Source: Exiguobacterium antarcticum DSM 14480 (lineage in GTDB: Bacteria > Bacillota > Bacilli > Exiguobacteriales > Exiguobacteriaceae). Taken from it: a stretch of 64,000 nt of DNA. Below are positions 1 to 64,000 of the stretch, piece by piece (within the stretch, counting starts at the first letter, position 1; each line of letters starts with the position of its first letter). The notes below the pieces were generated by a model. That model saw only the letters and a program-made list of their open reading frames with translations, was not told the DNA's origin and did not search any database. Both the position numbers and the translations under genes were made by a program. Location of the stretch: positions 1 through 64,000 of the forward strand of contig NZ_JMKS01000004.1 in the NCBI RefSeq assembly GCF_000685865.1, in the 5' to 3' direction.

Positions 1-153
1 TTGACGGAAGAAGTGTTGATTGAAGCGAAACGGGTTGCTCGGCAACGAATCGTCTTAAAAGCTCATTTCGAAAGCGACTTGTTTGACCGATTTGGTTTCG
101 CACGGACGAAACGTAAATCTTCGAAACTGCATTATGGCGTCTTGGAACTGTGA
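1..153 (+). CDS. C-terminal end of an unidentified protein, possibly a class I SAM methyltransferase
   Basis: The frame is open from the first base of the window to a TGA at 151-153, so only the last 50 residues are visible. The tail contains a basic helix followed by a V-L-K strand and ends in SSKLHYGVLEL. That pattern loosely resembles the last strand of RsmJ-like class I SAM-dependent methyltransferases, but no SAM-binding motif lies inside the window. It is followed by a bidirectional hairpin terminator shared with the convergent putP. The methyltransferase suggestion is a guess from a short tail. Confidence 0.5.
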   Translation: MTEEVLIEAKRVARQRIVLKAHFESDLFDRFGFARTKRKSSKLHYGVLEL

Positions 154-161
154 CGCATACA

Positions 162-198
162 AAAAATGCCTCTTCGCAACTTGCGAAGAGGCATTTTG
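162..198. terminator. Bidirectional intrinsic terminator between the first gene and putP
   Basis: A 14-15 bp perfect stem (AATGCCTCTTCGCAA and its complement) has an A-run on its left and a T-run on its right. It can therefore terminate transcripts arriving from either convergent gene. Confidence 0.9.
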
Positions 199-199
199 G

Positions 200-1672
200 T
201 CATTCAACAGCTTCTTTTAATTCTTCTTCCATATCGTCAAACTTGTCCTGAACCGACTCGACAGGCTGTTTCGTCAACAGGCTGACGACAACCGTAAAGA
301 TCAAGCTTGTAAAGAATCCTGGGACCATTTCGTAGAGCGTCGTACTGAGGCCAAGCTGGACCCAAAGAATGACAGTGATCGCACCAGATAGCATACCGGC
401 TAGGGCACCTTGTTTCGTCATCCGTTTCCAGTAAAGGGAAAGCAAGATGATTGGACCAAACGCGGAACCAAATCCGGCCCAAGCGTATCCAACGAGTGAT
501 AAGATGGTTGCAGAGGGATTCCAAGCTAAAACGGAACCGATTACGGCAATCACTAGGACTGCAATTCGACCTGTTAAGACCAATTGTTTATCTGATGCTT
601 TTTTGTTCAAGAACGTTTTATAAAAATCTTCCGTCAATGCACTTGATGTCACAAGGAGTTGAGACGAAATCGTCGACATGATTGCGGCTAAGATGGCTGC
701 CATCAAGAATCCTGTGATATAGGGGTGGAACAAGACGTCAGAGAAACGGATAAAGACGGTTTCTGGGTCGCCAAGCCCATTTCCTTGTCCTTCAAAATAG
801 GCAATCCCGACAAGTCCTGTCATCATCGCACCAAGGATCGAAATGAACATCCAGCCGATTCCGATACGGCGTGCTTTTTTCAAATCTTTTACTGAGCGGA
901 TCGCCATAAAACGGACGATGATATGCGGTTGTCCAAAGTAGCCCAGTCCCCAAGCAAGAAATCCGATGATACCAAGGAGTGTTGTTCCTTTGAACGGATC
1001 AAATAACGTTGGATCTAAGTTTTCAGCATAACGATATGCCCCATCAATTCCACCAACGTCTGTTAACGCGACGATCGGGACGAGGACAAGCGCGATGAAC
1101 ATGATACAACCCTGGACGAAATCGGTCCAACTGACTGCGAGGAAACCGCCAAATAGTGTATAGGCGACGACGACCGCAATCGTCAAGAGCATACCATAAT
1201 GATAATCAAAGCCAAACGAACTTTCGAATAACTTACCACCGGATACGATACCCGCTGATGTGTAGAACGTAAAGAAGACGATGATGATAACGGCTGAAAC
1301 TGTACGCAGGATACGCGAAGTATCTTTGAAACGATTTTCTAAAAAGTCAGGAATCGTAATCGAGTCATTCGCCATCTCCGTATACAGGCGAAAGCGTGGA
1401 GCAAGAATCAAGTAGTTGACGTAACACCCGATCAATAATCCTAATGCGAGCCACAAGGCGGATACCCCCGTCGCATACATGGCACCAGGTAATCCCATCA
1501 ACATCCAGCCACTCATATCGGATGCTCCGGCTGATAGAGCCGTGACACCAGGTCCTAAATCACGACCACCTAACATATAATCTTCTGTGTTTGTCGTTCG
1601 CTTGTACGCAATGTAGCCGATGGCAAGCATCATGACTAAGTACAAACTAATTGAAATCCATTCTTGCGTCAT
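200..1672 (-). CDS. putP: Sodium/proline symporter PutP
   Basis: This 490-residue integral membrane protein belongs to the sodium:solute symporter (SSF) family and matches the usual PutP length of about 490-500. The N-terminal GGRDLGPG and GASDMSGW motifs carry D52 and S54, which correspond to the sodium-site residues D55/S57 of E. coli PutP. About 13 hydrophobic segments follow, and the C-terminal tail is acidic. I start at the ATG at 1672 because a GGAGG sits about 10 nt upstream; the frame stays open 38 codons further upstream, but that stretch is not PutP-like. It imports proline as a nutrient or osmoprotectant across the cytoplasmic membrane. The gene is monocistronic, and no putB/putC catabolic genes are adjacent. 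Confidence 0.93.
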   Translation of the reverse strand: MTQEWISISLYLVMMLAIGYIAYKRTTNTEDYMLGGRDLGPGVTALSAGASDMSGWMLMGLPGAMYATGVSALWLALGLLIGCYVNYLILAPRFRLYTEMANDSITIPDFLENRFKDTSRILRTVSAVIIIVFFTFYTSAGIVSGGKLFESSFGFDYHYGMLLTIAVVVAYTLFGGFLAVSWTDFVQGCIMFIALVLVPIVALTDVGGIDGAYRYAENLDPTLFDPFKGTTLLGIIGFLAWGLGYFGQPHIIVRFMAIRSVKDLKKARRIGIGWMFISILGAMMTGLVGIAYFEGQGNGLGDPETVFIRFSDVLFHPYITGFLMAAILAAIMSTISSQLLVTSSALTEDFYKTFLNKKASDKQLVLTGRIAVLVIAVIGSVLAWNPSATILSLVGYAWAGFGSAFGPIILLSLYWKRMTKQGALAGMLSGAITVILWVQLGLSTTLYEMVPGFFTSLIFTVVVSLLTKQPVESVQDKFDDMEEELKEAVE

Positions 1673-1955
1673 AACAATAAAGCCTCCAATAACGTTTTTT
1701 TTGCGCTGGTTAACTGTCTTGTCAAATAAGCACAATCGATTTGTTCCCCACCTTACAGGGGATGAAACAGTAACGCAAGTCTTCACACAGTCATTAAAAA
1801 TGGCTTCAAGCCTTAACTATCAAGGGGTTGTGAAACTTTTTGTAGCTTGAAAAGTTCTATTTTTCTGAATTCCGTCATGGAAAAGTGATTGAAATGTAAA
1901 GGAAATGCCTTTTTCTATACGGAATAACTAGATATAATAAACTTATTTTGCTTTC

Positions 1956-2004
1956 TAAAAAACACCACACGTGTTGACAGGGGCTCATCAACGCGTGTGG
2001 TGTG
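1956..2004 (-). terminator. Intrinsic terminator of the patB-like gene
   Basis: Arms at 1962-1977 and 1987-2002 (ACACCACACGTGTTGA with its near-complement) form a long stem. It is followed on the minus strand by a run of six T. Confidence 0.85.
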
Positions 2005-2021
2005 ACTAGGAAGAAGAAAAC

Positions 2022-3200
2022 TCAATCCATGAAATTCAGTTTTTGATAAGCAGAGTAGAGACGATCCAAGGCTTCATCTAGCTGGCTTCGTGGGCAACCA
2101 AAGTTCAATCGTTCAAATGCAAGGGCATTTGTGCCAAAGGGACGACCATGTGTCAATGCCAAACCGGCCTCCTCGACTAACCAAGTGGCACGTATCGTAT
2201 CGTCAAACGGGAGTGCTTGGCAATCGATCCAGAGTAAAAACGTCGCATCAGGTGACACCACAGTCAAGCGAGGCATCTCTGTCTGAATGCGTTGCACGGC
2301 GTGATTTCGATTAGCTTCTAAATAATACAGTAAGTTGTCTAGCCACTGTTCACTTTGAGGATCAGTATAGGCGGCGATGATGGCAGTTGAAGCCATGGCA
2401 TTCGGATGAACGAAATGGGCTTGCTGGACCGCTTCGATTTTCAGTCGGGTTTCAGCTTCCGGTACAATGAGATAAGAGGCATATAGACCAGGAATGTTAA
2501 ATGTTTTAGACGGGGCACTTACTAAAATCACCTTATCGTAATCAAACCCGATGATCGGATAGTGGCGTGAACTCGAAAAAATCAAGTCGGCATGAATCTC
2601 ATCCGATACGATATACAAGTCGTATTGTTTAGCCAAATCTACTAGACGCTGAAGCTCGGACTGACTGAAGACACGTCCTGTCGGATTATGAGGATTACAT
2701 AAAATGATCATCCGTGCCGTCTTCATCTGTTGCTCAAGCAATGAGAAGTCGATTTCATAACGCCCCTTCGTAAAAAGAAGAGGATTTTCAATCAATTGTC
2801 GTTCATTTGACTCGATCACATGATGGAATGGAGGATAGACAGGGGTTTGGATGATGATTTCATCCCCTTTTTCTGTTAAAGCCAACACGCTATGCGCCAG
2901 GGCGGGGACGACACCGCTGGAATAAAGAATCGTTTCCAGGTCAACCGGTTGATCATATCGTTTTTTAAACCAATGCGAAATCGCACGTTTTGCATCCTCT
3001 TCGAAGAGCGAGTAGCCGAAATGACCACTTGCTGCCCGTTTTGTCAGTGCTTTTGTAATACTGTCTGCGGGGCGGACGTCCATGTCGGCGACCCACATCG
3101 GAATCAATTGATCGGACCCGAATAATTGTTCCAACCCATCCCATTTCGCAGATCCGGTTTTTCTTTTTTCCAACACTTCATCAAAGGAGTATTCTTGCAT
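2022..3200 (-). CDS. patB: PatB/MalY-type PLP-dependent C-S lyase (cystathionine beta-lyase or aminotransferase fold)
   Basis: This 392-residue fold-type I PLP enzyme has the PatB/MalY arrangement: an N-terminal MWVADMD motif that is diagnostic for this subgroup, NPHNPTGRVF, DEIHADL, and the Schiff-base lysine in SAPSKTFNIPG near residue 230. A C-terminal arginine lies in GCPRSQLDEAL. PatB/MalY enzymes cleave cystathionine or cysteine conjugates to a thiol, pyruvate and ammonia, and some act as aminotransferases; the sequence alone does not fix the substrate. The start ATG at 3200 has a GAAAGGAA Shine-Dalgarno upstream. It is a single gene ending in a strong terminator. Confidence 0.88.
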   Translation of the reverse strand: MQEYSFDEVLEKRKTGSAKWDGLEQLFGSDQLIPMWVADMDVRPADSITKALTKRAASGHFGYSLFEEDAKRAISHWFKKRYDQPVDLETILYSSGVVPALAHSVLALTEKGDEIIIQTPVYPPFHHVIESNERQLIENPLLFTKGRYEIDFSLLEQQMKTARMIILCNPHNPTGRVFSQSELQRLVDLAKQYDLYIVSDEIHADLIFSSSRHYPIIGFDYDKVILVSAPSKTFNIPGLYASYLIVPEAETRLKIEAVQQAHFVHPNAMASTAIIAAYTDPQSEQWLDNLLYYLEANRNHAVQRIQTEMPRLTVVSPDATFLLWIDCQALPFDDTIRATWLVEEAGLALTHGRPFGTNALAFERLNFGCPRSQLDEALDRLYSAYQKLNFMD

Positions 3201-3350
3201 CTGTCTTCATTCCTTTCAAAATAGAATTGCTACTGTCTTCACAGTACCGAACGGGCTTCATTTCGGCAAGTTCGAAAAATAAAGGTTTTAAACGGAGGGA
3301 CGTTGGGAAAACTCAATATCGTACACAAAAAAAAGGACGGGGTGGATTTC

Positions 3351-3548
3351 ATGTTACATTCTAAAGTGTTAGTTGGTCGATCACCAGAAGAGCTCGAAGA
3401 ACGGTTGAATCATTTCTTTGAAGAAAATGGTGTCGGTTCAAATTCAATCATCACACTCAAATTCTCGACATTCGTTGCATCGAAAGCGGATGAACATTAT
3501 TCCGTGTTGATTGTCTTTGATAACTCATTAACAAAAAAAGTCCTTTAA
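3351..3548 (+). CDS. Small acidic protein resembling Cse60 (DUF2758 family)
   Basis: This 65-residue protein has the order strand (MLHSKVLVG), helix (SPEELEERLNHFFEENG), strand (IITLKFST), then a final strand (YSVLIVFDN). Length and order resemble the small Cse60/DUF2758 family of Bacillales, whose members were first described as sporulation proteins but also occur in non-spore-formers. The function is unknown. I use the ATG at 3351, which has a GGGGTGG a few bases upstream; an in-frame TTG at 3303 has no ribosome site. It has its own terminator at 3554-3594. The family assignment is from memory of the pattern and is tentative. Confidence 0.6.
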   Translation: MLHSKVLVGRSPEELEERLNHFFEENGVGSNSIITLKFSTFVASKADEHYSVLIVFDNSLTKKVL

Positions 3549-3553
3549 TGAAC

Positions 3554-3594
3554 AAAAGTAGCTATCTCGATCCAGTGAGAGTAGCTGCTTTTTC
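3554..3594 (+). terminator. Intrinsic terminator after the small Cse60-like gene
   Basis: An imperfect stem of AAAAGTAGCTA..CTC paired with GAG..TAGCTGCTTTTT is followed by a T-run. Confidence 0.75.
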
Positions 3595-3610
3595 TATTCT
3601 TTCAAAAATG

Positions 3611-3639
3611 TTGAAATGATGTCAGGCTTACGTTATACT
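3611..3639 (+). promoter_or_regulatory. Sigma-A-type promoter of tRNA-Thr
   Basis: TTGAAA at 3611-3616 and TATACT at 3634-3639 are separated by 17 nt. The tRNA begins 17 nt after the -10 box. Confidence 0.75.
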
Positions 3640-3656
3640 AATATTAGAAAAAATAG

Positions 3657-3727
3657 GCTTCCGTAGGTTAATGGCAGACCTCAGCAATGGTAATGCTGCA
3701 GTGCGAGTTCGATTCTCGCCGGAAGCA
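3657..3727 (+). tRNA. tRNA-Thr (anticodon GGT)
   Basis: This 71-nt tRNA folds fully. The acceptor GCTTCCG pairs with CGGAAGC, the D arm has a GGT/ACC stem, the anticodon stem CAGCA/TGCTG closes the loop ATGGTAA with anticodon GGT, and the T stem GCGAG/CTCGC closes TTCGATT. The discriminator base is A. G1-C72 and C2-G71 fit threonine identity. The 3' CCA is not encoded. A hairpin terminator follows 10 nt downstream. Confidence 0.93.
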
Positions 3728-3737
3728 TCAAAAATAA

Positions 3738-3785
3738 ACAGGTCTTCCGTCACAAGTCAATTACTTGCGCGGAAGACCTGTTTTA
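3738..3785 (+). terminator. Terminator of tRNA-Thr
   Basis: A 12-bp stem, ACAGGTCTTCCG with its complement, encloses a second small stem (CAAGT/ACTTG). A TTTT run follows. The terminator separates the tRNA from the regulator gene downstream. Confidence 0.85.
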
Positions 3786-3820
3786 GTTTGAATCAGGAAT
3801 CGAACTTGAAGGAGACGTCC

Positions 3821-4699
3821 ATGAATGAACTAAACATTTTGATTGGGAACGAAATCAAGCGGATTCGGCAAGAACGAAATTGGACTCAATCTGAACTGTG
3901 CCAAGGTATTTGCAGCCAAGCTGAGATCAGTAAAATTGAGAATGGACACAATTCGCCTACCGTTGATTTGTTGCAAAAAATCGCGAATCGGTTGCAGGTA
4001 CCCGTTTCAGAATTTTTTATTAATGAAAACGAAAAGCAAACATTTCGAACGATAGATCTTGAAATGACGCAACTGATGCGCGCGACTAAGTATAGTGAAA
4101 TGAAAAAACGGATTGATAGATACTTAAACGAAATAACTAATGAAGACGTAATCATCTTATTACATTACTATCGGTTGATCAGTGAAGAAGCAATGAGGAA
4201 TATTGATTATCGAACTTGTATCTCACAATTACTTAACATGACGATGGAAAAACAACTAATGGAAGAATCATTTTTATTATACGTCAGAATTCAGATGGCG
4301 ATTGCTGTCTTGTACACTAATCATAAGGAATACCAGCACTCTGATACAATTTATACGACTATTTTGCGACATGATTATAGTACTACTACGTATAAAAAAA
4401 TAAAGTTGAAAATCTTATATAACTACATCAGGAACTTGATTAAACTAAAAAAATATTCATTAATCCTCATCAATACAGAAGAAGCGATTAAAGAAAGTAA
4501 TCAGTTAAATGATATCAGTTACTTAGGTCATTTTTATTACCAGCGTGGTTATGCGTTCGAACAGTTATCAAGTTCGCACACATCGATTCAAGACGCGTAT
4601 ACGATTGCTTACGGAATTTTTCTGGCGACTGAAAACAATTCCTATGCCAAAATATTAGAAGATCACTTACGAGATAGTCTTTACTTTACTTTGGGTTAA
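3821..4699 (+). CDS. XRE-family HTH regulator with TPR-like C-terminal domain (RRNPP/Rgg-like), copy 1
   Basis: This 292-residue protein has an XRE helix-turn-helix at about residues 8-62 (IGNEIKRIRQERNWTQ, then SQAEISKIENG). A long helical C-terminal region follows with TPR-like repeats, including HFYYQRGYAFEQL. This is the architecture of peptide-sensing RRNPP regulators such as PlcR, Rgg and NprR. The ATG at 3821 follows GAAGGAG; reading further upstream would run into the tRNA. A close paralogue lies 53 bp downstream on the same strand, so the two probably share a transcript. I found no convincing pheromone-precursor gene next to it. It could also be a peptide-independent regulator. Confidence 0.85.
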   Translation: MNELNILIGNEIKRIRQERNWTQSELCQGICSQAEISKIENGHNSPTVDLLQKIANRLQVPVSEFFINENEKQTFRTIDLEMTQLMRATKYSEMKKRIDRYLNEITNEDVIILLHYYRLISEEAMRNIDYRTCISQLLNMTMEKQLMEESFLLYVRIQMAIAVLYTNHKEYQHSDTIYTTILRHDYSTTTYKKIKLKILYNYIRNLIKLKKYSLILINTEEAIKESNQLNDISYLGHFYYQRGYAFEQLSSSHTSIQDAYTIAYGIFLATENNSYAKILEDHLRDSLYFTLG

Positions 4700-4752
4700 A
4701 TACTACAGTGCATGATTAACATTAGTCAGTGGATACAGGAAGGTAAAAAAAT

Positions 4753-5628
4753 ATGATGACGTCACTACCACATATGATTGGGAACGAAATCAAGCGAATC
4801 CGGAAACAAAAAAAAATGACGCAAAAAGAATTGTGTGAAGGAATATGCAGTCAAGCTGAAATTAGTAAAATTGAAAATGGTCGTAATTCTCCAACCATCG
4901 ATCTACTGCAACAAATTGCAAAACGTCTGCGGGTACCGCTGTCCTTGCTATTTCGGGATCAATTAGAAAGCGATGCGTTTCGAGAGACGGATAATCATTT
5001 ATCGAGTTTATTTCGCGAGCGAAAATACAAAGAGATGCGCAAAGAAATAGCTTATACCAATAGTGCGCATCACCATGAGATTTTTCTATTAAAGGCCTAT
5101 TTCAGTATTTTACTGGACGTGAAGACAGATAAAATCGATTATCGTACAGCTTCTGTTTTATTATCACGGTTAACGGATCAAGAAGATATCTGGTATGAGT
5201 CACCGAAGATGTATATTCGTATTAAAATGGCAATTTCAAATTTACATACAGAAAATGAACAATATCATCTTGCAGAGAAAGTGTACGAAGAACTGGAGCA
5301 GTTACCCTATGATACAGAAGAGCTGAAAAAACAATTAATCAAGATTTATTATAACCATTCTCAGCTGTTAACATATGAAAAAAAATATGATGCTGGTTTG
5401 AAAATTACCGAAAAAGGGCTGAAATACAGTTTGTCGTTGAATGATGCCTCTTTTATTGCTCATTTTTACTACCAACGTGGGTATTATCATGAAGTGATGG
5501 GGGTAGACACCCCGTCGACTCGACGTGATTATACGATCTCGTATGCCTTGTTTCGGGCATTTCATTTAAACACATACGAAGAAATCGTTCTCGAAGGGAA
5601 AGAACGATTTCTACTATTTACGTTTTAA
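4753..5628 (+). CDS. XRE-family HTH regulator with TPR-like C-terminal domain (RRNPP/Rgg-like), copy 2
   Basis: This 291-residue protein is a tandem paralogue of the gene before it. The HTH region is nearly the same (IGNEIKRIRKQKKMTQ, SQAEISKIENGRNSPT), while the helical sensor half is much more diverged, though HFYYQRGY and YTISYA are kept near the C terminus. That is the expected pattern if both bind similar DNA but read different signals. The start at 4753 is preceded by AGGAAGG. The stop overlaps the 3' end of the convergent azoreductase gene by 4 bp. The ligand and target genes are unknown. Confidence 0.85.
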   Translation: MMTSLPHMIGNEIKRIRKQKKMTQKELCEGICSQAEISKIENGRNSPTIDLLQQIAKRLRVPLSLLFRDQLESDAFRETDNHLSSLFRERKYKEMRKEIAYTNSAHHHEIFLLKAYFSILLDVKTDKIDYRTASVLLSRLTDQEDIWYESPKMYIRIKMAISNLHTENEQYHLAEKVYEELEQLPYDTEELKKQLIKIYYNHSQLLTYEKKYDAGLKITEKGLKYSLSLNDASFIAHFYYQRGYYHEVMGVDTPSTRRDYTISYALFRAFHLNTYEEIVLEGKERFLLFTF

Positions 5629-6254
5629 AATTGCTGACCGGCCTTCTCACACGCGGAGAGGGCTTTTTTGATGAGGTGTTCCGCTTGGTCCAGATATTGT
5701 TGGTGCCCTTCGAGGATGATGGTTTCGACGTCCTCGATTCCGAAAAAACGGAGAATATCAATCATGTAGCGGACTGCATGATCGGTATCCGCCTTGTCGG
5801 GCGTCGAGTAGTCGCCGCCTCTCGAGTGGAGCAACAAAACTTGTTTTCCTTTGACGAGTCCGACCGAACCATCCGGTGTATATCGAAAGGTTTGACCTGC
5901 TTGTGCCAGATAATCCATATAGTTATGCAACGGAGCGGGTACGGTTAAGTTCCACATCGGGAATGAAAAAACGATTTTATCTGCTTCGAGAAATCCTGTC
6001 AGATACTCCTGTAGCTTTTCGACCGGCACACTTTCGTCAGTATCAAGCGACTCCCCGCGAAACAGTTTTGCGGCCGACATGGCGAGTTTTAAATCAAAAA
6101 ATGGCAATCGTTCTTCAAATAAATTTAAGACAATGATGTCATCTTCCGGATGATGTGTCCGGTAACTCGATAGAAACGTCTCATTCATTTCTGAACTGAT
6201 TCCTTTCGACTGGTGGGTGCTATCATTAGCTTCGATGAATAATAGGCGACTCAT
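5625..6254 (-). CDS. azoR: FMN-dependent NADH azoreductase (AzoR family)
   Basis: This 209-residue flavodoxin-like-fold protein has the AzoR signature FPMWNLTVPAPLHNYMDY around residues 100-117 and a following GQTFRYT. HSRGGDYS is the second FMN-contact region. The length is typical of AzoR (about 200-211). Family members are homodimeric, bind FMN and reduce quinones and azo compounds with NAD(P)H. They are thought to protect against thiol-reactive quinone stress. The gene is transcribed toward the regulator pair and overlaps the second regulator by 4 bp. The ATG at 6254 has a GAAAGGAGCG site upstream. Confidence 0.9.
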   Translation of the reverse strand: MSRLLFIEANDSTHQSKGISSEMNETFLSSYRTHHPEDDIIVLNLFEERLPFFDLKLAMSAAKLFRGESLDTDESVPVEKLQEYLTGFLEADKIVFSFPMWNLTVPAPLHNYMDYLAQAGQTFRYTPDGSVGLVKGKQVLLLHSRGGDYSTPDKADTDHAVRYMIDILRFFGIEDVETIILEGHQQYLDQAEHLIKKALSACEKAGQQF

Positions 6255-6403
6255 AACGGATCGCTCCTTTCTATATTAGTCAATTACCCCAATCAAGGTG
6301 GACTTAGACGTCACACGAGAAACCAAAAGGATGGAGAATATAGGTTTTAATTCCATCTCAAAAAGGAAAAAGACAGGACAAGAAACCGAAACGAGGGGAT
6401 GTT

Positions 6404-8242
6404 ATGAAGGTGTCGTATCGACCTTCATCAGCGAGTCTTGACTATCACCGTGAAGTGAAAGCGAATTACCGCTTATTCGGAATGATCATCTTTGTATTGA
6501 CCGGTTGTGGGGCGATTTTATATGTTTTCTCTAGTGCGATGGGTGAATCAGGGTTGGAACGGATCGATGTATGGCGTGCGGGCCTGATTGTTCTCGTCGG
6601 TTTTTGTCAATGGATGATTGGAAGAAGCAATTTAACTGAAAAGTGGAAACCCCATGTCATGTCCAGTGTATTTTTGTTGATTCCATTCATCAACCATCCC
6701 TTTCTTGATAGTGGAGCACAGACGGTGTGGGCGGCCTCGTTATTATTTTTACTGACCTCCCTCGTCGTCATCAGCCGGACGATGTTGTTGTATGTAGCAG
6801 GTATAAGCATCGTTTCTTTAGTGTATGTCTGGTTTGAATCGCCGGCTGGCGTCGCTGTATACAATGCGTCCGATCATATCGCCCGAATCGGTCTAGTTCT
6901 GATTGCGACGTTGATCAGCTTGTTGATTCATAACCAATATGTCACCCGTTTAGAACGGAATATCGATTATTTGTCCCGCCTGAAAGAACAAGCGTTTATC
7001 GATCCGATTACAGAACTGGCGAATCGGTCTTTTTTTGTCATTGAAACGGAAAAACAAGCAACGATGGGCGATATTATCTGCTTGATTGACCTGGATGATT
7101 TTAAGACGATCAACGATGCGTTTGGTTATCAAACGGGGGATCGTGCCTTGCATATCATCGGGAAAAGACTGATGACACGTTTTTCAGATTGTCTCGTCGC
7201 TAAAGCAAGTGGAAGTGCATTTCTTTTGCACGCCAGACCGAATCAACCGGTGCAAGTATTGTGTGATGCGATTTTATCGAGTATCGCGGAACGTGTCCAA
7301 ATTGATTTCAAGCAAATTAATATGACGGCAAGCATCGGGGTTGCCTTCGTAAACGGGGCATCGATTGATCATGTCATCAACGATGCGGAAATCGCTTTGT
7401 TCACAGCGAAATCAAACCGGAAAAATACATTTGCGATTACCGATCAAGCAACACAAAATGAACGAAAACGAGCCTTGCAACTGACACGGGATTTATACGA
7501 TGCAGACCTCGATCGTGATTTTTTTATTTTATTTCAACCACAAGTCGATGCGTCGAGTCATCGCATAACAGGAGCAGAAGCGTTGGTTCGTTGGAATCAC
7601 CCGACGTATGGGCTCATTTCTCCCCTCGAGTTCATTCCCTTAGCAGAACGGACGCGGTTCATCGAGACACTTGGTGGGTGGGTCATGCGAAAGGCTTGCC
7701 TACAAGGGAAGATGTGGCTTGAACAAGGAAGGACCCCGATTACGATTGCCGTGAATGTCTCGCCGTGGCAGTTGCGTCAACCGGATTTTACAAAAAACGT
7801 ACTCGATATGTTGAACGTGACGGGATTTCCACCTTACTTATTGGAAATCGAAATGACGGAACATATCTTCGTGGAAGGTACGGCGCAAATCATTGATACG
7901 CTGAATGAACTTCATCTCCACGGGATTCGGATTGCACTTGATGATTTTGGAACAGGGTTTTCTTCGATGCAGACACTTGTTGAACTGCCGTTTGATCAAC
8001 TAAAGATTCCAAAAGAAATCGTCGAAGCGGCGATTGATTCAGAAGAGAAACGGGCGATTGTTGAGATGATCATTCAGTTAGGAAAAAGACTGGATATGTC
8101 GATTGTCGCAGAAGGAATAGAAGTGACTGAAGAAGCCGAGTTGTTAAAACGACTCGGATGTCATACGTTACAAGGCTACCTGTTCCACAAGCCATTGGAA
8201 GCGATTTATGTCGAATCTTTTTTGGATCAAGAAGCACAATAA
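6404..8242 (+). CDS. Membrane-bound GGDEF-EAL protein, probable c-di-GMP phosphodiesterase with inactive GGDEF domain
   Basis: This 612-residue protein has about six N-terminal membrane segments (residues 20-185), a GGDEF domain (about 205-350) and an EAL domain (about 370-605). At the place of the GGDEF signature (near residue 266) the sequence reads KASGSAF, so diguanylate cyclase activity is not expected. The EAL half keeps the catalytic set: EALVRW, NVSPWQL, EMTEH, DDFGTG, the lysine of DQLKI, and AEGIE, so phosphodiesterase activity is predicted. One usual acidic residue after LKI is proline here. The dead GGDEF may act as a GTP-sensing allosteric module, as known for other hybrids. It is monocistronic with a terminator downstream. 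The signal sensed by the membrane part is unknown. Confidence 0.9.
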   Translation: MKVSYRPSSASLDYHREVKANYRLFGMIIFVLTGCGAILYVFSSAMGESGLERIDVWRAGLIVLVGFCQWMIGRSNLTEKWKPHVMSSVFLLIPFINHPFLDSGAQTVWAASLLFLLTSLVVISRTMLLYVAGISIVSLVYVWFESPAGVAVYNASDHIARIGLVLIATLISLLIHNQYVTRLERNIDYLSRLKEQAFIDPITELANRSFFVIETEKQATMGDIICLIDLDDFKTINDAFGYQTGDRALHIIGKRLMTRFSDCLVAKASGSAFLLHARPNQPVQVLCDAILSSIAERVQIDFKQINMTASIGVAFVNGASIDHVINDAEIALFTAKSNRKNTFAITDQATQNERKRALQLTRDLYDADLDRDFFILFQPQVDASSHRITGAEALVRWNHPTYGLISPLEFIPLAERTRFIETLGGWVMRKACLQGKMWLEQGRTPITIAVNVSPWQLRQPDFTKNVLDMLNVTGFPPYLLEIEMTEHIFVEGTAQIIDTLNELHLHGIRIALDDFGTGFSSMQTLVELPFDQLKIPKEIVEAAIDSEEKRAIVEMIIQLGKRLDMSIVAEGIEVTEEAELLKRLGCHTLQGYLFHKPLEAIYVESFLDQEAQ

Positions 8243-8243
8243 G

Positions 8244-8303
8244 AAAAAGCTCACTCGTCTTTCCTACACGTCATGCGACGCGGAAAGGCAAGTGAGCTTT
8301 TTT
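8244..8303. terminator. Bidirectional terminator between the EAL gene and the ABC permease
   Basis: AAAAAGCTCACT with CTTTCC pairs to GGAAAG and AGTGAGCTTTTTTT. There are A-runs and T-runs on both sides of the hairpin, between two convergent genes. Confidence 0.88.
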
Positions 8304-8306
8304 TGA

Positions 8307-8993
8307 TTACACATAACGTGCAAAATGACGTTCAAGTACTTCTTGGACAGTGGCGATGATGGCGCAAATCCCCCAATAGATAAAGGCGATCACGAAATAA
8401 ACCGTCATATAATCAAACTCACGACCGCCAACGATTTTAGCCCGCTGAAAAATCTCAGGAACGGTAATCATCGCAGCAAGCGAAGAGGCTTTGACTAAAT
8501 CAAGAAGGACATTCGATAACGGAGGAATCGCTAAACGAACGGCCTGAGGCAAGATGATGCCTGCAAGAATCCTGTAGCGTGACAGACCTAACGATTCAGC
8601 GGCTTCCTGTTGTCCCCGGTCAATCGACAAGATGGACGAGCGGATGATTTCGGCCATATAAGCGGCACTGTTCAAACTAAATCCAGCAATCGCAGCAGTG
8701 ATTGCATCTAACTGGATATTGATGACGGGCAAACCAAAATAAAGCATAAAGAGTATGACCAAAATGGGCACGCCTCGCATAAAAGAAATGTAGAGAGTCG
8801 CCGTTATGCGCAAGAGACGCGATCGAGAGAGGCGTGCTAACGCCAGCAACAATCCAAGACCCAGTCCAATCAGCATGCTCAGAAGTGAGATCCAGAGCGT
8901 ATGCCCTAATCCGCCTAAAATATAAGGGAATGCCTCGATTGCAAGATCAGGGTTGAAAACGGATTGCCAATCAATATCGGGCAAGGCGTTCAT
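8307..8993 (-). CDS. Polar amino-acid ABC transporter permease (HisM/TcyB-like)
   Basis: This 228-residue permease of the His/Glu/Gln/Arg/cystine class has four to five membrane helices. The cytoplasmic EAA loop lies near residue 140 (EAAESLGLSRYRILAG, then ILPQAVRLAIPP). It overlaps the upstream substrate-binding gene by 4 bp (8990-8993), so the two are translationally coupled. No ATPase gene follows, so it must borrow one encoded elsewhere. Sequence feel is closest to cystine or glutamate systems, but the substrate cannot be read from the sequence. Confidence 0.88.
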   Translation of the reverse strand: MNALPDIDWQSVFNPDLAIEAFPYILGGLGHTLWISLLSMLIGLGLGLLLALARLSRSRLLRITATLYISFMRGVPILVILFMLYFGLPVINIQLDAITAAIAGFSLNSAAYMAEIIRSSILSIDRGQQEAAESLGLSRYRILAGIILPQAVRLAIPPLSNVLLDLVKASSLAAMITVPEIFQRAKIVGGREFDYMTVYFVIAFIYWGICAIIATVQEVLERHFARYV

Positions 8994-9832
8994 TTCACGT
9001 CGACGAGCGTCGACTTGATATCAGGCATTTTCGAGACGTCTTTATTGGCATAAAACGTTTTCGACAGTTTGGCAAGTGTCCCATCCTTTTTCATCTCGTC
9101 AATCTGTGCGTTGATGTTCGATTGTAATTCTTTATTGTCTAAGTCCATGATGAGACCAACTTGACTTGGATTATAGGCGATGTCAGGGTGAATCGTAATA
9201 TCAAAGTCTTTAAAGAAGTCGATGGCCAGGCTTTGCAGATAATAATCGTTTAAGATGACATCCGTCCGACCGTTCGAGACGTCCCGTAAATATTGATCGT
9301 TCGTTGCGTTATCATATGTGACTTCTTTTGCCCCGTATTGTTTAGCGACCTGCATATAAGTGGTCGTCGCTTCACCAGCCGCTTTTTTTCCTTTTAAATC
9401 TTCAAGTGACTTAATGCCTGACAAATCACTTTTACGAACGATTGCCGTTCCGTACGTATATTTATACGGTTTAGAGAAAGCGAACTTTCCTTTTCGTTCT
9501 TCCGTGATCGTAATATCGTTTGCTGCCAGGTCGACTTGCCCTGTATTGACGCTCGTCAACATCCCGTCAAATGACATTTCCTTGAATTTCACTTTTAAAT
9601 CAAGTCGTTTCGCGACTTCCTTGACGACCTCGACGTCAAATCCTGTCAGATTGTTATTTTTTTCTTCATGAAAAGAGGTCGGATAAAGCGTTCCGGCCGT
9701 TGCGACCGTTAACGTCCCGTCTTTCTGAATTTTATCGTATGCGGTCATTTGTTTTTCTTCCTGACCACATGCACTAAGGGACAGGGTAGTTCCTGCAATC
9801 AAGAGCCCTATCCACTTTACAGAGTTTTTCAT
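8990..9832 (-). CDS. Amino-acid ABC transporter substrate-binding lipoprotein
   Basis: This 280-residue protein starts with a lipoprotein signal peptide (about 22 residues) with lipobox LSAC, so the mature protein is anchored by its N-terminal cysteine on the outer face of the membrane. It then has the SBP_bac_3 fold: TGFDVEVVKEVAKRL, DLAANDITIT and SLEDLKGKK are typical. It is the first gene of a two-gene operon with the permease and is divergent from gltA. The ligand is probably cystine, glutamate or a related polar amino acid (family inference only). The start ATG at 9832 has AAAAGGAG upstream. Confidence 0.88.
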   Translation of the reverse strand: MKNSVKWIGLLIAGTTLSLSACGQEEKQMTAYDKIQKDGTLTVATAGTLYPTSFHEEKNNNLTGFDVEVVKEVAKRLDLKVKFKEMSFDGMLTSVNTGQVDLAANDITITEERKGKFAFSKPYKYTYGTAIVRKSDLSGIKSLEDLKGKKAAGEATTTYMQVAKQYGAKEVTYDNATNDQYLRDVSNGRTDVILNDYYLQSLAIDFFKDFDITIHPDIAYNPSQVGLIMDLDNKELQSNINAQIDEMKKDGTLAKLSKTFYANKDVSKMPDIKSTLVDVK

Positions 9833-9975
9833 CGTATTGAATTCTCCTTTTCCTACGTACCTGGGTAATTTTCTTACTCTTTAAAAATACCATGGAAGAA
9901 TCAGTTCGCGCAAAAATAAATACGGTTTCAAAAAGGTTTTCATTAAAAAAGAATTCAGAAAAATTATTCATCCAT

Positions 9976-9991
9976 ATGTAAGCGTTATCAT
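9976..9991 (+). promoter_or_regulatory. Perfect catabolite-responsive element (cre) match between the transporter and gltA
   Basis: ATGTAAGCGTTATCAT matches the CcpA consensus WTGNAARCGNWWWCAW at all positions. It lies 137 bp before the gltA start and 143 bp before the divergent transporter gene, so it could serve either. The 296-bp intergenic region also holds an AT-rich palindrome at 10076-10096 (GTATAT...ATATAC) just ahead of gltA; its role is unknown. Confidence 0.7.
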
Positions 9992-10128
9992 GATTGATAG
10001 GACGTCCATCAACGTCTTTTCATTTCGTGGATCGAAAAATATACATGGTGGCGAATAAACATAAAAACGTGTAAAGTATATTTTAACTGAATATACAGAA
10101 AACTAGGAACGGTTAGGAGCGTGGTAAT

Positions 10129-13100
10129 ATGTCATTTCATCAAATGCCGCAACGTCAGGGACTCTATGATCCGAAACAGGAACACGATGCATGTGGAATC
10201 GGTGTTTACGCCCATCGGACTGGACAAGCGAGTCATGAAATCGTTCAAAATGCCCTGAAGATGTTGTGTCAGATGGAACACCGAGGGGGGCAAGGCAGTG
10301 ATGCCAAAACAGGAGACGGAGCAGGAATCCTGACGCAGCTTCCGGATCGATTATTCCGACAGACGTTACGCAATATCAGCTTACCCCAGAGTGGGGATTA
10401 TGGTGTGATGATGATGTTTCTTCCGCGAGAAGATCGATTGCGACAACGACTGGAGCGTGCATTGGAATCGATTATTTTATCCGAGGGGCAGCGACTGATT
10501 GAATGGAGAACGGTCCCTGTTTCGAGTACAGTCATCGGGGAAAAAGCCCGCCAAACGGAACCGGTCATTCGTCAATGTTTTATCGAGGCCAAAAAGGTCG
10601 AAGGATTGGCTTTCGAACGGACGTTATTTCTGATTCGCCGTTTATTTGAGCGAGAAGCAGATCAGTTAGGAATCGAACAATATGTGTTGAGTAGCTCGAG
10701 CGAAACGATTGTCTATAAAGGGTTGGTAACGACCGATCAACTCGGGTTGTACTTTGATGATCTTCGAGACGAACGGTATCAGTCCGGTTTTGCGATTGTT
10801 CACTCGCGCTTTAGCACAAATACGTTTCCGAGCTGGAAACGTGCCCATCCAAATCGTTATTTGATTCACAATGGAGAAATCAATACGTTACAAGGGAATA
10901 TCCGAGCCATGCGGAGCCGTGAAAATAGTTTGGCAAAAACGACGTATGGTCGCCGGGCGGAAGACGTCTTACCGATTCTCGATGAGTCAGGTAGCGATTC
11001 ATCGATGCTCGACAATGCTTTCGAGTTTTTATACTTGTCCGGTCTGACGTTAGCAGAGACGGCATTGATGCTCGTACCGGAGCCGTTTGAGCATGCAGAG
11101 GTTCGTCCGGCAAAACGGGCCTATTACGAATACCACAGTAGCATGATGGAACCGTGGGATGGTCCGTCAGCGATTGTCTTTACAAACGGAAAGCAAATCG
11201 GAGCGACGCTTGATCGAAACGGCTTACGACCGGCGCGTTACATGATGATGCGTGATGGTCATTTCATGTTATCTTCTGAGTCCGGTGTGCTACCGGTCGC
11301 GGAAAGTGACATCTTATTTAAACGACGGCTCATTCCTGGAGAATTGTTATTACTTGATTTTGCTTCCGGACAATTGATTTCAGATGAAGAAGTCAAACGG
11401 GAGCTCGCGATGCGCCATCCGTATGCGGAATGGTTGGCAGAAGAACGGATTTCGTTATCGACGACCGTTTCTTCAGAAGAAGTCGACGATGTAGGCACTT
11501 TACAGCGCTTATTTGGTTATACGCGTGAAGATATTGATCAGTATTTGATTCCACTCGTAGTGGAGAAAAAAGACCCGCTCGGAGCGATGGGAACGGACAT
11601 CCCGTTAGCGGTCTTGAGTGAACGGCCACAATCATTGTTCCGCTATTTTAAACAGTTATTTGCGCAAGTAACGAATCCACCGATTGACGCCTTGCGGGAA
11701 CAGATTGTCACCTCGACGATGACCTGGCTCGGTCAGCAGGGAGAACTGTTGACACCGAATCGTCGAAACTGCCGACGGGTCCGTCTGGCTTCACCGATTT
11801 TACGACCGACTGAAGCAGCTGCATTAAAACAAACAACACTGGTCCAAAAAACACTGTCGACCTTATTTGATGGTCAGCTAGAAGAGGCCCTTGAGAACTT
11901 ACTCGATCAGGCCGTCCATGCTGTTCAGAGCGGGTGTGAATTATTGATCCTGTCCGATCGGAATGTTCGTCCGGGAGCGGTCCCGATGCCGATTCTTCTT
12001 GTGACGAGTGCGGTCCATCATCATTTGATTCGTCAAGGGTTACGAACAAAAGTCAGTTTGATCATCGAAGGGGGCGAAGTCCGCGAAGTCCATCATTTTG
12101 CAGCCTTGATTGGTTATGGTGCCGATGCTGTTCATCCATATTTGGTGTATGCGACATTACAGGATGCGTTAGGTGAGACGATGACGGATTATGAAGTACG
12201 GTACCAAGCGGCCGTGACGGAGGGAGTCGTCAAAGTCATGTCCAAGATGGGGATTTCGACCGTCTTCAGTTACCGTGGGGCGCAAATCTTCGAAGCCATC
12301 GGAATTTCAGAACAGGTCATCGATCGATATTTCACGGGAACCGTTTCCCAGTTAGATGGTTTATCGCTTGATTTGATTGAACAAGAAGCGGTCCGTCAGC
12401 ATGAAGAAGGTATTCAGCGGACGTATCTTGAGTCGGGAAGCGTGTTCCGTTATCGGCATGACGGGGAACATCACGCCTTTAATCCGGCGACGATTCACTT
12501 ATTACAGCATGCTTGTCGAACTGGGCGATATGATTTGTTTAAACGCTATTCTGCTCAGATTCAAGAGGAACCGGCGACATTTTTACGTCATTTGATGACG
12601 TTCAAAGAGACGGCACCGATTCCGATCGATGAAGTCGAACCCGTGAGTACCATCGTCCAGCACTTCAAGACGGGAGCGATGTCGTACGGATCGTTGTCGA
12701 AAGAGGCACATGAGACATTAGCGATCGCGATGAACCGATTGGGTGGGAAAAGTAATAGTGGTGAAGGCGGGGAAGAAGAAGAACGATACGAACGAGATGC
12801 CAATGGTGATTCCCGGATGAGCCGTATCAAACAGATTGCATCTGGTCGGTTCGGAGTGACGAGCCATTACCTCGTCCATGCGGATGAATTACAAATCAAG
12901 GTGGCTCAGGGCGCGAAACCAGGTGAAGGGGGTCAATTGCCTGGTGAAAAGGTGTATCCCTGGATTGCGCGCGTCCGTGCCTCGACGCCGGGCGTCGGCT
13001 TGATTTCCCCGCCTCCACATCATGACATTTATTCGATTGAGGACTTAGCGCAGTTGATTCATGACTTAAAACGGGCGAACGATCACGCCCGGATCAGCGT

Positions 13101-14607
13101 CAAACTGGTCGCCAAAGGTGGTGTCGGGACGATTGCAGCTGGTGTTGCGAAGGGGCTCGCCGATGTCATCGTCATCAGTGGACATGATGGTGGAACAGGT
13201 GCGTCACCTAAAACGAGCATTCAACATACCGGCTTACCATGGGAACTGGGTTTAGCCGAGACCCATCAAACCCTTGCATTGAACGGACTTCGGGATCGTG
13301 TTGTCTTGGAAACAGACGGTAAACTGTTAACCGGGCGCGATGTCGTGATTGCAGCAATGTTAGGGGCGAATGAGTATGGATTTGCGACAGCCCCGTTGAT
13401 CGCCGTCGGTTGTATCATGATGCGGGCCTGTCATCTGGATACGTGTCCTGTGGGTGTCGCGACGCAAGATCCAAAATTACGTGAGAAGTTTACGGGAACG
13501 GCGGATCATGTCGTGCACTTCATGGAATTCGTAGCGGAAGAAGTACGTGAATATTTGGCTCAACTCGGTGTCCGGAGTTTGTCAGAGCTCGTGGGTCGGA
13601 CGGATTTGTTGCAAACCTCCGATCGGTTGACGACACACTGGAAAGCCGCGAGTCTCGATTTGTCCCGCCTGTTCGTCATGCCGGACTATCAAGCGGCGAA
13701 ACGACAGGATCAACAGCATCATCTGTCTGCATCGTTTGACGGACGGGAGTTGGAACCACTCGTGACGGATCAATCCTTCACGGAACGGCAGACGTATGCG
13801 TTTGATATCACCAATACGGACCGTGCCATCGGAACGAATACGGGAGCACGTTTGAGTAGAATCTACGGTGCGATGGGGCTTCCGGCTGATCGTTTGACGC
13901 TGAACCTAACCGGATCCGCGGGTCAAAGCTTAGGTGCCTACTTGCCGCGGGGAATGACGCTACAAGTCATCGGTGATGCCAATGATTATGTGGGCAAGGG
14001 GTTATCGGGAGGAATCATTTCCGTCCGTCCACAGCCTCGGTCCAGTTTTGTTTCTTCGGATCAAGTCATCATCGGAAACGTCGCCCTGTATGGAGCGACG
14101 AGCGGAGAACTCTATATCAACGGTCAAGCCGGTGAACGGTTTGCTGTTCGAAACAGCGGGGCGACAGCAGTCGTCGAAGGAATCGGAAATCATGGTCTTG
14201 AATATATGACGGGTGGCAGTGTCGTCATTCTAGGGGATGTCGGGCTGAACTTTGCGGCCGGCATGTCGGGTGGTGTTGCTTACGTTTTGCCGAAAGACCC
14301 AGGACGTTTTCGGTCGCGGGTCAATCTGGAACTTGTGACGATGGGAGCTGTCACGGATCCGGAAGAAGCGACCCGGTTGAAAACATTCATCGAACGACAT
14401 GTTGCGCGAACGAACAGCGAACAAGGTCATGCGGTCCTTGCGAACTGGGATCATGTGCTCAGCTCGTTCATCCGTGTCATACCGACGACGTATCAAGCGG
14501 TGACGACACTGATGGCAGATTACGCACAACAAGGACACAATACGGAAGAAGCGATGTTACTTGCGTTTGAGACGCATATTGGACGCGGAACAGGAGGTAA
14601 AAAATGA
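10129..14607 (+). CDS. gltA: Glutamate synthase (NADPH) large subunit
   Basis: This 1492-residue protein transfers glutamine amide nitrogen to 2-oxoglutarate, giving two glutamates. The nucleophile is Cys22 in HDACGIGVYAH, so a 21-residue propeptide must be removed. Domain order is a class II glutamine amidotransferase (about 22-430), a central domain, the FMN/3Fe-4S synthase domain with the cluster cysteines in CIMMRACHLDTCPVG (near 1100), and a C-terminal GXGXG beta-helix. The length is normal for bacterial large subunits. It overlaps the small-subunit gene by ATGA. The cre match upstream suggests carbon control; no gltC regulator gene is adjacent, unlike in B. subtilis. Confidence 0.97.
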   Translation: MSFHQMPQRQGLYDPKQEHDACGIGVYAHRTGQASHEIVQNALKMLCQMEHRGGQGSDAKTGDGAGILTQLPDRLFRQTLRNISLPQSGDYGVMMMFLPREDRLRQRLERALESIILSEGQRLIEWRTVPVSSTVIGEKARQTEPVIRQCFIEAKKVEGLAFERTLFLIRRLFEREADQLGIEQYVLSSSSETIVYKGLVTTDQLGLYFDDLRDERYQSGFAIVHSRFSTNTFPSWKRAHPNRYLIHNGEINTLQGNIRAMRSRENSLAKTTYGRRAEDVLPILDESGSDSSMLDNAFEFLYLSGLTLAETALMLVPEPFEHAEVRPAKRAYYEYHSSMMEPWDGPSAIVFTNGKQIGATLDRNGLRPARYMMMRDGHFMLSSESGVLPVAESDILFKRRLIPGELLLLDFASGQLISDEEVKRELAMRHPYAEWLAEERISLSTTVSSEEVDDVGTLQRLFGYTREDIDQYLIPLVVEKKDPLGAMGTDIPLAVLSERPQSLFRYFKQLFAQVTNPPIDALREQIVTSTMTWLGQQGELLTPNRRNCRRVRLASPILRPTEAAALKQTTLVQKTLSTLFDGQLEEALENLLDQAVHAVQSGCELLILSDRNVRPGAVPMPILLVTSAVHHHLIRQGLRTKVSLIIEGGEVREVHHFAALIGYGADAVHPYLVYATLQDALGETMTDYEVRYQAAVTEGVVKVMSKMGISTVFSYRGAQIFEAIGISEQVIDRYFTGTVSQLDGLSLDLIEQEAVRQHEEGIQRTYLESGSVFRYRHDGEHHAFNPATIHLLQHACRTGRYDLFKRYSAQIQEEPATFLRHLMTFKETAPIPIDEVEPVSTIVQHFKTGAMSYGSLSKEAHETLAIAMNRLGGKSNSGEGGEEEERYERDANGDSRMSRIKQIASGRFGVTSHYLVHADELQIKVAQGAKPGEGGQLPGEKVYPWIARVRASTPGVGLISPPPHHDIYSIEDLAQLIHDLKRANDHARISVKLVAKGGVGTIAAGVAKGLADVIVISGHDGGTGASPKTSIQHTGLPWELGLAETHQTLALNGLRDRVVLETDGKLLTGRDVVIAAMLGANEYGFATAPLIAVGCIMMRACHLDTCPVGVATQDPKLREKFTGTADHVVHFMEFVAEEVREYLAQLGVRSLSELVGRTDLLQTSDRLTTHWKAASLDLSRLFVMPDYQAAKRQDQQHHLSASFDGRELEPLVTDQSFTERQTYAFDITNTDRAIGTNTGARLSRIYGAMGLPADRLTLNLTGSAGQSLGAYLPRGMTLQVIGDANDYVGKGLSGGIISVRPQPRSSFVSSDQVIIGNVALYGATSGELYINGQAGERFAVRNSGATAVVEGIGNHGLEYMTGGSVVILGDVGLNFAAGMSGGVAYVLPKDPGRFRSRVNLELVTMGAVTDPEEATRLKTFIERHVARTNSEQGHAVLANWDHVLSSFIRVIPTTYQAVTTLMADYAQQGHNTEEAMLLAFETHIGRGTGGKK

Positions 14608-16070
14608 ATAGACGGGATCAATTCATGTCAGTTCCTCGCCAGTCCGGCCAGGAACGGGATAGTAGTGAACGAATCGGGGATTTTAACGAATATAAAGAAC
14701 GCTTCACAGAAGCGGAAGCGTCAGAACAAGCAAGTCGTTGTATGGATTGCGGGACACCTTTTTGCCATGTCGGGGAAACGTACGGTCAAGTGAAAATCGG
14801 TTGCCCCGTCTACAATCTGATTCCAGAGTGGAACCTCCTCGTGGAACAAGGAAACTTCAAAGAGGCACTGGGGCGGCTTCAACAAACCAATAACTTTCCT
14901 GAGTTCACGGGTCGGGTGTGTCCTGCCCCGTGTGAAGGGTCGTGTACGTTATCGATTAATGAACCGGCCGTTACGATTAAGCAGATCGAACGGACGATCA
15001 TCGATATCGGATTTGAAAAAGGATGGGTCCAACCACGTATCCCGGCAATCAGAAGTCAACACCGGATTGCCATCGTTGGTTCTGGACCAGCTGGTTTAGC
15101 CGCAGCCGATCAATTGAACCAGGCAGGTCATCAGGTCACTGTTTTCGAACGGGAGGATCAGATTGGCGGATTGCTGACGTACGGGATTCCGGCGATGAAG
15201 TTGTCGAAAGAGATCGTCGCCCGACGTGTCCGTTTACTGGAGACAGAAGGAATCCGCTTTCGGACCGGCGTGACGATTGGCCTTGATCTGTCACTGGATC
15301 AATTAGAGGCAGAGTACGATGCAGTCATCCTTTGTGTCGGAGCGACCGAACCGAGAAAATTACATGATGTACCAAGTCGTGGTGTCGGATATGCAATGGA
15401 TTATTTGACGAGTGTGACGCGACATCTGTTGACAGGGCAGTCGTTAACAACACTTCACGACACAAAGGGAAAAGACGTGTTGGTCATCGGGGGTGGAGAT
15501 ACGGGAGCCGATTGTGTAGCAACGGCGCTTCGTCAAGGATGCCGGTCAGTCGTCCAGTTTGGGAAACACGAGATGCCGGGCCAAGTTCGTTCACCGGAAA
15601 ACATGTGGCCCGACACACCAAACTTATATACGCTTGATTATGGATACGAGGAAGCACTGGTTCAGTTCGGCCGTGATCCCCGTGAATATTTGATTGCGAT
15701 TGACCGGTATACGACGGGTGATGCCGGGCAATTAACGGGTGTCTGGACGATTCATAACGAAAAAATCCGTCACCCAGATGGTCGGATCGAATTCCGAGCC
15801 ATTTCAGGGACCGAAAAATACTTCCCGGTTGATACGATGTTGATTGCGATCGGCTTTAGTGGTGTCGAACAAGATGTCTTGGGCCACTTAGCGGTTGATA
15901 GCGAAAATGGAAAGATTAAAGCAGCAGCCTATGCAACAAACCGTCCCGGTGTATTCGCGGCAGGGGATGCTCGACGTGGACAATCCTTAATCGTCTGGGC
16001 GATCCGTGAAGGACGGGAAGTTGCTGAAGTGGTCGAGCACCATCTGCTGACACTAAAAAAAACAGGATGA
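14604..16070 (+). CDS. gltB: Glutamate synthase (NADPH) small subunit
   Basis: This 488-residue protein supplies electrons from NADPH to the large subunit. The N-terminal cysteine motifs for two 4Fe-4S clusters are present (CMDCGTPFC, CPVYN, CPAPCEGSC). The FAD Rossmann motif VGSGPAGLAAADQL follows near residue 155, and the NADPH motif VIGGGDTGADC near 295. The C-terminal FAD motif AAGDARRGQSLIVWAI is intact. It is translationally coupled to gltA by a 4-bp overlap, with a GGAGG site inside the end of gltA. A terminator follows at 16080. Confidence 0.97.
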   Translation: MNRRDQFMSVPRQSGQERDSSERIGDFNEYKERFTEAEASEQASRCMDCGTPFCHVGETYGQVKIGCPVYNLIPEWNLLVEQGNFKEALGRLQQTNNFPEFTGRVCPAPCEGSCTLSINEPAVTIKQIERTIIDIGFEKGWVQPRIPAIRSQHRIAIVGSGPAGLAAADQLNQAGHQVTVFEREDQIGGLLTYGIPAMKLSKEIVARRVRLLETEGIRFRTGVTIGLDLSLDQLEAEYDAVILCVGATEPRKLHDVPSRGVGYAMDYLTSVTRHLLTGQSLTTLHDTKGKDVLVIGGGDTGADCVATALRQGCRSVVQFGKHEMPGQVRSPENMWPDTPNLYTLDYGYEEALVQFGRDPREYLIAIDRYTTGDAGQLTGVWTIHNEKIRHPDGRIEFRAISGTEKYFPVDTMLIAIGFSGVEQDVLGHLAVDSENGKIKAAAYATNRPGVFAAGDARRGQSLIVWAIREGREVAEVVEHHLLTLKKTG

Positions 16071-16079
16071 AGATGATGG

Positions 16080-16121
16080 AAACGTTCGGGTCCTCTTGTT
16101 GAGGAATCGGGCGTTTTTTTA
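16080..16121 (+). terminator. Terminator of gltAB
   Basis: A stem pairs AACGTTCGGGTCCTC with GAGGAATCGGGCGTT and is followed by seven T. The T-run reads straight into TTTAT, the apparent target of the IS200/IS605-like scar that follows. Confidence 0.85.
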
Positions 16122-16122
16122 T

Positions 16123-16192
16123 CTGAAAATAGGCGAGAATACTTCCGCTTCTAAGCGTTTAGGGCAAAGTCCTAGCGTAGGGGGAGTTCAAG
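16123..16192 (+). mobile_element. Probable minimal remnant of an IS200/IS605-type element
   Basis: The segment starting AGGCGAGAATACT at 16131 matches, with 3 mismatches over 27 bp, the left end of the tnpB-bearing remnant at 59071. Both copies sit 8-9 nt after a TTTAT pentamer, which fits the left-flank target of this family. The segment ends with TTCAAG at 16187-16192, like right ends of the family that finish in TCAA. A small hairpin (TAGGGC-AAA-GTCCTA) lies inside. No coding sequence remains. The match to a second copy is direct; the left-end/right-end reading is inference. Confidence 0.5.
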
Positions 16193-16455
16193 ATGTCAAA
16201 CAAGCAAATGGGTCGATTTTCAGTAATCTAGATTTTACGAATTTGATCTAAAGTTTAGTTGATCATCATTTAGATCATAATGTTAAAAAACTATTTTCTC
16301 GACGTTGATTTCCAGTTTTATAACATAAATCAGTTGGCTTGTGTATAACAGATTTAGAATATTCGTTATCGAATATTTTTTAACTTCTTTGCGATGTACG
16401 CTATAGAAACGGAACTAATGTCTCATCCGATTCCAAGTCAAGAGAAGGTGGAATT
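16193..16455 (+). promoter_or_regulatory. AT-rich regulatory region upstream of the 265-aa orphan gene
   Basis: Two perfect inverted repeats stand out. GATCTAAA (16245-16252) pairs with TTTAGATC (16269-16276) across 16 nt, with another GATC between them. AATATTCG (16358-16365) pairs with CGAATATT (16370-16377) across 4 nt and is followed by T. Either could be an operator; the second could also be a weak terminator. I see no coding sequence here. Confidence 0.45.
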
Positions 16456-17253
16456 ATGCTGAATTATAAAGTGAACGTATATATGAGCAAAGGTACACGA
16501 CCTAAAACAGGCAGTACCAACACGACAAAACACTTAGTCTATACCAGTCAATTTTTATCGCATACACCCGTTCAACTGTTACACCAACTCATTTTTAATC
16601 GTTTGACGTTGGAACAGGAAAAAAATCAGAGTCTCATGTACACGTTAGAAGTGAACACGGTCGTTGATCAATATGTCATCGATGTTCGTCTGTATTCAGA
16701 TGAAGCGGTCTGTGCGACGATTGAACGTGGATTGATCGAATTGATTGAACGTGAAGAAGTGCGGCATATCCCGCCGCTTGAAATCGGAAAACCTGATTTC
16801 GCAGAGTTTGCTCACCTCGTCCTCCACGTCAGACCGGACGCACTCCGAATCGATCGATCAAAAATGCAAGAGATTTTTGATCGATCAGGGGTGCACGGGA
16901 AGATCATCTTACAAAAAGAACGGATTGATAGCCGTGAACCCTGTCATTCGATTCAATTGTTGATTGGCGGTTCGGAAAAAAGTTTGTATAGCTTATCCCA
17001 TTATCAATTGGATCCATTATTCCGCAAGCATGGTCTATTGATTCAGTCGCTGAATTTGTTGCCGTTCGATCTGTTTTCCATCCGTGATAAAGTGGCGATG
17101 TTATCTTCTGCCGACGCGAATCGTCTGTGGATTGATGATATTTCCACCTCGAAGAATGGACGAAGCCATCAAATTTGTTTTAAGGACGGTCAGGAATTCA
17201 TGACGGTCATCTGTGATTTACACGGAGCGATTCGTTCCTATAAATGTTCGTGA
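16456..17253 (+). CDS. Unrecognised 265-aa protein
   Basis: I do not recognise this protein. It has no signal peptide, membrane helix or cysteine motif. The composition is mixed alpha/beta, with a short basic N-terminal stretch (MSKGTRPKTGSTNTTKH) and several leucine-rich helices. The ATG at 16456 is preceded by AGAAGGTGG. It stands alone, with a 263-bp AT-rich leader containing two palindromes and the DksA-like gene 85 bp downstream. Base composition resembles its neighbours. It is probably real because it is long, has a good ribosome site and no overlapping alternative. Confidence 0.7.
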   Translation: MLNYKVNVYMSKGTRPKTGSTNTTKHLVYTSQFLSHTPVQLLHQLIFNRLTLEQEKNQSLMYTLEVNTVVDQYVIDVRLYSDEAVCATIERGLIELIEREEVRHIPPLEIGKPDFAEFAHLVLHVRPDALRIDRSKMQEIFDRSGVHGKIILQKERIDSREPCHSIQLLIGGSEKSLYSLSHYQLDPLFRKHGLLIQSLNLLPFDLFSIRDKVAMLSSADANRLWIDDISTSKNGRSHQICFKDGQEFMTVICDLHGAIRSYKCS

Positions 17254-17338
17254 ACGAGTCTTTGACGTTTAACATGGTTTCATTTCGGTTAAATCCTTTA
17301 GAGAAGAAGTTGAAGCTAAAGAATTGGAGATGAACAAG

Positions 17339-17860
17339 ATGTTATCAGAAAAACAAATCGAGACTTTTAAAACACGTCTACTTAAAGAAAAAGAAAAAAC
17401 AGAAACGAATATCGAAAACCGAGAAGTGGATTACGATACGGGCGAATTATCAAGTTATGATAACCACCCGGGTGATTCGGGGGACGAGTTGTTTTTACGT
17501 GAACGCGATCAAGCCATGACAGATATGCAGGAAGACATGTTATCCGACGTGGATCTAGCATTGCAAGCAATTGACAATGGAACGTATGGCGTCTGTAAGG
17601 TTTGCGGAAAAGAGATCGAACTCGATCGTCTGGATATCATCCCAGAGACGCTCCTTTGTATCGAACACGCAAAAGAAGAAGCAGAACGCGAAGGCAACGA
17701 TCCGATGTCGCGTCCGAGTGAAGAAGATGTTCTTGATCCATCGGTCACGGCAACAGGGAAGGATATTGATGGTACAACGGATGGCTTCAGCAAAGTCAGT
17801 GAATTCGGAAATTCGGATACACCTTCTGATAAAGAGGATGGCATCGACCCGACCCGTTAA
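17339..17860 (+). CDS. TraR/DksA-type zinc-finger protein (YteA family)
   Basis: This 173-residue protein has an N-terminal coiled-coil (residues 1-80, rich in E/K/D) and a zinc-finger with CKVCG and CIEH (near 88-112), the DksA/TraR C4-type finger with one ligand replaced by histidine. The acidic, disordered C-terminal tail is typical of the Bacillus YteA/YocK group. The ATG at 17339 is chosen because GGAG ends 9 nt upstream; ATG 17330 directly abuts that site. DksA-like proteins bind the RNA polymerase secondary channel, but the YteA branch has no well-established function. Its own terminator follows. Confidence 0.88.
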   Translation: MLSEKQIETFKTRLLKEKEKTETNIENREVDYDTGELSSYDNHPGDSGDELFLRERDQAMTDMQEDMLSDVDLALQAIDNGTYGVCKVCGKEIELDRLDIIPETLLCIEHAKEEAEREGNDPMSRPSEEDVLDPSVTATGKDIDGTTDGFSKVSEFGNSDTPSDKEDGIDPTR

Positions 17861-17872
17861 GCCAATCAGCAT

Positions 17873-17909
17873 TAAAAACCGTTCATCCTCAGGTGGTGAA
17901 CGGTTTTTA
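17873..17909 (+). terminator. Terminator after the DksA-like gene
   Basis: TAAAAACCGTTCA pairs with TGAACGGTTTTTA around an 11-nt loop. The A-run and T-run make it usable in both directions. Confidence 0.88.
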
Positions 17910-17941
17910 ATTTTAAAGATATTTGATAATGTCGGAAAATT

Positions 17942-17969
17942 TTGACTTTTGACGAAAAATTGGTAGGAT
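17942..17969 (+). promoter_or_regulatory. Sigma-A promoter of the aldehyde dehydrogenase operon
   Basis: TTGACT at 17942-17947 and TAGGAT at 17964-17969 are separated by 16 nt. The cre site begins 33 nt downstream, a position suited to a transcription block. Confidence 0.6.
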
Positions 17970-18001
17970 AGACAAGAGAGGTCATTTCACATACGAAAAA
18001 A

Positions 18002-18017
18002 ATGAAAGCGCATACAT
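18002..18017 (+). promoter_or_regulatory. Perfect cre site upstream of the aldehyde dehydrogenase gene
   Basis: ATGAAAGCGCATACAT matches WTGNAARCGNWWWCAW at every position. It is placed between the predicted promoter and the coding sequence, so CcpA repression by preferred sugars is likely. Confidence 0.75.
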
Positions 18018-18068
18018 GGAATTACTTCTCGCCGCTTGGCCATTTTATTTTGAAGGAGGAACAGTAGC

Positions 18069-19589
18069 ATGATTTATGAGATTCCAAACACGCAAGGGTC
18101 GAAGGTACAATACAAGGATCGGTATGAAAACTTCATCAACGGAAAGTGGACAGCACCCGTCGGAGGCGAATACTTTGATAACATCACGCCGATCACAGGC
18201 AAAGTGTTATGCCAAGTCGCGCGTTCTGGAAAAGAAGATGTTGAACTTGCACTTGATGCAGCCCATGCAGCAAAAGACGCTTGGGGAAAAACATCTGTTG
18301 CAGAACGTTCCAATGTCTTAAATAAAATCGCGAATCGGATGGAAGAAAATTTAGAGATGTTAGCGTATGCGGAAACACTCGAAAATGGAAAGGCGGTTCG
18401 GGAAACATTAAATGCCGACTTACCACTAGCGATTGACCATTTCCGCTATTTTGCAGGTGTCATTCGCGCTCAGGAAGGATCGATTGGTGAGTTGGATAAT
18501 GATACGGTCGCTTATCATTTCCATGAGCCGCTCGGTGTCGTCGGTCAAATCATTCCATGGAACTTCCCGATTCTGATGGCAGTCTGGAAACTGGCACCAG
18601 CACTCGCGGCGGGGAACTGTGTGGTCTTAAAACCAGCGGAACAGACGCCGGCTAGCATCATGTTGTTGATGGAATTGATTGAAGACTTATTGCCACCAGG
18701 TGTCTTGAATATCGTTAATGGATTTGGACTCGAAACAGGGAAACCCCTTGCTTCGAGTAAACGGATCGCGAAAATTGCTTTTACGGGAGAAACGACGACG
18801 GGACGACTCATCATGCAATATGCCTCTCAAAACATCATTCCCGTCACGCTCGAGTTAGGAGGGAAATCACCGAATATCTTCTTCGCTGACATCATGGAGG
18901 CGGATGATGCCTTCTTCGATAAAGCGATTGAAGGATTATTGATGTTTGCCTTGAATCAGGGTGAAGTCTGTACGTGTCCGTCTCGGGCATTGATTGAGGA
19001 GTCGATTTATGAACCGTTTATGGAGCGGGTGCTTGAACGTGTCAAGGCAATCAAACTCGGAAATCCGTTAGATGCAGATGTCATGATGGGAGCTCAGGCT
19101 TCAAGCGAACAGATGGAGAAAATTCTCTCCTACCTCGAGATCGGAAAATCTGAAGGGGCAGAATGTTTGATTGGAGGAGAACGGAACCACCTCGACGGGG
19201 ATTTAGCGGAAGGGTACTATATCCAACCCACCATCTTTAAAGGGCATAACAAGATGCGAATTTTCCAAGAAGAAATTTTTGGTCCCGTTCTATCGGTCAC
19301 GACCTTTAAGACAGAAGAAGAAGCCTTACAAATTGCGAATGACACGTTGTATGGTCTAGGAGCTGGCGTTTGGACACGTGACATGAACAGAGCCTATCGG
19401 TTCGGACGGGCGATCGAGGCAGGACGCGTCTGGACGAATTGTTACCATCAGTACCCAGCACATGCTGCGTTCGGTGGGTATAAGATGTCTGGGATTGGTC
19501 GCGAAAACCATAAGATGATGCTCAACCATTACCAACGGACCAAAAATCTACTTGTCAGTTACAGTCCAAACAAACTTGGTTTCTTCTAA
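18069..19589 (+). CDS. NAD-dependent aldehyde dehydrogenase (AldB/ExaC/AcoD-like)
   Basis: This 506-residue protein is the long form typical of AldB/ExaC/AcoD-type acetaldehyde or long-chain aldehyde dehydrogenases. [20 protein letters not shown] gives the NAD site, [12 protein letters not shown] has the catalytic glutamate, and [11 protein letters not shown] near residue 300 has the catalytic cysteine. It oxidises an aldehyde to the acid in the cytoplasm. The next gene is a DUF779 protein, a well-known neighbour of this subfamily, which supports the assignment. Start ATG 18069 has GAAGGAGGAA upstream. The cre site predicts catabolite repression. Confidence 0.93.
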
Positions 19590-19611
19590 ATTGAAGAAAG
19601 GGTGTGGCGAC

Positions 19612-19980
19612 GTGGTCGAACGTGTGCTTGCGACGGATGCTGGTTTAGAATTGATTGAATTGCTGAAGGCGAAACACGGACCGCTGATGTTCCATCAATC
19701 AGGTGGCTGTTGTGACGGAAGCTCCCCGATGTGTTTTGCAGAAGGGGATTTATTTTTAGGAGATCATGATTTATGGATTGGGACGATTGGTGGCTGTCCG
19801 TTTTATATTCATGAAGATCAATATGAATACTGGAAACATACGCAACTGATCATTGATGTCGTCAACGGAAGAGGAGGCATGTTTTCACTAGAAGGTGTCG
19901 AAGGGAAAAGGTTTTTGACACGTTCTCGTGCCTTTACTCCGGATGAATATGCAGAACTGGCATCATCTGCTAAAAAATAA
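19612..19980 (+). CDS. DUF779 family protein, partner of aldehyde dehydrogenase
   Basis: This 122-residue protein carries the DUF779 signature HQSGGCCDGSSPMC with three conserved cysteines, then IGGCPFYI. Family members are encoded next to AldB/ExaC/AcoD-type aldehyde dehydrogenases; the biochemical role is not established, and the cysteines suggest a metal or redox function. No ATG fits. I use GTG 19612, which has AGGG nine nt upstream; the dehydrogenase stop lies 22 nt before it. A large hairpin follows at 19993. Confidence 0.87.
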   Translation: MVERVLATDAGLELIELLKAKHGPLMFHQSGGCCDGSSPMCFAEGDLFLGDHDLWIGTIGGCPFYIHEDQYEYWKHTQLIIDVVNGRGGMFSLEGVEGKRFLTRSRAFTPDEYAELASSAKK

Positions 19981-19992
19981 AGGGCAATGATT

Positions 19993-20051
19993 CAACACCC
20001 GAACCAAACTCCTCAGCGGCTCGCGCTGAAGCGTTTGGCTTCGAGGTGTTG
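19993..20051 (+). terminator. Large hairpin after the aldehyde dehydrogenase operon
   Basis: CAACACC..GAA.CCAAAC and an inner CAGC..GCTG stem fold back on GTTTGG.TTC..GGTGTTG, followed by TTTG. It has a weak T-run, so termination is likely but not certain. Confidence 0.65.
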
Positions 20052-20088
20052 TTTGCTGTCTAGAAAAATCAGAGTTGAGAGTCATCTG

Positions 20089-20116
20089 TTGTTTATTACC
20101 TGTAACACGTTATAAT
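20089..20116 (+). promoter_or_regulatory. Sigma-A promoter of the thioredoxin-like gene cluster
   Basis: TTGTTT at 20089-20094 and a perfect TATAAT at 20111-20116 are separated by 16 nt, 36 bp before the first start codon. Confidence 0.7.
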
Positions 20117-20151
20117 TAAAAGATATTTCAGCAAAAAGGAGGTCACCCGTC

Positions 20152-20499
20152 ATGGAGATATTCCGTGAATTAAAATCGATTGAGTCGGTCAGAGCATTCT
20201 ATCTCGGACAACCGGCTAGTTTTTTGTACATATCTAGTCCGGATTGTGCCGTCTGTGCCTCGTTATTTCCTCAAATCGAGCCGATCTTGGCAAACCATCC
20301 TGAATTTCAAGCGGGGCGTGTCGATTTGGGTGATGTGCCTCAAATCGTCGGGGAATTTTCTGTCTTTACGGCCCCTACTTTATTGTTGTTCGTCAACGGA
20401 AAGGAAGTCCATCGAGAAGCTCGCATCGTCCCGATTGAACCGTTTAAGCGAAAAATGGAACAAATCGGCGACTTCGTTCGAACGGCCGAACAACAGTAA
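20152..20499 (+). CDS. Thioredoxin-like protein
   Basis: This 115-residue protein has a thioredoxin fold, with the redox pair C32-A-V-C35 in place of CGPC and the cis-proline loop TAPTLLLFVNG. It lacks a signal peptide, so it acts in the cytoplasm. The AVC spacing of the active site differs from housekeeping thioredoxin, so it may be a specialised thiol reductase (compare YtpP-type proteins). It has AAAAAGGAGG upstream, and the S66 peptidase gene follows 25 bp later, so it is the first gene of a cluster. Confidence 0.85.
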   Translation: MEIFRELKSIESVRAFYLGQPASFLYISSPDCAVCASLFPQIEPILANHPEFQAGRVDLGDVPQIVGEFSVFTAPTLLLFVNGKEVHREARIVPIEPFKRKMEQIGDFVRTAEQQ

Positions 20500-20524
20500 A
20501 AATGACTACAGAGGAGGTTAGGAC

Positions 20525-21541
20525 ATGCGATATCCTTTTTTAGGTTGGACGGGACAAACGATTGGAGTGACCGCCCCGTCTTCCGGATTGCCAGAAGCAC
20601 TGCACCCATTACTAGAAGAAGCCACCCTTCGTTTTCAGGATCGGCAAATGGCTGTCGAAATCGGACAAACGGTTTGGGCACAAGAAAAAGCGCAAAGTGC
20701 CTCTGCCGAAACACGAGCCGACGAATTGAATCACATGTTACGAAATCCGGAAATCGATGCCATCATCCCACCGTTCGGAGGAGAACGCGCCATCGACGTA
20801 TTACCGTATCTGGATTTTGCGCAGCTACCGGAAAAATGGATTCTTGGGTATTCTGATATCAGTACGCTGTTGTTTGCGATTACCGTCAAATCGGGTATCG
20901 CTACGGCACATGGTCCGAGTTTTCTTGAGATGCGGAGTGAAGAGTGGGATGAGACGACGACAGCCTGGCGCCGTGTGCTCGCGACACCAACTGGTGGAAC
21001 GGTCACGCAGTGGACGTCGACTTCTTATCAAACGAAGTGGAATCATGCAGAACGTCCCGCACGGTACATGTACCATGTAGATGCTGAGACGCAGTGGAAA
21101 GCATTGGATCAGACACGTTCCGAAGCAACAGGACGACTGCTCGGGGGGTGCCTCGAGACGATTCGTCACTTGGCCGGGACGCCGTATGGAGATGTCAGGA
21201 AGTTTTGGCAAACCCAGATTGATGAAGAACCAATCCTTTGGTATTTCGAAGCATCGGAAGCCAGCGCGACGGATATCCATCGTTCGCTGATGCAGATGGT
21301 GTTGGCAGGATGGTTCGATCAGGCGTCAGGTATCCTGTTTGGCCGGACGGCAGCGGGTCAAACTGTCGAGGACTATACGTTGCTTGACGTCTATGAAACG
21401 CTCAGTGAAAAGACAGGGGTACCGATTTTTTATGATCTCGATATCGGTCATCAACCCCCACAGCTGACTCTCGTGAACGGGGCACTGGCGACGATACGGA
21501 TTCAAGGAAAAGATTCCAGATTAGACATGACATTCCGTTGA
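20525..21541 (+). CDS. S66-family LD-carboxypeptidase/MccF-like peptidase
   Basis: This 338-residue protein is a member of peptidase family S66. The nucleophile is Ser110 in LGYSDIS, the catalytic glutamate lies in YFEASEA and the histidine in DIGHQPPQ. The family includes LdcA, which trims murein tetrapeptides during cell-wall recycling, and MccF, which cleaves microcin C-type toxins. The N-terminal GQTIGVTAPSSG fits both. The absence of a signal peptide agrees with a cytoplasmic role. It starts 25 bp after the thioredoxin-like gene with GAGGAGG upstream. Confidence 0.88.
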   Translation: MRYPFLGWTGQTIGVTAPSSGLPEALHPLLEEATLRFQDRQMAVEIGQTVWAQEKAQSASAETRADELNHMLRNPEIDAIIPPFGGERAIDVLPYLDFAQLPEKWILGYSDISTLLFAITVKSGIATAHGPSFLEMRSEEWDETTTAWRRVLATPTGGTVTQWTSTSYQTKWNHAERPARYMYHVDAETQWKALDQTRSEATGRLLGGCLETIRHLAGTPYGDVRKFWQTQIDEEPILWYFEASEASATDIHRSLMQMVLAGWFDQASGILFGRTAAGQTVEDYTLLDVYETLSEKTGVPIFYDLDIGHQPPQLTLVNGALATIRIQGKDSRLDMTFR

Positions 21542-21561
21542 TCTGGAAGAGGAGGGCAAAG

Positions 21562-21903
21562 ATGGCCAGTCGAAATTTTCAATCGTTAGCGGCCTATAAA
21601 CGGATTCATATCAATCCCGAGACACGCCGCATGACATTACCTGAACCATTTTACGATGCGTTACAATTGAAGGATGAACTGATGTTAGCACAAGTGGGTG
21701 AAGTGTTGATCATTCGTAATCCACAGGAGATGGTGACGGCGGAAACGGATCTGTTGTCGGCTATCGTCGAAGAAGGTTTTTCCGGACAAGAGCTCATTCA
21801 AGAGTTTGCGTACCGAAAAGCGCAACAAGAACATCGTCTGCGCCAACAGGTGTTACAAGAGGAAGATTCTGAATCCTCGGCACAATTACAAATCGATTTA
21901 TGA
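21562..21903 (+). CDS. Small protein with an AbrB/SpoVT-like N-terminal half
   Basis: This 113-residue protein has a first 55 residues (YKRIHINPETRRMTLPEPF, then LMLAQVGEVLIIRNP) that resemble the swapped-hairpin AbrB/MazE fold: a conserved boundary, a proline and a final strand ending in N-P. The second half is a charged helix rich in E, Q and R. It may be a DNA-binding regulator or an antitoxin-like protein, but no toxin gene is adjacent. The ATG at 21562 follows GAGGAGGG by 5 nt. It lies 20 bp after the S66 gene, in the same cluster. Confidence 0.6.
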   Translation: MASRNFQSLAAYKRIHINPETRRMTLPEPFYDALQLKDELMLAQVGEVLIIRNPQEMVTAETDLLSAIVEEGFSGQELIQEFAYRKAQQEHRLRQQVLQEEDSESSAQLQIDL

Positions 21904-21927
21904 GCGGTGACGGGGAGTGTAGAAGTG

Positions 21928-22860
21928 ATGCGAAAACGAACGAAAATCGGATTAGGTGTGCTTGGATCGGGCATGCTTGCAGCAAGCTATTATTTTTATG
22001 AAATGGCGATCGCAACACATCCGAAACCATTCTTGACGAACAATCGGGACTTGAGTGATGAAATGGTCCGCTTGATGCAGCCGGGGCAGACATGGATCAA
22101 GGAACAGCCTTTGGAACAGATTGAAGTCCAGGCACGGGATGGTCTGACATTACGGGGACATTATTTACCACCACTCGTTCCGTCGAACCGGACGGTCATC
22201 TTAGTTCACGGATATGGCGGTGTCGGGACGGATTTAGCAGGTTTTGCGTATCTGTACCATCAAGCAGGATTTCATGTGATGATGCCGGATAATCGTGGAC
22301 ATGGTAAGAGTGAGGGACATTACATCGGCTTCGGCTGGCATGATCGGGAAGACTGTCTGTGTTGGACGGAGTATTTGATTGAGCGACTTGGTCAAGACAG
22401 CGCAATCTTTTTACATGGTGTTTCCATGGGAGGAGCCACCGTTTTGATGACAAGTGGGGAAGTTCTACCTGCGCAAATCAAAGGCATCATCTCGGACTGT
22501 GCCTATACATCCGTCAATGCCGTCCTCGCCTATCAAATGAAACGGATGTATCGTCTGCCGCATTTCCCGTTTTTGGCCATGACCAGTGTCTTGACGAAAC
22601 TCAAGGCGGGTTATTTCTTCAGTGAGGCATCGGCATTAAAACAAGTGAAGCGGGCAACGGTCCCGATTTTATTTTTACATGGCGGAGCCGATACATTTGT
22701 CCCGACTTCGATGGTCTATGAATTATATGAAGCGTGCCCGACTGAAAAGGAACTGGTTGTCATTCCGAACGCCTCTCACGCGATGGCTTATTTCGAAGAT
22801 CCGGACACCTATGATACCGTCGTCGAACGGTTTGTCCGTCGTATTCTGACCGAGGCTTGA
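21928..22860 (+). CDS. Membrane-anchored alpha/beta hydrolase (YqkD-like)
   Basis: This 310-residue protein has one N-terminal membrane segment (residues 5-25) followed by an alpha/beta hydrolase domain. LVHGYGGVGTD gives the oxyanion loop, HGVSMGGA the nucleophile serine, HGGADTFVP the aspartate and PNASHAMAY the histidine. It resembles B. subtilis YqkD and other BAAT/serine aminopeptidase S33-like hydrolases. The substrate is unknown. The start is ATG 21928 with GGGGAG 11 nt upstream; GTG 21925 is the alternative. It is the last gene of the cluster that begins with the thioredoxin-like protein. Confidence 0.83.
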   Translation: MRKRTKIGLGVLGSGMLAASYYFYEMAIATHPKPFLTNNRDLSDEMVRLMQPGQTWIKEQPLEQIEVQARDGLTLRGHYLPPLVPSNRTVILVHGYGGVGTDLAGFAYLYHQAGFHVMMPDNRGHGKSEGHYIGFGWHDREDCLCWTEYLIERLGQDSAIFLHGVSMGGATVLMTSGEVLPAQIKGIISDCAYTSVNAVLAYQMKRMYRLPHFPFLAMTSVLTKLKAGYFFSEASALKQVKRATVPILFLHGGADTFVPTSMVYELYEACPTEKELVVIPNASHAMAYFEDPDTYDTVVERFVRRILTEA

Positions 22861-22889
22861 GAAATACAATGAAAAGTATTCTGAAACCG

Positions 22890-22918
22890 TTGACAATAAA
22901 ATATCTATTTAGTATTCT
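22890..22918 (+). promoter_or_regulatory. Sigma-A promoter of tRNA-Leu
   Basis: A perfect TTGACA at 22890-22895 and TATTCT at 22913-22918 are separated by 17 nt. The tRNA starts 17 nt after the -10 box. Confidence 0.8.
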
Positions 22919-22934
22919 GATAACATAAATAGAA

Positions 22935-23018
22935 GTCGTCGTGGCGGAACTGGTAGACGCGCTAGACTCAGAATCTAGTGGTGGCAACACCGTGGAGGTT
23001 CAAGTCCTCTCGGCGGCA
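22935..23018 (+). tRNA. tRNA-Leu (anticodon CAG)
   Basis: This 84-nt class II tRNA has acceptor GTCGTCG paired with CGGCGGC (with two G-T pairs), anticodon stem CTAGA/TCTAG closing loop CTCAGAA, and a long variable arm (TGGTGGCAACACCG). The T loop is TTCAAGT and the discriminator base is A, as expected for leucine. The 3' CCA is not encoded. Its terminator lies immediately downstream and is the target of the IS1182 insertion. Confidence 0.95.
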
Positions 23019-23037
23019 TTTCATGTTAGTGATAAAA

Positions 23038-23058
23038 GCATCCTTTATAAAAGGGTGC
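23038..23058 (+). repeat. Left target-site duplication (complete terminator hairpin)
   Basis: This 21-bp sequence is itself a hairpin (GCATCCTTT-ATA-AAAGGGTGC). It is repeated exactly at 24722-24742 on the other side of the insertion sequence. It was the terminator of tRNA-Leu; the T-run remains only with the right copy. Confidence 0.9.
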
Positions 23059-23111
23059 TCAGACTGAAGACAAAGTAGTGGTTTTTCTCTTAATCGGGAA
23101 GAACCGCTTTT

Positions 23112-23218
23112 TTTGTTCGCTTCGAATCGTTTTCCTGGGACAAGCATCGCGCCGCATCGCTTCGCTGCTGGGTCGCTCCTGCTTGTTTTTCCCTAGGAAG
23201 CGATTTCGAGCGAACAAA
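23112..23218 (+). repeat. Long imperfect inverted repeat in the transposase leader
   Basis: TTTGTTCGCT..CGAATCG at the left pairs with CGATT.CGAGCGAACAAA at the right, with further pairing inside (AAGCA/TGCTT). It would fold into a stem of about 35 bp in any transcript entering the element from outside, upstream of the transposase ribosome site. Confidence 0.7.
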
Positions 23219-23282
23219 CGCTTTTTCTTTCACGCTTCCGGGTATACAACTAGCATAGATATTCGAAAGAGGAGGAATTCTT

Positions 23283-24734
23283 ATGATGGGAAAAAGAGGC
23301 CAACATCATCGTTCTGAGAACATCACCATCACATTGGAACAATTGGTCCCGCAGGACCATCTCGTTCGAAAAGTAGATCAGGTCATGGACTTTGAATTCA
23401 TCTATCCTTTAGTAGAGAAACTGTATTGTGAAAATAACGGAAGACCCAGTATCGATCCTGTTTTATTGATTAAGATGGCGCTTCTCCAATACTTGTTTGG
23501 TATTCCATCGATGCGTCGGACCATCAAGGAGATTGAGACGAACGTCGCATATCGGTGGTTTCTCGGAATCGGACTGGATGAGAAAGTGCCTCATTTCTCT
23601 ACTTTCGGAAAAAATTACGTCCGGCGGTTTCAGGACACGGATGTGTTCGAAACCATCTTTTATCGTATCCTCTCACAAGGTGTCGAAGCTGGGTTCGTGG
23701 ACCCTTCGGTCCTATTCATGGATTCCACACACATCAAGGCGAACGCAAATAAACGGAAGTTCAAGAAGAAAAAGATTGTCCGTCGCGCTATCCAACAGTA
23801 TAAAGAAGAACTCGACCTGGAAGTCAACGAGGATCGGGTACTGCATGGAAAAAAGCCCTTCGCCCCCAAGGAGAGCCGTCTTGAAACACGCGAAATCAAG
23901 GAAAGTACAACAGATCCCGAGAGTGGTTACTACGTGAAGGGGGAACGTGAACGACTATTCGCTTATTCTTGTCATACAGCTTGTGATCGAAACGGATTCG
24001 TACTTGGATTGATCCTCACACCTGGAAATGTACATGATAGTAAAATGCTTGAACCTCTTCTTGAATCCGTCACTCATCATTTCAATCAGCCATTCGCCGT
24101 CGTAGCCGATTCTGCTTACAAGACAGTCCAGCTCGCACATCATCTCCTTCAACGAAACATCTTACCGGTTTTTCCTTATACACGCCCCAGAGGGGTGAAG
24201 GGAATGTTCAAAACGAAAGACTTCTATTACGACGAATACTATGACTGTTATTTGTGTCCCGACAATCAAGTTCTTCGTTATCGGACGACCAATCGAGAGG
24301 GGCATCGGGAATACGTCTCTGACCCAACGATCTGTGCGTCGTGCTCTTTTCTTTCACAGTGCACGAAGAGCCAAGAGAATAAAAAAATGATCCTACGCCA
24401 TATCTGGCAGGAAGCAATGGATGAGGTGGAGCATTTGCGGCATACTTCTGTGAACCGGGCATTGTATCGAAAACGACAGGAGACCATCGAACGTGTCTTC
24501 GCAGACGCAAAAGAAAAGCATGGCATGCGTTGGGCCCGATATCGTGGTCTGAAAAAAACAACGCTACAAGCGATGCTTACTTTTAGTGCCCTGAACCTCA
24601 AAAAATTGGCGAACTGGTCATGGGATTCCGGTGGGAATCCTTGTTTTCAACATCACTTTTTACGACTACATAAGACAAACCCTCATTTCAACGTTGAAAT
24701 GAGGGTTTGTCTACGATCTGAGCATCCTTTATAA
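23283..24734 (+). CDS. IS1182-family DDE transposase
   Basis: This 483-residue protein has a DUF772-like N-terminal domain (about 15-120) followed by a DDE catalytic domain. Candidate acidic residues lie in FMDSTHIKANAN, VVADSAYKT and ERVFADAKEKHG, the last followed by MRWARYRGLKK, typical of IS1182. A cysteine-rich insert (CYLCP...CASCSFLSQC) precedes the final glutamate. It starts at ATG 23283 or 23286 after GAGGAGG. The reading frame runs out of the element, and its TAA stop is supplied by the target duplication, so the last four codons vary with the insertion site. Confidence 0.93.
   Translation: MMGKRGQHHRSENITITLEQLVPQDHLVRKVDQVMDFEFIYPLVEKLYCENNGRPSIDPVLLIKMALLQYLFGIPSMRRTIKEIETNVAYRWFLGIGLDEKVPHFSTFGKNYVRRFQDTDVFETIFYRILSQGVEAGFVDPSVLFMDSTHIKANANKRKFKKKKIVRRAIQQYKEELDLEVNEDRVLHGKKPFAPKESRLETREIKESTTDPESGYYVKGERERLFAYSCHTACDRNGFVLGLILTPGNVHDSKMLEPLLESVTHHFNQPFAVVADSAYKTVQLAHHLLQRNILPVFPYTRPRGVKGMFKTKDFYYDEYYDCYLCPDNQVLRYRTTNREGHREYVSDPTICASCSFLSQCTKSQENKKMILRHIWQEAMDEVEHLRHTSVNRALYRKRQETIERVFADAKEKHGMRWARYRGLKKTTLQAMLTFSALNLKKLANWSWDSGGNPCFQHHFLRLHKTNPHFNVEMRVCLRSEHPL
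24673..24712. repeat. Perfect 40-bp palindrome inside the right end of the IS
   Basis: AGACAAACCCTCATTTCAAC is followed directly by its reverse complement, with no loop. It overlaps the 3' end of the transposase gene and includes the AGACAAA core of the terminal repeat on both arms. It is conserved in the deleted copy at 40425-40464. Confidence 0.85.
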
Positions 24735-24760
24735 AAGGGTGCTTTTATTTTTTTTAGAAA
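24722..24760 (+). terminator. Right target-site duplication, retaining the original tRNA-Leu terminator
   Basis: The second copy of the 21-bp hairpin (24722-24742) is followed by the native run of T (ttttatttttttt). It can still terminate transcripts leaving the insertion sequence. Confidence 0.85.
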
Positions 24761-24895
24761 GTATTTAATTAATGACATTAAGAAGTTTATTCGTAAAATT
24801 TGCATTTTTCTGATAAAATACGTGTTAAGAAAAGTGATTTTGAGGAAAATAGATGAAGAAGGTGTCTGTTTTCAAGACAAGAGAGGAGTAACAAT

Positions 24896-25660
24896 ATGAA
24901 AAAGCATTTATCGGTTTTATTTTTATTGATCAGCTGTTTGTTGGTATTAAGTGCGTGCAGTATCGGTTCGGAGGATGAGACATCAAAAGATAAGACCTAC
25001 AAGGTCGGAATCGATGTCACGTATCCACCGTTTGAGTACAAAGACGGGGATACGTACAAAGGGATTGACATCGACTTGATCAAAGCGATTGCCAAAGACC
25101 AGGATTTCAAGATTCAGTTCGAAGCAATGGATTTCAGTGGGATCATCCCAGCACTCCAAGCGAATCAACTGGACGTAGCAATTGCCGGCATGAGTATCAC
25201 ACCGGAACGGAAAAAAGTCGTCACGTTTTCGGATCCTTATTTTGAAGCGGGCTTGATTTTAGTCGTCAAGGAAGACGACAACAACATTAAATCAGTGGAT
25301 GATCTGAAGGGTGAGAAAGTAGCTGTCAAGAAAGGAACGACAGGTGCCAAATACGCGACGGATAATGCGGATAAATTAGGCATCACGGTTACCCAATTCA
25401 ATGATAGCCCAGCGATGTTCCAAGAAGTCAAAAACGGAAACGCTGCTGCGTTGATCGAAGACTACCCTGTCATTTCGTATGCGAACAAACAACAAAACTT
25501 AGGTCTGAAATTAGTTGGCGATCGGCTGAATGGCGATAACTATGGAATTGCTGTCTTAAAAGGGGAAAACGAAGAGTTGATGAAAAAAATCAACAAAGGA
25601 CTCGCTAACCTGAAAGAAAGTGGCGAATATGACAAAATCGTCGACACGTATTTAAAGTAA
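24896..25660 (+). CDS. Glutamine-type polar amino-acid ABC transporter substrate-binding lipoprotein
   Basis: This 254-residue protein has a lipoprotein signal (about 20 residues, lipobox LSAC), then the SBP_bac_3 fold. VGIDVTYPPFEYKDGD, GIDIDLIKAIAKD, DVAIAGMSITPERK and ALIEDYPVISYA closely follow the GlnH/ArtP group. It captures glutamine or a basic amino acid outside the membrane and delivers it to the permease. It is the first gene of a three-gene operon (binding protein, permease, ATPase). The ATG at 24896 follows AGAGAGGAG. Confidence 0.9.
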   Translation: MKKHLSVLFLLISCLLVLSACSIGSEDETSKDKTYKVGIDVTYPPFEYKDGDTYKGIDIDLIKAIAKDQDFKIQFEAMDFSGIIPALQANQLDVAIAGMSITPERKKVVTFSDPYFEAGLILVVKEDDNNIKSVDDLKGEKVAVKKGTTGAKYATDNADKLGITVTQFNDSPAMFQEVKNGNAAALIEDYPVISYANKQQNLGLKLVGDRLNGDNYGIAVLKGENEELMKKINKGLANLKESGEYDKIVDTYLK

Positions 25661-25696
25661 GCCATCTGAACGAAGGACAAGGGAGTTGAGTCACTG

Positions 25697-26341
25697 ATGG
25701 AAGTCGCAAAAACGGCGTTTCCGTTTTTCTTGGAAGGATTACAGATCACCCTCTATATTTTCATCATCGCGGTCATCGCTGGGTTTTTAATCGGCTTGAT
25801 TGTCGCCTTGATGCGTTTGTCACCGCTTAAGATTTTAAATGGAATCGCCATCGTCTACATCGATGTCATTCGAGGAACACCGTTCATCGTCCAGCTGTTC
25901 TTCATCTATTTTGGACTCAATTCGCTTGAATGGTTATCGATGGACCGGATGTATGCCGGTATTTTGACCGTTGCGATCAATGCCGGAGCGTATTTTGCTG
26001 AAATCATCCGAGCCGGAATCCAATCGATCGATAAAGGGCAAACGGAAGCAGCCCGGTCGCTTGGGATGACAGGTCGGCAAACGATGACACAAATCATCTT
26101 ACCGCAAGCCTTTCGGCGGATGTTACCGACAATCACGAATCAATCGATCATCAGCTTGAAAGATACATCCTTGTTGTCGATCATCGGAATCGCGGATTTG
26201 ACACAGCAAGGACAAGTCCAACAGGCGACGACGTTTGAACCGTTCATTGTCTGGACCGTCGTTGGTCTGATGTATTTTGTTGTCATCTATCTCCTTTCAC
26301 TGTTAGCGAAATTCTTGGAACGGAGGTTTACGCTGCGATGA
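25697..26341 (+). CDS. Polar amino-acid ABC transporter permease (GlnP-like)
   Basis: This 214-residue permease has about five membrane helices and the EAA loop [20 protein letters not shown] near residue 120. It belongs to the His/Glu/Gln/Arg class. It lies 36 bp after the binding-protein gene and overlaps the ATPase gene by 4 bp (ATGA), so the three are one operon. The ATG at 25697 has AAGGGAGTTG upstream. Confidence 0.9.
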
Positions 26342-27066
26342 GTATCATTGAAGTGAAACAATTAAAAAAATCATTTGGTGCAAACGAAGTGCTCAAAGAT
26401 ATTTCCGTTGACATCAAGGAAAAAGAAGTGGTGTGTGTCATCGGACCTTCAGGATCCGGGAAAAGTACGTTTCTACGCTGTTTAAATCGGTTGGAAGACA
26501 TTACCGGCGGAACGGTCGTCATCGATACGCACGATATCACGGATCCGAAAGTGGATATCAATAAAGTCCGGGAAGAAGTCGGAATGGTATTCCAACACTT
26601 CAACTTATTTCCGCATAAGACGGTGCTCGAAAACGTGACACTTGCACCGATGAAAGTTCGAAAAACAGAAAAAAATCAAGCTAAACAACGCGCTTTTGAA
26701 TTACTCGATAAGGTCGGATTACGGGAAAAAGCAGATAACTATCCGGGCGAATTATCCGGTGGTCAAAAACAACGGGTCGCGATTGCCCGCGCCCTAGCGA
26801 TGAATCCGAAAATCATGTTGTTTGACGAACCCACTTCAGCGCTCGACCCAGAGATGGTCGGGGATGTACTGGCAGTCATGAAACAGTTGGCACTTGAAGG
26901 GATGACGATGATCGTCGTCACCCATGAAATGGGATTTGCGCGCGAAGTGGGGGATCGTGTGTTGTTCATGGATGGTGGGTTTATCGTTGAAGAAAATATT
27001 CCGAGCTTATTGTTTGATGCTCCACAACACGAACGGACGCAGTCATTTTTAAGTAAGATTTTGTAA
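26338..27066 (+). CDS. glnQ: Polar amino-acid ABC transporter ATPase (GlnQ-like)
   Basis: This 242-residue ABC ATPase has Walker [10 protein letters not shown] near residue 38, Q-loop [11 protein letters not shown], signature [14 protein letters not shown], Walker [15 protein letters not shown] and switch histidine VTHEMGF. It is strongly similar to B. subtilis GlnQ over its length as remembered. It energises uptake through the permease just upstream. It could also serve the ATPase-less transporter at 8.3-9.8 kb, since such sharing is known in this class, but that is inference. Confidence 0.92.
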
Positions 27067-27075
27067 AAGACAGCC

Positions 27076-27121
27076 ATCAAGTTTTCTTGCCTCTTTGGAG
27101 GGAAGAAAACTTGATTTTTTT
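27076..27121 (+). terminator. Terminator of the glutamine-type ABC operon
   Basis: ATCAAGTTTTCTT pairs with AAGAAAACTTGAT around a 14-nt loop, followed by a T7 run. Confidence 0.92.
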
Positions 27122-27276
27122 AGGTGGAAAGTCCTTTTCTCCTTAGAAACGTTTGATTCATAAAGAACAAAGGGTACAGTCATAAGAAAAACTTATACGT
27201 TTACGACTGAGAAATTGGGAATTCGAAACGCACTGACCTAAAAGAAGTAGTAATATAATAACTAAGGCAAACACTT

Positions 27277-27307
27277 TTGACATATAGGCCTTCGTCATGG
27301 TTACATT
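27277..27307 (+). promoter_or_regulatory. Possible promoter of odhAB
   Basis: TTGACA at 27277-27282 and TACATT at 27302-27307 have a long 19-nt spacer. It lies 135 bp before the odhA start. The rest of the 27122-27442 gap holds no coding sequence that I can see. Confidence 0.45.
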
Positions 27308-27358
27308 CGCTAGTTGATGGAGGAACGTAACGATGGTCGACTTTTTATGTCATTTTAT

Positions 27359-27374
27359 TTGAAAGCGCTAACAG
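27359..27374 (+). promoter_or_regulatory. cre-like site upstream of odhA
   Basis: TTGAAAGCGCTAACAG matches the CcpA consensus at all but the final position. It lies between the likely promoter and odhA. Catabolite repression of odhAB is known in B. subtilis, which supports the call. Confidence 0.65.
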
Positions 27375-27442
27375 GCAGAGGGTTGGAAATGTACTGATAC
27401 GTCAGTACGAAGGTGAAATGAATGAAACGGGGGGAACCGTAC

Positions 27443-30283
27443 ATGGCAAGCCGGGAACAGGAACAACAAACATTTTATGGACCCAATCTTGGGTACATCA
27501 TCGAATTGTATGAACGTTTTCTAGAAGATGCTTCTTCGGTTGACGAGGAGACACGGAGTTACTTCGAGAAAAATGGGGCGCCAGTCGCTGAACCAGTCGT
27601 TCAACAAACGGTCGAGACGGGTGATTTCGAAAAATATTTGGCGGCCAGCCGATTAGCGGATCAAATTCGTGCAAAAGGTCATTTAGCTGCTGACATCTAT
27701 CCATTAAAAGACCATCCGCGGGAGATGGAATTATTCGAACTTCGTCAATTCGGACTGACGGAAGCTGATTTACGTGGCATGCCGGTGACACTCGTTTGTC
27801 CCGATCCACCAGTACATCTGGCGGATGCTTTTGAAGGAATCGAACATTTAAAAGCACAATACACGGGAGCGGCAGCAGTCGAGTTCCAACATGTCGATGA
27901 TTTGGATGAAAAAAAATGGTTACGGCAAAAAATTGAACAAGGGGCGCTGACGGCCACATTGTCAGTCGATCAGAAAAAACAATTGTTCAAACGCCTAGCT
28001 GAGACGGATCTTTTTGAAAAATATTTGCATAAAACATATGTCGGACAAAAACGATTTTCAATCGAAGGTTTAGACGCGATGGTATCGTTGCTCGATACGA
28101 TCGTGGGTCATTTGATTGCGAATGGTTCGGAAACGATCAATATCGGCATGGCACACCGGGGAAGATTAAACGTCTTGGCGCATGTCTTAGGCAAACCGTA
28201 TGAAATGATCTTCGCGGAGTTTCAACATGCACCAAACCATGACCTGGTCCCGTCAGAAGGATCCATTGGCATTACGTACGGTTGGACAGGAGACGTCAAG
28301 TATCATTTAGGGTTGAATCGGAAAATGGAACAGCAGTCGAGTAACGTCCGCATGACGCTTGCGAACAATCCATCACACCTCGAGTTTGTTGATCCTGTCG
28401 TCGAAGGTTTTACACGGGCAGCACAAGATGATCGTTCCCAAAAAGGGGCACCACGCCAAGAACAAGGCAAGGCAGCCGCCATCTTGATTCATGGGGATGC
28501 AGCCTTCCCGGGACAAGGAATCGTCGCTGAGACATTGAACCTGACGAACTTGAAAGGGTACAACACGGGTGGAACGATTCATATCATTGCCAATAATACG
28601 ATTGGCTTTACGACTGAACCGACGGATTCACGTTCGACACGCTACTCGAGTGATTTGGCGAAAGGATACGAAATCCCGATTTTCCATGTCAATGCAGATG
28701 AACCGGAAAGCTGTCTGGCAGTCGCCTTACTTGCGAGTGAATACCGGGCTACCTTCCAGAAGGATATTTTGATTGATCTCATCGGTTATCGTCGATTCGG
28801 GCATAACGAGATGGATGAGCCGATGAACACGAACCCGGTCTTATATGAGTTGATTCATAAACATGACTCGGCACGTGTGTTATACGCCAACCAGCTTGTC
28901 GAACAAGGCGATGTCACCAAAGAAGACATCACGACGATTGAAACAGACATCAATGACATGATGAAAGCAGCACGTGAAAAAGTGCCGAACGTTGAAAAAG
29001 AATACGGTGGTGTGATGCCAGATGTCGTCTTCAAAGGAGTTCCGACGATCGAGACAGGTGTTGCAGTTGAAAAACTGATGGCGTATAACGAACAGTTGCT
29101 CGAATGGCCAAGCGGATTCAGCGTGTTCCATAAACTTGAAAAAGTCTTGAAACGCCGGACGGATGCCTTGACGACGAAAAATGGAATCGATTGGGGCCAT
29201 GCGGAAACGTTAGCCTTCGCTTCGATTCTCTCGGACGGGACGCCGATTCGTTTGAGTGGTCAGGATTCAGAGCGGGGAACGTTTGCCCAGCGGAACATCA
29301 ACTTAAATGATGTCAAGACAGGCAAAGCCTTTTCGCCGATGCACAGCTTAAAATCTGCAACAGCGTCATTTGCTGTCTACAATAGCCCGTTATCCGAAGC
29401 AGGTGTTCTCGGTTTTGAATATGGCTATAACGTATTTGCGCCAGAAACACTTGTCTTGTGGGAAGCCCAGTACGGGGATTTCGCGAACTCCGGTCAGGTC
29501 ATCTTTGATCAATTCATCTCCGCCAGTCGAGCGAAATGGGGTCAAACATCCGGCCTCGTCATGTTGTTACCGCACGGATATGAAGGTCAAGGACCGGAAC
29601 ACTCAAGTGCACGTTTAGAACGATTCCTATCGTTGTCCGGTGAGAAAAACTGGACAGTGGCCAACGTCTCGAGTGCTGCACAGTATTTCCACTTACTCCG
29701 TCGCCAAGCAGCAATTCTTGGAAAAGACGAAGTCCGTCCGCTCGTCGTGATGACACCCAAAAGTTTATTACGACATCCGTTAGCCACATCGGATTTATCG
29801 GAGCTGACAGACGGTTCCTTCAAACGGATCGTTGAACAGGCGGGGCTTGGTCAATCACCGGAGCAGGTCGAACGGATCGTGTTCTGCAGTGGAAAAGTGG
29901 CGATTGATCTAGCAGAAGCAGTCTCGAAATCTGATGACGACTTCAACTGGTTACACATCGTCCGGATTGAAGAGATTTATCCATTCCCGGCAAAACAGTT
30001 AAAAGCCTTGTTGGAACGTTTCCCGCAGGTCACGGAATTCGTTTGGGTTCAAGAAGAACCAAAAAACATGGGCGCTTGGACATATATCGAACCGCGTCTC
30101 GAGTCAGTCGCAATCAACGGTATCACACAGGTCCGCTACATCGGTCGTCGCCGACGTTCAAGTACGGCGGAAGGTGACCCGACAGGACACAAGGTCGAGC
30201 AAGCGCGAATCTTGACAGAAGCTTTGACGCGACAGACTGTCGAAGAGCCGACTACACCAACTACTTCTGAAACGAATGTCTAA
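27443..30283 (+). CDS. odhA: 2-oxoglutarate dehydrogenase E1 component
   Basis: This 946-residue thiamine-diphosphate enzyme decarboxylates 2-oxoglutarate in the TCA cycle. The N terminus FYGPNLGYIIELYE matches Bacillus OdhA. GMAHRGRLNVLAHVLGKP, HGDAAFPGQGIVAETLN and NNTIGFTT mark the ThDP site, and DSERGTFAQRN and HGYEGQGPEHSSAR the transketolase-like half. I choose ATG 27443 because six G lie 8 nt upstream; an in-frame ATG at 27422 has no site. odhB follows after about 50 bp. The E3 subunit (lpd) is not in the window. Confidence 0.96.
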   Translation: MASREQEQQTFYGPNLGYIIELYERFLEDASSVDEETRSYFEKNGAPVAEPVVQQTVETGDFEKYLAASRLADQIRAKGHLAADIYPLKDHPREMELFELRQFGLTEADLRGMPVTLVCPDPPVHLADAFEGIEHLKAQYTGAAAVEFQHVDDLDEKKWLRQKIEQGALTATLSVDQKKQLFKRLAETDLFEKYLHKTYVGQKRFSIEGLDAMVSLLDTIVGHLIANGSETINIGMAHRGRLNVLAHVLGKPYEMIFAEFQHAPNHDLVPSEGSIGITYGWTGDVKYHLGLNRKMEQQSSNVRMTLANNPSHLEFVDPVVEGFTRAAQDDRSQKGAPRQEQGKAAAILIHGDAAFPGQGIVAETLNLTNLKGYNTGGTIHIIANNTIGFTTEPTDSRSTRYSSDLAKGYEIPIFHVNADEPESCLAVALLASEYRATFQKDILIDLIGYRRFGHNEMDEPMNTNPVLYELIHKHDSARVLYANQLVEQGDVTKEDITTIETDINDMMKAAREKVPNVEKEYGGVMPDVVFKGVPTIETGVAVEKLMAYNEQLLEWPSGFSVFHKLEKVLKRRTDALTTKNGIDWGHAETLAFASILSDGTPIRLSGQDSERGTFAQRNINLNDVKTGKAFSPMHSLKSATASFAVYNSPLSEAGVLGFEYGYNVFAPETLVLWEAQYGDFANSGQVIFDQFISASRAKWGQTSGLVMLLPHGYEGQGPEHSSARLERFLSLSGEKNWTVANVSSAAQYFHLLRRQAAILGKDEVRPLVVMTPKSLLRHPLATSDLSELTDGSFKRIVEQAGLGQSPEQVERIVFCSGKVAIDLAEAVSKSDDDFNWLHIVRIEEIYPFPAKQLKALLERFPQVTEFVWVQEEPKNMGAWTYIEPRLESVAINGITQVRYIGRRRRSSTAEGDPTGHKVEQARILTEALTRQTVEEPTTPTTSETNV

Positions 30284-30337
30284 GTATCATCTGATTTGGG
30301 GTCAAACACGAAAAGAGTCTTAGGGGGACGAATGAAC

Positions 30338-31591
30338 ATGGAAATCAAAGTGCCAGAACTTGCAGAGTCGATTACAGAAGGAACGATTGCATCATGGTTA
30401 AAACAACCGGGTGAACAAGTGGAAAAAGGAGAAGCGATTGTTGAACTAGAAACGGATAAAGTCAACATTGAAGTACCATCCGACGAGGCTGGGATTTTAT
30501 CGGAGGTCATGGCTGCTGAAGGAGACACCGTGCGTGTCGGTGAAACGATTGCGATCATTACGGCAGGTGGAGAAGCAGCACCTGCACAAGTAGAAACCAA
30601 ACAACCAACAGAGCAGGCAAAAGCTCCCGTTGCGGAGCAACCGAAAAAAGAGCAACCAGCAGCCGTTGCGGCGACAGAAAAAACGTCCCTCGCGGATCGT
30701 CCGATTGCGTCACCTGCCGCTCGAAAGTTGGCACGTGAAAAAGGAATTGATCTATCGCAAGTTGCAACACAAGATCCGCTTGGCCGGATTCGTGTCCAGG
30801 ATGTCGCGACGTTCGAAGTCGCTCCACGTGAACAAGCGAAACCGACTCCACCACCAGCGCCTGCACCAACTACGCAAGCGGCATCAGGAAAACCGGAAGA
30901 GCGGATCAAGATGTCTCGTCGTCGTAAAACGATTGCCAATCGTTTAGTAGAAGTCCAGCAAACAGCTGCGATGCTCACGACGTTCAATGAAATTGATATG
31001 TCTGCCGTCATGTCCTTACGTAAACGCCGTCAGGAAAAATTCGTCAAGGACAACGAAGTCAAGCTTGGTTTCATGTCGTTCTTTACGAAAGCAGCGGTCG
31101 CGGCACTGAAAAAGATGCCGTACTTGAATGCTGAAATTCAAGGGGATGAAATCGTTCTTAAGAAGTTCTATGATATCGGGATTGCCGTATCGGCACCAGA
31201 CGGATTAGTCGTTCCGGTCGTCCGTGACGCGGACAAAAAGAACTTTGGTGAAATCGAAAAGGACATCATCAGTTTAGCCGTCAAAGCACGTGACAATAAA
31301 CTGGGGCTATCGGATTTGACGGGTGGTACGTTTACGATCACAAACGGTGGGACGTTTGGTTCGTTGATGTCGACGCCGATCCTCAATGGACCGCAAGTCG
31401 CGATTCTCGGGATGCATGCGATTAATCTTCGTCCTGTTGCAATCGACGCCGAACGAATGGCAAATCGTCCGATGATGTATGTGGCGCTCTCCTACGATCA
31501 CCGTATCGTGGACGGCAAAGAAGCCGTGACATTCCTAAAACACATCAAGGATTTGTTAGAAGATCCAGAGTCATTGATTTTTGAAGCATAA
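30338..31591 (+). CDS. odhB: Dihydrolipoyl succinyltransferase (2-oxoglutarate dehydrogenase E2)
   Basis: This 417-residue protein has a lipoyl domain with Lys41 in [11 protein letters not shown], an Ala/Pro/Gln-rich linker (about 80-125), and the peripheral-subunit-binding domain [17 protein letters not shown]. The catalytic domain ends with [13 protein letters not shown], holding the catalytic histidine. ATG 30338 gives [11 protein letters not shown], the normal E2 start; ATG 30332, six bases upstream, is an alternative closer to the AGGGGG site. It forms the core of the 2-oxoglutarate dehydrogenase complex with OdhA and is followed by a strong terminator. Confidence 0.95.
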
Positions 31592-31604
31592 GTCGATTTG
31601 AGAC

Positions 31605-31643
31605 AGAGGCGTTCTTCCTACGATAGGGAGAACGCCTCTTTTC
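31605..31643 (+). terminator. Terminator of odhAB
   Basis: AGAGGCGTTCT.CCTA pairs with TAGG.AGAACGCCTCT, followed by TTTTC. Confidence 0.88.
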
Positions 31644-31784
31644 GTCTCTTCAGATAAGCAGGTGATCCGTTTGATTACAAGTCTGTCATCGATTCTAAAA
31701 ACTTCTTCACCTCAACTATATGTTTCCTTCACAGTCGTCACGTAAGATTCAGTTTGTAAGTTACTTTTAAGGGGGAAATACAAC

Positions 31785-32678
31785 ATGATGAAACAGATTG
31801 GCGTTACCGTACTTACAGGAGCAATAGCCGCAACTAGTATCGGGAGTATCGACGCTTCGGCACATGCAAAACATGATCTACTCGACCCAAATCGTGTCGT
31901 TAACATTGCCCACCGAGGTGCTTCCGGGTATGCACCTGAACATACGATGACGGCGTATCAACTGAGTCATAAAAAATTAAAAGCCGACTACATCGAAATC
32001 GATTTGCAGATGACGAAGGACGGTCAATTGATTGCAATGCACGATGAGACGGTCGATCGGACGACAAACGGAACAGGTGCCGTCAAAGACAAGACATTAG
32101 CTGAAATCAAACGCCTCGATGCGGGGAGCTGGTTCAATACAGCGAATCCTGATTATGCGAAGGCTGAATATAAGGGACTCCAAGTTCCGACACTCGATGA
32201 AATTTTTGATAAATATGGCAAACATGCGAACTATTATATTGAAACAAAATCACCTGAAGTTTACCCGGGAATGGAAGAAAAACTACTGAAAACATTAAAA
32301 GGTCATGGTCTATCCAGCGACCGTGTTAAACCGGGACAAGTCATGATTCAATCGTTCAGTCAAGCAAGTCTATTAAAAGTTAAAGCACTTGATGAAGGTT
32401 TTCCACTCGTCCAGCTGATGGAAGCACCAACAGTCCAATCAATCACGCCTGAGGCACTTGACGAAATTCAGACATACGCAGTCGGACTCGGTCCCTCATT
32501 TAAAGGACTGACGCGCGAAAATACGGCAATGATTCGGGAACGTGGTCTGTTGCTTCACCCCTACACGGTGAACGAGAAAGTCGACATGGAACGGATGCTC
32601 GATTATGGAGTGACGGGAGTTTTTACGAACTATGCGGATCGTTTCAACGAAGTATTATATGACATGAAAAAGAAATGA
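31785..32678 (+). CDS. glpQ: Secreted glycerophosphodiester phosphodiesterase
   Basis: This 297-residue protein has a Sec signal peptide (about 27 residues, ending ASAHA) followed by the GDPD domain. AHRGASGYAPEHT holds the conserved H-R and E, EIDLQMTKDGQLIAMHDETV the metal-binding E, D and catalytic H, and YIETKSP a further metal ligand. It hydrolyses glycerophosphodiesters to glycerol-3-phosphate outside the cell, for carbon or phosphate scavenging. The length and secretion match B. subtilis GlpQ. ATG 31785 (or 31788) follows AAGGGGGAA. No glpT is adjacent. Confidence 0.92.
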   Translation: MMKQIGVTVLTGAIAATSIGSIDASAHAKHDLLDPNRVVNIAHRGASGYAPEHTMTAYQLSHKKLKADYIEIDLQMTKDGQLIAMHDETVDRTTNGTGAVKDKTLAEIKRLDAGSWFNTANPDYAKAEYKGLQVPTLDEIFDKYGKHANYYIETKSPEVYPGMEEKLLKTLKGHGLSSDRVKPGQVMIQSFSQASLLKVKALDEGFPLVQLMEAPTVQSITPEALDEIQTYAVGLGPSFKGLTRENTAMIRERGLLLHPYTVNEKVDMERMLDYGVTGVFTNYADRFNEVLYDMKKK

Positions 32679-32685
32679 ATCGTTT

Positions 32686-32726
32686 AAAAGTCAGTTTCCT
32701 TTTTAGGAATACTGACTTTTTTTTGT
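32686..32726 (+). terminator. Terminator of glpQ
   Basis: AAAAGTCAGT.TCCT pairs with AGGA..ACTGACTTTTTTTT. Confidence 0.9.
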
Positions 32727-32885
32727 TGAAATGAATCCAAGGCTTCATTGGTTACGTATACTTCAATGAAAGATTTTAAGAGCATACAATGTGTGTTCGA
32801 TTGATGCCGGACATGCTACGATGAAACAGGAGCGTTGAACAAAGCTGATAGAGAGCTTCATGAACAGGGAATGGAGAGGAACGAC

Positions 32886-33332
32886 ATGCGAATCACACAA
32901 TATACGGATTACGGATTACGTGTCCTGATTTATCTAGGTCTTCATCGGGAAGAAATAACACCGATGCCGACGATTGCCAATCATTATGGTATTTCATCGA
33001 ATCATTTGATGAAAGTGACCCAACAGTTGACAAAACTCGGTTATGTCGAGTCAACACGCGGACGAACGGGTGGACTGCGACTCGCGAAGGACCCGGCAGA
33101 CATCAACATCGGACAAGTCGTCCGTGAAATGGAACCGATGGAAATCGTCGACTGTTTTTCAGCGGAAGGTCGATGTGTGATTGAACCAGGCTGTCACTTA
33201 AAAGGGATTCTCGGGCGAGCTTTACGTGCCTTTTTAAAAGAACTTGAACAGCATACATTAGCGGAACTCGTTGAGAACAAGGACGAGTTGACACTTTTGT
33301 TTTCCTCATCACCGTCGTCCGTTCATTCATGA
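32886..33332 (+). CDS. nsrR: Nitric-oxide-sensing Rrf2-family repressor NsrR
   Basis: This 148-residue Rrf2-family protein has a winged helix at residues 1-80, and MRITQYTDYGLRVLIYL is the typical NsrR start. The three cluster-ligand cysteines C90, C97 and C103 (DCFSAEGRCVIEPGC) line up with E. coli NsrR C91, C96 and C102. The Fe-S cluster is expected to react with NO and release the repressor from genes such as hmp. No such target lies in the window. The ATG at 32886 follows GGAGAGGAA. It is convergent with mrpG, with a shared terminator. Confidence 0.88.
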   Translation: MRITQYTDYGLRVLIYLGLHREEITPMPTIANHYGISSNHLMKVTQQLTKLGYVESTRGRTGGLRLAKDPADINIGQVVREMEPMEIVDCFSAEGRCVIEPGCHLKGILGRALRAFLKELEQHTLAELVENKDELTLLFSSSPSSVHS

Positions 33333-33351
33333 GAAGTAAGGTGAACGAGAC

Positions 33352-33401
33352 AAAAAAGACATCATCTTTTCCGAACCCATTCGGAAGATGATGTCTTTTT
33401 C
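33352..33401. terminator. Bidirectional terminator between nsrR and the mrp operon
   Basis: A 22-bp stem, AAAAAGACATCATCTT.TCCGAA with its complement, is flanked by A-runs and T-runs. It serves both convergent units. Confidence 0.93.
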
Positions 33402-33407
33402 GATTGT

Positions 33408-33782
33408 TTATTTTCGGGTCGATCGTTTTTTAGGATTGACGTGTTCCGGGTTTTTCGCCAAATCATCTTGGACGGATCCCTTCCATAAGGGAACATCGCT
33501 ATAATAGGCAGCACGCGCAATTAAATGGCCACCAATCGGGGCGGTAATCAATACAAAAAAAATACCAAGTAAGACGCGGGACGAGAAGAAACCGTCTTCA
33601 GCGACAAAATAAATGATGACACTGATCAGGATACTCATCACCCCAAGCGTCGCACTTTTGGATGCGGCATGGGCACGGGTATATAAGTCGGGTAGCCGAA
33701 TGAGACCCAGTGCAGTTACAAGACTGAAAAAAGTCCCGATCAAGGCAAAGGCGGCTACAAAGATATCACTGATTGCGATCAC
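33408..33782 (-). CDS. mrpG: Mrp Na+/H+ antiporter subunit G
   Basis: This 124-residue protein has three membrane helices and the MnhG/PhaG signature LGLIRLPDLYTRAHAASKSATLG. The tail is hydrophilic and basic. It is the last gene of mrpABCDEFG. The start is uncertain: GTG 33782 has GGAGAG 10 nt upstream inside mrpF and overlaps mrpF by 17 bp, while a TTG at 33806 would overlap more and lacks a good site. It is a minor subunit required for antiport by the complex. Confidence 0.92.
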   Translation of the reverse strand: MIAISDIFVAAFALIGTFFSLVTALGLIRLPDLYTRAHAASKSATLGVMSILISVIIYFVAEDGFFSSRVLLGIFFVLITAPIGGHLIARAAYYSDVPLWKGSVQDDLAKNPEHVNPKKRSTRK

Positions 33783-34050
33783 GTTCGATGATCTCTCCTT
33801 TCTCAATGAATTTAGAGAAGGCGACAGTACCGATGAACGCTAAGATTCCGATCAACAAGATGACTTCGAGATAGTCACTTGTCCGGAGAATGATGGATAC
33901 CAATCCGACGACAGAAATCAGACTGATACCGATTGAATCCAGGGCAATGACCCGGTCGGCGACTGAAGGTCCTTTAATGACCCGGTAAAATAAGCCAAGC
34001 ATCGATAAGAAGACACCACCTAAAGCGATGAATAAAATCGTCTCTAGCAT
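33766..34050 (-). CDS. mrpF: Mrp Na+/H+ antiporter subunit F
   Basis: This 94-residue membrane protein has three helices and the MnhF/PhaF motif RVIKGPSVADRVIALDSIG. The end EKGEIIERD overlaps the start of mrpG. It abuts mrpE by one base, so translation is probably coupled. It is part of the hetero-oligomeric Mrp complex in the cytoplasmic membrane. Confidence 0.95.
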   Translation of the reverse strand: MLETILFIALGGVFLSMLGLFYRVIKGPSVADRVIALDSIGISLISVVGLVSIILRTSDYLEVILLIGILAFIGTVAFSKFIEKGEIIERDRNQ

Positions 34051-34526
34051 TATCGACTCACCTCCAAAATAGCTTTTTCAAAACTGTTCCGGATGGAGGA
34101 GACGGCTTCATCCGCTTCTGGCATGTGCAGGGCATGGATATAAAGTGTTTTATTGTCGTCTGAAATATCGACGACGAGTGTCCCGGGTGTCAACGTGATC
34201 AGCATCGATAGCAAGGTGACTTGCCAATTATGCTCGAGTGCCGTCTCATACGCGAAGATACCCGGTTTGATATCAAGTTTTGGTTTGAGGATGATCGACA
34301 AGACTTCGAGATTCGCGACGACCAGCTCGTATAAAAACCGGAAAAACAAACGGATCAGCGCGATGAACGGTCCGAGATAAAAACGGTTGCTGAATCCCCG
34401 GCGCATGGCAAACATCGCAAGCAAACCTAACAGATAGCCGATGATAAACGATGAAGTAGAAAAGGAGTTGGCGAGAAACATCCAGAGAAATGCCAACAAG
34501 ATATTGAGTAATAACTGGAATGACAT
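34050..34526 (-). CDS. mrpE: Mrp Na+/H+ antiporter subunit E
   Basis: This 158-residue protein has two to three N-terminal membrane helices and a soluble C-terminal domain, with LITLTPGTLVVDISDD as the MnhE signature near residue 110. It lies 3 bp after mrpD and shares one base with mrpF. In the family this subunit is needed for complex stability or assembly. Confidence 0.95.
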   Translation of the reverse strand: MSFQLLLNILLAFLWMFLANSFSTSSFIIGYLLGLLAMFAMRRGFSNRFYLGPFIALIRLFFRFLYELVVANLEVLSIILKPKLDIKPGIFAYETALEHNWQVTLLSMLITLTPGTLVVDISDDNKTLYIHALHMPEADEAVSSIRNSFEKAILEVSR

Positions 34527-34529
34527 TGA

Positions 34530-36014
34530 TTAATCTCCCTTCAAGACAGCTTGGATATAAATCGACGGATCGACAAGTGGATCGACCGCTTGAGAAATAA
34601 ACGGACGAACCGCTTCAGCGCCTACACCATACACGACCGTAATGGCGACGAGTAAAATCGCTGGTGTCATCAATTGTTTGAGCAGGTGGCGTTTCGGTCC
34701 GGTGTAGGTCTTTGGTGTTCCCCAAAATCCGCGAATGAAGATTTGCATGACGGAATAGAGAACAAGTAAACTCGAAATCAAGACGATGAACGGTCCGACA
34801 AGGTCTCCGGCCTCAAAGCCACCTCGGACGATGAGAAGCTTTCCGATGAAACCACTCAGTGGCGGAATGCCAGCCAGAGACAACGCGGCGATGAAATACG
34901 TCCAACCGAGCAACGGATAGTCTTTGATCATACCGCCCATATCCTTCAACTTACTGGATCCGGCAATTCCGATCATGACGCCAATCAATAAGAACAAAGC
35001 TGCCTTGATCAGCATGTCATGGATCAGGTAAAAGACAGCACCTTCGAGCGACTGCCGCGTCATGACGGATACGCCATATAAAATGACGCCGACAGCTACG
35101 ATGATGTTGTAGATTAAGATCTGTTTGACGTCTCGGGTTGCGAGGGCACCAATCACTCCAATCAGAATCGTTGCAAGCGCAAGCCAACCGAGAATCTGAT
35201 GCGTGAATTCAGGCTGATGGGAGAAAAACAGACTGTACGTCCGCAAGATCCCGTAGACTCCAACTTTCGTCAACAGTGCCCCGAATAAAGCGAGGACGGG
35301 CGTTGGAGGCACTTGGTAGGAACCAGGAAGCCAAAAATACAAGGGAAAGATGGCTCCCTTTAAACCGAAGACAATCAAGAACAGAATCGCGATGACACTG
35401 AGAATACCAGGTTGATCGATTTCCGTGATCTTTTGCGAGATGTCGGCCATGCTCAGTGAACCGATGACACCGTATAAAAAGGCGACGGTCATGACGAACA
35501 AGGCGGATGAGATGACGTTGATCAAGAGATACTTCAACGATTCGCGTAACTGAGCCGGTTTTCCTCCCAGTACAATCAAGACGTAAGACGAGATCAAGAA
35601 GACTTCAAAAAAGACGAACATGTTAAAAATATCACCTGTCGTAAAGGCACCATTGACCCCGACGAGTAAAAATTGGACGGCGATGTAGTAATAAAAACGT
35701 TGATGTAAATCGGACAGGTAATAGATGGAATACCAGACGACAAAAAAGACAAGCAGGCTAGTCGTAAAGACAAGCAGGGCGGATAACATGTCAGAGACAA
35801 GGGTGATGCCAAATGGTGCCGGCCAACTGCCAAGCGTCACCGTCAAAATCCCTTGCTGCCGGACACTGTAAATCAGATAAGCGGCCGCAGCGATGGTCAC
35901 GAGGGTTGAGCCAAAAGAGAGCGTCCGTTGTAGGCGCAGTCGATCCGGGAACAACATCAAGATGACACCGGTGATCAGTGGAATCAAAATCGGTAATAAC
36001 GGTAAATTAATCAT
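34530..36014 (-). CDS. mrpD: Mrp Na+/H+ antiporter subunit D
   Basis: This 494-residue protein is related to complex I NuoN/NuoM-type proton-translocating subunits, with about 14 membrane helices. [17 protein letters not shown] holds the conserved membrane glutamate, and [15 protein letters not shown] and [14 protein letters not shown] the lysine-bearing segments. It is one of the two large ion-translocating subunits of the Mrp complex. It overlaps mrpC by 8 bp. The length is typical (about 493 in B. subtilis). Confidence 0.95.
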
Positions 36015-36348
36015 GCGTATCGGTTCCTTTCATTTCCTCGAGATTGTCTGTACCCAGTTCTTGATAGGCCCGGTAGGCGAGCACGAGGAAAAATGCAGTC
36101 ACACCGAAACTGATGACGATTGCCGTTAAGACAAGAGCCTGTGGGAGTGGATCGGTATACTGGGTGACGCCGTCCTTGATGACGGGAGCGGCGCCCGTTT
36201 TCAGTCCGCCCATCGTCATGACAAGCAGATGGGCCGCATGACTGAGAAGGCCGGTACCGATGATGATACGTAAGATACTTTTTGAAAGAATGAGATAGAC
36301 GGCACACATCGTTAAGATGCCTGCAGCGATCGCCATGATGATCTCCAT
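36007..36348 (-). CDS. mrpC: Mrp Na+/H+ antiporter subunit C
   Basis: This 113-residue protein has three helices and is homologous to NuoK. The pattern [17 protein letters not shown] followed by [17 protein letters not shown] is the MnhC signature. It overlaps mrpD by 8 bp and follows mrpB by 3 bp. It is probably part of the membrane proton path together with MrpA and MrpD. Confidence 0.95.
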
Positions 36349-36351
36349 GCG

Positions 36352-36788
36352 TTAATCACTCTCCCCAATCGTTTGAATGATCGTCATCGTCACACCGACG
36401 ACGACGAGATAAACACCTAAATCAAACAACATTGCCGTGTGTAAGGACGTTTTTCCAAACAACGGTAAGTTGAAGTAATCGTGGGCGTGTGTAAAGAACG
36501 GTACATTGAACAACAAGGCACCAGAAGCCGTCAAAACAGAAATCAACATGCCGATCGCCGTCATCTGTTTGTAGTCGACCGGTAAGATCTGCCGGAGTGT
36601 CTGGATGTCAAAGGCTAACAAAACTAAAACGAGTGCGGAAGCTGTGACAAGCCCCCCGATGAAGCCGCCACCCGGTGTGTAATGACCGGCGAAAAACAGA
36701 TAAACGGCAAACAAGAAAATAATGAAGGTGATGAACGTCGTAGATGATTCTAGGATGACGTCGTTCGTGTGTTTTTTCATGGGACTTT

Positions 36789-36792
<4 letters not shown>
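36352..36792 (-). CDS. mrpB: Mrp Na+/H+ antiporter subunit B
   Basis: This 146-residue protein has four membrane helices and the MnhB motif GHYTPGGGFIGGLVTASALV near residue 37. It overlaps the end of mrpA by 4 bp. The alternative start at the second methionine (residue 5) cannot be excluded. Confidence 0.95.
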
Positions 36793-39194
<2,402 letters not shown>

Positions 39195-39536
39195 ATGATT
39201 CCCTCCTTATGATGTAATACAATCGAAAAAATGAAAGAAGGACGTTGTACGCAAGCGGCAAGTATGGCTTGTGACGTGTCCTCTTCAACATAGACATTCG
39301 ATTTTCGTGAAGCTTCTGTTAAAAGTATAACGTACATTTCCTGTCTCTGCATGACCCGAACCTTTTTGATTTAGTGCAGGAACGCGGTTTTTGAGCGAAT
39401 TATTAAATATGTAGGAACACGGCAGAAAAACAGTGAAAAACTTTCAAAAAAATATTTTTAGAGTCATGTTGATTACCTGATTGGGTTTAAGGGAAAAGCA
39501 TTCAAGTATAAAAATCCAGTAAATAGAGGTGTCGTC
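39195..39536. promoter_or_regulatory. 342-bp intergenic region between mrpA and the small membrane protein
   Basis: On the minus strand a TATACT (39324-39329) is the best -10 candidate for mrp, with a weak -35. It gives a leader of roughly 120 nt. That leader folds into an extended hairpin at 39240-39282 (GGAC.. and GCAAGC with their complements). No coding sequence is convincing here. A regulatory role for the hairpin is only a suggestion. Confidence 0.4.
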
Positions 39537-39815
39537 ATGAGAAAAACATTTAAACAAGGATTAATCGTCGGTGGAATAGTTGCTGTATCCGTGTTAGTGA
39601 TTCAGCGGTATAAACAAAGTTGCTCGAATGCTCAGGACCAGGATATCAGTCATTCAGCTAAACTCGATCAACGTCCGAGTATCGATGCCAAGACGGATGA
39701 AACGGAAGTGGGTCTGACGCAACTGGATTCGATTCATCGTGCAGACTGGCAAGCCAATGGTTTCCCACAAACACATGCGGAACTGGAACGATTAGAAAAA
39801 GAAGAAAATCAATAA
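39537..39815 (+). CDS. Small single-pass membrane protein of unknown function
   Basis: This 92-residue protein has one N-terminal membrane segment (GLIVGGIVAVSVLVIQ, residues 8-23) after a short basic start, followed by a hydrophilic acidic domain ending in charged helices. There is no lipobox. I do not recognise a family. ATG 39537 has AGAGGTG upstream. Its terminator (39821-39840) was the target of the deleted IS1182 copy. Confidence 0.7.
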   Translation: MRKTFKQGLIVGGIVAVSVLVIQRYKQSCSNAQDQDISHSAKLDQRPSIDAKTDETEVGLTQLDSIHRADWQANGFPQTHAELERLEKEENQ

Positions 39816-39817
39816 AA

Positions 39818-39841
39818 AATACGCTCTCACAGGAGAGCGTG
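39818..39841 (+). repeat. Left target-site duplication (terminator hairpin) of the deleted IS copy
   Basis: This 24-nt segment contains ACGCTCTC-ACAG-GAGAGCGT. It is repeated with 4 mismatches at 40474-40497. Three of the differences are in the hairpin loop and the fourth is a T/C change that keeps pairing. It was originally the terminator of the preceding gene. Confidence 0.75.
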
Positions 39842-40473
39842 TCAGACTGAAGACAAAGTAGTGGTTTTTCTCTTAATCGGACTGGATGAGAAAGTTCCTC
39901 ATTTCTCTACTTTCGGAAAAAATTACGTCCGGCGGTTTCAGGACACGGATGTGTTCGAAACCATCTTTTATCGTATCCTCTCACAAGGTGTCGAAGCTGG
40001 GTTCGTGGACCCTTCGGTCCTATTCATGGATTCCACAGACAACAAGGCGAACGCAAATAAACGGAAGTTCAAGAAGAAAAAGATTGTCCGTCGCGCTCTT
40101 TTCTTTCACAGTGCACGAAGAGCCAAGAGAATAAAAAAATGATCCTACGCCATATCTGGCAGGAAGCAATGGATGAGGTGGAGCATTTGCGGCATACTTC
40201 TGTGAACCGGGCATTGTATCGAAAACGACAGGAGACCATCGAACGTGTCTTCGCAGACGCAAAAGAAAAGCATGGCATGCGTTGGGCCCGATGTCGTGGT
40301 CTGAAAAAAACAACGCTACAAGAGATGTTTACTTTTAGTGCCCTGAACCTCAAAAAATTGGCGAACTGGTCATGGGATTCCGGTGGGAATCCTTGTTTTC
40401 AACATCACTTTTTACGACTACATAAGACAAACCCTCATTTCAACGTTGAAATGAGGGTTTGTCTACGATCTGA
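39842..40473 (+). mobile_element. 632-bp non-autonomous derivative of the IS1182 element
   Basis: Both terminal repeats and the 40-bp right palindrome match the full copy at 23059-24721. Two internal blocks are missing, corresponding to 23098-23572 (475 bp) and 23790-24345 (556 bp). 1663 minus 1031 equals 632, so these two deletions explain the whole length difference. A few point changes are also present. It has lost the transposase start and most of the catalytic domain. Confidence 0.93.
39880..40473 (+). pseudogene. Fragments of IS1182-family transposase
   Basis: The middle fragment (GLDEKVPHFSTFGKNYVRRF through KRKFKKKKIVRRA) is followed, after the second deletion, by the C-terminal fragment (HIWQEAMDEVEHLRHT onward) in another frame. 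The first catalytic motif reads FMDSTDNKANAN, changed from FMDSTHIKANAN. The gene cannot make an active enzyme. Confidence 0.9.
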
Positions 40474-40499
40474 AACACGCTCTCCTGGGAGAGCGTGTT
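40474..40499. terminator. Right target copy of the terminator, between the IS derivative and the 97-aa gene
   Basis: AACACGCTCTC-CTGG-GAGAGCGTGTT is an 11-bp perfect stem. It now serves as the terminator of the convergent minus-strand gene. Confidence 0.75.
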
Positions 40500-40515
40500 G
40501 TTCTGTAAACGTTAT

Positions 40516-40809
40516 TCAGGCACTCGTCGATACAAGCGACTGAATACGCTCGCTGTGTGCCGTGTAGGAAGACAGGTGTTCAAATTGATGCAGGGTAAGA
40601 GTCGTCATGCGGCTATGACCTGTGCTTGATTCAAGCAGCAGGTAGGCTTCATTTTGATCCTGACCGCCACCGTCAAAGCGGATTTTAGCTGTAATCGTTC
40701 GTCCATCGTTCGTTTGCATATAAATATCGTAACCACCGAAATCAACTCGGGTAAAGCGATTTGCTTCGCTTACGATTCGTTTAAAGGTTTCTATCAATGA
40801 GTAAGACAT
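40516..40809 (-). CDS. Unrecognised 97-aa protein
   Basis: This 97-residue soluble protein has alternating strands in the middle (RFTRVDFGGYDIYMQTNDGR, ITAKIRFDG) and a C-terminal helix. The compact pattern suggests a small beta-rich domain, and I do not recognise a family. ATG 40809 has a strong AAGGAGGAAC site 8 nt upstream, which makes expression likely. It is alone between the IS derivative and the yeeI gene. Confidence 0.7.
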   Translation of the reverse strand: MSYSLIETFKRIVSEANRFTRVDFGGYDIYMQTNDGRTITAKIRFDGGGQDQNEAYLLLESSTGHSRMTTLTLHQFEHLSSYTAHSERIQSLVSTSA

Positions 40810-40959
40810 ACAAGTTCCTCCTTATGTGAAAAAGCGCATGGGACCTAACGATCAATCGCAAATCCGTATCGAATATCTCTTTTCCCATTATATAGAAGAA
40901 TCAAACCTTTTAAAAGAATCTTTTTTAGTGTTGCTATGAAACGCGTTCCATAGGTTATC

Positions 40960-41046
40960 GTACAATTAGACAGCGCGTGACTAGCGAGACAGCTAGGCGT
41001 CAGCTGGAATACTGACAAAAAGAGCGGACAAGCTCTTTTTGTCATG
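40960..41046 (+). ncRNA. Possible small RNA ending in an intrinsic terminator
   Basis: A GC-rich segment with an internal CTAGC/GCTAG stem is followed by a perfect hairpin, ACAAAAAGAGC-GGACA-GCTCTTTTTGT (about 41018-41043), that ends in T5. No open frame reads into it from the left, and a TACAAT lies at about 40950. It may be a short stand-alone transcript. Promoter evidence is weak. Confidence 0.35.
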
Positions 41047-41053
41047 AAGGCAT

Positions 41054-41090
41054 CAAAAAAGGCAAAGCTCGAATACAGAACTTTGCCTAC
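41054..41090 (-). terminator. Terminator of yeeI
   Basis: On the minus strand AGGCAAAG pairs with CTTTGCCT across about 13 nt and runs into TTTTTT. Confidence 0.85.
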
Positions 41091-41100
41091 GTGTAAGACG

Positions 41101-41814
41101 TCATAATTCGACGTTATGGTATACCTGTTGGACATCTTCCAGATCTTCTAAGGCATCAATCATTTTTTCGAACTGTTGGACATCTTCTTCTGATAATGTG
41201 ACTTCGTTTTGGGCAAGCATCACGAGTTCCGCAACTGAAAATTCTGTGATACCGGCTTCTTTTAAGCATTCTTGAACGGCATGAAACTGTTCTGGTTCCG
41301 CATAGATGATGACCGACTCGTCTTCCTCTAAAATATCACGGACATCCAGATCGGCTTCCATCATCAACTCAAGAATATCGTCGGCCGTTTTCCCTTCGAA
41401 GGCAAAAATGGCTGTCGCATCAAACATATAAGCAACCGATCCACTGACACCCATGTTCCCGCCGTTTTTTCCAAAAGCAGCACGTACATCAGAAGCAGTC
41501 CGGTTGACATTATTCGTCAACGTCTCGACGATGACCATCGAGCCACTTGGACCAAATCCTTCATAACGCAACACATCAAAGTTCTCTTCAGCGCCACCTT
41601 TTGCTTTTTCAATCGCCCGATCGACGATTGCCCGTGGAACGCTGTATGTTTTAGCCCGTTCGAGGACGACCTTTAGCGCCTGATTCGATTCAGGATCCGG
41701 TTCGCCTTGTTTGGCAGCCACATAAATTTCACGACCGAATTTGGCATAGACCCGGCTTGTATTTTTGTCTTTCGACGCCTTTTTTTCTTTAATATTATTC
41801 CATTTACGACCCAT
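41101..41814 (-). CDS. yeeI: YebC/PmpR/TACO1-family protein, YeeI/YeeN type
   Basis: This 237-residue protein starts with [20 protein letters not shown], the start of the YeeN/YeeI branch rather than the YebC/YrbC branch. GRYEGFGP-like ([19 protein letters not shown]), [10 protein letters not shown] and [14 protein letters not shown] are hallmark motifs. Long annotated as transcriptional regulators, members of this family are now linked to translation, helping ribosomes through difficult sequences. The start is ATG 41814; the frame stays open far upstream but without family similarity. It is divergent from the neopullulanase gene. Confidence 0.92.
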
Positions 41815-42017
41815 CAGAATCCACTCGCTTTCACATGACTTCGATTTAGTTAGGAACTTGCTGGTTCCCTCTGCTTTCTCAGTATACCTCATAAGTTGTT
41901 GATTTCTGAACTGAAAAGGTGAGGGCAGTAGTGTTTTTTCAAGATTGACGTTTACAGGTAGTCGGAAATTGGGAAGTAACAGGAGATGAAATCTAGTGTT
42001 TGGAAGGGTGAAGAGAG

Positions 42018-43802
42018 ATGAACAGAGCAGCAGTATTCCACCGTGCCTTGTCGCCGTATGTGTATAAGTATGATCAGGAGACCGTCCACATCCGTTTGAT
42101 GTCCGCCAAAGGAGATTTGGATCGTGTCGAGTTGGTCCATGGGGATCCGTATGAATGGGACGCGGAAAAAGAAGAAGACCGTGACTGGAATTTCGATCCA
42201 AACAAAGAGAAGTTCTGGAAAACGACGACGACGGAGATGACGTTCTCCGGATCGGATGCGACCCATGATTATTGGTTCGTGGCCATTAAACCGGCGAAAA
42301 AACGTGTCCGTTATGGATTCAAAGTCAATGCGGGGGAAACGTCTGCCGTCTATACGGAGCGTGGTTGGTATGACGAATTGCCACTCGATCATCCCGGATA
42401 TTATTTTGCCGTTCCGTATATCAATGCGGTGGATGTGTTTGACGCACCTAAGTGGGTAAAGGACACGGTTTGGTATCAAATCTTCCCGGATCGGTTTGCG
42501 AACGGTGATCCGGCGAATGATCGACCTGGAACGATTGCTTGGGGAGCGGAAGCCCCTGCCTTTGATAATCATTTTGGTGGTGACTTTCAAGGGGTGATTG
42601 ATCATATTGACTACTTGAAAGCCCTTGGGGTCACAGGCATTTATTTCTGTCCGATTTTCGTGGCACCTTCTAACCATAAATACGATACGCTCGATTACTT
42701 ACGACTGGATCCGAGTTTCGGGACAGAAGAGACGTTCCGAGAAATGGTCCAGTTGCTTCATGACAATGGAATCCGGATTCTGCTTGATGCCGTCTTTAAC
42801 CATGTCAGTGTCGATCATCCGGCGTTTCAAGATGTCATGAAATATGGAAAAGAGTCGAAATATGCTAACTGGTTCATGATTGACGAATTTCCGATCCAAA
42901 CGACGCCAGAACCAAACTATGAAGTGTTTGCTTTTGAACCAAACATGCCTAAATTAAATACAGCCCATCCAGATGTCAAAGACTATTTATTGAAGGTCGG
43001 ACGATACTGGGTTGAAGAGTTTCAGGTCGATGGTTGGCGACTGGATGTAGCGAGTGAGGTCGATCATGCGTTTTGGCGAGAATTCCGGACCGCGGTACGC
43101 ACTGCCAATCCAGAAGCATACATCGTAGGGGAGTGTTGGACGGATTCTCAGGAATGGTTGCTTGGCGATCAATTTGATGCCGTCATGAACTATGGACTGA
43201 CGGAAGCCTTTCTTACATTCTTTGCGACAAACGAGACGAAGGCTACGGCATTCAGCCACGCGGTCGTTCGAAATCTCAACGGGAATACGATGAATGTCAA
43301 CGAGGTGATGTTCAACTTAGTCGATTCGCACGACACCCCGCGCGCCTTGACACGAGCGAACGGGAACCACGAACGGATGAAACTGCTGATGTTGTCTCTT
43401 TTGACGTTCACGGGAAGTCCGGTCATTTATTACGGTGATGAAATTGGTCTGACGGGTGGTCAAGATCCGGATAACCGAAAGTGTATGGTCTGGGACCCGG
43501 CGGAGCAGGATACGGCACTGCTGGCGTATGTCAAACGTTTGATTGCTCTACGGAAACAACACCCAGGTCTTGCCAATGCAGGGACGTATCAATTCGAACG
43601 GTTAAACGATGAAACGGCCAGTTTTGTCATCCGTCGCCAGACCAATCAGGCAACGTATTTGATTTTGTTTAATAACGGACCGGAAGCCATCGACTTTACC
43701 TTCGACGAACCGACGATTGATTTGTTAGAAGAACGTCCGTCTGCAAAAACGGTTGTCGTTCCTCCTGTATCTGGAAAGATACTTCAAGTACAATCTTCAT
43801 GA
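42018..43802 (+). CDS. Neopullulanase/maltogenic amylase-type alpha-glucosidase (GH13)
   Basis: This 594-residue intracellular protein has an N-terminal starch-binding-like domain (CBM34, about 1-125), a GH13 barrel and a C-terminal beta domain. Catalytic residues lie in [11 protein letters not shown] (nucleophile, near 339), VGECW (acid/base, near 370) and VDSHDTPR (near 436). [10 protein letters not shown] is region I. Enzymes of this layout (NplT, maltogenic amylase, cyclomaltodextrinase) hydrolyse cyclodextrins, pullulan and maltodextrins. No signal peptide is present, so it acts on imported dextrins. It is monocistronic; no sugar transporter is adjacent and no cre site was seen. Confidence 0.92.
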
Positions 43803-43809
43803 ACAAACG

Positions 43810-43853
43810 AAAAGCATCCGCTCAGGGATTTTCCCATGATGGATGCTTTTTTT
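43810..43853. terminator. Bidirectional terminator between the GH13 gene and the serine operon
   Basis: AAAAGCATCC pairs with GGATGCTTTTTTT, and an inner GGGA/TCCC stem strengthens the loop. Confidence 0.88.
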
Positions 43854-43869
43854 GAGTTTCAACGAGTAT

Positions 43870-45081
43870 TCATTTGAAAAACGGATGAATCAATAAGCCA
43901 CTTCTCAATTTAGGTTCAAACCAAGTCGATTTGGGCGGCATGACTTCATTAGCATCGGCGACAGCCATCAACTCCGTTAAACTTGTCGGATGCAAATGAA
44001 AGGCGACGGCCATCGTTCCTTGATCGACAAGCTGTTCGAGTCCGGCATACCCTCTGATACCCCCGACGAACTGAATCCGAGAATCGGTCCGTGGGTCTTC
44101 GATGCCGAGGAAAGGGGTCAACACTTCATCTTGTAAAATCGCGACATCCAGATTCTCTTTGACGGATGGATGTTCCTTCTCATAATCAAGTGTATACCAG
44201 TGTTGTTTGACATACATTTCAAACCGATGTGGCTTCGTTTCCGTCGCTCGACCGGGCGTGATCGTGAAACGACTGCTGATCCGTGTCAGTAACTCGTCAA
44301 CGGATTGACCATATAAATCTTCAACGACACGATGGTATCCTTGGATGTTCAATTGATCACTCGAAAACGAAACGGCAAGGAATAAACCGGCGTCTTCATG
44401 ATGATTTAACCGGGCGACTTGAGAAGCGGCTTCTGCCCGGTGATGACCGTCTGCAATATACAAATGATCATGTCGGGCGAACTGGCTACCAATCGTCATC
44501 ATTGCAGCGCGTTCTGTAATCTTGAAAATCGTATGTTCGATGCCGTCTTCCGCCGTGAATTGATAAATCGGGTGCTGTTGGTCCTGCTCGGAAATGACGC
44601 GGTCCAGTTCGAGATCAGGATGATGCGCAAGTAAGATCGGGCCAGTATGAGCAGCTAGTGACTGGACATGTCGAACGCGGTCTCGTTCTTTGTCGGGACG
44701 CGTGAACTCATGTTTCCGGATGATACCTTGATCGTAGTCAGCAACAGAGACACATCCGACGAATCCAGTCTGAGTATGTGTGCCATCGCTTAGCCGGTAC
44801 AGATAGTAACTTTCTACGTCATCAAATGTCAGAATCTGGCGTTCGATAGCTTCTTTGAAATGAAGAGCCGCTTGTTGATAGACGCGCGGATCGTGATCAT
44901 CGATGAAGTCAGGTAACGTCACTTCGGCTTTATCCATCCGTAAAAAAGATAAAGGGCGACGTCGGACTTCTGCTCTTCCTTCCGACCGATTAAAGACGTC
45001 ATAAGGAAGAGAGGAGAAAGCTTCCGCGTATTTAGGTTCAGGACGTAAAGCATGGAATGGTTCAAAAGTAGGCATAATCAA
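43870..45081 (-). CDS. DUF1015 family protein in the serine biosynthesis operon
   Basis: This 403-residue protein of the DUF1015 family has the N-terminal FEPFHALRPEPKYA and SLPYDVFNR motifs, EFTRPDKERDRVRHVQ and, near residue 210, YIADGHHRAEAA. The D-G-H-H-R segment resembles the phosphate-binding motif of the ParB/sulfiredoxin fold, to which free-serine kinases also belong. It follows serA by 6 bp on the same strand, so it is the third gene of serC-serA-DUF1015. No function is established for DUF1015. Its place suggests work on serine, phosphoserine or their regulation. Confidence 0.87.
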   Translation of the reverse strand: MIMPTFEPFHALRPEPKYAEAFSSLPYDVFNRSEGRAEVRRRPLSFLRMDKAEVTLPDFIDDHDPRVYQQAALHFKEAIERQILTFDDVESYYLYRLSDGTHTQTGFVGCVSVADYDQGIIRKHEFTRPDKERDRVRHVQSLAAHTGPILLAHHPDLELDRVISEQDQQHPIYQFTAEDGIEHTIFKITERAAMMTIGSQFARHDHLYIADGHHRAEAASQVARLNHHEDAGLFLAVSFSSDQLNIQGYHRVVEDLYGQSVDELLTRISSRFTITPGRATETKPHRFEMYVKQHWYTLDYEKEHPSVKENLDVAILQDEVLTPFLGIEDPRTDSRIQFVGGIRGYAGLEQLVDQGTMAVAFHLHPTSLTELMAVADANEVMPPKSTWFEPKLRSGLLIHPFFK

Positions 45082-45087
45082 CGCTCC

Positions 45088-46245
45088 TTAAAGTAGTCGT
45101 GTTTTGAGCACGCCGGGTATCGAGTCCAACTGGCGTAATGAGATCGTTTCATCCAAGTGGTTATCGATGTCGATGATCGTATAGGCGATGCCACCTTTAC
45201 TGCCGTTGATCATATTTGCGATGTTGATTTGTTCCGTCGCGAGGACGGAAGCAATCTGCCCGACCATGTTCGGAATATTTTGATGGGCAATCGTAATCCG
45301 GCGTTTCCCAGAGTAGGGAAGTTCGACCGACGGGAAGTTGACTGAGTGGCGGATGTTACCGGTCTCCAAAAATAGTTTAAGCTGATCGACCGCCATGATG
45401 GCACAGTTTTCCTCTGCTTCGCCGGTCGAAGCTCCGATATGTGGGAGCGGGATGACACGCGGCAGGGACAGAATGAATGCGTTCGGGAAGTCGGTCACGT
45501 AATTGGCTATGCGACCTGACTTTAAGACCGTTGCCAAGGCGTGTTCGTCAATCAGTTCACCCCGGGAAAAATTGAGTAGCGTTGCTCCTTGTTTAATCTT
45601 CGACAGTAAGCGTTCGTCGAGCAGATGGTGCGTCGCATCGATCAAAGGCAGGTGCAAGGTGATATAGTCGCTCGTCGCGAGTAACTCTTCGAGGTTCGTG
45701 ACACGATGGACTTGATTGGACACACGCCAAGCCGATTCAACAGACATGTGTGGATCATATCCGGAAACCGTCATCCCAAGCTCGTGTAACGTATTGGCTA
45801 AGCTCGCCCCAATCGCCCCAAGACCGACGATTCCAATTCGTTTACCGAGCAGTTCTGTGCCGGCAAATTGTTTTTTGTTTGCTTCAATCCGCTCCGGAAT
45901 ATCGGGCCCACGCAGATTATTAGTCCATAAAATACTTGGAATCAGTTTACGGGCGGTCAAGAACAGGCTGGCGATGACCAACTCTTTTACGGCATTCGCA
46001 TTGGCACCGGGTGTCGAGAAGACGGGAATTCCGCGATTCGCCAATTGGTCGAGTGGGATGTTATTGACTCCTACACCAGCTCGGGCGACGGCTTTTAAGG
46101 ATTCATTAAATTTCATTCCGTGTAGATCTTTGCTTCGAACAAGAAACGCATCCGGCGTTTCGATGTCATGCTTGACGAGGTACTGATCGGTAAAGCGTTT
46201 TAAACCTTTGTCAGAGACATCGTTCCAAAGTTGTACGTGATACAT
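45088..46245 (-). CDS. serA: D-3-phosphoglycerate dehydrogenase (short form with C-terminal ACT domain)
   Basis: This 385-residue NAD-dependent enzyme oxidises 3-phosphoglycerate in the first step of serine synthesis. IGIVGLGAIGASLAN near residue 140 binds NAD. VTLHLPL-like (YITLHLPLIDATHHL), LLNFSRGELIDEHAL and LPHIGASTGEAEENC (with the catalytic histidine) are standard. A C-terminal ACT domain (about 315-385, ITIAHQNIPNMVGQIA) probably binds serine for feedback. The intervening ASB domain of long SerA forms is missing. It starts immediately after the serC stop (TAAATG) with AGGGGGAA inside the end of serC. Confidence 0.94.
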   Translation of the reverse strand: MYHVQLWNDVSDKGLKRFTDQYLVKHDIETPDAFLVRSKDLHGMKFNESLKAVARAGVGVNNIPLDQLANRGIPVFSTPGANANAVKELVIASLFLTARKLIPSILWTNNLRGPDIPERIEANKKQFAGTELLGKRIGIVGLGAIGASLANTLHELGMTVSGYDPHMSVESAWRVSNQVHRVTNLEELLATSDYITLHLPLIDATHHLLDERLLSKIKQGATLLNFSRGELIDEHALATVLKSGRIANYVTDFPNAFILSLPRVIPLPHIGASTGEAEENCAIMAVDQLKLFLETGNIRHSVNFPSVELPYSGKRRITIAHQNIPNMVGQIASVLATEQINIANMINGSKGGIAYTIIDIDNHLDETISLRQLDSIPGVLKTRLL

Positions 46246-47310
46246 TTAGCGTTCCCCCTGTTCAAATCGGTGTAAGGCATCTAGGAGGGCGTCGACTCCG
46301 GATGTTGGCATGGCATTGTAAAGACTAGCACGCATGCCACCAACAGAACGATGTCCTTTGAGATTGACGAGCTGATTACGTTCTGCAAACTTTAGAAATT
46401 GTTCATCTAAGTCAGTCTGCCCCGTCGTGAACGGGATGTTCATGCGACTACGATCCGTTAGGGCGACAGCGTTTGAGAACAACGTCGATTGATCCAAATA
46501 CGTATAGAGAGCGGCGGCTTGTTGGCGGTTTCGTCGAACGACCGTCTCAAACCCTTGTTCTTTGATCCATTCGAGGACAAGTTTTGTTAAATAGATACTA
46601 TACGTTGGTGGTGTATTGTAAAGAGAATGATGCGTAGCATGTGTGTCATAACGCAAGTATGAGCCTAACAATGCTGGTGTTCGTTCGAGAAGGTCGTCTT
46701 TGATGATGACAAGCGTCATCCCTGCCGATCCTAGATTTTTTTGGGCACCTGCATAAATCAAATCGAACTGACTGATATCGATTGGTTCAGACAAGATCGA
46801 AGAGGAAAAGTCTGCCACTAAAGGAACATCGACTTGCGGTACATGGGTGTAAGTCGTCCCTTCGAGTGTATTGTTCCACGTGATATGAAGATAGTCGGCG
46901 TCGGAAACGACCGGATCAGTCGGAATAGAACGATAGAGGTTTGACGCGGATGAGGCGATAATCCGCGTCTTCGCATAGACTTGTGCATCTTGAATCGCTT
47001 TTTGGGACCAACTACCCGTATCAATGAAGTCGATCAGATGCTGATTTGTCGCCAAATTGAGCGGTAACATTGAAAACTGGAGCGTGGCGCCACCTTGTAA
47101 AAATAAAACATGATAGCCGTCCGGCACCTCCAGCAGCTCACGGAGCAAAGATTCTGTTTCGTTTAGGATAGTTTCGAATAAAGCGGAACGATGACTTAGC
47201 TCCAAGACGGATTGACCGGATCCTTGATAATTCAACAACTCAGATTGGGCTTTAAGTAAAACCGGAACCGGTAACACAGCTGGACCAGCGGAAAAGTTAA
47301 AAACCGTCAT
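46246..47310 (-). CDS. serC: Phosphoserine aminotransferase
   Basis: This 354-residue PLP enzyme converts 3-phosphohydroxypyruvate plus glutamate into phosphoserine. FNFSAGPAVLPVPVL is the SerC start signature, HVLFLQGGATLQFSMLPLNL binds phosphate, and the PLP lysine is in YAGAQKNLGSAG near residue 195. The C-terminal half has HRSVGGMRASLYNAMP. It is the first gene of the serC-serA-DUF1015 operon, with GTAGGAGGAATGAC at the start. I saw no T-box leader in the 274 bp upstream. Confidence 0.95.
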   Translation of the reverse strand: MTVFNFSAGPAVLPVPVLLKAQSELLNYQGSGQSVLELSHRSALFETILNETESLLRELLEVPDGYHVLFLQGGATLQFSMLPLNLATNQHLIDFIDTGSWSQKAIQDAQVYAKTRIIASSASNLYRSIPTDPVVSDADYLHITWNNTLEGTTYTHVPQVDVPLVADFSSSILSEPIDISQFDLIYAGAQKNLGSAGMTLVIIKDDLLERTPALLGSYLRYDTHATHHSLYNTPPTYSIYLTKLVLEWIKEQGFETVVRRNRQQAAALYTYLDQSTLFSNAVALTDRSRMNIPFTTGQTDLDEQFLKFAERNQLVNLKGHRSVGGMRASLYNAMPTSGVDALLDALHRFEQGER

Positions 47311-47584
47311 GTCATTCCTCCTACAACAATTTTCAGAAAATATTCACAACTAAAGTGTAACGGAATGAAAACAGTTAATCAAATGTCTTTTGAGCGGAAG
47401 GTGTGATGGAGGAGGGCGATGTTCAAACGATGCTGTAATCAAGCGCAATCTAGTGGATTCTCTGAATTAGCTTAAGTTAAGGAAGGGGAATGGAGTGTAA
47501 AGCAAATAGGACCAGCCGTCTTCATGAGATGCTGATCCGAAATCTAAGGCACGCATACTGTGTGATAAGTAATTGCTGAAGGTT

Positions 47585-47971
47585 TCAGGAGGGATCGAGT
47601 GGTGTCAGTTGATTGAAATGCCATTTCCAGCCTTTTGTTGTCCAGTGGTACAAGGAGACACTCCGAAAACGACCAACGTATGAGGTATGACCATACGAAA
47701 AGGTATCTTCTACTATTTCTTGCACAAGTGCAGTTGTTTCAAATACTTCGACTACCATAGATTCGTTTGTCTGGTCGATCCATTTGATTTGATTTAAATC
47801 AACATAATGATCGAGGTACGTCTCGGCATCAAATTGACGCCCTTGTCCATCAATAAAAGAAAAATTGTCCGATAACAGTTGATTCATCGCTTGCCGGTTC
47901 CCTTGCATCAAGTAATCATGCCGGTTTGTAAGGAGTGTTTGCAACTGTATATGTTTAGTTGATGGTTCCAT
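47585..47971 (-). CDS. NTF2/SnoaL-like (DUF4440) protein
   Basis: This 128-residue protein is a single NTF2-like domain: an N-terminal helix (LQTLLTNRHDYLMQGNRQAM), LLSDNFSFIDGQGR, a helix with YLDHYVDL, then three or four strands ending in LYHWTTKGWKWHFNQLTPL. That is the DUF4440/SnoaL-like pattern. Such proteins are ligand-binding or enzymatic cone folds; no activity can be assigned. It lies upstream of nothing in an operon, and the csp array is 90 bp away on the same strand, past a terminator. Confidence 0.8.
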   Translation of the reverse strand: MEPSTKHIQLQTLLTNRHDYLMQGNRQAMNQLLSDNFSFIDGQGRQFDAETYLDHYVDLNQIKWIDQTNESMVVEVFETTALVQEIVEDTFSYGHTSYVGRFRSVSLYHWTTKGWKWHFNQLTPLDPS

Positions 47972-48025
47972 CTAAATCATCCTTTCAGTCTTTTGGTAGG
48001 GGAATGCCTCAAAAAGAAACAGAAA

Positions 48026-48056
48026 CAAAAAAAGACTCTGCAACAGCAGAGTCTCG
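48026..48056 (-). terminator. Terminator of csp copy 1
   Basis: On the minus strand GACTCTGC-TGTT-GCAGAGTC is followed by T7. This hairpin differs in sequence from the hairpins that follow the other four csp copies. Confidence 0.88.
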
Positions 48057-48061
48057 GAAAA

Positions 48062-48262
48062 TTAAAGTTTAGAAACGTTAGTTGCTTGCGGTCCGCGTTG
48101 GCCTTCTTCAACTTCAAACGAAACTTCTTGACCTTCGTCAAGTGATTTGAAACCGTCTGTTTGAATAGCTGAGAAGTGAACGAAAACGTCGTCGCCGCTT
48201 TCACGTTCGATGAAGCCAAAACCTTTTTCTGCGTTAAACCATTTCACTTTACCTTGTTCCAT
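48062..48262 (-). CDS. csp: Cold-shock protein, copy 1 of 5
   Basis: This 66-residue cold-shock domain protein has RNP1 KGFGFIE (residues 13-19) and RNP2 VFVHFSAI (26-33), so it binds single-stranded RNA and DNA and acts as an RNA chaperone in the cytoplasm. The length and sequence ([17 protein letters not shown]) match the CspA/CspB group. AGGAGG lies 8 nt before the ATG. A leader of roughly 100 nt or more precedes it, as in cold-inducible csp genes. This copy is the last of the array in the direction of transcription and has its own distinct terminator. Confidence 0.96.
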
Positions 48263-48423
48263 GTGTGTTGCCTCCTGCGTATGACTGAGCCATACTGATT
48301 ATTACTACCGTGATCAATTTCATCGAGTCAAAAGTGTAACCTTCATATCTCCACCGAACAACAATAATTACTTAATAATATACCATGTCCGGTCTGAAAA
48401 AGATAGGGGAGATTGAAAAAGAA

Positions 48424-48457
48424 TTAAAAAAGAGGATCCGCGACAGCGAATCCTCTA
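48424..48457 (-). terminator. Terminator of csp copy 2 (same hairpin repeated for copies 3-5)
   Basis: On the minus strand AGAGGATTCGC-TGTC-GCGGATCCTCT runs into TTTTTT. Identical hairpins lie 402, 804 and 1206 bp further on (about 48826, 49228 and 49630). Confidence 0.88.
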
Positions 48458-48463
48458 AGGAAA

Positions 48464-48664
48464 TTAAAGTTTAGAAACGTTAGTTGCTTGCGGTCCGCGT
48501 TGGCCTTCTTCAACTTCAAACGAAACTTCTTGACCTTCGTCAAGTGATTTGAAACCGTCTGTTTGAATAGCTGAGAAGTGAACGAAAACGTCGTCGCCGC
48601 TTTCACGTTCGATGAAGCCAAAACCTTTTTCTGCGTTAAACCATTTCACTTTACCTTGTTCCAT
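48464..48664 (-). CDS. csp: Cold-shock protein, copy 2 of 5
   Basis: The 66-residue product is identical to that of copy 1, and the nucleotide sequence is also identical by eye. The unit joins a copy-1-type promoter and leader to a copy-5-type terminator, so it looks like a hybrid made by unequal crossing-over. The upstream minus-strand sequence holds a TATATTATT box (about 48780-48788) as the likely -10 region and AGGAGG before the ATG. Confidence 0.96.
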
Positions 48665-48865
48665 GTGTGTTGCCTCCTGCGTATGACTGAGCCATACTGA
48701 TTATTACTACCGTGATCAATTTCATCGAGTCAAAAGTGTAACCTTCATATCTCCACCGAACAACAATAATTACTTAATAATATACCATGTCCGGTCTGAA
48801 AAAGATAGGGGAGATTGAAAAAGAATTAAAAAAGAGGATCCGCGACAGCGAATCCTCTAAGGAAA

Positions 48866-49066
48866 TTAAAGTTTAGAAACGTTAGTTGCTTGCGGTCCGC
48901 GTTGGCCTTCTTCAACTTCAAACGAAACTTCTTGACCTTCGTCAAGTGATTTGAAACCGTCTGTTTGAATAGCTGAGAAGTGAACGAAAACGTCGTCGCC
49001 GCTTTCACGTTCGATGAAGCCAAAACCTTTTTCTGCGTTAAACCATTTCACTTTACCTTGTTCCAT
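48866..49066 (-). CDS. csp: Cold-shock protein, copy 3 of 5
   Basis: The 66-residue product is identical to the other copies. The whole 402-bp unit (promoter, leader, gene, terminator) appears identical to copies 2 and 4. Complete identity down to the spacer indicates a very recent duplication or active homogenisation by recombination, not selection on the protein alone. Confidence 0.96.
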
Positions 49067-49267
49067 GTGTGTTGCCTCCTGCGTATGACTGAGCCATACT
49101 GATTATTACTACCGTGATCAATTTCATCGAGTCAAAAGTGTAACCTTCATATCTCCACCGAACAACAATAATTACTTAATAATATACCATGTCCGGTCTG
49201 AAAAAGATAGGGGAGATTGAAAAAGAATTAAAAAAGAGGATCCGCGACAGCGAATCCTCTAAGGAAA

Positions 49268-49468
49268 TTAAAGTTTAGAAACGTTAGTTGCTTGCGGTCC
49301 GCGTTGGCCTTCTTCAACTTCAAACGAAACTTCTTGACCTTCGTCAAGTGATTTGAAACCGTCTGTTTGAATAGCTGAGAAGTGAACGAAAACGTCGTCG
49401 CCGCTTTCACGTTCGATGAAGCCAAAACCTTTTTCTGCGTTAAACCATTTCACTTTACCTTGTTCCAT
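49268..49468 (-). CDS. csp: Cold-shock protein, copy 4 of 5
   Basis: The 66-residue product is identical to the other copies. The promoter and leader are the same as in copies 1-3, and the terminator is the same as in copies 2, 3 and 5. It is an independent transcription unit within the array. Confidence 0.96.
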
Positions 49469-49669
49469 GTGTGTTGCCTCCTGCGTATGACTGAGCCATA
49501 CTGATTATTACTACCGTGATCAATTTCATCGAGTCAAAAGTGTAACCTTCATATCTCCACCGAACAACAATAATTACTTAATAATATACCATGTCCGGTC
49601 TGAAAAAGATAGGGGAGATTGAAAAAGAATTAAAAAAGAGGATCCGCGACAGCGAATCCTCTAAGGAAA

Positions 49670-49870
49670 TTAAAGTTTAGAAACGTTAGTTGCTTGCGGT
49701 CCGCGTTGGCCTTCTTCAACTTCAAACGAAACTTCTTGACCTTCGTCAAGTGATTTGAAACCGTCTGTTTGAATAGCTGAGAAGTGAACGAAAACGTCGT
49801 CGCCGCTTTCACGTTCGATGAAGCCAAAACCTTTTTCTGCGTTAAACCATTTCACTTTACCTTGTTCCAT
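49670..49870 (-). CDS. csp: Cold-shock protein, copy 5 of 5
   Basis: The 66-residue product is identical to the other copies, but the leader differs from theirs at about one position in six (for example GCGCATGACTGAGTCACACTG in place of GCGTATGACTGAGCCATACTG). The AGGAGG site and the segment CTCCACCGAACAACAATAAT are kept, which points to conserved leader elements. It is the first copy in the direction of transcription and may be one of two ancestral genes. Confidence 0.96.
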
Positions 49871-49888
49871 GTGTGTTGCCTCCTGCGC

Positions 49889-50351
49889 ATGACTGAGTCA
49901 CACTGTTTATTACTATCGTGATCAATTTCATCGAGTTAAAGTGAATCACTTTGTATCTCCACCGAACAACAATAATTACTTATGAATATAACACGAACCA
50001 TCCGAAAAAGGAAGTAATAAACAAAAGAAAAACGAATTATCTAAAATTTACCTATAATAATAGTCGGGAACACGCTCATTTCTCTACGGTCAAAACGGAT
50101 GTAGGGAGGAGGGATCATTTTCCTTTATACCGAAGTCGAATCTCATCTCAATTGTTCTTTCGAGTACGAACAGAATGTGAAACGTCACACCTTACAGAAG
50201 CGAATCTTGGGCGCATCGTGATGAAGCGGATATCTACAGGAACGCCACATCTCTAAATGCGGGTATGGTTTAACAAAAAAAGAACAAGCTGACAAAATAA
50301 ACAGGAAACGCAGACCTTACCTCGAAAAATGAATTAAGTGATTCTAATGCA
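49889..50351. other. Intergenic region upstream of csp copy 5
   Basis: The first 110 bp (minus strand) hold the leader and probable promoter of csp copy 5. The rest, to the end of the sigma-like gene, has no feature that I can support. A 101-codon open frame on the plus strand (49951-50256) has no ribosome site and overlaps the csp promoter. Confidence 0.5.
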
Positions 50352-50606
50352 TCATCTGACGGGTTCTCGTTGAGATTTTATTTGTTTGACTGCTGCAATT
50401 AAGTATCCGTGTATAGAAGGAAAGCGATTGGGATCTGTCCAGATGTCATGGAACATTTGTTTTAATGTCATTTGAATCCGGTGTTCGTCGGGTAACATTC
50501 GTGTAAGTAGTAGATATAATGATTTTTCATATCGGTCGTATAACAATTCGAGAGCGGATCTATTTTTTAATTCGATTTGTTGGAATAACTCTTCATCAGT
50601 ACGCAT
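50352..50606 (-). CDS. Short sigma-70 region-2-like protein lacking region 4
   Basis: This 84-residue protein starts like an ECF sigma factor (DEELFQQIELKNRSALELLYDRYEKSLYLLLTR) and keeps a FHDIWTDPNRF segment resembling the end of region 2.2-2.4. It stops before any region 4, so it could contact core RNA polymerase or a promoter -10 element but not a -35 box. It may be a degenerate sigma factor, an anti-sigma-like decoy or half of a split factor. ATG 50606 has AAGGAGGAG 4 nt upstream; an upstream in-frame start at 50648 lacks a site. Confidence 0.65.
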   Translation of the reverse strand: MRTDEELFQQIELKNRSALELLYDRYEKSLYLLLTRMLPDEHRIQMTLKQMFHDIWTDPNRFPSIHGYLIAAVKQIKSQREPVR

Positions 50607-50770
50607 GCTCTCCTCCTTGTAGTCGTTTACATCTTGTTTTGTAAACACTTTGTTACTTGTTACTTGTTTGTTGTTGTAATTTTCCCGATAAAAAAAATAT
50701 CAAACACCTTAACTCTTTGATATTAAGATATTTAAGGAATACGTTAGTCTCAAAGAAGGAGAATGACGCC

Positions 50771-51307
50771 ATGAGTTCGATTTATTTACGTGTGTATACG
50801 AAAGAAGACGCACTGGCATTGCTGGATCTCAGCGTTCGAAACCAAGGACATTTTGAATATTGGATGCCGGTCAAACCCCCAAAAGATACCTATACGCTAC
50901 CGAAACAACTTGAGCGAATTCAACAGTTGGAGGAGAACCAAAGAGCAGACCGTTCGTATGCGTTCGGGATATTTTTAACAGAAACGAATCAACTGGTCGG
51001 AGAAGTGTCTGCGGCGTTCGTCGAACGTTTCCCGGCAGAGACGTGTATGATCGGGTATCAACTTGATCAGCAGTATAACGGACAGGGCATTATGTCGAAT
51101 GCCGTGCGCCAAGCTGCGCGTCTCTTGTTCGATGAATACCAGTTCCACCGTTTGCGGGCCGAAGTCATGCCTGATAATATCGGATCGATCCGCGTCTTGG
51201 AAAAAGTGGGATTCAGACAGGAAGGGATCGCAAAAAAGAGTTTGTTCATTAACGGTGCCTGGGAAGACTTCGTATTGTTTGCACTATTAAAAGAAGAACT
51301 CGAATGA
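50771..51307 (+). CDS. GNAT acetyltransferase of the RimJ/RimL type
   Basis: This 178-residue GNAT domain protein resembles RimJ/RimL and Bacillus YdaF/YjcK. The acetyl-CoA pyrophosphate loop is YQLDQQYNGQGIMSNAV near residue 100, and the C-terminal signature is MPDNIGSIRVLEKVGFRQEG. Relatives acetylate ribosomal protein N termini or small amines; the acceptor here is unknown. ATG 50771 follows AAGGAGAATGACGCC. A Nudix gene follows 61 bp later on the same strand. Confidence 0.88.
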   Translation: MSSIYLRVYTKEDALALLDLSVRNQGHFEYWMPVKPPKDTYTLPKQLERIQQLEENQRADRSYAFGIFLTETNQLVGEVSAAFVERFPAETCMIGYQLDQQYNGQGIMSNAVRQAARLLFDEYQFHRLRAEVMPDNIGSIRVLEKVGFRQEGIAKKSLFINGAWEDFVLFALLKEELE

Positions 51308-51368
51308 GGAGAAACGCTCGAGCACAGTCTTTTAGCAATACATCAGGATTGTCAAAGGAGAATGATTT

Positions 51369-51833
51369 ATGCCCATGTCGACTTATTACCAGAATCTGCG
51401 TCAAAAAACAGGAAATCAATTGTTGTTCACGCCATCTGTCGGTGCAATCATCCGCGATGCATCGGGACGAATCTTGTTCCAAGATCCGGGAGGTCCGTTC
51501 TGGAGCCTTCCGGCGGGCACAATCGAACCGGGCGAGCCGCCGGCAAAAGCGGTGATCCGCGAAGTATATGAAGAAACTGGATTGATTGTCCGTCCGGTCC
51601 GCTTGATCGGCTGTTTTGGAGGAGAGGCGTTTCGCCTGACGTACCCGGATCAAAACCAGGTGGAGTATATCGCCTTTATTTTTGCGTGTGAGGTTTTGGA
51701 AGGGACGTTAACAGCGATTGATGGAGAATCCAAACAACTGTGTTATTTCGACAGGAAAGATCGTCCACCCTTAGCGCTTCCTTATCCCGATCATATTTTT
51801 GAAACAGGAACGGAAAGTAGCTTTTTTGAATGA
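51369..51833 (+). CDS. Nudix hydrolase
   Basis: This 154-residue protein has a complete Nudix box G-x5-E-x7-REV-YEE-TGL (GTIEPGEPPAKAVIREVYEE) near residue 50. It cleaves a nucleoside diphosphate linked to another group, using Mg2+ or Mn2+. The substrate cannot be read from the sequence. Short flanking strands match the ADP-ribose pyrophosphatase/MutT-like group. ATG 51369 follows AAAGGAG; the alternative ATG 51375 is two codons in. It may share a transcript with the acetyltransferase gene. Confidence 0.88.
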   Translation: MPMSTYYQNLRQKTGNQLLFTPSVGAIIRDASGRILFQDPGGPFWSLPAGTIEPGEPPAKAVIREVYEETGLIVRPVRLIGCFGGEAFRLTYPDQNQVEYIAFIFACEVLEGTLTAIDGESKQLCYFDRKDRPPLALPYPDHIFETGTESSFFE

Positions 51834-51932
51834 GAAGAAGCATGGATTGATCAATTAAAGATGGAATACTCTATAAAAGACGAACATTAAAAGGATTTTG
51901 AATAGAAAAATATGCTTTTTGGTGATTTTATT

Positions 51933-51961
51933 TTGACAAGCTTCCTAATGTTCGATATAGT
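51933..51961 (+). promoter_or_regulatory. Sigma-A promoter of guaC
   Basis: A perfect TTGACA at 51933-51938, a 17-nt spacer and TATAGT at 51956-51961 make a strong promoter. It overlaps the PurR box. Confidence 0.85.
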
Positions 51962-51979
51962 ATCCAAGTACGAACGTTA
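51946..51979 (+). promoter_or_regulatory. PurR operator (two inverted PurBoxes) overlapping the guaC promoter
   Basis: TAATGTTCG (51946-51954) is the exact complement of the Bacillus PurBox CGAACATTA. CGAACGTTA (51971-51979) is the second arm with one mismatch. The two CGAA cores are in inverted orientation, 16 nt apart, which is the known PurR spacing. The operator covers the -10 region, as expected for repression when adenine nucleotides are plentiful. Confidence 0.8.
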
Positions 51980-52022
51980 CTATTTAATCAATAAAAAATA
52001 TTCGTTATTTGGGGTGCTAGTG

Positions 52023-53006
52023 ATGGATGTAGTATTTGATTATGAAGATATTCAATTAATTCCTGCAAAATCAATCGTAGGAAGCAGGTCGGAATGTGAT
52101 ACGACGGTTGAGTTTGGTGGACGACGTTTTAAGTTACCGGTCGTACCGGCCAATATGCAGACAATCATTGACGAAAAAATTGCGACCTATTTGGCAGAGA
52201 ACGGTTACTTTTACATCATGCATCGTTTCGAGCCCGAAACACGACTGGATTTTGTTCGGTCGATGCAAAAACGCCATTTGATTGCATCAATCAGTGTTGG
52301 CGTGAAAGAGGAAGAATATACATTCGTCGAGACGTTGGCCCAAGAAGGCTTAACGCCGGAATACATCACGATTGACATCGCCCATGGACATTCGGAAGCG
52401 GTCATTCGAATGATCCAACATATCAAGCGGCTGTTACCGGACAGTTTCGTTATCGCCGGAAACGTCGGGACACCGGAAGCGGTTCGTGAACTGGAACACG
52501 CCGGAGCGGATGCGACAAAAGTCGGAATTGGTCCGGGGAAAGTGTGTATTACGAAAATTAAAACGGGATTTGGTACGGGAGGCTGGCAATTGGCAGCATT
52601 AAGATGGTGTGCCAAAGCTGCCAGTAAACCGATTATCGCTGATGGCGGGATCCGGACCCACGGCGACATCGCAAAATCAGTTCGTTTTGGGGCGACGATG
52701 GTCATGATTGGTTCATTATTCGCCGGACATGAAGAGTCACCGGGGGAAACGCATGAAGTCGATGGACTACGTGTCAAAGAATACTTTGGATCAGCTTCCG
52801 AGTTCCAAAAAGGTGAAAAGAAGAATGTCGAAGGAAAAAAAATGTTCGTTGAACATAAAGGCATTCTGTCTGATACATTGATTGAGATGGAGCAAGATTT
52901 ACAGTCCTCGATTTCTTATGCAGGCGGCAACAAACTGCAAGCCATCAGAACTGTCGATTATGTGGTCGTCAAAAATTCGATTTTCAATGGGGATAAAGTG
53001 TATTAA
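52023..53006 (+). CDS. guaC: GMP reductase
   Basis: This 327-residue NADPH-dependent enzyme converts GMP to IMP, linking guanine to adenine nucleotide synthesis. [16 protein letters not shown] and [10 protein letters not shown] are typical GuaC rather than IMP dehydrogenase, and there are no CBS domains. The catalytic cysteine is in [17 protein letters not shown] near residue 175. [13 protein letters not shown] follows in the C-terminal part. ATG 52023 has GGGGTG upstream. Promoter and PurR operator are described separately, and a strong terminator follows. Confidence 0.95.
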
Positions 53007-53012
53007 AAACAG

Positions 53013-53052
53013 CGGAGTAAGATCTTTCAAAGGTCTTGCTTCGTTTTTTTTT
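53013..53052 (+). terminator. Terminator of guaC
   Basis: CGGAGTAAGATCTTT-CAA-AGGTCTTGCTTCG forms a 13-14 bp stem with one or two mismatches and is followed by T9. Confidence 0.9.
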
Positions 53053-53061
53053 GCTTTAAAA

Positions 53062-53077
53062 ATGATAACGCTTACTT
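53062..53077 (-). promoter_or_regulatory. cre-like site upstream of egtB
   Basis: On the minus strand AAGTAAGCGTTATCAT matches the cre consensus at all but one position (A for T at position 2). It lies 66 bp before egtB. Being near the guaC terminator, it could be fortuitous. Confidence 0.4.
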
Positions 53078-53143
53078 TATTGGAAAAGGGGTAAAGAGAA
53101 TGGTGTATATTTTCAGAAAAATCCAATTAAAGGAGTGCCTCGC

Positions 53144-54418
53144 ATGAGACTGGAAACGACGACCTACTTAATAGACAAGTTTTCTGCTGTCCGGAAGCAA
53201 ACACTGTCTTTGATCGAACCGTTAGAGCAAGAGGACTTTGTGATTCAAGCCAATTCAGATGTCAGCCCACCCAAGTGGCATATCGCGCATACGACATGGT
53301 TTTTTGAACGCATGATCCTTCAAGAATACGATGCCGAGTATATAGTGTTTCATCCGGCCTACAATTACTTGTTTAATTCCTATTACAATTCGATTGGTCC
53401 GTATCAGCCCCGTCACCAGCGCGGGGTCTTGTCACGACCGACCGTCAGAGAAGTGCTAGCGTACCGGGAACATGTCGATCAAGCCATACTGTCATTGTTA
53501 CAACAAAAACGAGACGAACCGGTGCAGCAAGTCATTGAACAGTTGATTGAAATGGGGCTTCAACATGAACAGCAACATCAAGAATTGATTCTGATGGACG
53601 TCAAATATAATTTTTTTGTCAATCCATTGTTACCTGCGTATCAAAAAAGAGAAAAATCTCAACGGGACGACCGTCCTGTTGTTCCACTGGAGTTCAAGCG
53701 ATTTGAAGGCGGGCTTGTTGAAATCGGTCACGATGGGCAAGGATTTGCCTTTGATAACGAAAATCCGGTTCATAAAACCTGGCTCGACCCGTTTGAGCTG
53801 GCAACCCGCCCTGTCACCAATCGCGAGTTTCTGGCATTCGTCGAAGCTTTAGGTTATGACCAGTCTGAACACTGGTTGTCTGATGGTTTTCATGTCGTCC
53901 AGCAACAAAACTGGAAAGCGCCTTTATATTGGATGAAAGAGAAAGAAGGAACGTGGTCGATGTTCACACTGAATGGAGTGGAGCCGTTGGATTTGGACGA
54001 ACCCGTTTGCCATGTCAGTTTTTACGAGGCAGATGCGTATAGCCGTTGGTGTGGAAAACGATTACCGACAGAGGCCGAGTGGGAATATGTCGGGCGTCAA
54101 GTCGACCGACAGGGTAACTTGATGGGACGAGGTTCCTATCATCCTAGTCCGATCATCTCAGGTTCACAGGAAATGCGGGGGATGTTTGGGGATATCTGGG
54201 AATGGACAGCGAGTGCGTATGCGCCGTATCCTGGAAATCGTCCGCTGGAAGGGGCGTTAGGGGAATACAACGCGAAATTCATGTGTAACCAGATGGTACT
54301 TCGAGGTGGAGCATGTGTGACTCCCGATGATCATATCCGGGAGACATATCGTAATTTCTTTCCGCCGGATAAACGTTGGCAGTTCAGTGGCATTCGATTA
54401 GCAGGTGATGTTCAGTGA
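53144..54418 (+). CDS. egtB: Ergothioneine sulfoxide synthase EgtB
   Basis: This 424-residue non-haem iron enzyme has an N-terminal DinB-like domain (about 1-150) and a C-terminal formylglycine-generating-enzyme-like domain (about 185-424). Candidate iron ligands are H49 (HIAHTTWFFE), H141 and H145 (HEQQHQEL), which match the spacing of mycobacterial EgtB. FGDIWEWTASAYAPYPG is the FGE-type motif. EgtB joins trimethylhistidine (hercynine) to a thiol donor with O2. The donor, gamma-glutamylcysteine or cysteine, cannot be read, and no egtA is present. ATG 53144 follows AAAGGAGTG. It overlaps egtD by 4 bp. Confidence 0.9.
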   Translation: MRLETTTYLIDKFSAVRKQTLSLIEPLEQEDFVIQANSDVSPPKWHIAHTTWFFERMILQEYDAEYIVFHPAYNYLFNSYYNSIGPYQPRHQRGVLSRPTVREVLAYREHVDQAILSLLQQKRDEPVQQVIEQLIEMGLQHEQQHQELILMDVKYNFFVNPLLPAYQKREKSQRDDRPVVPLEFKRFEGGLVEIGHDGQGFAFDNENPVHKTWLDPFELATRPVTNREFLAFVEALGYDQSEHWLSDGFHVVQQQNWKAPLYWMKEKEGTWSMFTLNGVEPLDLDEPVCHVSFYEADAYSRWCGKRLPTEAEWEYVGRQVDRQGNLMGRGSYHPSPIISGSQEMRGMFGDIWEWTASAYAPYPGNRPLEGALGEYNAKFMCNQMVLRGGACVTPDDHIRETYRNFFPPDKRWQFSGIRLAGDVQ

Positions 54419-55374
54419 GCCAGCAGGTCGAGAGTTATGATATGTATACGAAGCAACACAACATGCGTAAAGAAGTTTTAGACGGGCTCTCGCAAGTCCA
54501 TAAAATACTCCAAGCAAAATATTTTTATGATCAAGCGGGGTCGGAATTATTCGAACAAATTACCTACCAACCAGAATACTATCTGACTCGGACGGAACTC
54601 GACATCTTGTATCAGCATCAAACCGCGATTGCCGATTGTATCGGACCTGTCCATACATTGATTGAGTATGGAAGCGGCAGTAGTCGAAAGATTAAAAGTC
54701 TGCTCAGCTCACTTCACCAACTAGAGGCGTATATGCCAATTGATATTTCGAAAGAATTTTTGATTCAATCGGCGCATCAGCTTTCGCAGGATTATCCCGA
54801 CCTCCAAATCAAAGCAGTTTGTGGTGATTATTCCGGATCCTTACGCTTACCGATTGAAGACAAGTTAAAAAAAGTGATCTTCTTTCCCGGCTCGACCATC
54901 GGAAACTTCGACCCGGCAGAAGCGGCTGACTTCTTCAGACGTTCGTCTCAATTGTTAGAAAAAGGTGACGGATTTTTGATCGGAATCGATACAAAAAAAG
55001 AAGCCACTGTTTTACATCAAGCCTACAATGACGAGGCCGGTATCACGGCACGGTTCAACTTGAATATATTAAATCACATCAATACGTCGCTTGGCGGGAC
55101 ATTTGATTTGGCCTTGTTTGACCATGTTGCTTTTTATAATGAAGAGTTCGGGCGCATCGAGATGCATCTTAAAAGTCGGATCGATCAACTCGTGACGGTC
55201 GCCAACCAGACGTTTACGTTCAAACAAGGGGAAACGATCCACACAGAAAATTCTTATAAATACAGTATCGAAGAATTTCAGTTGTTGGCAAACCAAAATG
55301 GATTTACACCGGTCAAGTATTTTACGGATGCGAGGGAGCACTTCAGCGTACATTATCTAGAAAAAACACGATGA
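54415..55374 (+). CDS. egtD: L-histidine N-alpha-methyltransferase EgtD
   Basis: This 319-residue SAM-dependent enzyme makes hercynine by trimethylating histidine. KYFYDQAGSELFEQIT and PEYYLTRTE open the EgtD fold, and YGSGSSRK (near residue 86) binds SAM. FFPGSTIGNF and IDTKKE are conserved, as is ENSYKYS for histidine binding. The length is typical (about 320). GTG start 54415 overlaps the egtB stop as GTGA, so translation is coupled. A converging hairpin terminator follows. Together with egtB this gives the core ergothioneine pathway. Confidence 0.92.
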   Translation: MSQQVESYDMYTKQHNMRKEVLDGLSQVHKILQAKYFYDQAGSELFEQITYQPEYYLTRTELDILYQHQTAIADCIGPVHTLIEYGSGSSRKIKSLLSSLHQLEAYMPIDISKEFLIQSAHQLSQDYPDLQIKAVCGDYSGSLRLPIEDKLKKVIFFPGSTIGNFDPAEAADFFRRSSQLLEKGDGFLIGIDTKKEATVLHQAYNDEAGITARFNLNILNHINTSLGGTFDLALFDHVAFYNEEFGRIEMHLKSRIDQLVTVANQTFTFKQGETIHTENSYKYSIEEFQLLANQNGFTPVKYFTDAREHFSVHYLEKTR

Positions 55375-55416
55375 CAGACAAACGACCATGCCCTGACGGA
55401 TGGTCGTTTGTCTGTC
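55373..55416. terminator. Hairpin terminator between egtD and the convergent CsaA-like gene
   Basis: GACAGACAAACGACCAT pairs fully with its complement around a 10-nt loop. The flanking T-run is weak. Confidence 0.75.
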
Positions 55417-55418
55417 GC

Positions 55419-55757
55419 TTAACTTAATCTGCTTCCGTCCGGGATCGGATGCTCCGGACAGGCTAAGACAGGCATGAGTCGATCAAGAGTACCTAATTCC
55501 AGAATGCGACCGAAAGAACCGGCGACGATGCCAGGAACATTGAGCACAACAAGTGCTTGCTTGCCGATGAGCTCTTCGTACTCAAAACGAGTTTCTTTCC
55601 AATCTAAGAACAGGGATTGTTGAAAGGCTTCAAAATCAATCGATAAGTAAAGCAAAGCGGGTTCATCATCCGAAACACGCAGCGAGCGGATTGTACCGAC
55701 TCGAATGTCTAGTGCTTGAAACTGTTCCAATGTCAGCAAGGGTTTAATCGGGTGCAC
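55419..55757 (-). CDS. CsaA-like tRNA-binding-domain protein
   Basis: This 112-residue protein is a stand-alone EMAP/tRNA-binding domain. LDIRVGTIRSLRVSDD is the typical first strand pair, and LVVLNVPGIVAGSFGRILELG and IPDG end the fold. The closest known type is CsaA, a small dimeric protein proposed to act as an export chaperone and to bind tRNA. The middle region differs from CsaA (there is no KQSSAQI segment), so it may be a divergent subgroup. It is single, convergent with egtD. Confidence 0.78.
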   Translation of the reverse strand: MHPIKPLLTLEQFQALDIRVGTIRSLRVSDDEPALLYLSIDFEAFQQSLFLDWKETRFEYEELIGKQALVVLNVPGIVAGSFGRILELGTLDRLMPVLACPEHPIPDGSRLS

Positions 55758-55858
55758 ATCATAATCTCCTTCTAATTCTAATTTGAACAGAACGTTTGTT
55801 CTTGTTTTAAAACGGGTATAACTAACTACTTAGGTCTAACAGATGGGCAGTTGCTCAT

Positions 55859-56968
55859 TCAATGAGGAAGATAATCTTCGAGATTGATGTCGAGTTCTTC
55901 ACCTAATGCCAACTTCGCCAGTTCGCGCCCGAGATAGGGGCCGATTGTTAATCCAGAAGCACCAAGTCCGTTGGCGACAAGGACATTCGGATGGGACGGC
56001 AGTCTTCCGATAATCGGTAAGGACGTACTTGTATAGGGGCGGAGCCCGACGCGCATCTCGTTAATGTTCGATTCTTCCAAAGCTGGCGCAACCGGCAAGG
56101 CGCGTGTCAACAAGGCATACATTCCTTTTACGGTAGGTTGTAGATTGTAATCAAGCTGTTTTTCGTGTGTTGAACCTAACGCTAATTTTCCATCTTCAAT
56201 CGAAACAAGATATAAACCCCGTTGTCCCATGATAACAGGCCAATGTTGGGTGTGGTCGGCTGCGATATCGAGGTGGAGAATTTGTCCTTTTTCAGCACGT
56301 ATGTCAAGACATGTCTGTAACGGTTCCAGTAATTCGTTGACCCAGACGCCGGCCGTTAAGATGATGTGTTCGGCATAATGAACTTGTTCGTCTACGAGGA
56401 CACCTTTGACTTGACCGTCAATGACGACTAACGACGCATCGGCGTTTAACACCGTCGCCTGCTGTTTGATGGCACCACGTTCTAAGGCGGCACGTAACGC
56501 GCGGCCGTCGACGCGGGCTCCTCCAGAGACGAACAAGGCATCCTCAACATATTCGATCAACGGAAACATGTTGCGAACCCGATCAGCGGTCAAGCGCTCG
56601 ATCGTTTCAATCGCAGGAGCTTCCGGAAAACGATTTTCAGCAATGACTTGCATCTTTTCGATTTTTGACGTTTCGTGTAAAGCGATGGCACCAACTTTTT
56701 GGTAGCCGGTTGCAGTCTCGCCAAGTGCCTCAAGTTCTGGAATCAAGGTGTCATAGTAATGGGCGCCGTTATTTGCTAATCGATACCACGCCTTATTTCT
56801 ACGTTGTGTCATCCAGGGGCAGATGATTCCTGCTGCGACGTGTGTGGCACGACCGGCTTCTTTTCGATCAATCAGTAAGACGGATGCACCTTGCTTCGCT
56901 AAATGATATGCGGTTGATGTCCCGAGAATACCTGCACCAACGATAATATGGCTATACATGTTCTTCAT
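55859..56968 (-). CDS. FAD-dependent amine/amino-acid oxidase (DadA/ThiO-like)
   Basis: This 369-residue DAO-family protein has the FAD dinucleotide motif HIIVGAGILGTSTAYHLAKQ at the N terminus, the second glycine motif VANGLGASGLTIGPYLG at the C terminus and MRVGLRPYTSTSLPIIG before it. It has the glycine oxidase/D-amino-acid dehydrogenase layout, and the substrate is unknown. ThiO would make iminoglycine for thiamine synthesis, but no thiamine genes are near. The start is ATG 56968 or, three codons later, the ATG before YSHIIVG; the ribosome site is weak. Confidence 0.87.
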   Translation of the reverse strand: MKNMYSHIIVGAGILGTSTAYHLAKQGASVLLIDRKEAGRATHVAAGIICPWMTQRRNKAWYRLANNGAHYYDTLIPELEALGETATGYQKVGAIALHETSKIEKMQVIAENRFPEAPAIETIERLTADRVRNMFPLIEYVEDALFVSGGARVDGRALRAALERGAIKQQATVLNADASLVVIDGQVKGVLVDEQVHYAEHIILTAGVWVNELLEPLQTCLDIRAEKGQILHLDIAADHTQHWPVIMGQRGLYLVSIEDGKLALGSTHEKQLDYNLQPTVKGMYALLTRALPVAPALEESNINEMRVGLRPYTSTSLPIIGRLPSHPNVLVANGLGASGLTIGPYLGRELAKLALGEELDINLEDYLPH

Positions 56969-57239
56969 CTCATTTCTGTTCGTAATCTAGTTTTAGTGTA
57001 AAGAAAAAAACAACCGGCGACAAATTCAAGTATAGTGCCCCCTTGAAAACATTTTAAATATGGGGAATGGTGGGAAAATAAAACCTTTTGTCAAAATCTT
57101 TCGTATACTCAATATAAACCTATATTTCACACGAAATTTACGATTAGAACTTGCCTAATTAGGAAAGATACCCTTATAGGCATCATATCCCGACATCATC
57201 GACTCGAGCATGCAGTCATCATTGAAGGAGGGGAAGGCA

Positions 57240-57788
57240 ATGAACATTAGTCGCGCCATTGTACGCAAACGCTACACGGATCACACTTTGTTTTATTCTG
57301 CCATCCTAATTTGGAAGTTGCTCTTCTTCCTACCCTTACTCATGTATGTCAATAGTGGGTCGGACAACGTTTTTCGTCTTTATTTCGTGCCTTATTTGAC
57401 GGTCATCCTTTTATTCCGTGTCATGACATACTTTGCCACGTATAAAGCGTCTTTTATGGAAATGACCGAGATGGGTTTATCCGTTTTCCTGATCATCGCA
57501 GATTTCTATTTGATTGCGTTATTTGATATTCCATTACCGTTCGGACTAGTCATCATGCTGTTATCGATTTTACACTTTACAGCTGCGTTTAGTCGTTTTC
57601 GTTGGTTCCGTCGTCGCTTGTGGTTGAATCGCCATCTTGAAATCTTAAATTTTCTCACCGATCATGGTGAGACACCGATTAAAATTGCTGTTGTGTCGGA
57701 AGATGAAATGCTTGTGACGACAAAAAGTGGCAAAGAGTTTACGTATCGGCACGTCTACTGGAATGGTTTTTATTTCGAACGAGGATAA
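57240..57788 (+). CDS. Unrecognised 182-aa membrane protein
   Basis: This protein has four membrane helices (about residues 17-36, 48-66, 78-97 and 98-117), followed by a basic stretch (FRWFRRRLWLNRH) and a small soluble C-terminal domain of about 55 residues (IKIAVVSEDEMLVTTKSG). I do not recognise the family. ATG 57240 follows AAGGAGGGGAAGG. It has its own terminator at 57797-57829. The preceding 271 bp hold no other gene that I can support. Confidence 0.75.
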   Translation: MNISRAIVRKRYTDHTLFYSAILIWKLLFFLPLLMYVNSGSDNVFRLYFVPYLTVILLFRVMTYFATYKASFMEMTEMGLSVFLIIADFYLIALFDIPLPFGLVIMLLSILHFTAAFSRFRWFRRRLWLNRHLEILNFLTDHGETPIKIAVVSEDEMLVTTKSGKEFTYRHVYWNGFYFERG

Positions 57789-57796
57789 ATGTGAAA

Positions 57797-57829
57797 GGCT
57801 GTAGCGTCTCACGCTATAGTCTTTTTTTT
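57797..57829 (+). terminator. Terminator of the 182-aa membrane protein gene
   Basis: GGCTGTAGCG-TCTCA-CGCTATAGTC forms a 10-bp stem (two G-T pairs) followed by T8. Confidence 0.88.
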
Positions 57830-57893
57830 GATGGAAATTAAATTGATTGTTTGCGATACTGAATGAACATTAACGAAAAGAAGGTGAACGTCC

Positions 57894-58850
57894 ATGATTC
57901 GCTGTCTTCTTGTGACGACCGATCATCAAATACTAGTCGATGATCATTTGGATCGGCTTCATTCACCAGACATCAAGTGGTATTTCGTCGACTTTAATCA
58001 ACCGACGGAACAAGAAAAACAACAGTTGGTCTCCGCTTTTGATTTTCATCCCCTGGCGCTAGAAGATTGTTTCCAATATTTACAACGCCCGAAATTAGAA
58101 TATTATGAGGGATACAGTTTTTTTGTTTTACACGCATTAGATAACGAATCGTTAAAAGGAAAAGAGATTAATCTGTTTGCGAATGAAAACTACGTCGTTT
58201 CCTATCATGAGGAACCGTCCAGTGAGATTGATTTGGTGTTCAATGCCTTTCAACGGATTCATGGTGACCACGAACACTGGACGATCGAGATTGTCCATAA
58301 AGTCATGGATAAAATCGTGGATGGCTATTTTCCGATTGTCCATACGCTCGAAGATAAAATCTTTTCACTCGAAGGACGCTACGAACAACGTGGAAATGAT
58401 AAACGGATCATGGAAGACATCTTTGATATTCGATCCGATTTGTTAGAAGTCGCGCGGACCATCCTGCCGATGCGCGACTTGCTCTACCGCGTCGTTGAAT
58501 CAAGACGTCTTGCCATCCATGCCAATAAAAAAGCATTTTTCCAAGATATTTACGATCATCTGCTTAAGCTCAATGAGATGATTGAATACAATCGAGAGAT
58601 GACCTCCGAGTTTCGTGATAATTTTATTTCGCTCAACTCGTATCGGATGAACAATATCATGAAGACGTTGACGATCTTTACGACGATTTTCATGCCATTG
58701 ACGTTTATCGCAGGGGTTTATGGGATGAACTTTGAGCACATGCCGGAACTGACGACGAGATACGGCTATTTTTTTACATTAGGAGGAATGGCAATCATTT
58801 CGATCGGAATGGTGATCTATTTCAGAAAAAATCATTGGTTTGATGAGTGA
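57894..58850 (+). CDS. corA: CorA-type magnesium/divalent-cation channel
   Basis: This 318-residue protein has a long helical cytoplasmic N-terminal domain and two C-terminal membrane helices. The selectivity signature YGMNFEHMPEL lies between them near residue 280. Only about 12 residues follow the last helix, as usual for CorA. It assembles as a pentamer and lets Mg2+ (or Co2+/Ni2+) enter down the potential. ATG 57894 follows AAGAAGGTGAACGTCC. The next gene is a truncated LysR regulator starting 12 bp later. Confidence 0.93.
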   Translation: MIRCLLVTTDHQILVDDHLDRLHSPDIKWYFVDFNQPTEQEKQQLVSAFDFHPLALEDCFQYLQRPKLEYYEGYSFFVLHALDNESLKGKEINLFANENYVVSYHEEPSSEIDLVFNAFQRIHGDHEHWTIEIVHKVMDKIVDGYFPIVHTLEDKIFSLEGRYEQRGNDKRIMEDIFDIRSDLLEVARTILPMRDLLYRVVESRRLAIHANKKAFFQDIYDHLLKLNEMIEYNREMTSEFRDNFISLNSYRMNNIMKTLTIFTTIFMPLTFIAGVYGMNFEHMPELTTRYGYFFTLGGMAIISIGMVIYFRKNHWFDE

Positions 58851-58862
58851 GGGAGGAAACAG

Positions 58863-59398
58863 GTGGATATTCGACAATTACGATTTTTCACGACGATCGT
58901 CGATCATGCGTATAACTTAACACGCGCTTCGAAGCACTTGCAGATTTCGCAACCGGCTCTCAGTCAACTGGTCCGGGAATTTGAAGAACTAGAGCAAGTC
59001 GAACTGTTTCAGCGACATCACGGGCGACTAACGGGTCTGACGGATGCCGGTCAACAGTTTTATCAAAATTAGGCGAGAATACTCCCACTTCTAAACGAAG
59101 TGAAAGTGGGAGATGAATCGCCAGCCTACCTTTCGGGTATACTCCTTTTGAAGGAGGTGAAAAATTTTGTTGAAGCACAAGGCCTACAAATTCAGAATCT
59201 ACCCACCAAAGAGCAGGAAATCCTGATCGCGAAGACATTCGGATTCTGCCCTTTGATCCGCCGATGATATGGGATGTCTCGTTAAATCATGTGGCGGGTG
59301 TCGAACAACGGCCGCTCGTTCGTCATGTGCACGCATACGTCTTACATTATTTCAAATCATATTGGCCGCATCCGACAGATCGAGATACGGCTCGCTAA
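58863..59398 (+). pseudogene. LysR-family regulator gene disrupted by an IS200/IS605 remnant
   Basis: The first 67 codons encode a normal LysR helix-turn-helix (MDIRQLRFFTTIVDHAYNLT, then SQPALSQLVREFEELE) from GTG 58863 with a GGAGG site. The frame is broken two codons after the TTTTAT at 59058, where foreign sequence starts. From 59231 to the TAA at 59396-59398 the last 55 codons of a LysR protein continue (EDIRILPFDPPMIWDVSLNH...). About 170 residues of the effector domain are missing. The product would be a lone DNA-binding domain of 69 residues, possibly expressed but unlikely to respond to a ligand. Confidence 0.85.
59064..59242 (+). mobile_element. tnpB: IS200/IS605-type remnant: left end and first codons of tnpB
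   Basis: The segment follows TTTTAT, as expected of target sites in this family. It begins with a hairpin (CTCCCACTT at 59081-59090 pairing with AAGTGGGAG near 59107-59115) bracketed by an outer GGCGA/TCGCC pair. After AAGGAGG comes a TTG start at 59167 and codons LKHKAYKFRIYP, the conserved beginning of IS605 OrfB/TnpB. A one-base deletion then shifts the frame; restoring it gives TKEQEILIAKTFG. The element is cut off at about 59242, where LysR sequence resumes. The transposase and most of TnpB are gone. Confidence 0.8.
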
Positions 59399-59452
59399 AT
59401 AACCCGAACGCATGTCATCCTACTCGAGAGGCTGACTGGTTCGGGTTATTTG
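59397..59452. terminator. Bidirectional terminator between the lysR pseudogene and dynA
   Basis: AAATAACCCGAAC pairs with GTTCGGGTTATTT across a loop of about 29 nt. The A-rich and T-rich edges allow use by both convergent genes. Confidence 0.75.
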
Positions 59453-59474
59453 TATGAGGATGATCTCGTTTTTG

Positions 59475-62400
59475 TTAAGAACGGGTTGCTTGTAAGATGC
59501 GAGAGCGGGCCTGCTGGAATTGTTCTAGCGGACTCGTCGTCGTCAAGCTGTGCCGTTCCATGTCGACTTGTTTTTGTAACGTGTCACGTAAGGCCTCATA
59601 CATCCCATCAAGTAAATCGAGAACATGGTGATGGGCGAGTTCACGTAGGCGTTGTTCCTCGGACTCCAGGTACGCCGTCGCATTCGGTTTCGTCAGCTGA
59701 ACCAAGGCCTCTTTGAGTTGTTCCTTTTCATTCCGTTCAAAAAAGGCTTTGGCATTACGGAAGTACTGCTTGACAGACTGATACGGAGCCGCGTCTTGGA
59801 AGGGGCCCGCAAAAGGAATCGTTGGCATCGAGATCGGTTCGAAAGGCGATAATTGGAACGAAGGATTCAACTTCGTCGCATACGCTTCTTCTTCCTGGAA
59901 ACGCTGCTCGAGGGCGGATTTGATCCACCCGTCAATTCGGAAATGCGTCACCCGTAACTCTTGCTCAAAATCATATTTTAAGAAACCGAGTAATTCAAGT
60001 AAGGCTTCTTGTAGGGCATGCTGTTTCGTTGCATTCGCAAAGCGGACCGGGTGATAGGCTTCCTTGAAGAAATCAGGGAAACGGTAATAGATTCGCTGGT
60101 TGACATGATGTAACAGTTCATGGATTTCAGCAAACAAGGCGTGACGAAGCAAATCTGCGCGGCGATCTAAGAAATGGGTTTCGATCGTATCCGCCAGGAC
60201 ATCAAGTTCTTCAAGTCGTGTTTCTTTCCGGGCGATGTTGAATTCGGTTTGCTCAATCAATTGCTGCAACCGGTGAACGGTTTTTTCGGTCTCGTCGGAC
60301 AATGCTTGGACGGCAAGCCCTTTGAGATCCTGTTCTAAAAACTGATGGAATGCGGTTTCAAATGAAGGGAGTCCGGATTGATGCTCGTGCCCCGTCTGTT
60401 TTTCTGCCAATGCCTGTAGGCTCGAGACACCAAACAGGCGGGGAGCTCGAATACCAAACCGTTGTAATTCGGTCCCGACATAATGTAAGACGTCCTGTTT
60501 TTCGGACTCGTTTTGGGCCAAATCAATGGCGTTGACGATAAAGAACATCTTATCCAGTTCAAACGCATCCTTGACGCGTCCGAGCTGGATGAGAAATTCC
60601 CGATCGGCTCGTGCAAAGGCGTGATTAAAATACGTCACGAATAAAATTGCGTCGGCATCCTTGATGTATTCAAAGGCAACATCCGTATGACGAGCATTGA
60701 TCGAGTCAGCACCCGGTGTGTCGACTAATGTAATCCCGAGGCGCGTCAACGGACTATCAAAATACAGATCGATGACATCGACAAAACAACTGAGGTGTTC
60801 TTTTGCGACGTAATCGGTGAACGTCTTCTGATCAACGGTTTGTGTCGTACCGATGAACGGGTGGACCGACGGATAACCGGTTAAGAAGGCGCGTAAAATG
60901 GAGACGTCACGTAAACGCTGTGCCGGTTGCGTCTGAATCCAAGTGACGGCCTCGGCTAAGGATGTGATCGATGTGTCGAAGACGCGGAGCGCGTCGTTTA
61001 ATTCCTCGACTAAGTTCTGTTCGGACTTAAACGTGATGATCGCCGTTCCGTGTGGATGATGCGAACTGACGGGATTGATCCGGTTGATCGATGCTGTCGT
61101 CGGGTTAGGGGAGACCGGTAACACCGCTTGCCCGAGCAAGGCATTACAAAAGGACGATTTCCCAGCACTGAATGCGCCGAATAATGCAATCGTAAAGGTA
61201 CTCGAGGAGACACGTGTGAGTTTGTCTTTCAGATAGGCGACAGTCTCCTCAAACCCTGTCACACCCGATAGAATCGTTTGAATCTGTTCGATCTCTTCCA
61301 GTGAATAGGTCCGTTCTTGTTTCACGTTGTTCGACACCGGTGCTTCTGCTGTGACGGCCACTTCCTGTTCCCTATCGATTGGCTTGAACGGTACTAACGT
61401 TTGTTCCGCCTCGATTAATGCTTGTCGCCACGTCACCAGTTGGTGGTGGGCTGCATCTAATTGTGTACTTGTCGGAGCGTCGGCTTGTTCAAGATACGTT
61501 TTGAGCATGTGACGGCTTTCGCGTTCAACAGTCAGCAGTTCACATTTCTGACGTAACATGTCTTGTTTGTTCCGCAAATCCTGTAAGACGGTTCCGTCCA
61601 TTTGTTCGAGTTCCGTTCGAATGGCATCGCGCCACTGGTTGGTTTCTTTGACATACCACGCACTCGTATTGCTGACGACACGATTCGTAAACTGTAAGAC
61701 GGATTCACCCGTAATGGTGATACCTTCTTGCAAAGCGTCTTCGACGACCCGTAATGGAGGGTCGAGCGGATAATGGTCGATTGACATGGCGTGTTGATCA
61801 GATAGACAGCCGGCTTCAGACAAGGATTGTTTCATCAGTTTCCGCAGGTGTAAGGAGATTTCCGAGGTTGCGACGGACTGATAGGCCCGTAATAGTTCGT
61901 CAGCGAGCTGCTGTTGAGTCGCCTGCGTTTTCTTTGTGCTTCTAAAAAATCCGACCTTGAACGACGTTTGCCGTGATTCTAAAAAACGTGTCATTTTCTC
62001 ACGAAGCTCAAAAGGCATCAATGTAGCATTGCGCAACAGGCTTTCACGATGTTGCGAAAAGCGGCTGACCCATTGTTCCGGAGACATCAAACGGATTTGC
62101 TGTTCGACTTGTTGCATGTCAGAAAATAAGGCTTCCTGATTTCGTTGATCTGCCGGTGTCAGCTGTTCCTGTACGGCTTGTTCCGCTTCTTCAATGCGCA
62201 TCTCGAGATAAGCAACATGTTCAGCATGTAACGCCTCTAACGTCGTAGTGGCGGATTGTAACAGTTTTGGTTGAACGTCCCGGATACTCTGTTCGACCAG
62301 TTGCTTGACGGTCGCAAATTCGTTCTCCGGATGTGCTATGTCTCGCAGACTCGTGAAGAAAATTCCTTTTGGCTCGACACCATGTGCCACAAACGATTGA

Positions 62401-63059
62401 AAAACGGAACGTTTGAAGTCTTCGAAGGACAGTTCAGTTGATTGATGTTTATCAATTTGATTGACAATCAGATACAATTCGGGAACCGAAGCAAGTAACT
62501 CACGTGTGACCGTAAAGTTCAGCTCAGACTGGACATGATTATAATCCATGACATAAAAAATCAGGTCTGCTAAGTGCAAGGCAGATTCTGTCGAGATGCG
62601 GTGAGCATCATCCACAGAGTCGACGCCGGGTGTGTCCATTAAGACAAGTCCGTTTGGCAAGGTGGAGCCGGCATGCGTAATGTCAATCCGCTCGACGGTC
62701 CCGTCACGGCCTAGTGTCTCGAGGTGCGGTAAATCAGCAGGTGCCAGTTTAACAGAAGGGCGGTCATGGAAATGAACGATTGCCGCGTCTTGTTGATCCT
62801 GTTGTAGCGTCACGATGTTCGCACTTGTCGGAATCGGACTGGTCGGTAAAATCGATTCCCCCGTCAAGGCGTTGATCATACTCGATTTTCCAGCCGAAAA
62901 ATGACCGGCAAAGGCAATCGTAAATTCACGTTTTAGCAATTTTGTTGAAAATTTATCTAATTTATCGAGTCGGAGTTGATCCGATGCAGGTTGGATAAGT
63001 GTTGTGAGAAGCGCCGTCGCTTCGATATGATTGGTTAACCGTTCTTCAAATGAGCGCAT
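59475..63059 (-). CDS. dynA: Bacterial dynamin-like protein with two GTPase domains (DynA)
   Basis: This 1194-residue protein is two dynamin units fused in one chain. The first P-loop is GHFSAGKSS (residues 52-60) with DTPGVDS, and the second GAFSAGKSS (near residue 625) with DTPGADS. Each GTPase is followed by long helical stalk regions. Length and architecture match B. subtilis DynA/YpbR (about 1193), which tethers and fuses membranes and protects against phage and membrane-damaging agents. ATG 63059 has AAAGGGG 10 nt upstream; a TTG at 63083 is an alternative. It is the last gene before a terminator. Confidence 0.93.
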   Translation of the reverse strand: MRSFEERLTNHIEATALLTTLIQPASDQLRLDKLDKFSTKLLKREFTIAFAGHFSAGKSSMINALTGESILPTSPIPTSANIVTLQQDQQDAAIVHFHDRPSVKLAPADLPHLETLGRDGTVERIDITHAGSTLPNGLVLMDTPGVDSVDDAHRISTESALHLADLIFYVMDYNHVQSELNFTVTRELLASVPELYLIVNQIDKHQSTELSFEDFKRSVFQSFVAHGVEPKGIFFTSLRDIAHPENEFATVKQLVEQSIRDVQPKLLQSATTTLEALHAEHVAYLEMRIEEAEQAVQEQLTPADQRNQEALFSDMQQVEQQIRLMSPEQWVSRFSQHRESLLRNATLMPFELREKMTRFLESRQTSFKVGFFRSTKKTQATQQQLADELLRAYQSVATSEISLHLRKLMKQSLSEAGCLSDQHAMSIDHYPLDPPLRVVEDALQEGITITGESVLQFTNRVVSNTSAWYVKETNQWRDAIRTELEQMDGTVLQDLRNKQDMLRQKCELLTVERESRHMLKTYLEQADAPTSTQLDAAHHQLVTWRQALIEAEQTLVPFKPIDREQEVAVTAEAPVSNNVKQERTYSLEEIEQIQTILSGVTGFEETVAYLKDKLTRVSSSTFTIALFGAFSAGKSSFCNALLGQAVLPVSPNPTTASINRINPVSSHHPHGTAIITFKSEQNLVEELNDALRVFDTSITSLAEAVTWIQTQPAQRLRDVSILRAFLTGYPSVHPFIGTTQTVDQKTFTDYVAKEHLSCFVDVIDLYFDSPLTRLGITLVDTPGADSINARHTDVAFEYIKDADAILFVTYFNHAFARADREFLIQLGRVKDAFELDKMFFIVNAIDLAQNESEKQDVLHYVGTELQRFGIRAPRLFGVSSLQALAEKQTGHEHQSGLPSFETAFHQFLEQDLKGLAVQALSDETEKTVHRLQQLIEQTEFNIARKETRLEELDVLADTIETHFLDRRADLLRHALFAEIHELLHHVNQRIYYRFPDFFKEAYHPVRFANATKQHALQEALLELLGFLKYDFEQELRVTHFRIDGWIKSALEQRFQEEEAYATKLNPSFQLSPFEPISMPTIPFAGPFQDAAPYQSVKQYFRNAKAFFERNEKEQLKEALVQLTKPNATAYLESEEQRLRELAHHHVLDLLDGMYEALRDTLQKQVDMERHSLTTTSPLEQFQQARSRILQATRS

Positions 63060-63261
63060 GCCAATGAAACCCCTTTCTAACAATCCTGTTTCAGTGTAGC
63101 ACGCTTATTTTAGTCCCGTCATCTGTTCATCGGCAAGTTCCCATCATGGATTAGCCTGGAGACATCCAGACTGGCGAAATTTCAAAAATGGTTTATGATG
63201 AAAAAAGAGAAATGACATGAAAAAATCGTTGATGGAAACAATCTGTATTACATATTATTCG

Positions 63262-63304
63262 AAAAACGGCTTGATTTCTCAGCGACGAGAAATCAAACCG
63301 TTGG
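63262..63304 (-). terminator. Terminator of the partial gene at the right edge
   Basis: On the minus strand CGG.TTGATTTCTC pairs with GAGAAATCAA.CCG and then runs into TTTTTC. Confidence 0.8.
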
Positions 63305-63329
63305 AGTCAAATGGAGACGGGTGGTCAGG

Positions 63330-63998
63330 TCAGCCAGTTGTTTCCGGAACAATCATCTCGGACTCATCCGGACGCTCTTCCGTTGTCTGCATAAGGCGGA
63401 GCAAATGCAATTTAAACAGATACATGACAAGTAAATGGACATTGGCTTGGGTCGACTTGTAAATCATCCACGGCAACGCAGGAACATATTCATGGATGGC
63501 AATCAGACATTCCTGTGAACCCGGTATTTGTCGAAACTCGATCCGTCCTCTACTGTCCTCTTGCACTTGCGCAAACAGTCCGCCGGTGATCCGATACGTA
63601 GCTTGTTGCGCATCTTGGAACGGCTCTTTTGTTAATTCCAGTAACGGTGAATCAATAAAAGGCACGTGAATCTGAACGCGCGTCTCATCAGCTACATGTG
63701 AAGTCAGGAAAGGTTTGGCGAATGCAGACAACCAGGCGACATAATCATCGGCTGCCCAGTTCGCATCTCTACCTTCTGGAAGACGAACGCGTTGAACGGA
63801 CCTTACATCGAGTGACGCTGGTTTCTTCGCAGCATGACCCGACTCTTTTTTCTGCTGTTTTTCTTCTTGTTCTTCTTTGATCGCCATTCGGACCGATTCC
63901 TCGAAGGTGATTTTTCCGTCACTGATACCATCGACCATCTTATCCGGATCAGCGACCATCTCATGAATCATACTCTCGACAAGCGGATACACGGTTTC
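63330..63998 (-). CDS. Unrecognised protein, 5' end outside the window
   Basis: The frame is open to the right edge of the window, so the start is missing; at least 222 residues are visible. A charged helical segment with a lysine/glutamine-rich linker (residues about 35-55 of the visible part) precedes a domain of about 150 residues with alternating strands (RVQIHVPFIDSPLLEL, ATYRITGGLFAQVQ, RIEFRQIPGSQECLIAIHEY). It ends with a hydrophobic helix (VHLLVMYLFKLHLLRLM). I do not recognise a family. A terminator lies just downstream. Confidence 0.65.
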   Translation of the reverse strand, partial: ETVYPLVESMIHEMVADPDKMVDGISDGKITFEESVRMAIKEEQEEKQQKKESGHAAKKPASLDVRSVQRVRLPEGRDANWAADDYVAWLSAFAKPFLTSHVADETRVQIHVPFIDSPLLELTKEPFQDAQQATYRITGGLFAQVQEDSRGRIEFRQIPGSQECLIAIHEYVPALPWMIYKSTQANVHLLVMYLFKLHLLRLMQTTEERPDESEMIVPETTG

Positions 63999-64000
63999 CT

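Follow-up and report, generated by a model that had tools for sequence, protein, structure and literature searches.

A DUF1015 protein with a predicted serine kinase fold in a serC-serA operon of Exiguobacterium antarcticum as a candidate for the missing phosphoserine phosphatase step

The window, i.e. the whole 64,000-nucleotide stretch of Exiguobacterium antarcticum DSM 14480 DNA that was analyzed, contains a tight minus-strand operon of serC, serA and a DUF1015 gene (47310-43870). The position of the DUF1015 gene as the third gene after serC and serA, given in a preliminary description of the sequence, was supported by profiles and coordinates, and the statement that the operon lacks serB also held, with no serB among its genes. 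The first gene, serC (46246..47310, minus strand), encodes a phosphoserine aminotransferase of 354 aa that passes the NCBIfam profiles PRK05355 (482 bits, cut-off 253) and TIGR01364 (446 bits, cut-off 443.6). Its stop codon is abutted by the start of the serA-like 3-phosphoglycerate dehydrogenase gene (45088..46245, minus strand). The 385 aa product is a 2-hydroxyacid dehydrogenase (PF02826, E 7.6e-40; TIGR01327, E 8.7e-70), whose 236 bits are below the TIGR01327 PGDH equivalog cut-off of 454 and whose C-terminus gives a weak, sub-threshold ACT-like match. The DUF1015 gene (43870..45075, minus strand) follows 12 bp after the serA stop codon with an ATG at 45075, and the alternative TTG at 45081 given by the ORF list is unlikely to be the true start. 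Its 401 aa product is by profile a member of PF06245/COG4198 (E 1.8e-86, 290.5 bits, cut-off 25.8, profile positions 2-324 of 325).

Downstream of the DUF1015 stop codon, a terminator-like hairpin with a U-rich tail was identified (43800..43862, minus strand; RNA fold -22.6 kcal/mol, z -4.85), which is common to the operon and a convergent neopullulanase-like gene and is not listed by a simple terminator scan limited to loops of 3-8. Promoter-like sites in the region are rarer than in shuffled sequences (3 vs. 4.9), and therefore no promoter is claimed. Glycine riboswitches precede COG4198 genes according to the accessible part of an earlier study (PMC2211319); in the window stretch and in 21 of the 80 DUF1015 loci collected, none was found with Rfam.

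Within the DUF1015 protein, the ADGHHR motif noted in the preliminary description is real (A208-DGHHR-213; 44437..44454, minus strand) and invariant in all 80 aligned sequences, the window protein included. It is proposed to handle phosphate, and hhalign pairs it with D69-R73 of SerK, the ADP-dependent free serine kinase of Thermococcus kodakarensis (TK0378; 5x0b, 5x0e). Two SerK motifs that had not been named before are present as well. P380-P381-K382-S383-T384 (43924..43938, minus strand), invariant in the 80 aligned sequences, is aligned by hhalign with S219-PKTT-223 of SerK. H122-E123 (44707..44712, minus strand), likewise invariant in 80/80, is the putative counterpart of H29-E30, of which we take E30 to be the catalytic residue (base) of SerK; E30A and E30Q mutants are named in the PDB titles of SerK entries. 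This last assignment is drawn from motif order without residue-level superposition, and hhalign aligns only the DGHHR and PK(S/T)T motifs with SerK, not HE. The order HE, DGHHR, PK(S/T)T is the same in 80/80 DUF1015 proteins and both SerK sequences (SbnI motifs not included). In 20,000 protein shuffles, DGHHR occurred 16 times and the full order never.

An AlphaFold (AF2) model of the DUF1015 protein (pLDDT 96.0, pTM 0.92) was searched against the PDB with Foldseek, following the suggestion in the preliminary description to compare the predicted structure with SerK/SbnI-type kinases. Nine matches with E<=0.001 were obtained for the model, all belonging to that family: five SerK entries, the Pyrococcus homologue 1vk1 and three entries of SbnI (5uje, 5ujd, 6nr6), the free serine kinase of staphyloferrin B synthesis. 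These matches have Foldseek E-values of 6e-8 to 1e-5 with a probability of 1.0, and the next one is unrelated (E 8e-3, probability 0.13). For the same predicted model, VIA Z-scores amount to 12.5-13.7 (12.7-12.9 for SbnI) with 208-225 residues aligned, spanning residues 88/97 to 400/401 in seven of the nine rows. The second domain of SerK is included in the match, and both domains have a predicted fold like those of SerK and 1vk1. Sulfiredoxin is matched only partially (Z 4.6-5.3, 95-97 residues), and structures other than sulfiredoxin and the SerK/SbnI family have a Z-score of 2.3 or less. The predicted two-domain fold is thus that of SerK/SbnI and matches nothing else convincingly. The relation to the ParB/sulfiredoxin fold and to free-serine kinases that had been suggested from the sequence, and that would have been refuted by a missing fold relation, is supported by the predicted fold.

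At the sequence level, the relation to SerK is weak (hhalign probability 74, E 2.8e-5; about 14% identity); single-protein and profile searches against PDB sequences found no relative, and no SerK match was obtained by profile at E up to 10. Unlike SerK, the DUF1015 protein has an additional N-terminal part of about 88 residues without a detected fold match. When its N-terminal 120 residues were folded alone, no PDB match at E<=0.001 and a single VIA row (Z 2.0) resulted, and a viral structure library gave no match at E<=0.001. The ParB nuclease/CTPase family PF02195 was not matched, as Pfam at E up to 10 returned PF06245 only, and no HAD/SerB match was found at this threshold or with NCBIfam at E up to 0.001.

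NTP-dependent switching is a frequent role of ParB-fold proteins, and a DUF1015-containing protein is among 50 ParB-fold proteins chosen for binding tests, with no function reported for it in the accessible part of that study (PMC12704722). The protein could therefore be conceived as a non-enzymatic regulator or scaffold that binds a nucleotide or phosphoserine and tunes the SerA/SerC flux. This is the least probable of the explanations considered, given that SerK-type motifs are invariant in 80 aligned sequences, that Pfam matches no DNA-binding domain in the protein and that a regulator does not predict the absence of SerB described below.

The link to serine synthesis is not restricted to the window. 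At 36 of the 80 loci, serA and/or serC is co-oriented with the DUF1015 gene and no more than 3 kb away, with no case on the opposite strand, and the ser-linked loci belong, as judged by their record titles, to at least four phyla (Bacillota, Bacteroidota, Acidobacteriota, Elusimicrobiota); 44 of the 80 loci have no ser neighbour. For the window's phylum, of 52 genomes that have DUF1015 as well as serC, 18 have the two within 10 kb of each other, where about 0.4 would be expected. No second theme emerged from 59 chosen proteins among the other neighbours, in which GlgB (4) is the commonest family, followed by MscS (3), S1/P1-nuclease-like proteins (3) and class-V aminotransferases (2), tallied among 25 of 122 families listed. 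In two Porphyromonas species, according to the accessible part of a further study, DUF1015 is grouped with serC and an NAD(P)-binding gene (PMC11316588). Porphyromonas belongs to the Bacteroidales, an order expected to have type II DUF1015 and SerB, and ser-linked DUF1015 in this order could blur the subfamily split given in the following.

PF06245 was split into the serine-linked type I, to which the window protein belongs, types II and III and a distant DGNHS form, and no serine link was seen for the latter three. A profile of the window's type separates type I from types II/III by score; the line was set at 400 bits after the gap had been seen, and 15 genomes at 280-391 bits (four with SerB) were counted among the others. 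The HE motif is kept in every sampled protein of types I, II and III. E32 in the N-terminal extension (44980..44982, minus strand) is typical of type I: it is invariant in 80/80 aligned sequences, is Q in one further type I protein (L018) and is replaced in 9/9 sampled type II proteins. At position 383, two type I proteins outside this alignment (L152, L024) have T or C in place of S.

Type I DUF1015 and SerB largely exclude each other. In Bacteroidota, SerB (TIGR00338) is found in 0/84 type I genomes vs. 55/114 others (p 7e-17), and in Pseudomonadota in 8/54 genomes with DUF1015 vs. 208/245 without (p 4e-23); both names for the searched genome sets are inferred from the record titles of L092 and L103, as that of the window's own phylum is from gene content, and the counts are not corrected for phylogeny. 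In Pseudomonadota, 39 of the 54 DUF1015 genomes seem to belong to one clade, whose 48 genomes were inferred from sampling order; without it, SerB is absent from 7/15 genomes with DUF1015 vs. 28/236 (p 0.0016). Among 40 of the 80 genomes behind the DUF1015 loci, none has a SerB over the cut-off and eight have a weaker match. Type I and SerB coexist in one clade of seven genomes, in five of which they lie within 3 kb. In the window's phylum, TIGR00338 exceeds its cut-off in 0/249 genomes and exclusion can therefore not be assessed there. Furthermore, 23 of the 75 genomes of this phylum with SerC have no DUF1015, and therefore other phosphatases must exist. Exclusion of SerB by PF06245 as a whole was ruled out, since 50/55 Bacteroidota genomes with SerB carry a PF06245 gene; 12 sampled ones carry type II or III.

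The genome of the window has no SerB over the curated cut-off, the best TIGR00338 match having 36 bits (cut-off 144), so that the separate serB that would have contradicted the preliminary proposal was not encountered. Six PF12710 matches include MtnX-, PpaX-, PGP- and YjjG/YfnB-like proteins, and the remaining two, frames of 671-673 aa, were taken for P-type ATPases without being scanned. In addition, there are four histidine phosphatases (PF00300). One of the genome's own histidine or HAD phosphatases might thus be the phosphoserine phosphatase, with DUF1015 acting elsewhere in one-carbon/serine metabolism. The histidine phosphatase L118 matches PspA at E 1.1e-19, and several unrelated phosphoserine phosphatases have been proposed in gut bacteria, as far as the accessible part of the source goes (PMC9026213). 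The L118 score is only 71 bits against a cut-off of 350, however, and none of the three scanned histidine phosphatases (the fourth, L121, was left out) comes anywhere near the PspA or PRK13463 cut-off. The neighbours of L118 are a YwpF-like gene and a hydrolase gene, and by eye no ser genes were found in the fetched flanks of L118-L120. As the ser operon and the SerB exclusion across phyla would also remain unexplained, this possibility is considered improbable.

The favored interpretation, with a probability of roughly 0.6, is that type I DUF1015 is a SerK/SbnI-fold enzyme which takes over the role of SerB and forms L-serine from O-phospho-L-serine. It probably performs the missing step because it is found mostly where SerB is absent and has the predicted fold of a serine kinase; the phosphatase activity itself is inferred from the operon and the SerB exclusion, as are the substrate, direction, phosphate acceptor and residue roles. 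SerB (HAD-type) belongs to an unrelated family with the reaction and pathway position proposed here for DUF1015. A further non-orthologous replacement of SerB from an unrelated family is the histidine-phosphatase type PspA/iPSP. The characterized relatives SerK and SbnI are kinases, not phosphatases, which counts against a SerB role; SbnI, in contrast to the role proposed for DUF1015, works in the kinase direction and in a siderophore context.

In the proposed mechanism, SerA and SerC would provide phosphoserine, which may bind between the ParB-like and the C-terminal domain. D209-G-H-H-R213 would bind the phosphate and K382-S-T the substrate or phosphate, E123 would serve as general base or acid, and the N-terminal extension (about 88 residues, with PYDV and E32), absent from SerK, may reshape the pocket. 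The acceptor could be water or a small molecule, for instance Pi or a nucleotide. The best fit would be hydrolysis, or passing the phosphate to Pi with subsequent pyrophosphatase action, because the 3-phosphoglycerate dehydrogenase step depends on a pathway that ends downhill. Tentatively, and with considerable doubt, type I could also be a serine kinase running in reverse that saves the phosphate on an acceptor (Pi to PPi, AMP to ADP or ADP to ATP).

Equally doubtful, but the main alternative to the favored interpretation, is a true free serine kinase forming phosphoserine from serine, for serine assimilation to 3-phosphoglycerate by reversed SerC and SerA or for phosphoserine supply, with another, unrecognized phosphatase used in biosynthesis. 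The closest solved structures are serine kinases, HE, DGHHR and PK(S/T)T are retained, and in one clade the genomes have SerB as well as type I. SerK itself feeds serine to 3-phosphoglycerate and, in Desulfurococcales, is encoded close to serA and to genes for aminotransferases, as stated in the accessible part of the report (PMC5120207); the ser link of DUF1015 is similar. Unlike SerK, DUF1015 type I is found in genomes that mostly lack SerB, a distribution not accounted for by a kinase, and the genome of the window has only weak alternative phosphatases. Moreover, as SerC already makes phosphoserine, a kinase encoded in the serC operon would be superfluous or futile while serine is being synthesized.

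As far as can be seen from the accessible parts of the sources, 450 gut genomes of diverse Firmicutes have SerA and SerC and none of four phosphoserine phosphatases (PMC9026213), and GapMind lists unresolved serB gaps (PMC7311316). In the literature, limited to open-licence papers with subscription papers excluded, no function assigned to DUF1015 was found. A widespread gene with a predicted serine kinase fold, often located in a serA-serC operon, is a concrete candidate for this gap. If SerB replacement holds true, a function could be named for a large DUF, predicted serine auxotrophies would be corrected and the SerK kinase fold would be used for serine synthesis. If instead the reversed kinase is true, the gap would be filled in hundreds of genomes by a phosphate-conserving end of serine synthesis in anaerobic and many other bacteria of several phyla.

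A pyrophosphate-serine phosphotransferase activity (EC 2.7.1.80) is known from Propionibacterium, and a pyrophosphate-dependent serine kinase possibly from Thermotoga maritima; a literature search for either enzyme brought no confirmation. DUF1015 is present in three of the 14 control genomes, T. maritima among these.

The DUF1015 gene (45075-43870, minus strand) was confirmed as the third gene of the serine operon, as stated in the preliminary description. It follows serC (47310-46246, minus strand) and serA (46245-45088, minus strand) with intergenic distances of 0 bp between serC and serA and 12 bp between serA and the DUF1015 gene. A strong hairpin is located after the DUF1015 gene, at the border with a convergent alpha-amylase/neopullulanase-like gene. 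A single DUF1015 gene is present in the genome (3.22 Mb in 7 contigs, with a completeness of 100%).

By a profile scan of genome contigs, at least 587 DUF1015 relatives were detected, of which the best 80 loci, reaching far beyond Bacillota, were analyzed. Among these best 80, 36 have serA and/or serC in the same orientation at a distance of at most 3 kb (serA in 30, serC in 26), 27 have one of these genes within 150 bp, and 44 have no such neighbor. No serA or serC on the opposite strand was found near any of the 80. For the 75 of these loci with at least 1.5 kb of upstream sequence, a serA or serC neighbor was found in 34. The linked loci belong, among others, to Lachnospiraceae, Clostridium, Chitinophagaceae, Pyrinomonadaceae, another Acidobacteria bacterium and Elusimicrobiales. 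In the phylum of E. antarcticum, DUF1015 lies within 10 kb of serC in 18 of 52 genomes with both genes, compared to about 0.4 expected. The serine context is strongly supported by computation.

COG4198 is taken here to be the same family as DUF1015, and no glycine riboswitch was found at the 21 DUF1015 loci scanned. Five COG4198 genes in metagenome pieces, presumably from Firmicutes, are described by Kazanov et al. as preceded by glycine riboswitches, and DUF1015 is reported together with serC and an NAD(P)-binding gene in two Porphyromonas species (PMC2211319 and PMC11316588, respectively). At one locus (L040), a THF riboswitch (1979-2075) begins about 120 bp past the end of the DUF1015 gene on the same strand. 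In three genomes belonging to a single genus, weak HAD matches lie roughly 1 kb away from DUF1015 (G179:C1:2256893-2257075, G152:C1:2061555-2061734 and G204:C1:762879-763043).

For structure prediction, the window protein was aligned with the sequences of 79 of the 80 loci (n = 80); the incomplete L108 was excluded. The resulting model (mean pLDDT 96.0, pTM 0.92) was searched against 350,542 PDB chains using Foldseek. Nine matches were obtained at E ≤ 0.001, all of them the free serine kinase SerK (5x0e, 5x0b, 5x0k, 5x0j, 5x0g), its Pyrococcus homologue, which shares 88% identity with SerK (1vk1, deposited as a hypothetical protein), or the free serine kinase SbnI (5uje, 6nr6, 5ujd). The tenth match was unrelated (E 8e-3, probability 0.13). 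With VIA-align, the nine chains gave Z 12.5-13.7 over 208-225 residues (rmsd 3.8-5.7), sulfiredoxin gave Z 4.6-5.3 and all others at most 2.3. The kinship to free-serine kinases within the ParB/sulfiredoxin fold, suggested earlier, is supported by the predicted model. In seven rows the match extends from model residue 88/97 to 400/401 and therefore covers both SerK domains, and residues 1-88 form an extension without a match in the structure search. The predicted fold is strongly supported by computation.

At the sequence level this putative kinship is nearly invisible: searches of the PDB with DUF1015 sequences gave no match, and hhalign against SerK resulted in a probability of 74 (E 2.8e-5). 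The previously noted D-G-H-H-R motif is located at D209-R213 and is paired by hhalign with DGHHR of SerK, as is PPKST with SPKTT. The SerK motifs HE (29-30), DGHHR (69-73) and PKTT (220-223), confirmed in the SerK sequence, recur in the same order in the window protein as H122-E123, D209-R213 and P381-K382-S383-T384. The ordered pattern HE/DGHHR/PK(S/T)T is present in 80 of 80 alignment rows and in none of 20,000 shuffles.

The lack of serB in the operon pointed out before is matched by the absence of a recognizable serB from the genome: the profile of the HAD phosphoserine phosphatase SerB (TIGR00338) gave only a short sub-threshold match of 36 bits. Four single-domain HADs detected by PF12710 are MtnX, PpaX, PGP-like and YjjG/YfnB-like proteins, and three of the four histidine phosphatases, scanned with phosphoserine-phosphatase profiles, scored far below the cut-offs. 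SerB absence is normal in this phylum, since none of 249 genomes has SerB over the cut-off. DUF1015 is present in 123 of these and SerC (NF003764) in 75 (both 52, SerC alone 23, DUF1015 alone 71, neither 103; odds ratio 3.3, p 5e-5).

In 198 genomes of Bacteroidota, the phylum of a Chitinophagaceae locus (L103), DUF1015 was found in 173, SerB in 55 and both in 50. A family-wide exclusion was at first contradicted by these 50 genomes, which is resolved by a split into subfamilies, at least two in addition to that of the window protein. DUF1015 sequences from eight SerB-negative genomes were all of the window's type, here type I (PYDV, E32, HE, K129, DGHHR, D310, GG, PPKSTW, E387), seven with serA or serC beside them on the same strand. 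The 12 sequences sampled from SerB-positive genomes were of type II (nine; L123-L126, L129-L132, L134) or type III (three; L127, L128, L133), which keep HE, DGHHR and K-S-T but lack some further residues typical of type I. The flanks of these 12 loci, approximately 4 kb long, showed neither serA nor serC. Type II DUF1015 adjoins scpA in L123, L124 and L134, with tsaE and a tsaB/D-like gene also present in L124; type III L127 neighbors a 3-hydroxyacyl-CoA dehydrogenase and an Ala_racemase_N protein.

Scores of the 80-sequence profile over these 198 genomes were strongly bimodal. SerB was over the cut-off in 0 of 84 genomes scoring at least 400 bits (type I), 4 of 15 at 280-391, 46 of 70 at 220 or less and 5 of 29 that gave no match at E 1e-20 (type I vs. 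rest, p 7e-17, without phylogeny correction). With FastTree, type I formed one clade (137 of 149 sequences, support 0.874) containing the window protein on a long branch.

In 299 genomes of Pseudomonadota, the phylum of a Propionivibrio locus (L092), DUF1015 was found in 54 and SerB over the cut-off in 216 (both 8, DUF1015 alone 46, SerB alone 208, neither 37; p 4e-23, without phylogeny correction). After removal of a 48-genome group (39 with DUF1015, none with SerB), regarded as a single clade by inference only, SerB was missing in 7 of 15 genomes with DUF1015 vs. 28 of 236 without (p 0.0016). Of the eight genomes with both, one (L150) has a distant DUF1015 (3389-5281) with DGNHS instead of DGHHR. 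The other seven (L143-L149) group as a single clade of type I, with 70-85% identity to L143, and five of them carry SerB within 3 kb of DUF1015 (G297, G313, G332, G380 and L144, where SerB at 2642-3730 adjoins DUF1015 at 3734-4975). Such an arrangement might reflect an ongoing replacement or a pairing of kinase and phosphatase. Replacement of SerB by type I DUF1015 is well supported, with the reservation that the counts are not phylogeny-corrected.

DUF1015 may be read in two ways. In the preferred reading it would be a phosphoserine-consuming enzyme, the step absent from the serA-serC operon pathway; both this gap and the mutual exclusion with SerB point in that direction. Because the 3-phosphoglycerate dehydrogenase step runs uphill and depends on the pull of the phosphatase, hydrolysis, or transfer to Pi combined with a pyrophosphatase, would be likelier than ATP synthesis. 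The SerK active site was crystallized with phosphoserine and AMP (5x0e title), and the SerK fold therefore binds the proposed substrate. That DUF1015 is instead a serine kinase is unlikely, since SerC already supplies phosphoserine, which would make such an enzyme redundant, and since a kinase would not explain the exclusion of SerB. It is retained because the nearest characterized members of the fold are kinases and SerK itself neighbors serA in Desulfurococcales (PMC5120207). The preferred phosphoserine-to-serine chemistry is inferred and untested, without activity data.

In 2016, the SerK authors could identify no clear-cut bacterial homologues of SerK (PMC5120207). A ParB link of DUF1015 is already in print, as a 'DU1015' fusion is among 50 proteins picked in a 2025 survey of the ParB-CTPase fold, the accessible part of which gives no function for it (PMC12704722). 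A SerB gap in 450 genomes has been reported with other families proposed, and that article makes no mention of DUF1015 by this name (PMC9026213). In open-licence literature, no report giving DUF1015 a phosphoserine-to-serine role was found. The finding is considered real and well-placed.

Elsewhere in the window, at 53135-55374, a protein with FGE-sulfatase and DinB_2 domains (Pfam), EgtB-like by reading, overlaps a 319-aa gene that, from reading the sequence alone, resembles an EgtD-like histidine methyltransferase; a possible ergothioneine-type pair. A transposase remnant of short overlapping frames is located at 39861-40543, where, of two frames scanned, only 40139-40543 matched DDE_Tnp_1_6.
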